A program made the position numbers and the translations under genes. From Acytostelium subglobosum LB1 (Eukaryota > Evosea > Eumycetozoa > Acytosteliales > Acytosteliaceae), in NCBI RefSeq assembly GCF_000787575.1, contig NW_012236531.1, positions 1,387,396-1,451,395 on the forward strand: DNA of 64,000 nt, in the 5' to 3' direction. Below, one piece after another: positions 1 through 64,000 of the stretch (positions are counted from its first letter, which is position 1; each line of letters starts with the position of its first letter). The notes beneath the pieces were generated by a model. It ran no database searches and had not been told where the DNA came from. It saw nothing but the letters and a program-made list of their open reading frames with translations.

Positions 1-35
1 CATACTCACTCACTCAATCACTCATTCAATAATAG

Positions 36-880
36 ATGGTTCGACAACAGAGTTGATCACATTATTACAGAATCCAACGTTGAGGGAGGACTTTAGAGCA
101 TTCCTACGCGATGAGCTGATATGCGAGGAGAATATCTCATTCTGGTTGGATGTCGAGTCGTTCAGATTGATGAAGATTGACAGCGCACAGCGAGTGTTCA
201 AGGAGTTCTATCGCATACAGGAGAAGTACATTATGGACAACTCACCGAGCGAAATCAACATCCCATTCACCATCAAGAAGGAGATCAATGCATTCATCAA
301 GACACTGCCGCCTAGGACTGAGATGCTGTTTGACTCGTCTGGTTCTTCAAGCTCGCCAATGCTCTCACCCATCTCAATGTCGGCGCCAAACCTTGGCGGC
401 GTGATCTCTTCGTCCTCGGGCAGTGGCAACAGCTCTCCATCACTCTCGCCAGCACACTCCTTTTCACAACTCCCAACACAGTTGTCGTCCAAGACAACGC
501 CAACAGACTCTGGCTCGGCCACACCAGCGGCCAATCCAGCCACCACTTCAACTTCCACTTCCACATCCAATCCAACATCCACTTCCTCATCATCTACAAA
601 CACCAACACAGCCACAGCCATCCCATCTATTACAACAACCTCAACTACCACCTCTAGCCAATCGACGACAACAGCGATGGCTGCACCAGCCTCTGCACCG
701 GGTTCGCCACAGGCCAATCCAACAGGCTTCGACTACCAAAAGATAAGAACCATATACAACTCTGCACAACAACACATATTTATGCTAATGGCCACAGACT
801 CGCTTGCCAAGTACAAGAAGAGGACTAGAAAGAGCAAGTCCTACAACACACCACTGTCAGCATCCACCACTTTGGCCTGA
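36..880 (+). CDS. RGS-domain protein, C-terminal part (partial)
   Basis: This is the last exon of a regulator-of-G-protein-signalling gene. The 5' part lies before the window: an intron ends in AG at 35 and the exon enters in frame as ..GSTTELITLLQNPTLREDF. Seen: RGS helices 1-5 (LREDFRAFLRDE, CEENISFWLDVE, RVFKEFYRIQEKYI), then about 135 residues of Ser/Thr/Pro/Ala low complexity, then the terminal RGS helices (FDYQKIRTIYNSAQQHIF, DSLAKYKK) and a basic tail. The RGS fold is therefore split by a low-complexity insertion. Family knowledge: RGS domains speed GTP hydrolysis by G-alpha subunits and so end heterotrimeric G-protein signals. What precedes the RGS box cannot be seen. The gene ends 150 bp from the convergent spatacsin gene. 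The call is strong for the domain, open for the full architecture. Confidence 0.85.
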
Positions 881-1031
881 TGATCGATCGCCAGGCCCCT
901 TTAGCGCGGACAATCACTGACTCAACCAACCGGACACCCTTACCAACCATCCTACCATCCTACCAACCAATAAATCCCCTTGTATTCTATTCTATTTATA
1001 ACTATACTAGTGTCTGTCGATCGGTGACTAT

Positions 1032-4000
1032 TTATATCAGGTTGAGCTTCTTGGCTGGCGATGCTGTTGATGCGCCGGTGGACTTGAAGTAGCCAATGCC
1101 AAGAGTGCTCTGGTAGGTCTGGTTGGCGATGTCTTCGAACTGCATCTCCTTGGCCAGGTCATATCGGACGTGCTTATCGTTTACAAAGTTGAGAAGGAAG
1201 TGTTTTACATGTTGCACTTTGGTAGCCTTGAGACTGTCTGTCTTTACACGTTTGATCAGGTCGTGGCACAAGTGTTGTGATGTTGAGAAGTTGGAGATAT
1301 ACTCCTGGAGGAAAGTATAATTGCCAAGACACATCACTTGTTGGAAGAGTACACTATGGTTGGTTGAGTGATTGATTGATTAGTACATGTCATGTCCAAC
1401 TCTGAGACTCAACACCGCGCTACCACAACACTTACTTGACCCACTCAGAGTAGGCATTGATGTTGTATGCGTTGGCAATGATTAGGGACTCGCGGAATTG
1501 TTGTCGTGATGCCATCACTTGTCTTGCTTCGGCCACCTTGAGATTGATCAACTTGATGTCTGGAAGTTTGATTTGTAGCGCGACCAAAGTGCCCATGGCC
1601 ACACATTGTTGAGAGGTACGATTGGATCGTTCCTTGGCATAGTTGTCTGCGGCGTCCAAGAATCCCTTCATCGCTGCCAACAAGTCCTTGATGTAGTTGT
1701 TGATGGGTGCCTTTGGGTCGCGTGTGGCGCCCTCCAACAAAGTCCTTGCCTTTTGCTCGTGCAGTGCAGCGATCTCGCGATGCATGTTGAAACGGTAGAA
1801 GAGCATCTCCAGCTTCTCCTGGTAGAGTGGCTGTTTCTTTAGCAGGTAGCTGTGCAGTGCGAGCTTCAGGCCATTGCTGTCCTCGTGTTGATTGATCTTC
1901 TTGCGTAGCAGTAGTTCAAAACTGTCGTGTTGCAACAGGATGTCAAGGATACCCTGTAGTTCATTGTATGATTGCATGCCAGTGATGATGCGCACCAGTA
2001 GCTTGAACTGATTGGCTTCGGCGTAGTAGTTGATTCGAGACTTGACAATGTTCTGCACAAGAATGGAGCCATCAACACTGCACGCTACTACAAAACAGAA
2101 GTGTGCGCGGACAAATAGTTCCACCTCTGCTTCCATGCCAAAGGGCGACATGATGCTGGGTTTGCCAACGATGGGGGAGCTTGTGATGGCTGACTTGTCA
2201 AAGTCGATGCCAGTGGCCTCAAGTAGGCGCATTCCAAAAGAGAATGGGTCGCGTCCAAGTCTAACATACTCGTGGAACTCCTCGGACGACCAGTTGGGGT
2301 CGATGCCATTCTTGGCCGCGGATTGAGTGGGAGGGGATTGTTCGCCACCAGTTGGCGACATGTTCTTTGATGAGCCTGAGAGGTCCATGTTGGACATTGA
2401 CGTAGTGATGCCTTTGGATGAGGGGAAGAACGCCTTGACGGCCTTGGCAAAGTTGTCGGCCAGCTGCTCGTTCAAACGAACGGTGTCCATGTGATTGGTG
2501 GAGATGAACGACTTGATCAAACGGAAGCACTCCTTGCCCTGCATCAGCAACAGATTGACGATGCCAAAGTGGTTCTCGAGCTGAGGGTCCGAGAAGCTCA
2601 TCGACATCTTCTGGCTGACGTTGTACTTGGTCGTGATGGCCTTGGCCGCCTCTTTGGCGTGTTGGCAGCATGATGCAAGCACTTCGAGGGTGCCGGCGAT
2701 GGGATTGGCCTGCATCGAGGCTGTCATGGTGGGTGAGAGGACAGTCTGTGCCAGGTGGAAGGACTGCGATGGGACGCCATTCTCATTCATCTGTTGCTGC
2801 TGCTTCAACCACTTCAGGCCGTTGAAGCTCTGTTCGAGTGCTGTTAGTACGGTTGGCGAGAATGAGTGGGGGCTGGTCGAGATGGTCTTGTTGGCCACCT
2901 GCAGCATCGTCTGAATGATCTCATAGTCCAAGCTCTTGAAGTTAAACTGCTTGGAGATCTGCTCCGCCTGCACAAAGTTGCCGCTGTTGAGAAGTTTGGC
3001 AATGACATTGTCAAGTCCCTTTGCGTCCAGCACTAGGTCCATGCGCGATGGCTTGGCTGGCGAGAGGTAGGCCAGTGGCGTCGAGGATGAGGTGTTTGTT
3101 GGCGTCGATGCCAGTTGTCGTGAATCCATTGGCGATGGGCCTTGAGGCGGGGACACACTGTACCTGTAGCGTCGCGATGAGTGCATGCCAGGCTCGTTGT
3201 CATTGGGCGATGAGGACAGGGAGGACGATGGCGAAGGAATGGGCGAGGCGAATGATGAATGGGGCAGGTGCGATGCACGACCTGGAGATGTGGACGGCGA
3301 CACTGAATTGGAGGTCGAGTCGCGGTCCTCTGAGTTGTCCGACTCGAGCGACAGACCCACAGAGATGAGAAGGATCTGTTTCCTCAGGTCCTCGATCTGG
3401 AAGACGTTGGGCGTCGGCTTGCGCTCGTACCACTCGATCGTCGTCGTGAGCAGGAAGACCTTCTCGTTGGATGGCAGCAGCTTGGCCCCGATCTGATTGA
3501 AGAAGTCTCCGGCAACCTCGGGGCGACAGCCGTGCAGGATGAAGTATTGCTGACACTTCTTCCACAGGTTGATGCGCTCCTGCTCGATCTCCCACAGACA
3601 GCCTTGCTTGTAATGGGCCACGAGCGACTCGACCTCGGCCAACGTGATGATGTCCTTGTCCAAGTTGTTCTCGTTGGAGTACTTGCGCGCCTCCTCAAAC
3701 AGGCTCTTCTCGATCAGCTGCTGGATGATGATTTTGGGGTCGAGGCGGATGTTCTTATCCTCGAGCATTGTGCGCTTAAGCAGGTGCAGTGTGGAGTGCA
3801 GCGTGGAGAACACCGTGGACAGGCCGCTGCGGTGAAGGATGTCCAGGAAGTGCTCGCGCTCGTACGATGTGAACAGGTCGACGAGACGCTCGCACACGTC
3901 AATGACGACGAGACGCGCGTCTGCGCTCTCCTTGTTGTCGGCGTGGCTCTGTGTCTCGGCGATGAACAGTCCGAGACTTTGCTCAGACTCCTCGAAACGA

Positions 4001-7000
4001 TACTGATGGAACTGGTTGATGAAGCGCAGGAAGTTCTTGAGAGGGTTGTTGGGCATGAAGATCTTGAAGCCCTGGATAAGGAGGTATGTCTTGCGCTGCT
4101 GGATAATATGATTGATTGATGCGCACAGATCGTCGTAGCCCCATCGTCGCTGTGGGGGCACGTCGCCAGTGGTCTCCATCATCGCATCGCCAGGCTCGAG
4201 CATCAATGTCTGATTGCCATTCAGGTGTGAGGACAGTGAGGGCACATTTACAATGAGCCAGGTGACCAGACATCCAATGGTGGTGATGTCGCTGTGGTGT
4301 GTTGACGCGGCGCAGACACAAGCAAGGACAGTGAGAAGTGCGCGACTATGTTGGACAGCGTAGTAAAGGAGATAGTTGCCAGGGTCTTGTGATCTGAATG
4401 ATGCCAACAGGTAGCCTACAATGTCATTGTTGAGCTTGGATGGCTCGATTGGATGGTACTGCAATGAGAGTGAGATAAGCTCAGAGGGGGGCGGTTGTGG
4501 GGTGGGAGGCAGATTGCGTGTGCGCTCGTTGGCAACGCCCTCCAGGATCAGAGTCAGATGAGAGCGGATACCCTGGTTGCTGAACTGTCGTACGATCTGG
4601 CGTACCTGTGGCAGGGGGAACTCGTGTTGTTGGGCCTCGTATAGGAAGGCCAGCCAGTTGTCGTGACGAGCCCAGTTCTCCAGGCGACGTGTGAGCTTGG
4701 CCACGTTGTGCACCTTGCAGAAACGTGCCAGGACGGCCCAGTTTGAGTCATTCTCACTCAGCGGCTCGTCGAGCGCGATTGAGTCCTCAAAGGCATTGAT
4801 AATCTTGGCGATGGGCGTGCCGGGCACGGCTTGAGCCGGGCCATTAGAGTCGAGAGGTTCGGACATAGCCCAGGTCGCGGGGATCAGGTCTGGCGACGTG
4901 TACATCGACAAGAACACATTGATGATGTCGTTGGAGCTGGAGCCGATGGGCTGGGCCGAGTCGGCGTCGGACTCGGACGCTGCCGCCTGCTTGGCTGTGA
5001 TGATGCGTTTGGCCACACAGATGTCCACCTTGACCATGGCCGCCAGATAATCCAAAGAGGCAAGCTCCAAGAAGGCAATCGCGGCACAGACCGATGTGTT
5101 GTCGTTCACTCTCTTGAGTGCGAACGATCTGATCAGCCATCCAATGATCTTTGTCTGCTCCACCGTCAGATGCAGCTTGTCATCGTTGCGCGCTGATGAG
5201 CCAGCCTTGGCCAGGGCTTGGGCGGCAAAGAATCGGAATGCGCGCAATGGACGACCTTTTTCGAGGTAATAGAACACGTCGATACGGTCGATGTAGCCTT
5301 CCTTGAATGATGTGAGTGCAAAGTCTGGCACGCGCACTGAGAGCGGGTCGGCGCCAATCGCTCCAAACAGCGAGGAGAGGTTGAAGATTGAGTTGGCCTC
5401 GAGTAGCTCTGATAGGGTGATGTCAGCCTTGGAGCTGACAATATCGCGTGGCTTTGATTGCTTGGCTAGTCTCGACTTTTGATTGATTCGTGAGTGATTG
5501 GACTTCTCCAATCGCGAGAAGAGTGCGTGTAGCGTTGGTGATTGAGTACGCAGGTGATCAAGCAGTGGGGGCATGTTGATCTTGGCGCCCAGCTCTGTGA
5601 CCTCGCTGACGAGGCTGGCGATCGATACGGGCGCGTAGATCATTGCAGCCAGAGCCATCATCGGACGACCAGCGTCCAGAGCACTGTTGACTGCAGAGAT
5701 GAAGCCGTCAAGGCCGGCCGACGACGATGGGGCAGCGATGCGCAAAGCCGTGGCAATGTTGACGACGTTGGCGCGCAGCAGGTCCGAGGCGGTGCGCGAA
5801 CGCAACAGGAAGAGGAGCTCAGCTTCAGGTGCGAGCATATCGAGCTGCATGATTCCAGTGTGTTCAGCGCGCACTGATTGAGTGGTGGCCAGGTTGTACG
5901 CCTGCAGGTAAGTGGACAGCAGCAACAACAACTTCTTCTCAATGCAGAAGCGAATGAAGAAACTATGGAATGGGGCCGACTGGCCGATGGGCAGCAAGTG
6001 ATTGAGTGGATAGGCGTGTGATTGGACGATGCCGTTGCTGAGCGTGGGGAACAGCTGTTGGGAGATGGCCAGACGCTTCAGGAGCAAGTGCTCGCGGCTG
6101 GTATTCTTCTCGCGACTCTCAATATAGAACAACGGGGCTGTCTCCACGTCGAGAAGGAACACGCGATGCTTGGCCAGCTGATTGAGTAGCACCTCGCGAA
6201 TGTATGGTGGCGAGATACAGACCGCACGCAGGATGGCCTGGTGCACCTCGACCAGTTCGGGTGCAGGTGAGGCAGAGGCAACCGAAGCAGTATCCTGCAG
6301 GATGAGCGAGCGGAAGTACTGCAGCTCAGGAGGCGTGAGCGAGTCGACCCATGTAATGACATCTTGTGCGCGGGAATGAGACACGGCGAACAACAGCTTG
6401 GAGAAACGGTCACGCTTGTCCAACTCGAATTGGCGATCGATCAGAATGCGCTCGCGTGTGTCGTGTGACCATCGCGACGCCCAGTTGAGTGTGAAGTGAC
6501 TGTATCCATCGCCGCCCTCGTTCGCATAGTAGGGCATGCTGCCTGGCTCGTTCTTGATGGGCGGATATAGAGTGATAAGGTTGCGACTGCCAGTGTTGAG
6601 GTCGATAGGGCCGCTTGGCACCGCGTTGGGTCGCAGATAGCCGCTACTGTATACGTTGGACTGCTGATAGATGTTGTTGCTGCTGCCTCCAATGTTGTGT
6701 GTGACGATGTGGAAGCCGTAGTTGTTCTCTGTGTCTGGCAGGATGTCGTCGACCTCCTGGCATAATGGCTTGAGGTCATCGTCAGTGGTCTGCGTGTCGA
6801 AGCTGCCTTGGCGCGAAAGTGAAAGGTTCTGCGCCGAAGCATTCTGAAGTAGCAACTGTGACGGCTTGGACTCTTGGAAGGGGCGCCATTTGAACGAGAG
6901 ACGAGAGAACTCGCGGTAGTAGCTTGCGTTGGGGTAGAGCTTCTCCATGTGCTTGGCGAACTCCATCAACGCCAGGAAGTCGGCAGAGAAGATGGAAGTA

Positions 7001-10000
7001 TCCTTGGCCATGGGGTGGTTGGCAAGCGCCTCTAGCAAAAGATTACGGATGCCTCGACGCGATGTACTCAATGCGATCTGCTTGAGATGGGGCACGATTG
7101 GCTGGCCCAGGTGAGACAGGAACTTGATCGCCTGCTCCAGCTGGTCCTGGCTGATGGCCTGGTAGACCAGGCATGCGGCGATCTGTCTAAAGTGAGCCAA
7201 AGTGAAGGTTCCAGTGGGCGGGATGATCTTGGGGAGGCCGCCAATGCCTCCATCACGCTGGCTCATGGCGTCTGAGTTGCCTCCTGCACTCGCGTTACTT
7301 ATGCTTCCACTGATGCGCAACAAGTCGTCCTGTGATGCTGCCGCGCCAGATGGCATCAACAGACCATGCTTCTCGCGCTTCCAATTGATAAATGCTATCA
7401 CAGATGAGATAGTGTTGTTTGCCAGCGACTCTTTGACGATCTCCAACTCCTCCATGCGCTCCCAGCGCTCGCGTAGACCCTCAAACCAGGGTCCCATATC
7501 GATCTCATCGGTCGAGAGCACGTAGGCGCCCTGACTCATGCCGCCATGTCCACCGCCCGCGATGTTGATGGGGTGACGGTTGGCGTATGAGTGCTGCTGC
7601 TTGCTTGCGCTTGGCTGTTGCTGTTTCTGGAACATGCGGAATGCTTCTAGAATCGTTGTAAAGTTGAGCAGGTCCTGGATGGGCGAGTTGATGTCCTCGA
7701 GTTGCGCGCTGCTGTGTGTATTGGCGCCCGGTTGATTGGTAAAGTGCGAGTGGCTCGGTGAGAGGATAACGTTGAGCGATGAGAGTGTGAGGTTGGCCTC
7801 GTTCAGGGGGGTGGTCAGCGTCTCAGTCCAGTTGAAGTTGATGTCGCCCACGTTGGACTGAGAGCTGATGGCCGAATGGACCAGCGAGGCGCGGTCCTTG
7901 ATGATCAGACCAATGAAGTTCATGCCAATGTGCAGCAGATCTGATGTGAATGACTCGTTGTGCACGTTGGCGTTGGACGCGTTGGCAGTGTACTCGAGGA
8001 TGGTGTTGACTAGCAGTCGACTGCCAATGAGTTGCTGGTCCAGGTCCAGACTCTTGAGTGCGGGCTCCACCACGTCCAGCTGGCGGTACTTGAGACCGAG
8101 TTGCAGTGCGTGGATCTTGAGGTCGCGTTTGTTCCAATTGTTGAGCGCGCATAGGTAGTTGGCGCTGGCGCTACCCTCGTACATGATCAAGTTGTTGAGT
8201 ATCTGTTGCTGGTTCTGATCAATCATGATCACATTGAGTCCACTGCTGCTGATGAAGTAGAATGATTGGTCATGCAGCATGATCGACTGCATACGCTCGT
8301 CAAATATGTGATGCGCCACCTTTCCATGATCAGTTCGACTGAATAGGTAGTACTCTGTCTGTGTCTGAGGCTCGGACGCCGACGAGGATGCATCGCCGTC
8401 AACTCGCTTTGCAAAGTCCCTTTGAAATACGATCACTTTAGGAGTGATCCACATCGACTGGCCCTCGACCTTGTACAACGTGGCATCCATCTCGGGCACG
8501 ACGCCAGAGATCTGGTAGCAGTGCTCGATCAACATTGGCACGTTATTACCAAGTAATGTTGGGCCGTTGTTGTTTGGTAACGCCTGCGATGCGTTGAGCC
8601 CGCCAGATGTGTCGAGCTGGTCGTGGTTGAGGTCGGCGATCGACAATGACCTTGACATCGAGTATGAATTCTCTCTTGAGTGTCCTCGGGAGATAGTGCC
8701 GCGACTACCACCCGCACCACCCTGCTGCGATGGTTGAAGCTGCTGTTGCTGCTGCTGTTGGAGCAGCTGTGAATTGTTGATCTTGAATCCGTTGAAAGGA
8801 TATTGAATGGATCGATTCGGCAGCCATGACACCATGGCGTCGTACTCCTTCTCGGCATCCATCGGCACGAATGTGCTGTCCTCAGTCTCGAACCAATGTA
8901 CCAAGCACATGTCATTTGTCAATCGATTCTTCGTCGTCTTCTTCTTCGTCATCTTCGTTTTCTTCGTCATTGTCTTCGTCATTGTCGTCGCCCTTGTGAG
9001 CGCGGTCCTCCTGCTCGAGCCAACTCTCCTTATTGAACAAGACCACATCAGTGTCAAAGTGAGTCTGCGGCGTCCTCTGGAAGTATGTATCCAATGCAAT
9101 GACATAGATTCTTTGTTTATCGTCCCTAAGTGTCATTGTCTCCTTGTCCGACGACACTGAGAAGTCCCTCATAATGGCTGTGTTCGAGTCTGCTCGATGT
9201 TAGTGCACTGTCTTTGGGATGCATCCAATTAAAGACATGACATACCTTCGTTGGTGGCAGCATTGTGCTTTTGTAGATAGTCCCAGATGTTGATGCTGCC
9301 GCGCTGTCGTCCGTTGATGCTCCAAACATCGACGTGTACGACGCCTGTTGTTACATTTCTTCGCATGATGAATATCCATTTGTCGATGGACTTGATCACC
9401 AACTCATCAGGTATCTTATGTTTCTTGTCTTCTTCTTCTTCTTCCACTTTGTTCTTGTTACCATTCTCCTCATCATCATCATCCTCATCATCATCTTCAT
9501 CATCAACCTGAGGCGCTAGACTAAAGTGCCTCTCGACGTACATGACGAACCTGCTGTCAAACTGTCTAATCTTGATGACGACCACTCTATCCGCGTTCAA
9601 TAGCAACACGACTGTACCTAGACGGTCGCAAGAGATCAGTTCCATTGATGGGTCTGGGAGAGGGGAGGGGAGGAAAGGTCAGTATGTTTGTGGATAGGCA
9701 GGGGTGTCGATCTCAGTCGACTGCATACCTGATGATGGCTCGACCTCAATGAGTGCCATGAGACTGTTGTATTCAATCACGTATGAGTGACATTGGAAGG
9801 ATCCAGAGCTGAACAGCTTAGCGGATGAGGTGAACAAGTCCTTGGAGTCGGATGAAATGACACTGAGTGGCTTCTTGAGTCGCTTGAGCAAGCCCGCCGC
9901 AGTCTTGTTCAGAGCGATAGAGTGCTCCGGGAAGATGGACACAATGTGTAGACGTGTTTTGTTGTTGGATATCGATGTGAAGGCCAGGATGGCCGGTGTG

Positions 10001-10581
10001 TCATGTGCGGCCTCTGCCTCGCTGGCGTAGAGCGCGATGGTCGAGTGCAGGGGAAGTGGACGACACCATTGGAACTGGGTGATTGAGTGGGCGGCGTCAA
10101 CGCCCAGCATCGAGCTGTTGGTCAGCTCGGCCAACGTAGTGAGCTCGACATTGTTCAAAGTGGTGTCCACATTCTGTGAGCTCGACGCGGCAATCGATGA
10201 GATCAAATCCATTTCATTGGATGCGCTGCTGCGGCGGTAGCTCAATGATAGACTTGATGCCACGCCTCCAATATTGAGTACCTGTAATTGTTTCTTCTGC
10301 TGGGCATCACTGCCACTGAGCACTGCAATAAAGGTCGAGACGGCACCATCACTGATGGCACACTTTATCATTGAATGTGGCTGGCAGGCCTTTGGCCATG
10401 AGGTCAAAGGTATGTTTCTAATCAATAATGGCAATGACTCCATCATCGTGTCGTATCCTGTTGCTGCTGCTGCTGCTGCTGCCGCTACTGAAGTAGATTG
10501 ATTGAGTATATTCATTATTGGTGATGATGACATTGATTGTTGTTTATTCTGATGTTGTTGTGGAGGTGATGATGTTGCCAT
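1032..10581 (-). CDS. Spatacsin (SPG11) homologue, very large
   Basis: Five exons read on the minus strand: 10581..9729, 9653..9246, 9189..about 1436 and 1353..1032, with one frame break inside the long exon near 8914-8917, giving about 3,111 residues (human spatacsin about 2,440). The start is the ATG at 10581. Seen: a beta-rich N-terminal region, an Asp/Glu-rich stretch, poly-Gln and Ser-rich insertions, a long helical body, and a C-terminus matching the Spatacsin_C domain (MHREIAALHEQKARTLL, INNYIKDLLAAMKGFLDAA, AYNINAYSEWVNVLFQQV) that continues across the last intron. Known for the family: spatacsin works with spatizin and the AP-5 adaptor on late endosomes and lysosomes, in autophagic lysosome reformation. 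The frame break sits in an AAA run (sense strand); dropping one base keeps an uninterrupted reading (..EESIDNDMCLVHWF..), so a sequence error is likely. Confidence 0.85.
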
Positions 10582-10848
10582 CACTTCTCAATCAACTTTT
10601 AAAGGTCAATCAATCACTCTATCTCTATTATATTATGTTATTGTAAAATATATGTATATAAGTATGTCAATGTTGTTGTTTGATTATTATATATATTGAT
10701 TGAGTGAGAGAGATAACCAACCAGTCACAAGAAGATTCTTCTTTTTTAATTTTTGCAAAGGACCAGAGGTGTCCCTTGAGTTCACCAAGGTTGAATCTGA
10801 TCATTGGGGTTGAATTGGAATTGCTCACACCGGGTCCATCATCACAGA

Positions 10849-12310
10849 TCACTCCTCGTCTTCTTCAACTTCAGTGAGCTCCTCATCATCGTCCTCTTCC
10901 TCCTGTTCATCTTGTTGACCTTCATCCATTGTTTGGTCGTCGTCCTTATGAACTGCCTCCTCTTCCTCATTCTCTGTCTCTCCATCATCCTTCGCCGATT
11001 CCTTGGGGTCGGTCTCAGGCTTAACCTCTTCTTCAGGAGGCTTTAACTCTTTGAGATAGTTTGACAATTCCTTTGAAACTAGATTGAGGTATACTATTGG
11101 CCAGTGATTGGTTGGTTGTTAGTCATGGGCAGATGTTACTTCTGAGGACATGGACATACCATTCTTGCTCACAGCAATAGAGTATAACTTAGACTCGATA
11201 GCCTTGGCCGCTTGGATTGATTCCGACACATCGCCATTCAATACATCCATGCACTTCTCGAGGATATATAACAGGATACTAGATTGATTGATTTGATTGG
11301 ATTGATTGATTAATTGATTGAATGAATGAACGAGTAAGATGCATGTGTACATACGCTTGACGAGCGAACCTTGGCACTTTGGTCCTAGTCTCCACTGGTA
11401 TCATTGGGAGTTGGCTGACCTCGATACCTAGAGCACTCCAACGAGCTGGGTCGAGTTGTTCTTGGTTCTGAATGATGTCCAGCATCTCTTTGGGTGGCTT
11501 GGCCGTTGCACCCTGTAGCGATGGGTTCCACATCGATGTCTTGACCTGAAGTAGATCGATTGCCGGTGATGTAGTCGATGGTGTGTTGGTACTTGAAGCT
11601 GTAGTTGTCGGCTTGGATGGTGATGATGTTGATGTTGGTGAGAGTGGCTCGACCTTTAGATGTTTCTTTGGTGGCTGTTCATCATTGTTGACTGTTGCTG
11701 TAGTTGTTGCTGTAGTCTTTGACTTGATTGGTGATACGGGAAGTGCAGTGGGTGAGGTGAGCGATGATGGTGTCTGTGTTTGAGGTTGGGTCTGTGTTGC
11801 CGGCGTCAATGAGCGCTTCCTTGGGTCGGTTACCAGAGGTGTTGTAGTCTGTTGCTGATGCTGATGTTGATGCTGCTGTTGTGGTGGTACAATACCAGGT
11901 CTATGTTGTTGTTGTTGTGGTTGTACCATCTGTTGTTGTTGTTGTTGGTATATCTGTTGCTGAGGCTGTACAATTGGTTGTTGTGCTACTACTTGTGGCT
12001 GTATCAGTGGTGCTTGTTGATTGTATACAACTGGTATGTTATTGTTCATTGGCATATTCATTGGCATTGGTTGTTGGAACTGTTGTGAGTACTGCTGGGA
12101 TTGTTGATTGTAATATGATGGTTGTTGAATGAATGGCTGTTGTTGTTGAGGTATTATCGGTATTGGTTGTTGTTGTAGTGGCTGCTGCATCAAGTGTTGT
12201 TGTTGTTGCTGCTGCAGTTGATGTCCATGACCAAAGTAACATAGGTCACCAAGTATACAACCATTCTGGAATGGACAGTCTACTGCCTTGAAGCTCTGTG
12301 TCATAAACAT
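10849..12310 (-). CDS. REXO1-like protein (N-terminal Cys/His motif + EloA-BP1 domain), no exonuclease domain
   Basis: Three exons: 12310..11355, 11278..11160 and 11093..10849, 439 residues. The N-terminus (FKAVDCPFQNGC, DLCYFGHGHQ) resembles the short Cys/His motif that opens REXO1-type proteins. About 200 residues of Gln-rich sequence and a Ser/Thr/Pro segment follow. The spliced core (KVPRFARQAILLYILEKC, QAAKAIESKLYSIAVSKN, VYLNLVSKELSNYLKEL) resembles the elongin-A-binding EloA-BP1 domain of REXO1. The protein ends in an acidic tail of mostly Asp/Glu. REXO1 family members normally carry a DEDDh 3'-5' exonuclease domain after this point; none is present here. A nuclear role in transcription or RNA metabolism is inferred. 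The family call rests on short motifs and is moderate. Confidence 0.5.
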
Positions 12311-12664
12311 GTTGTTGTTGCTCTCTCTCTCTTAATCGATCAATCAAACAAACAATCAATCAATAAACAAACAATGAACAACAATCAATAGACAGGTCTC
12401 TCTATCTCTATCTCTATTGTATCTATGACTATAAATTGAAGAATGCATGAACCTGGTCATGTCCCCATTTTGAATCCCACTTTGAACTTTCATCTACCCA
12501 AAGGATTGAAATAATTTGCCAGGTGGGGTGGGACGAAGACTTCCATTTCGGATCATCAACAATCCAAAGTCCAACTCCAACTTCAATCCAATTACTTCAT
12601 AACCTACAACCACTACAACTACTACTATTACTTATTATTATACATAACTTTGTTGGATCACAAG

Positions 12665-13533
12665 ATGAATGTGATCACAGTACCAAAGGTCAAACCTGAT
12701 GTACCGTCCAGTCCATTCGACAATGAGTTGTTGCCTGAATTGATTGGATGGATGGATGAACAGGAGTTTAAAGATATGGTGGCATCATTCAATAATAGAC
12801 CAACATCGGGTGATAAGTCATTCGGTGTTTCATTAGTGACATGTGTATTCTGTGCATTAATATCTATTTTGATCTTAAACTCTATATCATCATCAAATGG
12901 AACAATACATACCATCAAGATAATTGGAATCATTATACTACTATTTGGAGGTATCTCCACTCCTTTATACTTCTGGAATTCAATGGTTAAGAAGGTAAGT
13001 TGAAGGCAGGCATCATATCAATCACTCACTCAATCATTCATTCAATCAATCAATCATGGAACTATTCCATCACTAAACCACACATGTACCAATCACTCAA
13101 TCGATCATGGAACTATTCCAATCACTCATAATCAAACATGGAACCATAATAATAGAGAAAGGCATACTATGAGGCAAGAGTCAAGGATTACAACAATTTA
13201 TTCAATGGACGAGGAGTAATCATTGAGTTTTATTATCATCATAAGAATAATTATGATGTAAGTATTGATCAATCAATCACTCAAAAGACAACTTACTGAC
13301 ATGGATGATTCCCAACATAGTTAAAGATCACATACCCTAATAGACCACCACTTCAACCAGTTTGGAATCAATCCATTCAAGTACAACTACCACCTCAAAT
13401 AATGCCATACAACATGATGGCACCAATGAATCCTCATGTATTATATGTTCCAGCAGTTGGAAATAACTGGATCAATGATATCTCTATCGATGTTGGTGTT
13501 CCAACAGAGAGTACATCATTGTTAAAAGGATGA
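12665..13533 (+). CDS. Small two-pass membrane protein, unknown function
   Basis: Three exons: 12665..12994, 13156..13257 and 13321..13533; all phases agree and give 214 residues. The ATG at 12665 is the first in-frame methionine. Seen: a soluble N-terminus of about 60 residues, two predicted membrane segments (SLVTCVFCALISILIL and IIGIIILLFGGISTPLYF) joined by a short loop, a polar segment rich in Tyr/Asn/Arg, and a Pro/Met-rich C-terminal tail. No family was recognised. It is divergent from the REXO1-like gene, 354 bp away. The first intron holds two copies of the palindrome TGGAACTATTCCA. The exon structure is well supported by the open frames and splice sites; the function is not known. 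Confidence 0.7.
13057..13120. repeat. Two copies of palindrome TGGAACTATTCCA in an intron
   Basis: Perfect 13-bp palindromes lie at 13057-13069 and 13108-13120 within intron 1 of the two-pass membrane protein gene, each preceded by ATCA. The same core recurs at 39905-39917 and, as GGAATAGTTCC, at 51323-51333. Confidence 0.8.
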
Positions 13534-13565
13534 TCGATCGATTCTGTAATATATATAATCAATTA

Positions 13566-14948
13566 TTAAATGTACATATGTTGGACGTTTGGATACATCC
13601 ATAACAAACGTTTATGCTTGTATTGTCTCGACTCTGTGTTGCCGATGTACTTGGGTGGTTTGTAGACTCTTCCAACAAAGGTAGCTGGTGATAGGATAGT
13701 CTTGATCATGTCTGGATCCATCCCTCTCGTGTCAATGTGCATCCGAGACAGATCGAGTATGTCATTGACATGTTGTTTGAGTTGTTCAATCTGTCCCATT
13801 GATCTTATTGATATCGCTCCACCACTAATACAGAGTGTATCCAGTCTTCTTTGTAACATTGGCATGTCAATGAAGTTGGACAAGTCCAATGTGATATGTT
13901 GAAGTGAACATGTAACATCGGTGAACATGTAGTCGAGCAGGATAGGCACTTCAAGGACTTGGGCAGCACTGGGCAATGGATTGAATAGGGCCAGTGACTT
14001 GAGCTCTGGACTGCGTTGAATGTATCTCAGAAGTTCAGGAACGTTTGACTCGGAGCCATCATCAAAGTTGTGACAGCATGATGGAGACACATTGATTGAG
14101 AGCGATTCGAGTCTCGACAGCTTTGAGAGTGTTCCATAGAATTGGTCAGGATTTTCCATGATGTATAGTCCATAGCCAGAGTGGTAGGCCATGCATTGAT
14201 CATAGATTGTCAACGACTTGATGTTGGGGAAGTGCGTAGGCAGGCAGTCGGTCAATGCTTGCATCCAAGGACGTCCAATCTCATTCTTGTCGTAGAGGTC
14301 TTGTTGTGTCCCTCCCGATACCAATACTCTTAGGATGAGTGACTTGATGTTGTTGCCAATGATTGAAGGTAACATTTGATTGAATGATAATGGATTGATA
14401 TGATTGATAACCAATGATTGGATAGATTGTAGACATAGACCATATCGATCAATGAGTTGTGCCACTTGTATACAATATACTCTATCAATGTTGATTGATA
14501 TCGATTGGAGTTGTAACTGATTGAATAATGACTTTATACTTTGTACTTTATGCTCCAATGTATATGATGGATGACTAAAGTGTCTACACTGTAGACTTGT
14601 TACGGCACCATGTAATGTTATTGACTTGATTGATTGTATTTGATATAATGAGTACTTGTTAGTATCATCAATGTTTAGATGATATATTACATCATACAAT
14701 GAATCTATCATCATTGTGTCATTATTGAGGATATGTGAGTCATTGTTGAGTAGTTGTACATCTGGTTCATAATCTAGACTTGCAGATATATTGATGTATA
14801 GGGTATTGTTGAATGATCTTGTCATTGAATGGAAGTACCATGATACCAATGACAATGACCTGACCCATCGTCTATCACCAATATCATCACTAGCTGACAT
14901 TGACCATAAAAAGCTATAGATATATTTCAAAATTGATAATGATAACAT
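13566..14948 (-). CDS. F-box/LRR-like protein (dictyostelid family)
   Basis: One exon, 460 residues, starting at the first in-frame ATG (14948). The frame stays open further upstream but without an ATG. The N-terminus (MLSLSILKYIYSFLW, RSLSLVSWYFHSM) has the pattern of an F-box: a leading hydrophobic helix and a later Leu-Val-Ser-Trp motif. The rest contains repeated LRR-like units (IKSITLHG, LQSISINI, IQSLVINH, IKSLILRV, IKSLTIYD, LESLSINV, LKSLALFN). Dictyostelids carry many such proteins; F-box/LRR proteins usually act as substrate adaptors of SCF ubiquitin ligases. Substrate unknown. The F-box call is by pattern only and could be a looser F-box-like helix bundle. Confidence 0.55.
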   Translation of the reverse strand: MLSLSILKYIYSFLWSMSASDDIGDRRWVRSLSLVSWYFHSMTRSFNNTLYINISASLDYEPDVQLLNNDSHILNNDTMMIDSLYDVIYHLNIDDTNKYSLYQIQSIKSITLHGAVTSLQCRHFSHPSYTLEHKVQSIKSLFNQLQLQSISINIDRVYCIQVAQLIDRYGLCLQSIQSLVINHINPLSFNQMLPSIIGNNIKSLILRVLVSGGTQQDLYDKNEIGRPWMQALTDCLPTHFPNIKSLTIYDQCMAYHSGYGLYIMENPDQFYGTLSKLSRLESLSINVSPSCCHNFDDGSESNVPELLRYIQRSPELKSLALFNPLPSAAQVLEVPILLDYMFTDVTCSLQHITLDLSNFIDMPMLQRRLDTLCISGGAISIRSMGQIEQLKQHVNDILDLSRMHIDTRGMDPDMIKTILSPATFVGRVYKPPKYIGNTESRQYKHKRLLWMYPNVQHMYI

Positions 14949-15432
14949 TAAATAATATAATAACTCTCTAGATATCACTAAGTTGTGGAGAACAGAGATA
15001 TACGACACTCTCTTGTCCGAAGCTCTGCAGAGCCAAGGGGTGTAAAGAGACAATTTCCTCCCCAGGATTTTCTAACCATCATCGAGTCACTCCGAGATCT
15101 CTCAGTCCAGTGAGATCACCTCCAGCATGCCACCTCCTCAACAAACAGCAGATCATCAAACTTGGTTATCTCACATCTACCCTGGCATCAGACACTTATT
15201 ATGATCGAGTTCGTAACCTCACCCGTCATCTTTGTTGCTTCATTATTCGCTAAGTACAAAGAGTGTTTCTCAGTGAGCTCAAGTCACAGAGGATCATTTT
15301 TAGAGTCAATTTCAAATGGCAAATGGGATGAACCTCCACATTTGCTTTACACAAAAAAATTAAAATAAATTTATTCTTTTACAAGATTGGAACCAATTAA
15401 TTATTATGAGTGGAAGAACAATCCAAAAGTTG
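14949..15432. other. Intergenic, 484 bp, no convincing gene
   Basis: Between the F-box gene start and the aminopeptidase A stop. It is more complex than the simple-repeat spacers elsewhere. It holds a 12-bp palindrome GCTCTGCAGAGC at 15022-15033 and a 68-codon plus-strand frame from 15162 with no recognisable family. A very A/T-rich stretch follows at 15350-15400. A promoter for the minus-strand F-box gene must lie here. Confidence 0.5.
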
Positions 15433-18400
15433 TCAATATTGTTTTGAAAGTGATTGGTTATTGGACAATCCAAAGAGGTAGTCACATAATGGTCCGGTGT
15501 TAATTGTCTTCCAATTAATGTTGTTCTGGTAATTTGGATATAGGAGTCAGATTGATTGATTGATCAAGTGTGATTGACTGATTATAACTTACTTGTATAG
15601 TTTCAAGTACATAGTCCACTGAGGTCTGAGGAAGGTATGTCTTGTCACTCATGAACTGTTTGAATTGTTTGTAGGCAATTGGTGAATCATAGTTGTTGGC
15701 AAGCGTCATCAATAGCTCTGGCTGGAATCTGCTTGGGAATATATCCCAATGCTCCTGGACATACTCCCATGTTCGATCAAGCGCCTCCTGATTCGCTGCC
15801 AGACTCGATGTCAATGTTTTCTGGTCTTGGATTCTGATCGTACCCTGTTTGAGTTGATTGAGTGAGATGAGTTAGCGAGGCAGGGTTAGGGTAAGGAAGG
15901 GTAGGGTAAGGGTAGGGTACGTTACATTTCCCATCAAGTTCAATGATTGTTGGATGAGATAGGATTCCTTGGGAAATCCAAGTGCAGAGAGTGCATCTGC
16001 TCTCTCATTGATCGATGTGGCAGTGTTGAGGTATCTACCAAGTACCCAGTTATACTCTTGGTAATCTCCATTACTAACAATTGATTGATATACAGTCCTT
16101 CTAACATTGACATCAATGAACTGTGGCGTGTTCACTATTGTTGATTGATTGAGTGAGTGAGTGAGTGAGTTAGCTTGGGCAGGGGACTGGATGATCCAGG
16201 ATGAACGGCAACTTACTGTTTTGGACCCAGACGTTGTGGAGATGTTGAGTGACGTTGGATACACCAGCAGAGTTACCAATGGAGATGGCGTATTTGGCTA
16301 TAAGTTGTTGTTGGTAGGTGTTACTGATGTTGGTGGTGTAGATATTATTAACGTTGTTCACTAATGTTGTTGCAAGTGATTGAATGTATGCTGAGTATTG
16401 TGGATAACACATCTGGTCTGACATCCTTTGACCAATGTAAGATGTGCCAGACATTGCTGCTCTCCAAACATATATCTGGTTGTCATTTATCTGATTCGTA
16501 ATGTTCAAGAATCTAATCATCTCCAATGCCTAAAACATGTTTGATTGATCGAGTGAGTAATTGGAATAGTCCCAGTGAATGGACAATCGATCAATGACTT
16601 ACACTTGATGGCTGGACTTGTCCAGATTGAACAAAGCTGAATGTGTCGTCGAGGAAGGCGATGGCTGCTTGTGAACTGATGACCGTGTTGACGTTCGCCA
16701 ACTCGTTGCCGATTTGTTTGAATAGCGCGTCGTCATAGTGTGTTCGGTAGAAGCCTGTCGAGTCGGCATTGAGCATTGTGAATACACAGTTTGGTACATT
16801 GATCGTGGTCGACGTCTGACTAAAGAGTATGTCATCATTGTTTGATGCACTCGTAGTGCAGTTGGTTTGGATGGTGATTGGTACCTGCCACACAGTGGTA
16901 TCATTCGGCTTGGCATTGATGTCATTGATGTATCTGGATTGGGCCAGTGTGAGAGTGTCGCCATTCCTCGAGACGCTGACCATTGGAAGACCAGGCTTGT
17001 TGACCCATGCACTCATGATGTTGGATACATTGACTGTGCCGCCAGTGGCGGCAGTGAGTGCATCCCAAAGGTCAGAGGTCTGGGCATTGCCATAGCTGAA
17101 CTTCTTAAGATATGATTGGATGCCAAGTTTGAATTGGTTGGTCGTGCCATTGTTGAGCATAGCATTGAGCATACCCAATACACTGGCTCCCTTATTATAA
17201 GTGATCGAGTCAAATGATGCAATGATATCCACTACAGTGACGTAGTTGTTTGAGATAGGATGTGTGGAAGATGATGAATCCATTTGTAATCCAGAACTCT
17301 TGATGTCAATGAGGAAGTCTGATGGTGTCTAATGATTGAAGTAAGTTAGTGATTGAGCGATTGAATGAGTATTCGATCGATTGGACTCACATTGAACTCG
17401 GGGCAAATTGATGCCATTGCTTGGTAAGCCATGAACTATGTTTGATTGATTGATTGATCGTGTATGTTAGTGGGTGAGGCATGGGATGGAGTGACGACAG
17501 ACATACAGTTGCAAAGCCTTCGTTCAACCAGAGGTCGTTCCACCACTTCATGGTGACAAGGTTGCCAAACCATTGATGGGCAATCTCATGTGAGACAACC
17601 TCGGCCACTGATTGTTTGTCATTGACATTGGCAGTTGTCTCATTATAGAAAAGTAGGACCTCTCTGAATGTGATGCAGCCCCAGTTCTCCATGGCACCAG
17701 ATGCAAAGCTAAGGGAAGGGGGTAAGTGCATGTTTGATTGATCAAGTGACTGAGTGAGTGAGGGTAACTACATACTCTGCGACACCAACGAGATCTAGCT
17801 TGGGCAAGGCGTATTCGATACCAAAGTACTGGGTGTAGAACTTGGTGGCATTGACGGCAATGTCTAAGGGGTACTCACGGGCAGAGGCAAGAGCATTGGA
17901 CGACCAGACACGGATCTCGATGTTTCTGCCAGTCGCCGCGATCAAGTGTTCGGAGTAGGTGAGCTGGCTCACTACAAAGGCCACGAGGTATGAGCTCATC
18001 TTTGGTGTTGATTGGAACATGACCAATGTACGACCCGGTGCACTAGCGTTACGTGCTTGTTCGGGCATGTTGGAGATGGCCGTGTAGGCCGAGTCAATGT
18101 CGCACCAAATAGTCCAGATGGCCTTCATGGCAGGTTCGTCAAAGCATGGGAATGCCAGACGAGCGTAGGTCGGCTCCATCTTGGTCAGTGCCAGGTACTT
18201 CTCACCGGGGTCGTAGTACTTGGACCTGTAGTAGCCCTTCAGGCCATCTGTCAGGTTGGCATTGTACTGGAGATAGATGTTGAACAATGATCCCTTCTCG
18301 AGCAGCTCGGGCAACTCCTTGAACTGAATGACATAGTATGTGTTGTTGGCGTTGTATGTTACGCGCAGGGGCTCGTGTGCCCCGGCTGGCACCTGTGAGC

Positions 18401-18845
18401 TGGTGGGGTAGGTGGCGGCGTCAGCGGCAGTGGTCGGAGCGAGAAAAATCGATGTGATGTTGAGGTTCTCGCCGTGGAGCACGACAAAGTCCTTCTTCTG
18501 GGTGATGTTGACGGTGATCACGACGGCGCCAGTGAATGTGAAGTTGTTTAGATACGTGTTGACGTGCAACAGGTAGTTGGTTGGTGTGACCCAGGTGGGC
18601 AACAGCATGTCCGTGTAGACTACAGCACTTGGGTCACTGTCATTACGATCTCGTGTCGTGAAGTAGACTATCAGGCCAATGGATATTGCCAGTAACACTA
18701 TAATGATTGCTGCCAACACTGCCTTGCGTGTCTTTGTTGCAAACATCTGAGAACAAGTACCCTTACGCTTATAATCTTGACGAAGGTATTCATCCTCACG
18801 ATGATCATTATCGTCATCATCGACTCCGAATGCACTATTACTCAT
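15433..18845 (-). CDS. M1 family membrane aminopeptidase (paralogue A)
   Basis: Eight exons: 18845..17776, 17708..17507, 17435..17391, 17328..16603, 16529..16217, 16134..15926, 15844..15593 and 15525..15433; 969 residues. Domain order: a cytosolic Asp-rich tail, one membrane helix ([20 protein letters not shown]) giving a type II anchor, the N-terminal beta domain, the GAMENWG exopeptidase motif, the zinc site HEIAHQWFG with the downstream Glu in WLNEGFA, and a helical ERAP1-like C-terminal domain. M1 enzymes remove N-terminal residues from peptides; the ectodomain should face outside or the lumen. All catalytic motifs are present. Paralogue B lies directly upstream in the same orientation. 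Three introns (after FAT, after LMGN and after TIQ) are absent from B. Confidence 0.9.
15881..15920. repeat. Telomere-like GGGTTA/GGGTA tract inside an intron
   Basis: Short degenerate run of GGGTTA, GGGTAA and GGGTA units on the plus strand, within the intron between exons 6 and 7 of aminopeptidase A. A related CCCT-rich tract occurs at 28492-28553. Confidence 0.6.
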
Positions 18846-19106
18846 TCTCTCTATGTTGTTGTTGTTATTGTTGATTGTTGAATGAATGAATGAATGAATG
18901 AGTGAGTGTTTGGAATTGGAATGACGTGATGATCAATCAATCAAGTGATCAGATATTTGATCAATCCCACCCGACATGCCCCACACCCACACCTTCCCCC
19001 AGGGTTACTTAACTTGGACAAGCATGTCACACGTGTCAAACTGTTTGATTATGGGATAGATCCATGTTTATTGATTGTATGAATGCATGGGTGAATGACG
19101 ACATGC

Positions 19107-22100
19107 TTAGTTGGACAGACCAAAGAGGTAGGTGCAGAGTGGCTGGGCGAATTGTGCCTTCCAGTTGATGTTGTTCTGGATGGTGGAGAGGACGTAGTAG
19201 ACGGCTGCTTGGGGCAGGTTGGGCTTGTCGCTCATGAACTCCTCGAATTGGGTGTAGGCCAGTGGATAGTCAAAGTTGCCACTGAGTGTAAACAAGACCT
19301 CTGGTTGCATCTTGGCTGGCAGCTGGTCCCAGTTCTCCTGGACGAATGCCCAGGTGCGATCGAGTGCCTCGGGGTTGGCGGCCAACGCTCCAAACAGTGT
19401 GCTCATGTCCTGCAGTCTGATTGTGCCGTTTCCAAGGTAGTTCAGTGATTGCTGGATGAGGTATGATTGCTTGGGGTAACCGAGGGCGACCAAAGCATCA
19501 ACACGCTCATTGATCGAAGTGGCAGTGTTAAGGTATCTTCCAAGCACCCAGTTGTACTGCTGGTAGTTGCCATTGCTAACAATGGATGTGTACACAGTCC
19601 TTCTAATGTTGACATCAATCAGCTCTGGTGTGTTCACTATTGATTGGTTGATTGAGTTAGTGAGTGATCAAGGTGATGGACCTAAAATACAGGGAGGCAG
19701 GATGACTTACTGTTTTGGACCCAGACATTGTGGAGGTATTGGGTGACGTTGGTCACGCCGGCAGAGTTACCGATGGAGATGGCATACTTGGCGGTCAGTT
19801 GATCTGGGTAGGAGAAGGTGGTGTTTGTGGTGTAGACGTTGGCAACGTTGTTAACCAAGGTGGTGGCAAGGGACTGCATGAACATGGCGTACTGTGGATA
19901 ACAAATCTGATCAGACATCCTCTGAGCGATGTAAGACTGACCCGAGAAGGCAGTTCTCCAAACATATATCTCCTCAGCGGTAACTGGTGTGCTTCTGTTC
20001 AAGAATCTGACCATGTCCAATGCCTGTTGTTTGATTGATTGAGTGAGTGATTGATTGAGTGATTGAGTGATTGAGTGTGAGGCTTGAGGGTACTTACACT
20101 TGATGGTTGGACTTGTCCTGATTGAACAAAGTTGAAGGTGTCGTCGAGGAAGGCGATGATGGCTGGTGATCCAATGACGGTGTTGACGTTGTTCAACTCG
20201 GTGCTGACCTGCTTGAAGAGGTCATCTTGGTAGAGGGTACGGTAGAAGCCGGTGGAGTCGGCGTTCAACATGGTGAAGACGCAGTTTGGAACGTTCTGGT
20301 TGCCAGTCTTGGCGGCGAAGAGTGAGTCGACGGTGGTGCAGTTGGTCTGGATCGAGAGTGGCACCTGCCACACGGTAGTGTCGTTGGGGTTGGCATTGAT
20401 GTCATTGATGTATCTGACCTGGGTGAGGGAGAGGGTGTCGCCATTTCTTGAGACGCTGACCATTGGCAGACCGGGCTTGTTGACCCAGGCGTCCATGATG
20501 ACCGAGACGTTGGTGGCACCACCGGTGGCGGCAGTGAGCGAGGCCCAAAGATCAGAGGTCTCGGCATTGCTGTAGCTGAACTTCTTGAGGTAAGCTTGGA
20601 TGCCGACCTGGAATTGGTTGGTCTTGCCATCATTGAGCAAGGAGTTGAGCATAGCCAACACACTTGCGCCCTTGTTGTAAGTGATCGAGTCGAACGAGGC
20701 GACAATATCAACGACCTTAATGAAGTTGTTTGAGATTGGATGTGTGGCTGACGATGAATCCAATTGCAATCCAGATCTCTTGATGTCAATGAGGAAGTCT
20801 GATGGTGTCTGTGAGAGTGTCGCGCGAGTGAGTGAGTGAGCAGGCATGTATCAGCTGTCCATGATCAGTGCAACTTACATCAAACTCTGGGCAAATGGCC
20901 TCCAAGCATTGGTATGACATGAACGTGGCAAAGCCTTCGTTCAACCAGAGGTCGTTCCACCACTTCATCGTGACAAGGTTACCGAACCATTGATGAGCAA
21001 TCTCATGAGCAATGACCTCAGCAACAGATTGTTTGTCATTAACATTGGCAGTGGCCTGGTTATAGAACAACAGTACCTCTCTGAATGTGATCAGTCCCCA
21101 GTTCTCCATGGCACCAGCTGAGAAACTAAGAGTGAGGGATTGGTTAGTGATTGAGTGGTTGAATGAGTGGGATGGTTCCATGGACTTACTCAGCAACACC
21201 AATGAGATCCATCTTGGGCAGAGCGTACTCGATACCAAAGTACTGGGTGTAGAAACGGGTCGAGTTGATGGCGATCTCCAATGGGTATTGTCTGGCGGTG
21301 GAAAGGGCGTTGGACGACCAGATACGGATTGTGATGTTTCTTCCATCGGCCTCCAAGAATCCGTCGGTGTGGGTCATCTGACTGACGACAAAGGCCACGA
21401 GGTATGAGCTCATCTTGGGTGTGGGCTGGAACTTGACCAATGTGCGACCTGGTGCGCTGTCGGCGCTGGACAGCTCGGGCATGTTGGAGAGGGCGGTGAA
21501 GGTCGAATCGACATCGAGCCACACAGTCCAGTTGGCTTTCATGGCGGGCTCATCAAAGCATGGGAATGCCGAACGAGCATCGGTTGGCTCCATCTGGGTG
21601 ATGGCGAGCCACTTCTCACCGGGGTCATAGTACTTGGACCTGTAGTAGCCCTTGAGACTGTCGGTCAAGTTGGCATTGTACTGGAGATAGAGGTTGAACA
21701 AGGTGCCCTTAGCGAGCAACTCGGGCAACTCCTTGAACTGGATGACATAGTATGTGTTGTTGGTGTCGTAGGTGACGCGCAGGGGTGCGTAGGCGCCCTC
21801 TGGTGCCTGCGAGCTGGTGGGGTAGGCGGCGGCGTCGGCGGCAGTGGTTGGGGCAAGCAAGATCGATGTGATGTTGAGGTTCTCGCCGTGAAGGACGACA
21901 AAGTCCTTCTTCTGGGTGAAGTTGATCGTGATGACAGCGGCGCCAGTGAATGTGAAGTTGTTGAGATACGTGTTGACGTGCAACAGGTAGTTGGTGGGCG
22001 TAACCCAGGTGGGCAGCAGCATGTCCGTGTAGACATCGGACGATGGTTCGTTGTTCTTGTGATGACGATCACGTGTGGTGAAGTAGACCACGAGGCCAAC

Positions 22101-22250
22101 GGTCACAATCAACGCGATAATAATTGCCGCCAACACTGCCTTGCGTGTCTTTGTGGCAAACATCTGTGCACATGTTCCCTTACGCTTATAATCTGGACGA
22201 AGGTATTCTCCTTCGCGATCATACTCGCTACTCATTTGGTAGCCGCTCAT
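19107..22250 (-). CDS. M1 family membrane aminopeptidase (paralogue B)
   Basis: Five exons: 22250..21190, 21125..20879, 20808..20098, 20023..19711 and 19636..19107; 953 residues. Same architecture as paralogue A: short cytosolic tail, membrane helix ([19 protein letters not shown]), GAMENWG motif, HEIAHQWFG zinc site, WLNEGFA, and a C-terminal helical domain ending [10 protein letters not shown]. All catalytic residues are present. The two genes are tandem and very similar, so they arose by duplication. Codon third positions here are noticeably GC-richer than in A, which may reflect higher expression or different age of drift. It shares the boundaries of A's introns 1, 3, 4 and 5 but lacks three others. 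Substrate unknown; a role in peptide trimming at the cell surface or in endosomes is inferred. Confidence 0.9.
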
Positions 22251-22560
22251 TCTCTCTATCTATCTATCTATTATTATGAAGTGATTGAGACCTGTCGAAT
22301 GATTGATTGATTGAATGAATTAAGAAGTGATTCGGACTAGTTCTTTGATATTTTTGGAAGAGTCTGGTACAAGTTCGCTTTGCAGTCTGTCTGAAAATGG
22401 ATTTTGATTGGCAAAACGGCTTTTGATCAATCAGGACCTTCAAACTTATCCGAAGTTCTTTTGTGTCCCAAGACTTCCCACCCTCTCAAAGACCATCCCT
22501 TCATTCCAACATGTTCATAATGAAGTATTGTCCAACACATAAGAAGGAAGGAAGGAAGTA
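22251..22560. promoter_or_regulatory. Divergent promoter region
   Basis: 310 bp between the starts of aminopeptidase B (-) and the MBOAT gene (+). It contains simple TCTA and GATT repeats, a T-rich block and a GAAGGAAG repeat just before the MBOAT ATG. No specific element was recognised. Confidence 0.4.
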
Positions 22561-24449
22561 ATGACAGATACAGCACATCAAATATCATTGCGGCATAATC
22601 ATCAAGCTGATGAAGAGTCAACACTTGAGAGTAGTAATAGTAATAACAATGAATCAAACAAAGATAAACAACAACAACATCAACATCAACAACAACATCA
22701 TCATCATGATAATGACGATCAACATGGTACCAAATGGTTGACAACAGAGTTCATCATATATTATGTTATAATCATAATAGGTTACCTCATATGTATAAAT
22801 AAGATATTGAATAGTTCAAGAGGTAAGTAATGATCACTCATTCAATCAATCAATCACTCAATGATCATTCAATCATACTTACTCATTCAATCAATCTATT
22901 AGATTATAATGATGGTTTAAAGAATAGTGCAGGTATTGTACCTGGTTGGTTCATTGGTAGGAAGCAGGACTTGTCTGATTCACAGTATAGGACATGGAGA
23001 GGTAACTTCCCATTGTTGTCAATTGGTCTATCTATATTCATTGCACTCAGTACGATAATAAGGAAGTATGGAGGCTCATCAATCAACAATATCAACTCAA
23101 GACTACTGTATTATATAATTGCATCATTGTTATTCTTGTTGTTTGTTCATGGCTCATCGACCATCATCATCGTGGCCATCGCCCTGTCCAACTTTGGCAT
23201 CTCGCGCTTCTTTGCCCGCTCCTCACTGCTGCCCCTCGTCACATGGGCATTCAATGGCTTCATTCTCTGGACCTCATACATATACTCTGGCTATCAATTC
23301 TCATCTCTGGCCATCCTTGGATCATACGGCCCGCTGCTGGACAGCTATCACGGCTCACTGGCATGGGAAACCTACTTCAAGATGTCGATGCTTCGATTCA
23401 TCAGCTACAACATGGACTATTATTGGATGATGATGAAGCGGCCTGTTGTCGACACCAAGGACAAGGATGACTACTTTGTGCTGCAAGAGACACACCTCGC
23501 GCATGAACACCAGTACGACATCACTCACTACTTGGCCTACATCTTCTACATACCCCTGTACATTGCCGGCCCGATCATCACGTTCAACGCCTTTGTCGGC
23601 CAGGTGTACGCGCCACAGCGCACCTACACACTGGCTCAGCTCGTCAAGATGAGCATCAACATCGTGCTCATATTCTTTGCCGTCGAGATTGGCCTGCACT
23701 ACTCATACTACTACTCGTTCGACCGGTCCGACGTGTGGATGTCGCTGGGCGGCGACGAGATTGCTCTCATGGGCTACATGGTACTCAACTTTATGTACCT
23801 CAAGTTCCTGATCATCTGGCGAGTATTTAGACTGTTTGCATTGTACGATGGTATCAACACGCCAGAGAACATGAATCGTTGTGTCAACAACAACTACACA
23901 TTCACCGGCTTTTGGCGATCGTGGCATGCCAGCTTCAACAAGTGGACACTCCGCTACCTGTACATACCACTTGGTGGCAACAGAACTCGACACATCACAG
24001 TCTGGATCATCTTCTTCTTCATTGGTCTCTGGCATGACCTCTGGTGGAGTTGGGTCGCCTGGGCACTACTCAACTGTGTCTTCTTCACCGCAGAGATAGG
24101 AGTAATGACATACTTCTACTCGCCCAAGGTATGGACTACCACTCAATCTGCCGCGATACAACATGTACTAACGACACTCACAACTCAACAACTACAGAGA
24201 CTACCTCTGCGAAGGACTTGGTACTGGAGGTATGTGGTGGCAGTGGCGGGCACATTCAACATATACCTGCTGATGATTGCCAACCTTGCGATACTTCATG
24301 GCTTTGCCAACTCGATACTATTCATCAAGTTATGTTTCTTTGGCGAGGGAGGTCTGCGAACATTCATATTCTCCTACGTCTGGCTATTCTCTGGCATATC
24401 CCTAATGATTGAGCAACGTGAGCATGAGAGCAGAGCCAAGGCCAACTAG
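22561..24449 (+). CDS. MBOAT O-acyltransferase, GUP1/HHAT-like
   Basis: Exons 22561..22822 and 22903..24128 and, most likely, 24198..24449, giving 579 residues. The segment 24129-24197 begins GTATGG, contains the branch-like TACTAAC and ends ACAG; it is 69 bp, so it can also be read through in frame (602 residues). Seen: a His/Gln/Asn-rich cytosolic start, then about ten hydrophobic segments and the MBOAT signature region (FWRSWHASFNKWTLRYLYIP, then IGLWHDLWWSWVAWALLN with the conserved His). The nearest family by pattern is GUP1, which in fungi remodels GPI-anchor lipids and affects glycerol handling; the relative HHAT acylates Hedgehog. The enzyme acts in the ER membrane. A role in lipid remodelling of GPI anchors is plausible here, given the many secreted proteins with GPI-like tails. 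Confidence 0.8.
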
Positions 24450-24594
24450 TCTTGGCCCCATTCAATCGATCAATTAAAGGTTAGACAATGCTGGATACAC
24501 GCATAGTTTATTGGAGCTATGGATGTTGATGATGATCGTTGTGAGGATGAAGATGTTGATGATGATGTGATGTCCACTTGGAGTTGGCCAAGTA

Positions 24595-27500
24595 TTACAT
24601 TTGATCGAGATGGGAGATGGCAGCTTGGAAGGAGACAGAGCACCAGCCAAACTCGCCGCCACTCTCCAGCTCACCGGCAAAGTGTTGTAGCTGCGACACG
24701 AGTAGTGCCGAGCAGCCAATGATATTGGAGTGAATGAGTGTGTAGATAAACAGAGGGAAGAGGTCGTCTGCGCTCATGGTCGACTTTTCACCATTTACAG
24801 TGTTGCCGGCCACAAGTTCGCGAGACGTTTGTAGGCGTGGTCGTGTCTGAGGTTGTTGTTGCTGTTGTTGTTGTGTATATTGTACATGATGGTCTGCTGC
24901 GGCAGGGCCATCTGGCGATGAGATAATCTGATTGATGAGACTGTTGGTGGCGGCCACTTTGTGGATGGCGCGAGCAAACGCGTTGGTGGGTCGCACACTG
25001 CCCTGGGCCATCAAACGCACGGACACGTTGTGGATCATGGAGATAGCGCGCTGTACAGTGTAGACAATGTCGATTGGCACCACATGGAACGCCGCCTCAT
25101 TGAGTATGGACACGGCGCCCTCGAAAGGCTTGTCGCGAGCGTAGTCAAGATGCTCGGGTAAGTTGCTCGGCAACAGGTTGAGCTCGCGTATCGTCTTGGT
25201 TCGCAACTGATCCATCTTGGCCTGGAAGTCCATGTCGTAGCGGATTGATGCGCCACTACCCACGCATTTGTTCAATATGCTCTTGGTGAGCGAGTAGATG
25301 CGAGGGTAGAGCGTGCGCTTGGTCATCTGCGAGAGAAGGTGCTGTGTTGGCGTCTCGAACAGTGTGACGGTGGGTGCGATGTGGTGCTGGGCGATCATCT
25401 TGGCCGTGAACTTGTCGACAAAGTCCTCAATGTCGAGCGGCACGATCTTCTTGGCAGTGATGACGTCCTCCGAGATTACCGACACGAGTTCCTTGAGGTG
25501 GCGGCCCTCGACGAAACGGCTGTCCAGTACCCAGATGTCAAACTCGCGCTGGATGTCCAGGTTCTCGTCCCACGGGAAGTAGCTGTGGAAGTCGGGATGT
25601 GGGACGGCGCGTGCCACCATCTCTTTGAGCCGACGAGTGCGCTTCTCCACCGTGTCTGATGTGTAGTTGAACTTTGCGTTCTTATAGATGGCGCATAGAC
25701 GACTCTCGCGCTTGGTTAGGTACTGGCGCCGCCTCAGGTTGCGCTGCAAGTCGTGCGATCCGCTCATAAGGTCGACGGTCTTGGAGAAGAACGATGAGTA
25801 GACGTGCAGGTGGCGTCGTATCGACTCGTCGTCCAAGTAGCGCGTCATGTGGACAATGTCCACGAGCTTGCGCTTCAGGTTGTCACGCTTCTGATCGGTG
25901 ATAGTCTGTACCAACTCGAGCACCAGGTCATTGCAGACATAGTACTCGTGATAGGACTTGTAGATACCCAATTGGTTATCGGCGTGGAACAATCGCGATT
26001 TCTTCTCAAACTTTAGTCGAGCATTCTGTCGCTTCTCCTTCATATCATCGCAGTCCTTTGATATCTTGTTGATCAATGTTATAATCTTTGCGTTGTAAGA
26101 CTTGAGTAGTTCCTTCAACTATGTTTGATTGTGTGTTAGTGTTTCCGTGTTTCCGTGTTGCCGTGTTGCCGTGTTGCCGTGTAGCCGTGTGTAGCAGTGT
26201 GGCAACTGGAAGCATGGACATATGTCTGTGACAGGGTCTACTTACTCGCTTCATCTTTTGTGGATTGTCCAAGTCGATTGGACTGCGATAGTATCGTTGG
26301 TCCAGTTGTTGACTCTGGCGATTGTTGGCGTTGAAGCACTCCATTCCTCGACCGCCAAATACTATGGATGTCTTGTTCTGAAGGATGGACGCCGAGGTGA
26401 TTGATGCCGGAAGTATGGTAGTCAGGTCTGGCGAGCTGACCTTGGTCTGAGTTCGCGACCTATTGCTGCCGCCATTCCCACTGTTGTTGCTGCGAGGTGA
26501 GGACGCAGGAGAGTTGGATGATGACGTTGATTTGCTACTGCCGCTACCACTGAGTGGTGATGTTGGCTGGTGCTGCTGTTGGTCGGCCAACAACAGTGAG
26601 CCAGGGAACGTGGAGCGGTGTTTGAGCTGCGGGTTGACCGGGTCGAGATTGACAACGGACGTGCGTGTGAACGAGGAGTACTTGGAGGGGTCGGTGGATG
26701 AGCGCGGGTGGCTCCATTGGGAACTCCGCAGGTTGCCAGTCACCAAAGCAGACGACTGTTTGTTCTCGCCGGTGGCGCCCGCCAGCGTGGTGGGCTTGCC
26801 ATTGCGCGAGATTGTTCCAGACAGCCAGGACGAGGTCGAGGGTGAGCCTGAAGCGGGAGATGAAGATGATGAGAGTGATGATAATGATGAAGTTGAGGTG
26901 GATGGTGACATTGTAGTGTTATCAGACACAAGATAGTCGTCAGTACTGCATCCAATCAGTGTTGGCGATGATGAAGGTGATTGTGGCTGTGACTGTGAAT
27001 GTGATTGTGATGAGAGCGAGGAATGGGAATGTGAATGAGAGGTGGTGGAGTGCGATGTTGGCAGACTCGAGTCTGAACTGGAGAACATCTTTGGTCGAAG
27101 CTGAAGCATTGGTTTGATGTGAGGGGATGGTTGGGATCGAATGATTGGTGAGCCTGGCCCACTCCCACTTCCGCCGCCATTGCCACTACTTCCGCCGCCA
27201 CCGCCAAAGTTGGAAAGAGCGGATATCTCGGCACAGGAACTCCTAAGATTGTCCTCAATTCCACGTATATCAATGACCAAAGAATCAATATCCATTAGCA
27301 AGGATTCAATATCTTGTTCACTATCCTGTTTCTGAGTCTGTGTCTGCTGTGTCTGTTGTTGTTGCTGCTGCTGCTTCTTGTTCTTGATGTCTGGCGATGA
27401 TAATGTGATTGGAGTCTTGGTCTGGCCAAGTGAGGCTGATGCTGGACGCCACCATTTGGAAGTGTAGGATTTGGAGTGGTCGATCAGGTCCTCCAACATA

Positions 27501-27832
27501 TCGGATGGAGTGGTGTATGATGTGGCGCCATTGGAAGTGGAAGTGGAAGTGGTGGTAGTCGTCGATGAAGATGATGTTGTCGAGATTGAGTTTCGATTGG
27601 ATGGTGAAGTGGACTTGGAGTGAGTGAATGGCGTCGACGTTGATGTGACCTTCTGATCGACCGTGTCAAATAGATTGATGGCTAGATCCGAACGGACTTG
27701 TTTGGTTGTTTGCTGCTGGATGCCTCCTGGATTTCGATGTGAGTTCATCAACAAGAATGAGTTGGAGGTGCCAGTGGAGGTGGAGTTTGGGTTGGAAGTC
27801 GGCTTGGGGGCACCGGTGGTGAACACCATGGC
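24595..27832 (-). CDS. VPS9-domain Rab5-type GEF
   Basis: Two exons: 27832..26246 and 26118..24595, 1,036 residues. The start is the first in-frame ATG; the frame is open a little further upstream from a non-ATG codon. The first half is disordered and very Ser/Thr/Gln-rich. The second half is helical and basic (KELLKSYNAKIITLINKI, MKEKRQNARLKFEKK) and ends with a VPS9 domain: MSADDLFPLFIYTLIHSNI, ALLVSQLQHFAGELESGGEF, SVSFQAAISHL. VPS9 domains exchange GDP for GTP on Rab5/Rab21-type GTPases in early endocytosis and phagocytosis. The VPS9 core sits at the extreme C-terminus, with little after the last helix. Which Rab it serves cannot be told. The single intron carries an 8-bp minisatellite. 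Confidence 0.75.
26141..26188. repeat. 8-bp minisatellite in the VPS9 gene intron
   Basis: Six tandem 8-bp units: two GTTTCCGT, three GTTGCCGT and one GTAGCCGT, followed by decayed copies to about 26200. The whole array lies in the intron between the two VPS9-gene exons. Confidence 0.9.
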
Positions 27833-28651
27833 GTTCGAACAAAGATTGGTGCTGGTGGCAATGACAACCAGTGTAACTGTCTGTTGATCAATCAATCAAT
27901 CACCTTTGTTTGTTTGTTTGCCAAATATATATATGTGTGTGTGTGTGATTGATTGAGTGTGTGTGTGCGTGTGTGATTGAGATGAAGTGATTGATTGATG
28001 ACACACGAATGCGGGAAGTGTTACTAGTTGTGTATGAGTGAATACTTGAGTTTTTGCTGTTTGATGAGCCACCTCAAAACCTTGATATTTGTTGTTGGCC
28101 TTCCACAACTAACCCAGCTATCCAATTCATCCATCGTTTGCAGAGTGGTCCAGATTCGCTGATCACTACCCTGTGCCACACTATTGTTCTTTAGATCTCT
28201 CCAAAGGTACAACAACACTCAATGAGAATATCGATTTGTTCACTTCATTTCATGCATTCATTCCATCATTAATCTTCATCTTGGCCAGGTGTTGTGTCAA
28301 CATAGGCCCTGTTTATCAATGATAATGGGTGATCAACTACTACATCGGTGAATGGGCTCAATGTTCATGGTTGTAGAATGACAATTGTTTGTTTGTTTTT
28401 GTTTGTTTGTTAGTCAGTGTCATGACTTAATATCTTTTGTGCCCCTTTGATGTTGATTGTTGGTATCCTAGGTAGGCCATGCGTCATCACTTACCCTCGA
28501 CCCGCAACCCTCGAACCCTTGAACCCAACCCTCAACCCTCGACCCTTGACTCCTCACACACTCACTTTGATGAATCATTGTTTAGTGAACTTCATTCATT
28601 CATTCATTCACCTGCTCAATTATATACAGATAACTCACTTACATACTTAGG
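27833..28651. promoter_or_regulatory. Divergent intergenic region between VPS9-gene and ALG1
   Basis: 819 bp. It holds a TG-rich microsatellite near 27930-27975, a 64-codon minus-strand frame at 28024-28218 without an ATG or recognisable family, TTTG repeats near 28385-28412, a CCCT-rich telomere-like tract at 28492-28553 and CATT repeats just upstream of the ALG1 start. Promoters for both genes must lie here, but no defined element was recognised. Confidence 0.4.
28492..28553. repeat. CCCT-rich telomere-like tract
   Basis: Degenerate repeats of ACCCTCGA, AACCCT and CAACCCT on the plus strand, about 100 bp upstream of the ALG1 ATG. Similar in style to the opposite-strand GGGTTA tract at 15881-15920. 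Confidence 0.6.
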
Positions 28652-30204
28652 ATGGCAACATCCAACAAGAATGAACAAGCAACTGGTCATGTTGCAGTGG
28701 TCGTCCTAGGTGACATTGGAAGATCACCTCGCATGCAATATCATGCACTGTCAATCGCTCAGTTGCCAAACACAAAGGTGTCGATCATTGGTTACAACGA
28801 ATCGATACCTCATCCAACAATTGTGAACAATGATCGTATAAAGATACACTCTCTACGTGCATTCCCCGCAATGTCCGAGAAGCTACGCGTCTCTATACTA
28901 TGGCCTGTGTTGGCAGCACTCAAGGTGATGTTCCAGATCATACAGTTGATGTGGCAGCTACTGTTTGTTGTGCCACGACCTCTACATACTGTTATAGTGC
29001 AGTCTCCACCTGCTATCCCCACCATATTCGTACTCCGCATCGTCTGTTCGCTGCGCTCTGTGCGTCTAATCATTGACTGGCACAACCTTGGCTACACACT
29101 ACTCCAACTATCCATTCGCAAGTCTGAGACACATCCGATCATTCGTCTGGCCAAATGGTAGGGTGGTATTTGGTCGCGATAGCTCCTCATGCTCTCACTC
29201 ACTCATTCATTCATTCAATCCCATCCAGGATCGAGAAGACCTTTGGAAAGAAGGCTTATGCCCATCTCTTTGTCACTGAAGCCATTAAGAACAAGCTTGT
29301 CAAGGAATGGGGACTACAGTATGTGTCGTCTCACCCTCTCCCTCCTTCGCTTACTAACTTACAATCACCAATCAATCAATTCAGAGGCCAGACATACGTG
29401 CTGCATGATAAACCAGCACCTATATTCATGTATATGACTGATAAGGAACGATTGGACTTTGTCAAGCTGTTCAAGGACAAGTATAAGATCACGGCTGAGA
29501 AGGACGTTCGCTTCATTGACAGCGCCCTACAGACTGCCAAGGGCTCAACACAAACCAGGACCGCCCTGGCAATCTCCTCAACAAGCTGGACGCCAGACGA
29601 AGACTTCTCGATACTGTTGAGCGCGCTAGTCGAGTATGACCGCAAGCTGAACCGCATCGAAGAGGGACGTCGTCCAAACATCCTATTCTTCATCACGGGC
29701 AAAGGCCCTCAGAAGGAGTACTATGAGCGCGAGATCGCCAAGCTCAACCTCACACACTGCCATGTGATCACCGTATGGCTGGCATCGGAGGACTACCCCA
29801 AACTACTGGGCTGTGCCGACGTGGGCGTATCACTGCACCGATCATCGTCGGGCTGCGACCTGCCCATGAAGGTGGTCGACATGTTTGGATGCTGCGTGCC
29901 ATGCTACGCTGTCGACTTCCAATGTCTGGACGAGCTGGTGCAGACAGGTGTCAATGGTCGCGTGTTCAATGACAGCTCTGATTTGGCACAGTTCTTCTTT
30001 GACGACTTTGCCGACTATCCATCGACCAAGCTCAACAAGTTCCGCGAGAACCTGCGCGCCAAGAGAGCTGAAAACACATGGGACAACGAATGGCGACACA
30101 TCAAGCATCTCTTTGAGAGCAAGCGCGAGCGTGGTGTATCCACTCCATCATCATCCTCTTCTTCATCTTCATCATCATCCACTGGCGATAAAAAGACAAG
30201 ATAA
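28652..30204 (+). CDS. alg1: ALG1, chitobiosyldiphosphodolichol beta-mannosyltransferase
   Basis: Exons 28652..29157, 29229..29318 and 29385..30204, 471 residues. ALG1 adds the first mannose, from GDP-mannose, to GlcNAc2-PP-dolichol on the cytosolic face of the ER, a step essential for N-glycosylation. Seen: the GT-B N-terminal start (VAVVVLGDIGRSPRMQYHA), a membrane-associating hydrophobic stretch, IDWHNLGYTLL, the spliced EKTFGKKAYAHLFVTEAIK and WGLQGQTYVLHDKPAPIF, and the C-terminal nucleotide-sugar half (ADVGVSLHRSSSGCDLPMK, VDMFGCCVPCYA, LDELVQTGVNGRVF). Length matches the family. A Ser-rich run and a basic tail end the protein. Ends 136 bp from the convergent ZNF598 gene. Confidence 0.93.
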
Positions 30205-30339
30205 ACCATTCAATCAATCGATCAATCAATCAATCTCTGTTGGTGTCGCAAGGTGGATAGCACGTTGCTTAGTCTATATCAATGTTTATTCGCCAAGGTG
30301 ATCGTGATCGAGTTGATTTGGTTGTTCCAAATCGTTCGT

Positions 30340-33037
30340 TTAGAACTTCAATACAATCTTCTTTCCCCTGTAATTGAGTGGATGGTTAGTCATCTCAATC
30401 AATCACATGTGAGTGAGATACATACTTCTGAACAAACTGTGGTCCGGATGGAGCTGCTGCCTTGGGCGCAGCTGGTGCTGGCTTGGGACGTGGCTTGTCT
30501 GAGCCGGGAAGAGAGGGGAAGTCATCTTCCTTGGGTCTTTGCATTGAGCGAAGTGGCGCTGCGGTTGGTTGTGGTGGCTTGTTGGCCTCCATGGCGATCT
30601 TGGAGAAGTTGGTGGTGGAGGTTGTGCCCGATGGGTAGTAGTTGCCCACGCCCACACCCAATAGCGATGGGTACTCAATCTCGTCGTCCTCGTCGTCTCC
30701 TGGCAGTCTGCCAGAGGTTCTTGGAGCTCTAGAAGTGGAGTTCTTGGTCGAAGTGCTCTTGCTAATCTTTGACGCCATCGAGTTGGAGGGCGATGGTGCG
30801 GTGGATGTTGTGGATGACACCACAAATGTGTGTAGGGGCTTGGTGGACACGTTGAGACCTGGTCCCTTCTTGACCTGCTGCATGGTCTGAGAGGACGACG
30901 TCGACCAGATGTTGGCCTGCTCCGTCTTGTTCTTTCCGTCCTTCTTCTTTGAGGGCTTGGATGCCAGCGATGGATACTGCTCCTCGACGTGCTTCATGAA
31001 GTTGTGCAGCTGCACCAAAGAGTCGCGCTTCGACTCGTCCGGGAGCAACTCGACCAACTGATCAAAGATGGTGTTGGCATTGGTCTTGCCAAACAGCTGT
31101 ACAAACTGTGTGTAGTACTCGTTGACCTCGGTGCGTCCGTTCCTAAACTCCACAGAGATGGTCTTGAACACGGCGAACTGCTTATCGTTCAACATCGTCT
31201 GAATCTTCTCGATCAGCTGCTTATTCTTCTGGTCGATCTCCTCCTGGGTCAACTGCCGCTGTCTCTCCTGCTTGACAAAGCCTGGATTGAAGGCCTTTGG
31301 TGCGCTGCTGATGCCAAACCTGCTGGCCACGACTGAGCTAGCCGAGGGATATGACGACGAGCTTGAGCTGGTGTTGGTGGCGGTCGACAATGATAGTCCA
31401 GGGAACTCTTCGGCAAAGTTGTTATCATTGACGGGCGCGGTGGATGTAGTTGATGTTGTTGATGTGGTCGATGTCGTTGTTGTCGACCTGGATGGGGTGG
31501 AGGAGGAAGTAGAAGAATACAAAGACGACGAAGATGCAGGCGGCTGTTGTTGTGAGATTCGCGAGTTCTGAGTAAAGTTGAGGTTGATCTGAGTGGCCTG
31601 GCGGATCTGTACCTTGGACATGTTGGTCGTGTCGAGATGCGTGGAGATCGAGTGCTGCTTCAAGGTGATCTCGTCGGGGAACACAATGAATCGCTTCTCG
31701 ACACACTCGGGATGGTCACAGGGGAAGTGCTCGTCGATGAAGTGACGCCTCAGCTTGGCAAAGTCCTTAAAGTATTGGTAGAGCACGCCCACCTTCTCAC
31801 AGAGGAAGCAGGTGAAATGGGTCTTGGTCATGTGCTCATAGAGGTGGTCGTCGCCGTAGAAGTACCTGTCACAGAACTTGCATACGGGATGTCCCTTCTT
31901 GCCCTTCTTCACCTCACCAGCGCCTCCATTCCACTCGGCAAGATGCAGAGGAATGTACTTTGGATCATACAAGTCCTGCTCAGGCAGGAACACCTTTCTA
32001 TCATTCAGACATATCTCACTTTAAGATTGATTGAGTTAGTGATTGGGTTAGTGATTGAGTGATTGGAATGATTCCAGAAGGATCAACAACATACCAATAA
32101 CATCTTGAATGCTCGGCTCGCATATGTATCTCAAGCTTCTTGAGAGACTCGAATGGTTGGGATTCACAGAGACGACAGGAGAACTGCCAGAGAGATGCAA
32201 CACTCTCTTCAAAGTCAGGATTGTCGAATAGGATGTTGAGGCCACGGTTCAGTGACAGCTGGCCCTGTGCGAGCTGAGCATACTTGATATCTGTCTTTTG
32301 AGTGAAGATCACTTGTTTCATCTCGGTCTATTGATGGTCAGTCTCGTGATCTTGTGATGTCATGTCATCATGAACAGACTTACCTTGCACATACAACACT
32401 TGTTGTCCTTGTATAGCTCTCTTTGACGTAGGATACATAGTGAGCACACCTCGGTATGGTCACATTCTCCGATGGAGTAGAAGACGATTGGATCACAACA
32501 GAGGATGCAGTGTCTCTCCTGAATGGGGAATCGGTCTAGTCGCAAGATAGTCTGTAATGAGTTGTCTAACACTGCTGCACTCTTTTGAGGATCTACAACT
32601 GAGTGACCATGGGCATGAGCATGTGATGCCTTGCTATTATGTTGATGTTGATTGTGATTATGTCCACCTCCTCTCTTATTCGCTGAGCCATCCTTTGATG
32701 GAGTTGTTGATGTCTTTGGCTCTCCTCTTGGCTCTCTTGGTTCTCTTGGCTCCTTTTGATCCTTTTGATCTTTTTGATCCTTTGGATCACGAGGCTTTCT
32801 CTGATCTCTTTGTGGCTTCTTCTGTGGTTGTTCACCTGCCGCTGCAGGTGGTTGTTGTGAAGCAGCACCAGTAGCTGGAGCCTTCTTAGGTTCCTTTGGT
32901 GCCTTCTGACGTTGTTGTTGTTGTTGTTGTTGAGGCTTTGGTTGTCGTTGACCTCCACTACCACCACTTGCTCCTCCCTCTGAAGTTGATGAAGAGGATG
33001 AAGTTGAAGTTGTTGATGTAGTTGTAGTTGTTGACAT
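30340..33037 (-). CDS. ZNF598/Hel2-type RING E3 ubiquitin ligase
   Basis: Exons 33037..32384, 32327..32095, 32018..30426 and 30367..30340, 835 residues. Domain order: an N-terminal Ser/Gln/Lys/Pro-rich tail; a RING of the ZNF598 type (CILCCDPIVFYSIGECDH, CCMCK) at about 177-217; a C2H2 array (FSCRLCESQPF, CEICLNDRKVF, VCKFCDRYFYGDDHLYEH, FTCFLCEKVGVLYQYFKDF, FPCDHPECVEKRF); and a long Ser/Thr-rich C-terminus ending KGKKIVLKF. In yeast and animals this ligase recognises collided ribosomes and ubiquitinates 40S proteins to start ribosome-associated quality control. All zinc ligands of the RING are visible. The last exon codes for only nine residues. Poly-Gln and DPKDQKDQKDQKEPREP-like charged repeats in the N-terminus are dictyostelid-style expansions. 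Confidence 0.88.
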
Positions 33038-33413
33038 TATATATTATATTAAGTATGTAAGTAAATTGGTATTATGTGTTGGTATGTTATATATATGTTG
33101 ATCGATATGTTATATCTATCTCTCTGTTTATCACCTTGTATTCTGCAGAATGAATGAATAAATGATCTTGGAGAATGCAACACTTTATCAGATTTCTCTT
33201 GTGTAATTATTTGAGAATGGAGTGTCTTCATTCCAAAATGGGTTGCATGATCAAACAAGATGGAACTGAGAATGGAATGATCGTGTGACAACAAAGGTCA
33301 AACGAATGTCAATAAGATGGAAAGGACTATAATATAATTACCTCGGGAATTAATTAATTAATATTGAATGATATATTAATTTATTCTTTAAACTAATTAA
33401 TAATTAAAAATTA
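33038..33413. other. Intergenic, 376 bp, AT-rich
   Basis: Lies between the 5' end of the ZNF598 gene and the 3' end of eIF2-gamma, both minus strand. TATA-rich near the ZNF598 start; TTAATTAA repeats near 33350-33410. No gene seen. Confidence 0.5.
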
Positions 33414-35055
33414 TTATTTCTCAATGAGAGTACCCTTGGTGATGGTACCCCAGCCAATCAGACGCCAGTTCTTGTCGACACGTCTACTCAAAGCAATCTT
33501 CTCACCCTCCTGTGTGCACACTGGGGACAGAAGAGCAAGCTTGGCCAGATCGTGCTTGACGGCCGTGACACGGCAGCCAGTGGACGTCGAACCAATGTTG
33601 ACCATGAGCGTGTCGTCCTTGAGCAGCTTGCGAACCTTGCTCTGCTTCTCGCCACCCTCGGACTTAACACCGAGCAGACGACGCAGCAGGAAGAAGTTGA
33701 TTTCCAGCGCAATGAAGATCTCAGGCAGCTTGCCGACTGAGCCCAGCACCTGGCCGACCAGACGATCGGCACGGCACAGACTTGGGTCGATCTTGGTGCC
33801 GACACCGATCAGACCACCTGGCACGGCGTACTGGAGGTCGTTCTCCTCGGCGTACAGCGAGATGATTCTGGAGAAGAGGGGCGCGCAGCGCATGCGGCCG
33901 TCAAAGTCCTTGGTGATGACTCCGGGACGCACCTCAACCTCGTCGCCAACGCGCAGCACTCCCTTGATGATGGAGCCTCCGGCCACACCACCCTTGAGCT
34001 CGTCGACCTTGGCGCCGGGCTTGTTGACATCGAATGAACGAATGACAATGAGGTGAGGGTCCGAGGTGAAGTCGCGCACGGGGATGGGGATCTTCTTGAC
34101 GATATATTCGCAAATGACATCGATATTGTACTTCATCTGTGCAGAGATGGGGATGATCGGGGCGTTCTCGGCGACGGTACCCTGAATAAACTTGAGAATC
34201 TGTCCATACTGCTCCTTGGCAGCGGCCTCCTTGACGAGGTCGATCTTGTTCTGCAGGATGATGATGTTGCGCAGGTTCATGATCTCAATGGCGGCAATGT
34301 GCTCGGCCGTCTGTGGCTGTGGGCACGACTCGTTACCGGCGATCAGCAGCATTGCGGCGTCCATGACTGCGGCACCGTTGAGCATTGTGGCCATGAGCAC
34401 GTCGTGACCTGGACAGTCGACGAAAGACACATGACGCAACAGCTTCATCTTGCCGCCACAGTTGGGGCGCTCGCACATTGGCTCGTCCTCAGTATTACTC
34501 CTGTACGATTTGTAGCATCCTGGTCTGTGGCACTCTGGGTTCTCGCACTTGTATATCTTAGCATTGGCGTAACCCAACTTGATAGTAATGTTACGCTTGA
34601 ACTCTGTAGACCAACGAACAGTCTATAATATGTTTGATTGATTGATTGATTGAGTGATTGAGTGATTGAGTATAAGTGAGTGATTGGTGTTCCATGACCC
34701 TGTGTATGTTGTCGCTAATGCTGTTGTTGTCTTCATCATCCTCATAATTATCATAATGATCTCTGTCGCTGTTGATACCTACAAGAACACCAGAGATGGC
34801 CTTGACCACGGTACTCTTTCCGTGAGCTACGTGTCCAATGGTACCAATGTTGATTGTTGCCTGTCTGCTGATGACGTTTGGAGACAGTGGAGTGAGTGTT
34901 GAAACATCCAATGTCTTTAGATCCTGGACCATCAGTTGTGCCTTTGGTTTAGCGACTGCTGGTGCTGCTACAACAGCTGGTGCAAAGTGTACAGCTGGAG
35001 CAGCAGCAGGTTGATTTGTTGTAGTTGTAGTTGTAGTATTCTCTGTATCAGCCAT
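33414..35055 (-). CDS. eif2s3: Translation initiation factor eIF2, gamma subunit
   Basis: Two exons: 35055..34783 and 34622..33414, 493 residues. eIF2-gamma is the GTPase core of the ternary complex that brings Met-tRNAi to the 40S subunit. Seen: an Ala/Pro/Thr-rich N-terminal extension, the G1 motif GHVAHGKST, the spliced join [13 protein letters not shown] followed by [16 protein letters not shown] with the zinc-ribbon cysteines, VDCPGHD (G3), NKID (G4), SAQ (G5), and the EF-Tu-like domains II and III. Length and motifs match the family apart from the N-terminal extension of about 40 residues. GC-rich third positions suggest strong expression. Its promoter is shared or adjacent to the flavoprotein gene 323 bp away. 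Confidence 0.96.
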
Positions 35056-35245
35056 GATTGTCTATAAATTGATCAATACACTATATTATATTATATATTA
35101 TATTATATTGTGTAATGTTTGATTGATTGAATGATTGAATGAAGGAGACACATTGATGTGTGAGAAGGTCGTGCATTTATGTTCACCAAAGTGAGAAAAA
35201 AGAAAAAAAACTAAACCAAATCGAGTCGTGTTGTTCTCACCCTAA

Positions 35246-35253
35246 TCCCATAA
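35246..35253 (+). promoter_or_regulatory. DUSE-like element TCCCATAA
   Basis: Matches the Dictyostelium upstream sequence element (A/T)CCCA(T/A)AA, known to lie about 60 bp upstream of many Dictyostelium small-RNA genes. It sits in the eIF2-gamma/flavoprotein spacer. A single 8-mer match can be chance, and no small RNA was recognised downstream. Confidence 0.2.
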
Positions 35254-35378
35254 ACTAAACGTTGACTATTCATCCAACTGAGGGTTGACTCGGTCGGTTT
35301 AGTCTGTAGCCCTCATTTGGACATTACAAACACACTACACTGTATCAAGTATCAAGATGAGATGATAATTTCGTCATC

Positions 35379-36861
35379 ATGTCCAAGAAGAATGTAGTGG
35401 TCTCTATAATTGGTGGAGGTGCGGCTGGTCTAGCATCATGCTACTTTGCCGCGAGGCAGTTGAAAGCGTTAAACATACCTGGTGTCAACATAAGGATTGT
35501 AAGTATGATTGAGTTGGATATTGGATGTTGGATGTTGGATGTTGACTAACAATGTAATGATCGTATATAGTTGGAGAGGAAGAGTGAGACTGGCAAGAAG
35601 ATCTTGATGTCTGGCGGGTCGAGATGCAATGGTGAGTGAGCGAGCGAGTTAATGAACGAACGAGATGAGTTGGATGAATGAATGACTAACATAATCAACA
35701 GTACTCCCAAAGGTCGTGGATATAAAGAAGGACTACTTCAGTGAGGACATGAATATATGCAGGAGGATATTGAATAGTTGGAACGTACCAGACTGTCATA
35801 AATGGTTGTCCTCCGAGATTGGACTGCAACTCGCATTGGAGGAAGGCTCGAATAAGTACTTCCCCGAGTCAAACTCGGCAAGGGATGTACGTGATCTACT
35901 GCTCCAAAGATGTCAACAATTAGGAGTCGAGGTCCAGTATGATCGTTGTGTCAACAACATCGTCGCCGACACATCCGAGGACGACTTTGGCGGCTTCACA
36001 ATCACTGGTACGACAGACAAGGACACTCAACAACACTTCAAACTGCGGTCGGATATTGTGGTGCTGGCGAGTGGTGGCCTGTCCTTTCCCGCGGTGGGCA
36101 CAGATGGTCGCGGCTATGGCATCGCCTCACGTCTTGGACATACAGTGCACCCGACCTACGCCGCGCTGACACCACTCACTGGCACACATCCTGGCGGCAT
36201 CAATGACTTGCGTGGAGTCTCTTTGAACGTCGAGCTCAAGTGTGGCAACGCAGTGTCCAATCGATCTGGCATGGTCTTTACACACAAAGGCTTCAGCGGA
36301 CCCTCGGTCCTGGATCTATCACATCACATTGTCCAACCGCTAACTTTGGCTCAACAACAGTCGCAACAACTAGTCGTGCCCAAGTTGATTGTATCATTCG
36401 ATGGCGAGACGCGAGACGTGTGGGCAAGAAGGTTGGCCAACGAGACCACAGAGTATGGCGGACAGAACATGATGGTGGCCAATCGCATCGGTCAGTTCTT
36501 GCCCTCGCGACTCGTCGACGCGCTCCTTGCCGAGTTGGGTGTGTCTGGCACCACCAAGATATGCGAGCTGAAACAGGCGGATAGGAAGGCGTTGGTGGAG
36601 TCGCTGGCCGCCTACCAGCTACAGTGCAGTGGACATGAAGGATATAGAAAGGCTGAGGTCACTGGCGGTGGTGTATCACTGCGAGACATTGATCACCGCA
36701 CTCTGGAGAGCAAGACAGTACCTGGACTATTCATCGCTGGTGAGCTACTTGATGTCTTTGGTCGAATAGGTGGCTTCAACTTCTACTGGGCCTGGACAAC
36801 AGGTCGCGCTGCAGGTCAAGGCGTAGCAGAAAGAATAAAACATGGACGACCTACTCAATGA
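35379..36861 (+). CDS. HI0933/BaiN-like FAD-dependent oxidoreductase
   Basis: Exons 35379..35498, 35571..35631 and 35702..36861, 446 residues. The start is the ATG at 35379, which places the dinucleotide-binding fold at the N-terminus (VVSIIGGGAAGLASCYFAA). Also seen: the family motif ILMSGGSRCN (split over exon 2), VVLASGGLSFPAVGTDGRGY, FTHKGFSGPSVLDLS, and the C-terminal FAD contact PGLFIAGELLDVFGRIGGFNFYWAWTTG. This is the COG2081 flavoprotein family (HI0933, YhiN, BaiN), widespread in bacteria; physiological substrates are mostly unknown. Length is close to bacterial relatives. Three exons show it is a resident nuclear gene, even if the family arrived from bacteria. Introns here carry TGAN-type repeats on the sense strand, unlike most introns in the window. 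Confidence 0.85.
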
Positions 36862-37305
36862 TCATTATGTGAGTATGTGTCGCGACACTCAATCAATCAA
36901 TCATTCAATCAATCAATCAATCAATCAATCAAAGACTCAGCACACCTTGTTCAAGGTTATTACCATCAACCTTAGACTTGCAGGTGTGTCAAAGCCACTT
37001 GGAAGCCACATGATTGATCTTGTCCAAACCCCCTTTGGTCTTTGTCCCTGCCAAGATCGTTGTTACTTTGGTGTGAGGTACTGCAAAGGACCGCTCTGAT
37101 CAAAAAAACGACCACACACAGAAATTTCCAAAAGGTGCGAAAGACAAGGCCCTACCCCCGATCAACGAGGCACATAGGACCACAAAGCATCAGAGAGATA
37201 TTAGTAATCTGTGTGATCATCTTGAGCCACACTAATACATAGAACTCATTCATCATACATACTCATACATACATATACTTAATAAAACATACAGATACAG
37301 AGATT
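36862..37305. promoter_or_regulatory. Spacer with (TCAA)n run upstream of DNase II
   Basis: 444 bp between two plus-strand genes. A (TCAA)n simple repeat lies at about 36888-36933. Poly-A and a GC-richer block follow, then CATA repeats before the DNase II start. No gene seen. Confidence 0.5.
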
Positions 37306-38388
37306 ATGATGATGAAGTTGGTGTTGGTCATATTGATCGTGGCCTTGGCCTCAACACACGCAGCCAACTTGGGTTGTATGAATGAGGATGGCCAGCCAGT
37401 GGACTGGTGGGTCATCTCTAAGCAGCCACCAATCAAGACAGAGCCAGAGAACTCACCAGCACATAATGGAGTGGGCTACTCATATGCTGATGCCACAAGC
37501 CCCGCACTGGTCATGTCCACTCGCTTCCTGAACGAGACCAACGCGCTGTCCTACACTCTTGAGCCACTGTACAAGACTGAGACCAAGTCCAACCCATACC
37601 TCTGGCTAATGTACAATGACCAGCCAACGGGCATATCCGTGCCCAGCTCCTACGCTCACTCCAAGGGCGTGATCGGCTTCTCTGACAGCCAGGGATTCTG
37701 GCTCATCCACAGCGTGCCCCAATTCCCGACCGACCCACACAAGGGCGGCTACGGCTACCCAGAGAGCGGCCACGTCAACGGCCAGTCGTTCCTATGCGTC
37801 ACCTATGGCTCGTCCGAGTTTGACGCCATCGTCCAGACGCTCTACGTCAACAGGCCATACGCCTACAGCTCGCTGGTGCCCACGGGCATGACCCTGCCAC
37901 TCTCCCAACTCGACAGTTTCCTCAGCGGTGGCTACGAGTCGACGGCCACAGGCAGCGCAGCCACCCTCAAGTCCATTGGCGGCCAGGCCCTGTCCGTGTT
38001 CTACAAGAACCTGCAATGGAACAACGATCTGTACGAGGAGCTGGTGCAGCCACGTCTCGACCAGAACATGGTGGTGACATCATGGCGCATTGGCGCCAAC
38101 AGCACCATCATGCCATCATTCTGCAAGCCAGAGTACAAGTACGACAGCGTCAACAGTCTGACGCTGCAGATCAAGGAGCGCGATGGCAACACCGTCTCGT
38201 GGAAGTACACCAAGGATCACAGCAAGTGGGCTGCGTCCATGCCAACCGAGGCGACCAAGTACATCTGCATTGGAGACATCAACCGAATGTACTCACAGTA
38301 CAAGCGTGGTGGAGGCACTGCCTGTCTAGCAATCGACGCACTCTGGCAGTCCTACTACGACACCATCGACACTGTCAGCGGGTGTTAG
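37306..38388 (+). CDS. Deoxyribonuclease II (acid DNase)
   Basis: One exon, 360 residues, with a cleavable signal peptide (MKLVLVILIVALASTHA). DNase II is a lysosomal acid endonuclease that cuts DNA to 3'-phosphate ends without metal ions. Seen: the family start GCMNEDGQPVDWWVISKQP, SYAHSKGVIGF, the first active-site motif HSVPQFP (His near 135), GQSFLCVTYG, and the second motif DHSKWA (His near 305, HxK pattern). Cysteines typical of the family are present (CMNED, FLCVTY, FCKPEY, YICIG, ACLAID). Length is usual. In a bacterivorous amoeba it probably degrades prey DNA in phagolysosomes (inference). High GC at third positions suggests strong expression. Possible polyadenylation signal AATAAA near 38616. 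Confidence 0.93.
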   Translation: MMMKLVLVILIVALASTHAANLGCMNEDGQPVDWWVISKQPPIKTEPENSPAHNGVGYSYADATSPALVMSTRFLNETNALSYTLEPLYKTETKSNPYLWLMYNDQPTGISVPSSYAHSKGVIGFSDSQGFWLIHSVPQFPTDPHKGGYGYPESGHVNGQSFLCVTYGSSEFDAIVQTLYVNRPYAYSSLVPTGMTLPLSQLDSFLSGGYESTATGSAATLKSIGGQALSVFYKNLQWNNDLYEELVQPRLDQNMVVTSWRIGANSTIMPSFCKPEYKYDSVNSLTLQIKERDGNTVSWKYTKDHSKWAASMPTEATKYICIGDINRMYSQYKRGGGTACLAIDALWQSYYDTIDTVSGC

Positions 38389-38422
38389 TTAACTCGCGAG
38401 TTAGTTTCCGAATGATTGAGCC

Positions 38423-38443
38423 TGTGTGTGTGTGTGTGTGTGT
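38423..38443. repeat. (TG)n microsatellite
   Basis: About ten uninterrupted TG units shortly after the DNase II stop codon, in its 3' flank. Confidence 0.9.
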
Positions 38444-39310
38444 CGGGTTGGGGCACCAAGTCAAGTCGACGTGCCAACTCAGGTCTTGCACTCACTCTTC
38501 AATCAAACTATCAATCACAATTCATTGTAATATTTACCATCCATTCATCCATCCCTTCGACTCATTCAATCAATCAAACACAATGTATATCCATATTATA
38601 ACAGACTCATTCAAATAAACACTATCCAGCATCGACATGATTGTTTGTTCTCGAACATGGATGATTCACGCCGGCGATCAATATTAACAATCCATACCAT
38701 TACCATTAAATCATTCAATCCATGGATTGTTGACCTTGCCTAAACTGAAAGATTAAACACTTTTTCGTCCTAACCACACATCAATCATCATCATCATCAG
38801 TCACCAAACCCAATATCGGTGGAACACTTAAGTCCCCGGGTTACACGACTTGTATTTGTCGCTTGATGATAAATCCCACACTACATAACATACAAATTTG
38901 TTGAGGGCTGGCATCACATCCAAGGTATCTGCCTCTCTCCCCCACTAATCCTTGGTTCGATCAAGTGATTAGTAAAGGGCGGAATCGCACCGTCATTTAG
39001 ATGATTCACCACATTCCAGTTCCCTAAACCCAGACCCAGCTCGAATGTGATTGTAGCGCATCGCATGGGTCGTTCAGTACCATCCGCATCACCTGATGGA
39101 TCCCAAGACAGTGAATCGTCGTGAGAACAGTCGATTGTTGTTGTTGTTGTGATGAGTTACACCTCAAATAATAAACAAAAAAAAAAAAGAAAATAGAAAA
39201 AAAACAATGAAGCAGGACGAACTTTTTAACTTTGGCGGGTCCCGCTTGGTTTCGTGCGAAGCCCGTCTTTGTGAGCTGGTGGGGGATGATGATGTGAGTG
39301 AGTGACCCAA

Positions 39311-39353
39311 AAATGTTGATGTCATGCCCGAAAAGCATGTCGCGTCAACATTT
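39311..39353. ncRNA. Candidate structured element: imperfect hairpin
   Basis: Left arm AAATGTTGATGTCATGC pairs with right arm GCATG-TC-GCGTCAACATTT around a 7-base loop CCGAAAA. Outer helix of 9 bp and inner helix of 5 bp are perfect; between them two G-U pairs and one G-C pair leave a two-base bulge. It sits in a locally GC-rich island in otherwise AT-rich spacer. An ACCCAAAA octamer at 39305-39312, matching the DUSE consensus, overlaps its left end, which is closer than usual. Could be a small RNA, a mobile-element inverted repeat or chance; no family recognised. Confidence 0.25.
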
Positions 39354-40952
39354 GTGGGCGTGTGTCGTCAACATATTTCATTTGTTTCATTTACTTTGTT
39401 CCAGACTTACCATCACACTACCACATCCATGGCAGGGTAAGGACACTACAACTGTGGACAAGGTGAGGTGAGTTGAGTCGGCAGTGTGAGAGCGGAGAGA
39501 GATGTCCTGAAGCGATCAAGCAAGCAAGCAAGCAAGCGCAAGCCCACGCGTGTGTCTGTGATGGAGCTGGTACTGGGGACTTGACCTGGACCAGCCAGCC
39601 GACTAGTACCTCCTCCATCATGACCGAACCATCATAAACTAGAAATAGAGCGTTAACATCATCCTACCACAAGCGGATATCCCATCCATCCACCATCACC
39701 AATCCATCTATCTACCTTCATTCATTCCTTCATTCCTTCTCCCTGCTTCCATCTCATTATCATTCATTCAATCATTCAATCATTCAAGTTTAACAACAAC
39801 ACCATCAACTATCCATAACAAGAACATTCACTTGTTGTCCTGTCATTCTACACATTCACATTCAATCATTCAATCATTCACACACTTAACCATATTTATC
39901 TGTTTGGAACTATTCCACGACCAATCTCATAATACTCTTCCATCTATTTATAAATCATTATCTGTCTTTAAATCCAAACAGTTGTAAATTAATTAATTAT
40001 TTATTCATTCATTCATTCATTCATCCAATCAATCAGCCTCAGCCATCAATCAGTCTTAACCTCGGTCCACTCATACACACCACACAACATAAACATTTAA
40101 TTAACTGATTACCCGACCCTGGAACCTTTGTCTCCAAGTCTACCTGAGCAACACAAGCATAATTAACCACTTCTGCATAAGTTGATGTAAGTATTGACAT
40201 CCTCACTTAATCACAATCACTTGATCACTTGTTCTATCATTGGTCAACAATATGCATATAGCATTGCACGTTACCAGCCCTTGTCGCCTGTGCCACATCA
40301 CTTCCAGCCCCACACACGCACCAAGTGAGTGTACACTCGTCGTTTTTTATCAAGTTCAAGGTGCCTTCTCCCACAGACGCGAAGCCCCACCACACTTGAC
40401 CACTTTAGGACAAAAATGGGCCACTGACTCACACTCTGGGCCTGGCTTCCGGATTTTTGTTTTGTTCTTTTTTGATCAAAAAAGATTCATCACGAATCAC
40501 ACACACACACAAACAATCAATCACACAAACATAAGATAAGATGGTGACCCAATACCCGTTACCAAAATACCCCATTATACATACCTTACATTGCACGAAC
40601 CAACATCTTATCCCTTTCTAATTCTTCTTTCCTTTCATTCATTCATTCATTATTGTCACGTCATCCATCCATCTATCAATACTAACTCCAAAGTACCTAT
40701 CTATCACTCATAGACACACACATAGCTTAATCAAACAACTACTACTATTATTGGGTACAAAAGGCCACTTTCCAACCAAGACCCGACCCAACCAACCAAC
40801 CACCCACCCCCCTAACTCCACCAACACCGGCACCATCATCATCATCATCATCATCAGCCAACTCAATCATATCAATCAATCAATTAATTAATTAATTACC
40901 AATACCATTTCCAACAACTATTATATTTATACATTCAAACAATAACATCATA

Positions 40953-42764
40953 ATGTCTCAAACAAACTTCCTGATGCTGCCGCCACCCAACTCAATGCAA
41001 AGGATATTCTCCTTTGACGTGGACAGTCTTCCAAGACTGCCCTCACTACATACATCGCCAGCGACGCCCAAGTTGACTTCATTTTCCGACTTGTTCAGTA
41101 TGCCTCCCACACTGGCCCTGGAACAACAACAGCAGCAGCCAACCTCCCCCAACAAGGCCATCATCAACAGCAGCAACACCAACAGCAATAGCAATACTAG
41201 TCCCCGACCATCATACCATCCCTACAATATCAATAACAAGGCACGCTCATCACCAGAGATGTCGCCCAGGTCGTCCAAGAACTACTGCAGCGCTGCGTCG
41301 GATCAGCAGATCTCCGAGATGACTGCCCATCGCAACTTGTTGGCCCTGATCGACACTGCCTCGTACGAGGACATGAGTGCCTCACGTGACTTTGACGACT
41401 CGTCGGCCGTGACCTCACCCTCTTCTGCCAACATTGCCTCCCCACCATCCTCGCCAATCGTCTCGCCACGCAGTAGCTCTGCCTCGCCCAAGATTGCCTC
41501 GGTATCACATCAACAACAACAACAACAACCTATTTATTTGAACAGCGTCCTCAGTGTAATCACCGAGGACTTCCACAACAACAATCATAACAACCAACAA
41601 CAACAATCTCCAATCCTGTTACATCTACAAATGCAAAGTCGTCCACAGCCCCAGCCACTGCCACAACCTGCCGCTGCTGCCGCCAATGTGCCAGTCCACC
41701 ACGCCCAACCACACGTCCACGTCCATGCCCACGCCCAAGCTCACGCCCACGCCCATGCCCACGCCCAAGCTCACGCCCACGCCCATCACCACGCCAACTC
41801 CAACACCCAACAACAACAACTATCATCATTGCAAGCCAATAGACTACGCGAGGGACACATCACACCACTGGACTGCTTCCAGACCATCTTTTACAACGTC
41901 ATCTATCAGCTGGCCGAGATCATCTCGCAAGTGCGCGAGAATGAGGGCAAGGCCGCGTCCACCACCACGTCCTCGACCCACTACCTGGGCAGCCGCTTCC
42001 CAATCACCACCAGCATTGTCGAGTCCTTCATCGTCGTGTCGCTGTTCATCAACTCGCACTCACTGGATCGCATCTCGGACTACTGGTCCACCGAGCAGGC
42101 CAAGGTCTACCCAGACGTCGGCCAGATCCCTCGCATCCTGTCACGCAACAAGTACTTTGAGATCAAGAGCAGTCTGTCCAGCGTGTTGACACCCAAGCTG
42201 CTCGACCGTCTGCAGCAGCAACTGCAGGTGGACATCACCCGCCATGTGAGCTGCGCCAACCCCGAGCCACCCCAGTCCAGCCGCTTCAAGACCCCCGTCA
42301 AGCATCGCAACTCGACCAAGGAGCTGGCGTCCTTCAACCTGCTGCTCGAGTATGGTCTCTCACATGTGTGCGACCTGTTCAACCAGCAGCGCAACAGCCA
42401 GTCATTCATCCCACTCGTCCAAGTCGTGGAGCTGCTCACCGAGCAGATCTGTCCCGCTGGCACCGAGTTGACCATGGCTGCCAGTGGCCTCGAGTCCTCG
42501 TCTTCATCGTCGTCCAACAGCAGTCCACCAATGTCACCTCAATCACCTTCACAACAACAACTCCAACAACAACAACAACAGTCAACACAACATGTACTGC
42601 TACCTCAGCCAGCCGTGTCAAACGCAGCCGGCACGCCATCTAAAGCCATTAGATGTTTCACATGCAAGGCCACCACTGCCTTGCCTCTTGCCAGGCCCAT
42701 CTTGAAGTGCAGCAAGTGTGCGCTGCACTATCACCGGGAGTGTTTCATTGCTTCCCACGAATAA
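40953..42764 (+). CDS. piggyBac-transposase-derived protein, no evident catalytic core
   Basis: One exon, 603 residues. Order: a Ser/Pro/Gln-rich disordered first 200 residues; poly-Gln; a His-Ala/His-Val dipeptide run near 245-280; then, from about 303, a region matching the piggyBac transposase N-terminal part: ITPLDCFQTIFYNVIYQLAE (like TPLxxFxLFFxDxxxxxI) and IVESFIVVSLFINSHS, DRISDYWSTEQ, IPRILSRNKYFEIKSSL (like IRDYW... MSRNRFxxI). A Gln/Ser spacer and a C-terminal Cys/His cluster follow (IRCFTCKATTAL, ILKCSKCALHYHRECF), like the piggyBac Cys-rich DNA-binding domain. The Asp residues of the DDE core are not seen where expected. No TTAA-flanked terminal inverted repeats were recognised. 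Best explanation: a host gene evolved from a piggyBac transposase, perhaps a DNA-binding regulator. Family call moderate. Confidence 0.55.
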   Translation: MSQTNFLMLPPPNSMQRIFSFDVDSLPRLPSLHTSPATPKLTSFSDLFSMPPTLALEQQQQQPTSPNKAIINSSNTNSNSNTSPRPSYHPYNINNKARSSPEMSPRSSKNYCSAASDQQISEMTAHRNLLALIDTASYEDMSASRDFDDSSAVTSPSSANIASPPSSPIVSPRSSSASPKIASVSHQQQQQQPIYLNSVLSVITEDFHNNNHNNQQQQSPILLHLQMQSRPQPQPLPQPAAAAANVPVHHAQPHVHVHAHAQAHAHAHAHAQAHAHAHHHANSNTQQQQLSSLQANRLREGHITPLDCFQTIFYNVIYQLAEIISQVRENEGKAASTTTSSTHYLGSRFPITTSIVESFIVVSLFINSHSLDRISDYWSTEQAKVYPDVGQIPRILSRNKYFEIKSSLSSVLTPKLLDRLQQQLQVDITRHVSCANPEPPQSSRFKTPVKHRNSTKELASFNLLLEYGLSHVCDLFNQQRNSQSFIPLVQVVELLTEQICPAGTELTMAASGLESSSSSSSNSSPPMSPQSPSQQQLQQQQQQSTQHVLLPQPAVSNAAGTPSKAIRCFTCKATTALPLARPILKCSKCALHYHRECFIASHE

Positions 42765-42919
42765 AAGTCGTCGTAAGCATTAAAAGCTTAGCTAAGCTAC
42801 CTACTACCATCCATTGGTCGAATGTTCTTTGTGTTTTTTGTTTTGTAGTCGTGTTCCAATGAGTGTGGCCGCAGGAAATTGAAAACGGAAACTGGAAGTT
42901 GGAAGTTGGACTTTTATTA

Positions 42920-44246
42920 TTAGAGTGATAATGCACATACAAGGCCAATAAGAAGCAACATGATCAATACATTGTGGCTTGATCGTCCAGTGGCGGATGA
43001 TGAGGTAGTTGTTCCGCCAGTGGTAGTTCCTTGATTCGAAGTGTGGCCGCCAGTAGTGGTAGTGGTAGTCGTGGTGGTAGTTGAGGTGGTAGTGGAGGTG
43101 GTAGCGGGTGTCTTGCATATGTCTGGGATTGGGAGGATATCTGTGAACTTGCACGCTTGGAGATTGACATCACATACACCAATCTGACATTGTGGATTCT
43201 TTGGAACACATTGTCTTGGGAACTTCAGACATCCAAGTCTCTTATCACATAATGATTCCGTGCAGTATTGTTCAGAGCTACAGGTTGCGTTGGTGTATGA
43301 ACATCCCACACCTTTGACGCATGTGCCCACGGTGCATAGGTCGAGGTCAGGACAGACCATATCGGGATGTTGACATCCCAATGCAGCATCGCATGTGTCC
43401 TTTGTGCATGGATTGCCATCATCACATGACCTCATCGTGAATGAGCATTGACCATCATTGCAATGTCCCACACTGCATGCGTTTCCGTTTGAGCAGACAC
43501 TGTCTGTGTCCTTGCAACCAAGAGGGTTGGTCGGGTCGCATGTCTGGCAACCTTTGCACTGTTTGGGAGTGTGAGTGATCGCTCCAGTGACTGGGTTGCA
43601 AGCATCAACAGTGCATGGGTTGTTGTCGTCCACAGTGACATTGGTGTAGACACACTTTCCGGATTGTGCATCGCAGCTGGCCACCATGCACATTGGTGTC
43701 GACTTAGGGTCGCAACAAGTGCACTCGGTACTGTTGGATAATTTGGAGACACATCCAACTCCTGGAACACAAGAGTAGATTGTGCATGGAGCAGGATCGG
43801 CTGGTGCACAGCTCTTGGCAGTGCTCACACATCCCAAGGTCTTGTCGCATGAGTAGTCAGTGCACCACTTGTCGGTCTGTGGACATATTACTGGCGCGGA
43901 CACACAATCTCCATTGTCATTACAAGTGTTCGTGGTGCAGGCGTCTGGGGCCACGCACTTGGGCTTGTAATGGCATCCAAGGGTGCCGTCACAGCCATCG
44001 ATATTTTGGCACTTGACTGGGGGACAGGTCTTGGAGGATACCTTTACACATGCGCCGCCGCTACATCCCCAGTTGAAGCAGATGTCGGCCTCAGTCTGGT
44101 TAGCGCATGTTATAGGTGTGTGGAGGCAGTTAATTGTTAATTTATTCACCCATTCATTTATCGAGTGACGTACATTGATCATCAGCTGAACTGATACATT
44201 GACAAGCAATCAGAAGAAGTATTACTTGTAAGATATATTTATCCAT
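42920..44246 (-). CDS. Cysteine-rich CTDC-repeat surface protein without PA14 domain
   Basis: The cysteine-rich body (42920 to about 44125) is open and clear: repeats of the type C..D.C...LGC, a Thr-rich stalk and a hydrophobic tail (NVLIMLLLIGLVCALSL) that looks like a GPI-attachment signal. It parallels the C-terminal part of the PA14+CTDC gene at 53365-55540. The 5' end is unclear. The ATG at 44246 starts a good signal peptide (MDKYILQVILLLIACQCISS) but in another frame, and a GTACGT donor lies after it with no AG acceptor before the first body motif CLHTPITC. So an unusual intron, a base error or a decayed start are all possible. No PA14/fibro-slime domain is present. Psi-family relatives in Dictyostelium influence prespore differentiation; that role is only inferred by kinship. 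Confidence 0.65.
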
Positions 44247-44249
44247 TAT

Positions 44250-44815
44250 CTAAGTCTAGGGATAAATGATTAAATGGTATGATTGATTGATTGATCAAGA
44301 TACTTCTTCATAGAGGCAAAAGCCTTTCTTATTTCTTCGCGGATGCAGTCCAGAGTTTTCCCTCAAAACAACCAAATCATTATACAAATAAAGAAAGATG
44401 GAACTTCAAATCATTTTGATTGAATCCTAAACGAAAGGGTGTGTGAAAGTTCGTGTTATGGGTGGTGACATGAATCAATTCAATTACTTTTCAATACAGC
44501 TCATGTGACCTAAAGAGCGATTGATTATCACTATCATTCAAGGTACTCTGAAAACATAGACTAGTTGATGAAGTGTATATAGTAGTTCAAGATTGCTCAA
44601 CCTAACTTAGTTAAGATGGGGACCAATCAAGCCACTCGCACACACTCACACATACACACATACTCTCGCTGACTGGTCCATACTTCAATCAATGTATGAT
44701 ATGATGTATGACTTAAGACATCATGTAGCCAGACACGAGCCAACTTTTAACTATTTATACTTAAGTATACCATATCACTTAAGTCACTTCTGAGATCGAT
44801 GGATAGTTAGAAAGA
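44250..44815. promoter_or_regulatory. Divergent promoter region with three ACTTAAG boxes
   Basis: 566 bp between the CTDC gene (-) and the aspartic protease gene (+). ACTTAAG occurs at 44711-44717, 44759-44766 and 44777-44784, all within 105 bp of the protease ATG. The middle copy is the centre of a 14-bp palindrome TATACTTAAGTATA. CACA repeats lie near 44639-44660. No gene seen. Confidence 0.5.
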
Positions 44816-46685
44816 ATGAAAGTTGGATCATTAAGGAAAGTATTGTTGATGTTGTTGGTCTTGGCAATTTCATCATCATTATGGACATTGCACCAGGTCG
44901 ATGCCAAGACCATCTCATTACCAATACGTCCAGTGTATAATATACCTCAAATAGAGTCACATGTGACTTCCAAATCAATTAAACTAATAAATGACAGCGA
45001 GCCTTGTATGTATACTTGCCATCCAATCAATCAAACCAATCATCAAAATTACTGACTCATACCATAACTCTCTACTCTAACAGCCATGTATGCCTCACAG
45101 ATGAAGGGAGACCTAATTGAGATAAGGACAAGTGTTTGGGTAGGAGGTATTGAACAGGAGGTGATAGTGGACACTGGATCAAATGTATTAGTAGTACCTT
45201 CAACTTCATGTTATTCATGCTCTCAGGACAAACCATTTTACAGACCCTCCAAGAACATGGAGTTCATGTCTTGTCAATCAGACCTCTGTCAACTACCAGA
45301 AAACTATTGTCTTCGTACCAACAATCATCCAAATGGAGTATGTGCACTCGAACTTGGATACATGGATGGTACAACATTGTATTGTAAGTCAATCGATCAA
45401 TCAATCAATAACTTGTCCATCTTACTCACATTATTCATCAACTCTTAGCATATTTGTCGAAAGATCAATTTAAGATGTCTTCAGAGATGGATGATATCAC
45501 TCTTAACTTTGGAGCAATCTATAGCCAGACAAAGGGAAAGAAGTTGCTGTATGGTATACTTGGCATGGGTAACTCGGATTGCAAGGATTGTTGGAAGTCG
45601 GCCATTGATGCAGTGTTTGATGAGCATAATATTACAAAGACATTTGGACTCTGGATCGATGAACACTACACAGGAGTGATGACGATTGGTGACCTCAATC
45701 CATTCTACTATTCCAAGTCATTGTCATACACGCCATTGTACTCACTTGGTTCCAGTCACTACAGTATCATGCCAACATATATCTCCATTGGTGGATCAAA
45801 GAAGAATGCATTGACACTGAGCTCTCGAGAGTTTGGCGTGTCTATCCTTGACTCTGGAACTTCATTCACTCTTCTGGCCTCGCCCGCATACGATTCACTC
45901 TACGAACATCTCACCGAGAACTATTGTCACATTGATGGAGTTTGTGACGACAAACTGTTTACTCAACAGTGCATGCAGTACAGTGATGATGAAGTGGGCC
46001 TATTCCCAACGATTGTTATTGGACTAGCTGGAGGTGAGAAGATGGTCGTCGAGCCATCAACATACTTTGTTACACTCTACATTAGAGGACTACGTTATCG
46101 TTGTCTTGGAATTGGTAAATCACCTCTCCAGAGTACTTCAATATTCGGTCTATCATGGTTCAGAAGTAAGATCAATCAACTACGCTCACGTCATCAATTT
46201 CTTACTAACATACATTGATCAATCATACAGAATCATACATTATATTCGATAAAGAGAATAACAAGTTTGGAATTGGCAAGAGGAGGGAGTTGAAGCGTCT
46301 AATCCCAGCTCCACCTGAGGACCCTGATGAGCATACATCATTGAAGAAGGATGTTGTCCAGACTTGCTCACTGAAGGTTCAACATCAAAGGGTTGCCAAC
46401 AACAACACTTTGTACAACAACAACAACTCATGGTCTGCAACAATAACCAATATTGGAGAGGATAGTATTAGTAATATCAGGTTATTGTTCTCAAGTGATA
46501 TTATATCAACGGAGTTGGAGTATGATTATGGACAACATACCTTTAAGAATGGATCATTGAACATTGGACCAGGCGAACATTTTATAATTATGTATAACAA
46601 CAGAGGAGAGTATCCAAATAAGATAGCATTCCCTGACTACCCAGAGTGCAACCTCAAGTTCCCAAGTCACTTTGTCACGCAGTAA
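44816..46685 (+). CDS. Secreted pepsin-family aspartic protease with CBM49-like C-terminal domain
   Basis: Exons 44816..45005, 45084..45383, 45449..46165 and 46231..46685, 553 residues. Seen: a signal peptide (VLLMLLVLAISSSLWTLHQVDA), a short pro-segment, the first active-site motif VDTGSN (Asp near 93) with paired Cys after it (CYSC, CQSDLC), the second motif LDSGTS (Asp near 298), the C-terminal lobe ending SWFRKSYIIFDKENNKFGIG, then an extra domain of about 100 residues (WSATITNIGEDSISNIRLLF, LNIGPGEHFIIMYNNRGEYP) resembling CBM49, a cellulose-binding module common in dictyostelids. A1 proteases cleave proteins in acidic compartments or outside. The tail could target the enzyme to cellulose-containing matrix (inference). 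Both catalytic Asp are present. Polyadenylation-like AATAAA near 46699. Confidence 0.82.
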
Positions 46686-46832
46686 CATAGAGAGAAGTAA
46701 TAAAGTGATACTTGGAAATGATGATGGTAACAACATTACTAAATTTGGGCAAACAGATCTTTATCTTAATCACCACACACGTCATTCAAACATACAAATA
46801 AGATAGAGATAGAGAGAGAGATAAAGATAGAG

Positions 46833-48398
46833 ATGGAGATGAATAATATTAATAGTTTAACAACATGTGTAATACATCATAAGATAGATGATATAATATG
46901 CTTTGATTGCAAACAGTTGGTTTGTAATGTTTGTTCGACGATCAATCATAATGGTCATAAGGTTGACAATGTTGAGAAGTTGAAGGAGTGCAAAGGAAAG
47001 AGAGATTATCAATCATTGTGGTGTACACCTCGTTTGAACTTGCTTTGGAATACATTGCAACGATCGGCAAAGACCTACCAGACGATGGACAATACTCTCA
47101 AAGATGTGAGCAATCACTTTGAACAACTGTTCAAATGTCTGATGGCACAGGAACACAGGGTCAAGCAACCGATCAAAGAACAGATGGAGCGTACCAAACT
47201 TATAGTCAACGAGATAATCAAAGAAATCAATGATATCAATCATATCATTTGTTTGAAGCATACAAATACCAACAACAACAACGATGATGATGTAGATGTA
47301 TTCGAGATGATCACATCGATCATATCTTGCACATCAATCGATGAGTTCATCAACAACTCACTTCCATTAGACCAATCGAATGATGGCGATAGACATTTAA
47401 GTGACTTTGAACTGATGACTATGATCAGGAATCACTCTGAACACATTGCAAATGATGCTTTGGTTATGCCACAAGAATATGGTGTACGGACGGATATAGC
47501 CAAGATCAATGGCATCATTGAGGAGATAAAGTCATGCTTTGAGCTCACCGAAGATACCACTCAATCCACTTCATCAGTTGTGGTCGTGGCTCAGGCTAAC
47601 AGTCCAAAGGTCATCACATTGGGAAAGGAATTCTCATTGTTCTCCTTAGACACTTTAGAATGGACACAGGCCACAGTTTGCCCAAAGCAATATGATAGCG
47701 TTAGGACATCAGTTGTATATGCTCGAGGCAATGTCTATGTAATTGGAGGCTATAGTACACAATATACATACTCCCGATACTCTTTGGAACATAAACAATG
47801 GTACCATTCCAAAATAGAAGGAGTCAAGGGTGGCTATGGCATCAATGCATCCTATGATGGCCACAGGCACATCTACCTTGTTGGTGGATACAAGGGGGAC
47901 TTTTTGGACCGCGTGGATCGGTTCGATATTGAAACTGGACAGTTTAGTCGAGTTGGACAACTTCCTATTCGTCCATATTACATAAACTCCATCTGCAACA
48001 ACAACACACTGTATATCTTTGGCCAGAAAGACACATCGAGCTTATCCGCTTACACACTCACATCTCACAACATCGAGACACTTGGCATCATTACCTCTGT
48101 TTACTTACCACTCGTCGGAAGTGTCCAATCGAGTTGCTTCGATAGAGATGGCAACATCTATATTCTGTTTTCAAATCATAGTTTCCTTCGGTACAATTTA
48201 GCAAACAATCAGCCATTCATATTGGCTCGTTGTCCACATCTTGGAACAATCGTACATTGTGGAGAGATTGGAGTCCTTTTAATTACTCTCGATTCCAGTT
48301 ATCTGTATTCCACCCAAGATAGTAGATGGTCCGAAACCTCTTTCAAGCTTCCAACTCAAGGTCGTATGGGAAATGGTGTTTGTTTCATTCAAGACTAA
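46833..48398 (+). CDS. B-box zinc finger protein with Kelch-like repeats
   Basis: One exon, 521 residues, starting at the first ATG. N-terminal B-box: CVIHHKIDDIICFDCKQLVC, CSTINHNGHKV. A helical, coiled-coil-like region follows (VKQPIKEQMERTKLIVNEII) with an Asn/Asp run. The second half has Kelch-like beta-propeller blades (YVIGGYSTQYTYSRYSLE, IYLVGGYKGDFLDRVDRF, LYIFGQKD, NIYILFSNHSFLRYNL). Dictyostelids have large families of such B-box/Kelch-like proteins of unknown function; a scaffold or ubiquitin-related role is only a guess. No RING is seen, so it is not a standard TRIM ligase. Codons are AT-richer than in the housekeeping genes nearby. It lies 147 bp after the aspartic protease and 164 bp before the FNIP gene. 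Confidence 0.7.
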   Translation: MEMNNINSLTTCVIHHKIDDIICFDCKQLVCNVCSTINHNGHKVDNVEKLKECKGKRDYQSLWCTPRLNLLWNTLQRSAKTYQTMDNTLKDVSNHFEQLFKCLMAQEHRVKQPIKEQMERTKLIVNEIIKEINDINHIICLKHTNTNNNNDDDVDVFEMITSIISCTSIDEFINNSLPLDQSNDGDRHLSDFELMTMIRNHSEHIANDALVMPQEYGVRTDIAKINGIIEEIKSCFELTEDTTQSTSSVVVVAQANSPKVITLGKEFSLFSLDTLEWTQATVCPKQYDSVRTSVVYARGNVYVIGGYSTQYTYSRYSLEHKQWYHSKIEGVKGGYGINASYDGHRHIYLVGGYKGDFLDRVDRFDIETGQFSRVGQLPIRPYYINSICNNNTLYIFGQKDTSSLSAYTLTSHNIETLGIITSVYLPLVGSVQSSCFDRDGNIYILFSNHSFLRYNLANNQPFILARCPHLGTIVHCGEIGVLLITLDSSYLYSTQDSRWSETSFKLPTQGRMGNGVCFIQD

Positions 48399-48562
48399 AT
48401 TCCATTCAATCGATCACTCAATCAATTACTGATACTCTCGTTCAATCAAACAATAAATCAATATTAACCAAAAATGGAAGTTTGCCTTTTTGAGAACAAC
48501 AGATCATCCATTACAATCACACATTGTTGAAGAAGACAAAGAGATAGAGTTAGAGATAAAGG

Positions 48563-50038
48563 ATGAATACATTACCCGATATAGTAATAACAGTTATTGG
48601 AAAACACTTATTGGGAATACGATGGAGAGGTCGATGTGTTAAGACTTGGATTGGTCAACAAACGATTTAGTATATGTATGAACAAGTTGTTTGTTCGCAC
48701 TCCATTGTACATTGAATGGTGGAGAGATGAAGAGATAAACACATTGTTGCCAACAACAGCCTCAACTCTATGTATAAGTACTTACAAGATCATACTACCT
48801 GGTGTACTGCCTGACACCCTCAACAAGTTGATACTCGGCCCATTGTGTGTTGAGCCTATTCAAGCTGGAGTACTACCTCAATCACTTCGGACACTCAAGT
48901 TTAGCAAGTTCTACAATCTGACTATCGAACCCGGTGTCTTGCCTCCACTCAAAGAGTTGATCTTTGGCAATCACTACAATCAACCTATTGTGAATGATGT
49001 TCTGCCTGTGACATTGGAGCGACTGACCTTTGGCTTCTATTTCTCACAGGATATCGATGTCCAACTTCAAACGCTCACATCACTTAAAACATTGACAACT
49101 GGTCGTATGTTCATGCTCAACATACCTGGCTCACTACCACCTGCCTTGACCGAGTTGTCGTGTAACTATCCAAAAGGAATCATTCCTGGATCCCTACCAT
49201 CAAATCTCAAGACCCTAGATATTACTGGCGGTCTCAGTGAAAAGATCATGCCTGGTTCATTTCCAGAATCGATCACTACACTCTCTTTGGGCATTGAATT
49301 TAAGAACTCCATCCAACCTGGAATGCTTCCCTCATTACTCGTAGCCTTAACAAGTGATCATTTCTATGTCCATCAAGGTTCTCTCCCCGACACACTTCGC
49401 ACTCTGATACTTGGTCCTAACTTTGATGAGGCCATTCCTCCAGGAGTCATACCGGTCAGCATTACTTCTTTGGAACTTGGTACATACTACAATCATAAGT
49501 TTGGAGACAAGACTTTGCCATCATCTTTGACCAGACTGAAGTTTGGTTGGTCGTACGACCAAGACTTGACCGGTGTGCTCCCACCGTCTCTAACCTCATT
49601 GGAACTTGGACATATATACAGTCATCATATCACTTTCAAATATCCTATCAAGTCATTAACATGTGCTCGATGGCTGCAGGCAACGAACGTTCTCCCCATG
49701 GGAGTCTAAAGGTATCGAAGGAGGTCAACATCCGATCTTGGCAAGCACTCAACCGTATCAACTATAGGATAGGCTCATTGAGATTTTACTCAAAGTCTGT
49801 TGACGAACACCTCAAGACTACAGACTTTTGGGAAAAGGTGTTAGAGAGCGCTCCAAACGTAGGATCATACTCGCTTTACACAAAGCGTAATGGCCACAAG
49901 ATATCTCTGTTCAAGATTGATGAGCACACCATCATCCAAGTGACCACTGAACACTCTTATGGCAAACATTCTATTCTAGATAGGAGGACAGTCAAGCAAC
50001 AACGATTTCGAGTCAAATCACAATGTACAATCAATTGA
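48563..50038 (+). pseudogene. F-box/FNIP-repeat protein gene with two frame breaks
   Basis: Dictyostelid FNIP family: the central frame (48597-49709) has about 11 repeats of the form PGVLPxSLxxLxLGxxYNxxI, e.g. PGVLPDTLNKLILG, IPPGVIPVSITSLELG. A good F-box start (MNTLPDIVITVIGKHLL, ATG at 48563) is in another frame, and so is the family's usual C-terminal part (EVNIRSWQALNRINYRIGSLRFY..., to 50038). The changes of frame fall at a GGG run near 48618-48626 and a CCCC run near 49694-49698. Each is explained by one base, extra in the first and missing in the second. Whether these are sequence errors in a live gene or real decay cannot be decided here. If live, the product would be about 490 residues and act as an SCF ubiquitin-ligase adaptor (family inference). 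Confidence 0.7.
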
Positions 50039-50066
50039 GCTGGCCATCACTCAACCTTTTATTCTA

Positions 50067-51450
50067 CTAAAATTGGTACAAGAGTACTATCACAAACAAA
50101 ATAAGATACATGTAGTTGATCAACCGATATCCATAATGATTTACAGTGACTGCTCCTGATGGTGGACATCCAACATCATCTAGATATTGACAGCCGAGGT
50201 CTGGATCACATTTGTCAACAATCTTGCATTTGATTGGTGGACAGGTCTTGGCGGTGTCTTTGGCACACGTACCACCTTGACATGCCCAGTTGTAGCAACG
50301 ATCCGATGCAGTTTGATTGTCACAAGTGATCTTTGTATGAATACAATGTTCTTTCCAGTTGGTTGTGTTCACTCCTGGAGTGTTGAGAGGTGGGCATGAA
50401 TCGATGGTGCACTGATCATTGTCATTACACTGTCCACCAGCTGATGCTGAGCAGCAGGTTGATCCATTACCATTACACACACCACAATAGTCGACTGTAC
50501 AATCCATAGTGATATCAGTCATGATGAGGAATGCTGATATACCAACTTTTCTATTACATTTGAAAATGTCTAATGGGTAAGCATTACCCTGTTGTTTGTT
50601 ACTTAGTTAGTTGACAGATTAGGTCTTGAATGACCATGGTGGACACCCTACATACCTTTGTAAGATTTAAGGATGTTCCAAGATTAGGCATTGTTCGAAA
50701 GCTGCTAGAATGTGTACCTCCATTATCGATTACCAGAGAATTGTTGACATACATCCAGAAATCATCAGTAGATGTAACACTAAAGTATTCGCCTCCCTTT
50801 AGAGTTTGGGTGTGCACTGGTCAGTTAGTGCTGGTGCCACGCCGTGCTATCCAATCAATCAATCAAATGATCAAACATACATTGAATATGAATGAAGTAT
50901 GTAGTTTGAGACAGTAGTGGAAGTTCTGGTAGTCGTTGGCAGAATCATTGTAGATCCTGTTGGCAGGGTTGGTATCCCATCCTTTGTAGTTGATTGGGAA
51001 GAATCCTGCTATTGTTCCAGCAGTGTAGTTACCATCGTTGTTGGTTGAGTTGACAAGATAGAATGTTAGATTGTAGGGTACGACCATATTGATGTTGGGA
51101 GCTGATGCAAAGAATGTTGGAAACAGGCTTGTATTGGTAATGCATCCTATTCCTGGGGGAGCTAATCCAAGTTCTGGTATACCCAATGTGGCATTGAGCG
51201 ATTGCTTGACCAAATTCGTCTGTCCATCAACACAAGGTGGTTGGAAGTTGTTATTCAAAGAAGGAAGGTGATCAAATACAGTTGTAGCGACATTATAAGA
51301 TGCTATATTACATTAATTGATTGGAATAGTTCCGACAGTTGGGGTCAGTGTGAGTGATTATAGCTTGATTGATTGTGATCACATACATCTTAGTGCTTGA
51401 ACAGAGTCAAGTGTAGTTATGGTCCAAAGTAAAATGGCCACAAAGGTCAT
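50067..51450 (-). CDS. Psi-like PA14/fibro-slime surface protein (short form, copy 1)
   Basis: Exons 51450..51387, 51302..50881, 50796..50656 and 50588..50067, 382 residues. Signal peptide MTFVAILLWTITTLDSVQA. Then a PA14/fibro-slime domain (TTVFDHLPSLNNNFQPPC, WDTNPANRIYNDSANDYQNF, GGEYFSVTSTDDFWMYVNN, then the spliced LNLTK), the motif DYCGVCNGNGSTCC, and a short CTDC-type Cys region (DRCYNWACQGGTC, LGCQYLDDVGC). It ends in a hydrophobic tail (YMYLILFVIVLLY). In Dictyostelium the related prespore-inducing (Psi) proteins are secreted or surface factors that influence cell fate. First of three tandem copies on this strand. Intron 1 carries the GGAATAGTTCC palindrome. Very AT-rich codons compared with the housekeeping genes. 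Confidence 0.85.
51323..51333. repeat. Palindromic motif GGAATAGTTCC in an intron
   Basis: Reverse complement of the GGAACTATTCC core at 13057, 13108 and 39905. It lies in intron 1 of the Psi-like copy 1 gene. Confidence 0.7.
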
Positions 51451-51689
51451 GATTGTACACCTACAAGTCATCATTTGATTATCTTGATATGAGAGTAGTT
51501 TATACAAATATTAACATGATCAATATATCTTTAAAGTTTGTGACCTAAACTACATAGTTGAAGGTCCTTTGAAAGGGAAGAGTACCCCCCTTGTAGACGC
51601 GGTTTTGGTGGACCATCACCAAATTGCGAATGGTCGTAACGCTCACGTGATGAGGGGGAATGTTCCATGGAACCACAAACTACATTTAA

Positions 51690-53072
51690 TTAATATCCAC
51701 GACTTATTATGGTAATGAACAATATCATCATCATGAGATAAATTGAATCGATATATCCATGATGAACTCTGGTCGAAGCCGATGGTACACATCCCGTATC
51801 ATTAAGATATAGGCAACCAAGCTGGCTATCACACCTATCCACAATCTTACAATTGATTGGTGGACATGTCTTGGCTGTGTCCTTGGCACAAGCACCACCT
51901 TTACACGACCAGTTGTAGCAGCGATCTGATGCAGTCTCGTTGTCACAGCTGATCTTTCTATGTATACAATATTCCTTCAAGTTGGTCGAGTTGACACCTG
52001 GAGTGTTGAGCGGTGGACATGAATCGATGGTGCACAGGTCATTATCATTACACACACCAGCGGTAATGTTGTTCATTGGACAACATGTTGATCCATTTCC
52101 ATTACACACTCCACAATAGTCCATCAAACATTCCAATACAAAGTTGGAGGATATCTGGAATGCTGAGCTATCTGTCTGTCTCTCACATTTGAATAAATCA
52201 ATTGGATAAGTTGCTCCCTATAATGGAGTCAGTTAATCATTCAAACATTCCATTATTCAATCAATCAATAAATCAATCCACACTTACTTTTGTAAGGTTT
52301 AAGTATGTTCCAAGGACTGGAGTAACACCTGTAGTGGCTGTGTGTATTCCACCAATGTCCAATACTAATGTGTTGTTAACATACAACCAAAGGTCGTCAT
52401 CAGATGTGACCGTGAGGGATTCGCCTCCCTAAAATATAAAATTACCTGTCAGTCAATCAATCACTCTCAATCGCTCAATCAATCAAACATTCGACTTACT
52501 TGGAATGTGAAATGAGTATGTAGTTTGATGCAGAAGTGGAAGTTCTGATAGTGACCTGTGGAGTCGTTGTAGATCCTGTTGGCAGGATCGGTATCCCATC
52601 CTTGGAAGTTGATTGGGAAGTAGTCGTTTGGTGCGCCTGAGCTGTAGGTTTTACCAGATAGGTTGAATGTCAGGTTGTAGGGAATGGCCACATTGATGTT
52701 GGGCGTCTCGGCAAAGAATGTTGGGAACAGAGCTGGTACTCCAATGCAACCTGTAGCAGGATTGGCTGGACCTGCCTCTGGTATACCAAGTGTAGCGTTT
52801 AGTTTCTGTTTAACAAGTCCAGTTGTCAAACCACCTCCACAGTTCGGTTGGAAATTTGCATTCTTTGAGGGCAAATGATCAAATATCGTCACTGCTACTC
52901 TATAAGATGCTAATTGATTGATTGATTGATTGATCCGAAGTCAGTACAAAGGAGGGGTGGTCGATGAGTGGGAGGACACTTGATAGATGGATGACTCACA
53001 TGGAAGTGTTTGTCCCGAACATTTAAAGACCAGGAATACCAATATAATGAAGAATGAACTATGATTAACCAT
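51690..53072 (-). CDS. Psi-like PA14/fibro-slime surface protein (short form, copy 2)
   Basis: Exons 53072..53000, 52909..52500, 52428..52288 and 52217..51690, 383 residues. Signal peptide (SSFFIILVFLVFKCSG). PA14/fibro-slime domain with FDHLPSKNANFQPNCGGG, WDTDPANRIYNDSTGHYQNF, GGESLTVTSDDDLWLYVNN; then DYCGVCNGNGSTCC, a short CTDC region (DRCYNWSCKGGAC, LGCLYLNDTGC), and a hydrophobic C-terminal tail (IYLMMMILFITII) likely to serve as membrane or GPI signal. Exon boundaries match copy 1 exactly, so the two arose by recent tandem duplication relative to the longer third copy. Function by kinship with Psi proteins only. Confidence 0.85.
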
Positions 53073-53364
53073 TATTGTTATGTTAAAGTTGTAAGTTATA
53101 AGTATACATATATCTGTTTATTTGTACAAAAAGAGTATATCTATGATCAATGTTCTTGATTAACCATAGACTTGTCTTGAACCGTGCGTGCGACGTTTGG
53201 ATGTAGTCACTACATCGTTTTCATTCAATGAATGAACGAGGTTATATTTGGGGTAACTTTGTGGGGGAGTTAGATTTGCACACATTGATCAAGATGTGTT
53301 GATTGGAATCATCCCACCATCAATCGATCATTTCTGAAATAAATAAGTTATATTTATTAATTCA

Positions 53365-55540
53365 TTAATTAATTAAAAATATTACAATAATAATAATATT
53401 AATAAATACAAACAATTGTGATTGAACTATGGTACTCGAACTGGACGTAGTCACTCCTGTTGTTGTCGACGATGTTGTGTTGGATGGCGTACATCCAGTG
53501 GGCAGTGGGTCGATGTTATGATACTCACAGACCTGTTTGGTTGGGTTGCATACTCCCTGTTGACATTGTGGATTGGGAGGTACACATTGTTTGGCAAACT
53601 GGATGCAACCCAGCTGAGCATCACACATTGTGTCATTGCAGAAGTTGCTTGGAGCAGCGCATAGCCTGTTGGAATAGCTACATCCTCCAAGGGTTGAGTT
53701 ACACACGCCAACTTGACATAGTCCCTTGTCCGGACATGATGTGTTGCGGTGCTGGCATCCAGCCACTGGATCGCATGTATCATCTGTGCAAGGGTTACCA
53801 TCATCACACTTGTTTGGAGTGAATGAGCACTGACCCTTGGTGCACTTGCCAATGGAACACAGACCTTCATTGCAATTGGAGTCAATGTCCACGCACTTGC
53901 CATCGGCTGAAGCTCGGCATGCCTGACATCCAAGACACTTCTTGGGAGTGTATGTTATCACACCTGTACTGTGATCACACTCCTCATCAGTGCATATGTC
54001 ACCATCATCGATGATCAAGTCAGCGTAGATGCACTTGCCAGAGTCCTCGTCACACTTGGCTGACATGCAGTTTGGTGTCTTGGTTGGATCGCAGCAAGCA
54101 CATTCTGTAGTGTTGAGATATATTGGGAAGCATCCAATGTCGCGATCGCATGAGTATGTTGTGCAGTCTTCTGGCTTTTGAGGCTCACAGTTCTTGGCCG
54201 TGATCACACATCCTAACTTCTTGTCGCAGGAGTAGTCCATGCATTTGTTGGGATTGGTTCCGGAGCAGTCCAGGGGGGTGCTCTCACATGTCTGATTGGC
54301 TGCGTTACATTTGGTGATTGTGCATGCATCTGGTGCGGTGCACAGTGGCTTGTAAAGACATCCACCCTCTTTGGCGTCACACTTGTCAACAACCTGGCAA
54401 CTGATTGATGGACATGTCTTGGCGCTGTCCACCACGCACTTTGATCCATCACATGCCCAATTATAACAAGGGTCTGCTGCAGTCTGGTTGGCGCATGAGA
54501 ACTTTGAATGTGTGCAGTAGTCCTTGAAGTTGGTGATGTTGGCACCTGGTGTGTTGTAGGTTGGACATGCATCGATTGTGCATGAATCATGGTCGTCACA
54601 CTCGCCACCTGGACCGGCCACACAACAACTCGATCCATCACCATTACAAACTCCACAATAATCCTTTGCAAAACATCTAATCTCCATGTTTGTTATGATC
54701 GACATTGAAGAGGATGCAGTATGTCTTTCACAATGGAATAAGTCAAAGCTATACGTGTTACCCTATAAAGAGTGTGTTATGTCAGTCGATGCCTGGAAAG
54801 GGATTGGCTCAATCAATCAATCATACTTTGGTTAGATTGAGTGAGGACAGCTTGAGCGAGCCCTTGGCAGTGGCGTGTAGGCCACCTAGGTCAATGACTA
54901 ACTTGCCATTGATGAACACCCAGAGGTCGTCGTCAGAAGTGACGGTCAGCTCCTCCACGCCAATGTAGGTGAAGAATGATTGCAACTTTATACAGAAGTG
55001 GAAGTTCTGATATTTCGCCATGTCGTCCTTGTAGAGTCTGTTGATGGGGTCCGTGTCCCAACCAAGGTAGTTGATCGGGAAGAAGGGGTCCTTGGTCATA
55101 TTATACATGCCTGTAATAGAGCCATTGGTGGCCAGGGTGAAGTTGAGCGTGTAGGGTATGAACTTGTTGATGTTTGGATTGTAGGAGAAGAAGAATGGGA
55201 AGAGGTCCGGGCTGGTGATCCTTGCCTTTGTGTATGTGTCACTAGTACCGTTAAGCTCGGGTACTCCCAACTTTGGGTCCAAAGTAGTCTTGATCAAGAA
55301 TGGTGTTATACCCTGAGATTGAGCTAAATCTGGTTCAAAGTTGTTGTTCTTTGATGGCAAGTGATCAAAAATGGCTGCATCAATTGTGTATGATTCTAAT
55401 GATTGCGTAATTGTGAGTTAGTATAAGCCAGGACATTATACTCTAGGGTAATACTTACCTGGTCGTTGAGCTGAGGTGTGGCCAAACACACTCAGTAATA
55501 TAAGTGTTGACAATATTGACAACTTCCGTATTGAGTACAT
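53365..55540 (-). CDS. Psi-like PA14 + long CTDC-repeat surface protein (copy 3)
   Basis: Exons 55540..55459, 55395..54827 and 54762..53365, 682 residues. Signal peptide (SILSTLILLSVFGHTSAQ), PA14/fibro-slime domain (IFDHLPSKNNNFEPDL, WDTDPINRLYKDDMAKYQNF, LTVTSDDDLWVFINGKLVI), DYCGVCNGDGSSCC, then a long series of CTDC-type units (CTIDACPTY, CTDEECDHSTG, CTDDTCDPVAGC, LCQVGVCNSTLGGC, FCNDTMCDAQLGC), a Ser/Thr-rich stalk and a hydrophobic GPI-like tail. This is the full Psi-type architecture; copies 1 and 2 stop after the first Cys units. The intron that splits the PA14 domain in copies 1 and 2 is absent. A cell-surface or matrix protein acting in cell-type choice is inferred from the family. 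Confidence 0.88.
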
Positions 55541-55915
55541 GATTGATTGAAAGTTATAAGTTGGATTAATGAATGAATTGATGAGGCCTGCAGCTACTTC
55601 CTTCTTTCCTTCTTCCCATCATTCAACAAACACCTCGGGTCCATTCATTTCAATCAAAGGATGCCTTGGGTTGGTCCCAAAGCCACTCAATAGTTGTTAT
55701 CGGGCCAAATCATTTGATGTCTTGTCAAAGGTTTTTTCGAATAATAGTTAGACTCATCAATGGGTGATCATCAGCGGACACATGTCTATATTGGGACGTT
55801 TCGTAACTTGGACATTCAATTCAACAACTCAATGAAACGATCTTGATCATGGAGGATAAAGGAATGGGCGTGTTTGTTCGTTCAATGTTTTATAATGCTG
55901 GATGATCGTGAGGAC
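55541..55915. other. Intergenic, 375 bp
   Basis: Between the Psi-like copy 3 start and the 3' end of the Gag-like gene. It contains CTTC repeats and no open frame or recognisable element. Confidence 0.5.
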
Positions 55916-58588
55916 TCAATGATACCCACTGCTGTTGTAATGATGTCCAGTTGTCGGGGTCGGATTCGTAGGTATCACATCGAAACCATTGTGATAGTTA
56001 TTATGATTGTTGTTGTTGTTGTGGAAGATGTTGTTGCCTGCTCCATTGTAATTCGATGATGAAGATGATGTTAACCTGGATGGATGATGATCATTCGAGT
56101 ATGTTCCACTGTTATTGCCAAAGCCACTGCCACTGCCACTTCCACTGCCACCCTGATATGTATTGTTAGATGAGGATGAGGATGAGGAAAGGTTTGATTG
56201 CCTTTTGTTCAATGTTGGACAATCGTTGTCACGATGGTCACCACTTCCACAATTCCAGCAAACAGTGTGCTTTTCTGGTGGCTTATAATAGGACTTCATA
56301 CGCTTATGACTGTCAGCAGTGTTGTTGCTGTTACTGTTGCTGCTTCTGTTTGGCATACGATCGAAATCACGCTCGCGATCACGATCACGATCACGGTCAC
56401 GCTCACGATCACGCTCACGATCATGATCACGATCACGTTCACGGTCGCGCTCACGCTCACGTTCACGGACATCGTTGTGAACTGGTCCGACATCCCTTTC
56501 TCGTTTGCGTGCGTTATGTATTTCCAGTCCACGCCTCATTAGGTTCTTGAGGCGGGCCGTGTAGTCTGAGCACTCGCGTCCTGCCGCCGCTATCTGTGGG
56601 TCGAGCCTGATTTCGCTCCTCAGCGATTGGACGTAGAGGCGGCAGACAAATGCGCTAATCTCCAAGCCGTTGTCGCGTACCGTGTCAAGAAACAATGTGT
56701 TGTACTCTTCCGTCGGCTTGTTAAGGCCAGGCGCGCAGAGCTTCACGAGGTTGAGAGCTGGTTGGTAGTCGGGGCCATTGCCCTTGTCGAATGCTTTGTA
56801 GATGCAATCCTTAAAGTCTGCCCAAGTGTGGGGTAGCCTTCCATTGGGGTATTGGCGAGCGACCTTCTCGATTTGATTAGGGTGCTTGAGACCCTTAATG
56901 AACAATTGGATGAGCTGTCTTTCATTGAGCCTTGCCGAGAGATACTTATCCTCGAATTCGTTCAGTGTCTTTTTGAGATGTGGAGGATGTCTTGGCGTGA
57001 GCACAATCGACATCCTTATCTTGTCGACCATGTAATGTGGAGGTTGATCGTCTTCATGTCTTGATTGTTGCTGATGCTGCTGCTGCTGGTACTGAGATGG
57101 TCTGTCCTGTTGATTCTGTGGATGATGTGTTTCTCGCTGTTGAGGTGCCTGTGATTGTGTTTGTGATTGTGTAGGTGATGGTGATGGTTGTTTCTGAGGT
57201 TGTTGTGCGGGTGGTTGTTGTGGCTGTTGCTGGGGCTGTGGCTGTGGTTGTGGCTGTGGTTGTGGATGCTGTTGTGGCTGCTGTTGTTGATGTGGTACCT
57301 GTTGTGACTGTGATAGTGGTTGCTGTGGATGAGGTAGCGGCTGTTGTGACTGAGATAGTGGCTGTTGTGGCGGCTGTTGAGGTGGTTGTTGAGTCGGTTG
57401 AGGCTGAGGCTGATCGTGAGTCTGGAGTTGAATGTAAGTGAGCACTGACTCCATGTCAGCAATCACACCATTGACAACAAGGACTGTGAACTCCTCCATC
57501 TTGGCTGGACTGATCACTCGTCCACTAAACACACGAGCAATCTCATTGCGAATGAATGACTGGACCGATGGTGCCAGGAATGTTCGCATCTCCAGTGACA
57601 TCAGAGCAAAGTTGGGAAACCTCCTACGTCCATGTGCATCGATATACATCAATGCCTCAAGTTGGGATTGAACTGGTGGTGGTTGATTTGCCTGCAGAAG
57701 TTGAGGTTGAGGTTGCTGTTGTTGTGGTTGCTGTTGCTGTGGCTGTTGCTGTGGTTGCTGTTGCTGTTGCTGTTGTGGCTGTGGATACGTCGGCAATGTC
57801 CCAAAGTCAGACGTCGAGGTTCCTGTTCGTTCATTTGAAACTGACGACGATGAGCTTGAAGTTCGTAGTGAAGTCGTTGGCTGTGATGTTTGATGTGTCG
57901 TTGTTGGCTGTGGTGTCACGGAAGAACCTGACGTTCGCAGAGGTGTCGTTGTTTGTGATGTGAAGGACGACGACGATCCTGATGTTCGAAGTGCAGTCGT
58001 TGGCTGTGATGCTTGATTTGATGTCGATACATAAGAAGATGATGTGCGAATGCCTGTTGAAGATGAACGAATATCACTTGATGTCGATGATGATGATGAT
58101 GATGAAGTTGGAGGAGATGTGTTGTGCGATGCGGATGACGAATGGGGCGGCAATGAAGAGTTGGACGAACGTAATGATGATATAGGTTGTGATGTGGATA
58201 TCGTAGAAGATGATGTTCTAATATTTAAGTTGCTGTTGTTCAATCCCGTTGATGAAGATGAAGGAATATTTGATTGTGATGTCGATATAGGAGGTGATGT
58301 AGATGATCCTGGCCTGTAATTTGATGGCAGTGGGGAAGTTGCTACCTTTGGGGCAGAGCTCGAACTCGAGGCAGAGATCGGTGTTGACACTGGCTTTGGT
58401 AAAATTATTGTCGAATTGTTGTTGTTCGCAGACGAAGACGAGGAAGAAGATAAAGACGAAGTTGATGAAGTTTGTGATGAAGTCGATGATGATGATGATC
58501 CAAAATGTCCAAATGAATATGATCCACTTCCTTCTCCTCCTCCTCCACCTCCGGATGATGATCGATTAATATTATTATTATTGCTCAT
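55916..58588 (-). CDS. LTR-retrotransposon Gag-like host gene with zinc knuckle
   Basis: One exon, 890 residues, one continuous reading frame that looks whole. Parts in order: about 260 residues rich in Ser/Thr, a poly-Gln and Pro-Gln region in two blocks around a helical segment (LEALMYIDAHGRRRFPNFAL), a Gag capsid-like region (QLIQLFIKGLKHPNQIEK, HTWADFKDCIYKAFDKG, YNTLFLDTVRDNGLE, FVCRLYVQSLRSEIR), an Arg-Glu/Arg-Asp dipeptide tract, and a CCHC zinc knuckle (CWNCGSGDHRDNDC). The order capsid then zinc knuckle is that of Ty3-like and related Gag proteins. No protease, reverse transcriptase or integrase part and no LTRs are seen next to it. Best read as an old Gag-derived gene kept by the host; an RNA-binding protein of other origin remains possible. 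Age not estimable from one copy. Confidence 0.6.
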   Translation of the reverse strand: MSNNNNINRSSSGGGGGGEGSGSYSFGHFGSSSSSTSSQTSSTSSLSSSSSSSANNNNSTIILPKPVSTPISASSSSSAPKVATSPLPSNYRPGSSTSPPISTSQSNIPSSSSTGLNNSNLNIRTSSSTISTSQPISSLRSSNSSLPPHSSSASHNTSPPTSSSSSSSTSSDIRSSSTGIRTSSSYVSTSNQASQPTTALRTSGSSSSFTSQTTTPLRTSGSSVTPQPTTTHQTSQPTTSLRTSSSSSSVSNERTGTSTSDFGTLPTYPQPQQQQQQQPQQQPQQQQPQQQQPQPQLLQANQPPPVQSQLEALMYIDAHGRRRFPNFALMSLEMRTFLAPSVQSFIRNEIARVFSGRVISPAKMEEFTVLVVNGVIADMESVLTYIQLQTHDQPQPQPTQQPPQQPPQQPLSQSQQPLPHPQQPLSQSQQVPHQQQQPQQHPQPQPQPQPQPQQQPQQPPAQQPQKQPSPSPTQSQTQSQAPQQRETHHPQNQQDRPSQYQQQQHQQQSRHEDDQPPHYMVDKIRMSIVLTPRHPPHLKKTLNEFEDKYLSARLNERQLIQLFIKGLKHPNQIEKVARQYPNGRLPHTWADFKDCIYKAFDKGNGPDYQPALNLVKLCAPGLNKPTEEYNTLFLDTVRDNGLEISAFVCRLYVQSLRSEIRLDPQIAAAGRECSDYTARLKNLMRRGLEIHNARKRERDVGPVHNDVRERERERDRERDRDHDRERDRERDRDRDRDRERDFDRMPNRSSNSNSNNTADSHKRMKSYYKPPEKHTVCWNCGSGDHRDNDCPTLNKRQSNLSSSSSSSNNTYQGGSGSGSGSGFGNNSGTYSNDHHPSRLTSSSSSNYNGAGNNIFHNNNNNHNNYHNGFDVIPTNPTPTTGHHYNSSGYH

Positions 58589-58962
58589 GTCATAAATATT
58601 TATCTGTTTTATATATTTATAATTATATTTAAAAGTATAATATATTTATCAAATATTTGATAATTATAAATATATATGTTGTGTTTAAAGGAGAGATAGA
58701 ATGAATGATTGAATGTGTAGATTGAGGTGATGTTAAAACCCAGGCTCTGCTGTGCTTTATCCAAAAACACATAAGCATACACATACACACCACTTTTCTG
58801 GTCGACAACAACAAGCAAAGCAAGTCAATAAATGTAAATGTGCCAAATTTGGCTTTTTAGATCTTCGTTCATCACCACAATTTTATCATGAATGCCATCG
58901 AATCGATTCTACCCAACATCAGCAACAACCTGTACAAGTAAATACAACATTAAATTAATTAT
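58589..58962. other. Intergenic, 374 bp, AT-rich
   Basis: Lies between the start of the Gag-like gene and the stop of the cyclin-like gene, both minus strand. A/T-only stretches at 58589-58680 probably form the Gag-like gene's promoter. No gene seen. Confidence 0.5.
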
Positions 58963-59805
58963 TTATTTATTTACATTATGTTGTTGTTGTAATTGTTGTT
59001 GTTGTAGTAATATTTGTTGTTGTTGTTGTTGTTGCCTACATATACTTTGTATTATTGATTGTGTACGATCTGTTACGCTACACTGAAACTCGAGAAAGAG
59101 ACCGGTGAGGAATGCATTGATGGTCTGCTCTTCAACATTGACAGAGTATCCAATGATGTTTAGGAATTGTAACTCCATTCGCAAGAGCATCTCGCCACTG
59201 GTATGGAATCGTTTGGCAACTTGATGCATACGGACGCTCTTATGGTCCGATTGCACCTTGATCGTGATCAAACAACTTATAAGCATCACCCATAATAGTT
59301 GGCTCTGCTTTACACTGCCAACTTGTTTGACATACTTGTCGGCAAGGTATGTTGCTCTGTATATATAGTCGGCGGGGACATTCAATTCTTCGATCATCCA
59401 CTGAAGTATCATCTCTAGAATTTCTTTTACGACACAAGACATTTGTTCCGCTGGGAGCAAGTCAATGGTGTTGCGAGTCGGGCTGTTGTGGCTGGAACTT
59501 CCTGGCGAGGTCCCGTAGGAGGGAACTTGATGGCCATCCAACTGGGACCATTTACATATTTTCTTTACAAGTAGGTCCCGAGAGTTGTTTAAGTAGGTTG
59601 AGAGATATGGGTATCTTCTAGATGGAAGCGACTGGATTATATCGATAAATTCCTTTTCATTATTGTCGTTATTGTTATTGTTGGATGGGATTCCAACATT
59701 TCCGGAAGTTGATTGATGTTGTTTAGGGACTATATTTATACGACGCGAACATATTGGAGCTGATGATATATACAATGATGGTTGATTATAGTTTGTAGAT
59801 ATCAT
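58963..59805 (-). CDS. Cyclin-fold (PHO80/cyclin-N-like) protein
   Basis: One exon, 280 residues, from the ATG at 59805. After an Asn-rich N-terminus comes a cyclin box pattern: EILEMILQWMIEELNVPADY, IYRATYLADKYVKQVG, QLLWVMLISCLITIKVQSD, then VAKRFHTSGEMLLRMELQFL and NIIGYSVNVEEQTINAFLTG. The small-residue-rich third helix and the MELQFLxxIxYSVNV step match PHO80-type or Pcl-type cyclins, which partner Pho85/CDK5-like kinases. A poly-Gln tail (IICRQQQ... region) ends the protein. Partner and role are unknown. The second cyclin fold is absent, as is common for this class. Moderate confidence because the call rests on helix pattern. Confidence 0.6.
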   Translation of the reverse strand: MISTNYNQPSLYISSAPICSRRINIVPKQHQSTSGNVGIPSNNNNNDNNEKEFIDIIQSLPSRRYPYLSTYLNNSRDLLVKKICKWSQLDGHQVPSYGTSPGSSSHNSPTRNTIDLLPAEQMSCVVKEILEMILQWMIEELNVPADYIYRATYLADKYVKQVGSVKQSQLLWVMLISCLITIKVQSDHKSVRMHQVAKRFHTSGEMLLRMELQFLNIIGYSVNVEEQTINAFLTGLFLEFQCSVTDRTQSIIQSICRQQQQQQQILLQQQQLQQQHNVNK

Positions 59806-60786
59806 GGAATATATTTTGAATGATTGATTGAATGTTAATTGAGTTGAGTCCAGATAATAATAATAATATTAATAGTAATTTTGGATTGATTCAATTAATT
59901 GTGAAGGAGTAATATAACATATATACAATGAAGATGAGGTTTGGATGGAGATTATAATGCTTAGTTTGTTGTTGGGATGATTGGTACTGTTGGTGGAATG
60001 TAAGTGGAACCGAGAGTTGATGGAGGAGTGTATCGAGTAAGTCTACAAACTGACAATAGTTCATATGTGTATATACAACTTGTGAAATGATTGAATTACA
60101 ATCTATTAGGGATCTTATATTTACACGATGTTGTGGTGGAGCAAACAATGGAAGTTGAAGTTGTGTGATTATTTGTTTGATTGATTGATTGTGTGTGTGT
60201 GAGGGGTGATTGTGATCACAACTGTGGGAGTGATTGACAGCATGTTAGATTGTCAGTGTGAGAGTGTGAACATTAATGTGTTTGATTGGTTGAAAGAATG
60301 AAGAGTTGACGGATGAGGTGAATACTCTGATCACTCACTAACTGGGTTTGTCACATTGTTAGTTGAGTTTCGAAGCGTCACGCATATTATTTAATCGATT
60401 AAACTATGTATGTAGGTGTGACACTATGTCAGACGATGGATGTGGATCATGGTATCCACCATAAACTAATCTATTACCAATACATAATACGTATATATTT
60501 ATAATAGGAGGAGTGTTGGTCAAATACTTTCCTAGTGACTCCCCATCAAACAAAGGAAGAATTAACTTATGTAATATAATATAATAAAACAATCTATGAG
60601 AACTACTTGGTGTCTCCCCAACCCTCGCTCTAACCTTATTTATGGAAGTGTTTTCCCTCCTTTTTTCAAATTTTCAAACTAATGCGGTGTTTGAGTTCAT
60701 ATCGAATGTTTGATTGATTGCATTCAGATACAAAGATATAGATATAGATATATACGTACATAGGGATTGATTAACAATCAAGTATT
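59806..60786. promoter_or_regulatory. Divergent intergenic region, 981 bp
   Basis: Between the cyclin-like gene (-) and MCM4 (+). It holds two minus-strand open frames without ATG starts or recognised families (59891-60148 and 60404-60592), GATT and TG repeats, and A/T-rich blocks. TATA-like GATATAGATATATA lies at 60736-60752, about 40 bp before the MCM4 ATG. Nothing else supported. Confidence 0.45.
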
Positions 60787-63626
60787 ATGATGGACCCATT
60801 CGATGATAGTGATAATGTAGAAAGTGATAATGACAATAACAACAACAATAACAATAATAACAATGGCAAGACTTCCAAGAAGTCAACTGCTAAAGCAACA
60901 GTACCAGCACCAGCATCCAAGATGTCAAGAATAGCATTCTTGGACACGAGAAACACTGATACTGGAGGTGACAAGAAACGACAAAAAGAAAAAGACTTGG
61001 TCAATCGCAAAGACAAGAAACGTCAAAGAAAGGACATTGATGACAAAGACTTGGACATAGATAAAGACAAGAACAAGGACGAGGACGAAGACAAGGACAA
61101 GGATGAGGACGAGGACCATCCAGATGATGGAGGCGACGACGATGGTGGTGGTGATGATGGAGGCGATGATGGAGATGAGAACAAATCAGACGATGAATAT
61201 AAGAACAATGATCCAGTCAAGTACCATATACATATACCTGAAGAGACGGGAGTCTATATTTGGGGCACCCGAACCAAGGTCCAAGACGTACAAACAAAGT
61301 TCAGGAACTTTATACACAACTTCAGATTGAAGAGACGTCCAAGAGCCGACGACATTGATGAAGACGATGTCGAGCCACGCGACGACGATGAAGAGGCAGA
61401 AGACGAGCAGGACAAAGACCAAGACATGAATGGCAATGGTCATGGCCCATACCAACATCAATCATTGTATCTCAACCTGCTTGAACAGCTGCATGTGCGC
61501 CGTGGCAGACATCTCAACATCAACTTCAGGTACCTGGTCGAGTTTGATAAGGAGCTGCATGGACTGTGGATACGCTATCCAAACGAGCTGATACCATTGC
61601 TCGACCAGGAGATCAACGCCATCTACCAAGAGATGTACCCCGATGACGACATGGAAGACTCTGGCGATTCGCGTCTGCCCATCGAGCTGCATCCATTCAA
61701 TCTGGATCAGGTGCGCCCAATGCGTCAGCTCAACCCGTCGGATATCGACCAGATCATTGCCATCCGCGGCCTGATCATTCGTACCAGCGCCATCATCCCC
61801 ACACTGGTGCGCTGTTTCTTCCAGTGCTCAAACTGTGGCGCGTGCGCCGAGTCTGATGTGGTCAAGCAAAAGGTGATCGAGCCTGCAACCTGCACCAACA
61901 CATCATGCAAGGCCAAGGCCTCGATGAAGCTGGTGCACAACCGATGTACGTTTGGCGAGAAACAATTTGTCAAGTTGCAAGAGACGCCCGATGCCATACC
62001 CGAGGGTGAGACGCCACACACCGTCTCCATGTTCATCCACTCTGAGCTCATTGACATTGGCAAGCCAGGCGACCGCGTTGAGATCACCGGAGTCTTCAAG
62101 GCCAATCCATCAAAGTCCAGCGCAACAACTCAATACCTTCGCGCCATTTACAAGACATGTAAGTGAAGTTGTGACGACCCATCCTGGAACCATCCCTTAC
62201 TAACCAACACACTACTACCCTAGACATCGATGTAGTACACATCAAGAAGATAGAGAAGGTTAGGAATGATGAGGGAGGAAACGGATCGGTGGAGAGCAAC
62301 CTGCAGCTTATGGAGAGCTTGGACGACGTGGAGATAACGTTGGAGCGAGAGAAGGAGTTGAAGGAGCTGTCACAGCGCAGCGATATTTACGACTTGGTGA
62401 CGCGATCGCTTGCACCCAGCATCTGGGAGCTGGAGGACATCAAGAAGGGTATCCTCTGCCAGTTGTTTGGCGGCTCCAACAAGAACTTCCAGGAGGAGGG
62501 TGGAAACAGGATCCGTGGCGACATAAACATCCTGCTATGCGGTGACCCCGGTACGAGCAAGTCGCAGATGCTCTCATTCGTACACAAGATCGCGCCCCGT
62601 GGTATCTACACTAGTGGTAAGGGCAGCAGTGCCGTCGGACTGACGGCGTACATTACTCGCGATCCAGACACACGTGAGACCGTGCTCGAGTCGGGCGCGC
62701 TCGTGCTGAGCGACCAGGGTGTGTGCTGCATCGATGAGTTTGACAAGATGTCGGACCACACGCGTTCCATCCTGCACGAAGCCATGGAACAGCAGACAGT
62801 GTCCGTTGCCAAGGCCGGCATCATCTGTACGCTGAACGCCCGTACCAGTATCCTGGCGTCAGCCAACCCCAAGGAGAGCAGGTACAATCCACGTCTGTCG
62901 GTCGTCGAGAACCTCCAGCTGCCGCCAACGCTGCTCTCACGTTTCGACCTCATCTACCTCGTGCTGGACAAGCCCAACGAGCGCAGCGACCGCCATCTGT
63001 CGCGCCACATTGTCTCACTGTTCTGGGCGGAGAAGCCGATCCCCGAGTGGCACATGCCACACGACCTCCTTTCCGACTACATCGCATTCGCTCGCAAGAA
63101 GATACATCCAAAGATCCGTGAGGACTCTGTCGAGTCGCTGGTCAACGGCTACCTGGAGATGCGAGCGAGGGGCGGTGGCAAGACGATCACCGCCACGCCG
63201 CGTCAGCTCGAGTCGCTGATACGTATTGCCGAGGCACACGCCAAGATCAGATACTCACCCGAAGTCGAACCAGTTGACGTTGCCGAGGCCATCAGACTGG
63301 TCAAGGTGGCGCTTCAGCAGGCAGCCATCGACCCACACACAGGCACCATCGACATGGACCTCATCACGACCGGCAGGAGTGCCTCGTCACGTGAGGAGAT
63401 TGGTCGTGTGAAGGACGCCATCATTGATGTGTTCCAGAGCAGCGATCCGAGCAGTGGCACACCCGAACAGCTCTTCAAGAGGCTCATGGCCAGTGCCCAC
63501 AACAGCAGCAAGTCATCGGTATCATTCCAACATGTGACCGTCGATGATGTCCGCGAGGCATTCAAACAGTTGGAAGAAGAGGAGTCTGTCAGGATGGTAG
63601 GTTCAAACGTATACAAGCTACGTTAA
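60787..63626 (+). CDS. mcm4: DNA replication licensing factor MCM4
   Basis: Exons 60787..62158 and 62224..63626, 924 residues. MCM4 is a subunit of the MCM2-7 replicative helicase. Seen: an acidic, Asn/Asp/Lys-rich N-terminal tail of about 200 residues (docking tail, likely kinase target by family analogy), the MCM N-terminal domain with zinc-finger cysteines (CFFQCSNCGACAES and CTNTSCKAKA), the MCM4-type motif YLRAIYKT/YIDVVHIKK across the intron, Walker A GDPGTSKSQ (about residue 564), Walker B CIDEFDKM, the arginine finger LLSRFDLIY, and the C-terminal winged-helix part (QLFKRLMA, EEEESVRMVGSNVYKL). Full set of ATPase motifs; length is usual. Polyadenylation-like AATAAA near 63671. Confidence 0.96.
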
Positions 63627-63714
63627 TCAATCATTCAATCAATCAATCAATCAACTAGAATGACAATGTAATAAAGAATAAGAGTGATGTGGCCAACACT
63701 TCAATGAAGTTGGT

Positions 63715-64000
63715 TCATTTAAACAAAGTCCAAAAGATGTTGTGGCCTGTACCTGTCATTGATGTTGTCCGTTGTTTGATTGATTGGCTTGGTTTGTTGA
63801 TGATACTATTTATCGCTATCGTTAAATACAGTGAATAGAAGTGGAGTTGTGACCTTGTATGCCAAGGTTTGAGGATGATTTTAAATGGTGGAGGCGCTAC
63901 CCTTGATGATAATATTTGTTGATTGTCTCTATCTGTCACTTGCTGGTGCTGCTGTTGGTGCTGTTGTTGCGTTGGTGCTGTTGTTGTTGGGTAATATAGT
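63715..64000 (-). CDS. 3' end of an unidentified Gln/His-rich protein gene (partial)
   Basis: A minus-strand frame is open from the window edge: a Thr/Gln/His-rich stretch, then VTDRDNQQILSSRVAPPPFK and IILKPWHTRSQ, to a stop at 63715. The end may be spliced: a GGTCACAAC donor-like site near 63854 and an AATGACAG acceptor near 63757 would give a different, shorter C-terminus (GTGHNIFWTLFK). No family recognised. The rest lies beyond the window. Confidence 0.45.
   Translation of the reverse strand, partial: LYYPTTTAPTQQQHQQQHQQVTDRDNQQILSSRVAPPPFKIILKPWHTRSQLHFYSLYLTIAINSIINKPSQSIKQRTTSMTGTGHNIFWTLFK

Follow-up and report, generated by a model that had tools for sequence, protein, structure and literature searches.

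Most known transposases domesticated by their hosts retain a catalytic domain that can still be recognised, even if it is often inactive. In the piggyBac family, the cysteine-rich domain (CRD) of T. ni piggyBac is PHD-like and binds DNA, and that of Paramecium Pgm has a C1-like fold that contacts histone H3 and not DNA, in the account given in PMC8086355. The human CSB-PGBD3 fusion is described in PMC3459987 as binding DNA and as linked to the expression of nearby genes. The locus considered here lies in a 64,000-nucleotide stretch of the Acytostelium subglobosum LB1 genome (the window) and is probably, as the best explanation of the whole, a domesticated, core-less piggyBac transposase gene acting as a non-catalytic regulator. 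The initial annotation had proposed a domesticated piggyBac without a DDE core, which the profile and structural matches and the low copy number support. No such gene appears in titles or abstract openings of the literature on piggyBac in Dictyostelium, dictyostelids and Amoebozoa and on piggyBac domestication, subscription papers lying mostly outside that search's scope, nor in that on Cavenderia fasciculata transposons and genome, and within the same scope no paper on DFA_07390, the gene of a relative, turned up.

The gene and the region before it are as follows.
38389..40952, no strand: upstream intergenic stretch, 2.56 kb, probably regulatory (ORF list, Rfam)
40953..42764, + strand: single-exon host gene, 603 aa, probably piggyBac-derived, without catalytic core (ORF; orthologues and paralogue)

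A single exon, a 2.5-kb upstream region and a lack of terminal inverted repeats (TIRs) had been annotated, and all three stand. The 603-aa frame runs uninterrupted from ATG to stop in the ORF list and translation, the upstream gap taken from ORF ends measures 2564 bp, and no TIR pair surrounds the ORF among the 25 longest of 43 inverted-repeat pairs in 38389-44200, these 25 being simple-sequence tracts or short imperfect pairs. The upstream stretch holds no ATG ORF longer than 104 aa, and Rfam returns 0 matches in 36000-46500. Beyond the gap lies a DNase II gene (PF03265, E 1.6e-97), and the downstream neighbour, on the opposite strand, is a Dicty_CTDC repeat gene. An aspartyl-protease-like gene extends across two adjacent ORFs, probably exons, at 45086-45448 and 45475-46218.

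A protein search of the 30.7-Mb genome with residues 300-603 yields seven matches: the locus itself, one paralogue (61% identity, C47, E 1.6e-80) and five at E of at least 0.003. A DNA search gives 12, of which two are these loci and the other 10 are short, covering 30-73 query bases. The many near-identical, TIR-flanked copies named beforehand as counter-evidence thus did not turn up. The paralogue ORF (L016:1791-3482, - strand) encodes 563 aa without the Cys/His tail. In the protein database, queries with window region 300-603, with P0002 region 196-466 and with the four-sequence alignment all gave the same three proteins, namely the window's own, P0002 (EukProt, 466 aa) and P0003 (C. fasciculata DFA_07390). 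No orthologue was found in further dictyostelids by a search that reached proteins sharing exact 5-residue words, two of the homologue searches scoring only the 7983 and 7988 candidates with the most words in common, and a viral-contig scan for piggyBac relatives confirmed 0 of 113 stretches. Residues 1-97 of P0003 form an N-terminal stretch that is missing in the relatives and matches nothing in Pfam at E 0.01; they possibly reflect a mis-joined gene model.

The core is 63-72% identical to those of the three relatives, and 81 of 218 columns are invariant across the four. Over 196 codons of the paralogue cores, dN is 0.29 and dS 0.95, and the resulting omega of 0.31 (bootstrap range 0.20-0.48, 300 resamples) shows purifying selection between the two paralogues. 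The marks of a domesticated gene (purifying selection, low copy number, relatives in two other genomes) are therefore all present, and those of a mobile element (TIRs, multiple copies) are not, there being two diverged loci and no TIR pair seen.

The conserved core begins with the following feature.
41862..42245, + strand: residues 304-431, probable first half of a dimerisation and DNA-binding domain (DDBD) of piggyBac type (PF13843, hhalign, helices, VIA)

The piggyBac motif order annotated from about residue 303 is present, with TPLDCF at residue 304, ISDYW at 374 and LSRNKYFEI at 396. Profile and structure comparisons with piggyBac, both suggested initially, each return a modest match. Against PF13843, the DDE_Tnp_1_7 profile of 349 positions with a curated cut-off of 22.4 bits, P0002 (23.8 bits) and the paralogue (23.5; core 26.3, E 5.6e-6) score over the cut-off, the window protein scores below it (17.8; core alone 20.3, E 0.00037), and the C. 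fasciculata protein has no match at E 10. These matches involve the N-terminal third of the profile only, starting at position 1 and stopping at 92 (window), 90 (P0002) and 121 (paralogue). Profile-profile comparison by hhalign of the four family cores with four piggyBac transposases gave the whole core a probability of 7 (P 0.005) in the initial alignment and P 3.4e-5 after one piggyBac sequence was trimmed and realigned; with this piggyBac-side realignment, the first half alone reached P 1.6e-5 and a probability of 79. In an ungapped column-shuffle test, 76 of 300 shuffles matched the first half, which is not significant. VIA structure comparison of a first model places piggyBac at rank 1 by a wide margin, the overall match being modest. 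A second model gave 28 VIA rows without a piggyBac chain, which excludes nothing, as such a chain was perhaps never compared. For neither model did Foldseek return a match at E <= 0.001, and sequence searches of the PDB, run with the core and the tail of the window protein and with two family profiles, brought up no piggyBac chain. The likeness to piggyBac is probably more than chance: the core is conserved in three relatives, the paralogue core reaches E 5.6e-6 and the first half P 1.6e-5.

What follows the first half differs most from a transposase.
42246..42281, + strand: residues 432-443, short variable linker at the position of piggyBac's RNase H-like domain (conservation, helices)
42282..42455, + strand: residues 444-501, proposed second DDBD half, two helices, from RFKTPVKHRNSTKELASFN... 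to TEQICP (helices, VIA range; sequence tests weak or negative)

The catalytic Asp residues had been reported as not evident. Indeed, nothing corresponding to the catalytic Asp regions was found, the PF13843 matches ending at positions 90-121 of 349 (92 in the window protein), and the family shows no RNase H-like domain with the Asp triad expected of the piggyBac superfamily. In all four members the two conserved blocks stand 17-30 residues apart. It looks as if the whole RNase H-like domain has been lost and the split DDBD halves rejoined, beyond a mere loss of the Asp residues. For the second half, hhalign found no match (P 0.15), and in the ungapped test 16 of 300 shuffles did as well, the best match falling in the catalytic region. 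Compared with the piggyBac DDBD2 piece, 4 of 300 shuffles were as good, the match itself lying in a register that differs from the proposed one. In a chimera test, the piggyBac tail scored 71.2 bits alone and 104.8 with its own C-terminal part. Joined to the family segments, which are not independent of one another, it scored 75.5 (window), 75.3 (paralogue), 76.7 (P0002) and 75.7 (C. fasciculata) bits, the alignments reaching profile position 341-347. Fourteen shuffles of the window segment gave 70.2-75.7 bits; one of them beat the native segment, and one, at 74.6 bits, extended to position 339. The test weakly favours a second DDBD half, which, and with it a clean excision, is supported, not proven.

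The C-terminus holds the annotated Cys/His cluster, in the form CxxC...CxxC...HxxCF...SH.
42588..42761, + strand: putative C-terminal cysteine-rich domain, with His547, C568/C571, C586/C589, H594, C597 and H602 (Cys/His pattern)

Its tail pattern (CxxC, CxxC, x4, HxxC, x4, H) recurs in three of the four members and is absent from the paralogue ORF. An upstream His precedes the first CRD Cys by 20 residues in the window protein, 11 in P0002 and 9-19 in C. fasciculata, which has four. The CRD was assigned by this pattern, a PF13842 search having matched nothing anywhere and being uninformative for that reason. The best Pfam match of the 43-aa tail is C1_1 (23.6 bits, E 4.5e-5; cut-off 26.5), with PHD at 16.7 bits (cut-off 24), and by these cut-offs the tail is a member of neither finger family. 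In the PDB it matches the PHD of PHF1 at E 0.042 and the C1 domain of PKC theta at E 0.45. Spacing past the second CxxC (x4, x2, x4) equals that in the T. ni CRD. The cluster appears nearer the PiggyMac/piggyBat type of CRD than the T. ni piggyBac type.

The N-terminal half is of a different nature.
40953..41861, + strand: residues 1-303, low-complexity, probably disordered (sequence; P0002 model)
40974..41009, + strand: residues 8-19, MLPPPNSMQRIF (pattern LPxPxSxxxIF in the window protein, P0002 and C. fasciculata)
41214..41225, + strand: residues 88-91, YHPY (in all four family proteins, by inspection)
41337..41456, + strand: hydrophobic-acidic, then SP-rich stretch, LLALID...FDDSSAVTSP...PPSSP (by eye in all four proteins)
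41697..41795, + strand: His-Ala repeat in the low-complexity half

Disorder is suggested by the N-terminus of the orthologue P0002, mostly low-pLDDT in its model. The short motifs keep the same order across the family: LPxPxSxxxIF is common to three of the four proteins, the paralogue lacking it; the four-of-four count for YHPY comes from inspection, as the aligner placed the C. fasciculata copy out of register; and the hydrophobic-acidic/SP-rich stretch, faintest by eye in C. fasciculata, is a possible activation or docking region. The His-Ala repeat singled out in the initial annotation is present as described, and the family alignment shows none in the three relatives.

These features suggest a scenario in which a transposase gene of the piggyBac family had been domesticated in the shared ancestor of all three genomes now carrying it (those of the window, of C. 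fasciculata and of the P0002 source). The RNase H-like domain would have been lost, leaving a short linker in its place, so that the DDBD halves, once separate in sequence, would be joined into a single continuous helical domain. On its N-terminal side would stand a low-complexity region with a few conserved short motifs, and on its C-terminal side a glutamine-rich linker and then a zinc-binding CRD whose pattern is PiggyMac/piggyBat-like. The protein would be nuclear and dimerise through the DDBD, which would also hold DNA; the CRD may hold DNA or histone H3 tails, the N-terminus could recruit cofactors, and the whole would act as a non-catalytic regulator of transcription or chromatin. A DNA-binding regulator is the best guess from domain content alone, because a DNA-holding domain and a chromatin-type zinc finger occur together without catalysis. 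The paralogue ORF, lacking a CRD, may be a partner or competitor.

An alternative is that the family has no relation to piggyBac. It would then be a helical protein specific to dictyostelids that carries a C1/PHD-like finger, and its likeness to PF13843 would be chance. The weak or missing PF13843 scores of the window and C. fasciculata proteins would fit, as would the weak second half, the failure of the first half in the ungapped test and the unmatched second model. Pfam, hhalign, the VIA first rank and the CRD-like arrangement of ligands at the end where a CRD would be expected all indicate the same family, and we consider this alternative unlikely.

The genome also carries resident piggyBac elements, with matches in 15 places, one being the paralogue and some being pieces of one element. 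Three copies of a 399-aa piggyBac-like ORF (L006, L007 and L008; G000 C6, C23 and C54) encode an identical protein and are 99.6-99.8% identical in DNA over 1.85-1.98 kb, which suggests that this lineage was recently mobile or copied. The genome also contains a piggyBac relic with the pattern CxxC-x16-CxxC-x4-H-x2-C-x4-H. Given such residents, the same origin could have led to transposon silencing, the catalytically empty DDBD and CRD occupying piggyBac ends or forming dead heterodimers with live transposases, for which the KP repressor of P elements is a model. The family core is very diverged, however: none of the resident transposases is among the matches of its protein search, and its link to piggyBac is detected by profile only. 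Shared dimers or end recognition are unlikely for this reason, and conservation across species gives no hint of an arms race, leaving a silencing role quite improbable.

The protein might instead be an architectural partner without DNA sequence specificity, alongside another transposase-derived protein, like the inactive PgmLs of Paramecium. Programmed DNA elimination is not known from dictyostelids, which counts against such a role, and the analysis revealed no active partner in the host. PgmLs, as presented in PMC8086355, are without an intact DD(D/E) site, keep the CRD, form a complex with Pgm and are likely architectural; the same account describes the active site as not intact and not the whole domain as missing, and an architectural role of this kind is improbable. 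A decaying or non-autonomous transposon copy keeping its ORF by chance would agree with internal deletion being common in DNA transposons, and is rejected as highly improbable on copy number, conservation and selection (two loci 61% identical, relatives in two other genomes, omega 0.31, no TIR pair seen).

Returning to a domesticated regulator, we give an even chance to its representing a new type of dictyostelid DNA- or chromatin-binding protein, in which the piggyBac catalytic domain was excised and the split DDBD healed, and which was duplicated, one copy then losing the CRD. If true, the DDBD of piggyBac would be able to fold and to come under selection by itself, the family would offer a natural experiment in what DDBD and CRD do, and some social amoebae would have gained a lineage-specific regulator.

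The window protein shares with the piggyBac and piggyBat transposases (PF13843; PDB 6X67, 9C0F) the order TPLxxF, DYW, SRNxxF and, probably, a helical DDBD and a C-terminal zinc-binding CRD. Unlike them, it lacks the RNase H-like catalytic domain, the insertion domain and the Asp triad, no TIRs were seen at its gene, and its N-terminus is long and of low complexity. Human PGBD3 and the CSB-PGBD3 fusion likewise represent a domesticated piggyBac; there the transposase domain is kept with one catalytic Asp changed, and the core is not excised. Paramecium PgmL1-5 are piggyBac-derived host proteins without catalysis that carry a CRD of Cys/His ligands, a parallel to the probable make-up of the window protein; they differ in that only the active site is described as not intact (PMC8086355) and in working in ciliate DNA elimination. 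Tetrahymena Tpb2 and Paramecium Pgm, unlike the window protein, are catalytically active endonucleases. Their CRDs, too, contain two CxxC pairs and after them three further Cys/His ligands, and that of Pgm also has a His upstream. The fifth main-block ligand of the Pgm CRD is Cys and its last spacing x3, where the family has His and x4; the ligand count fits.
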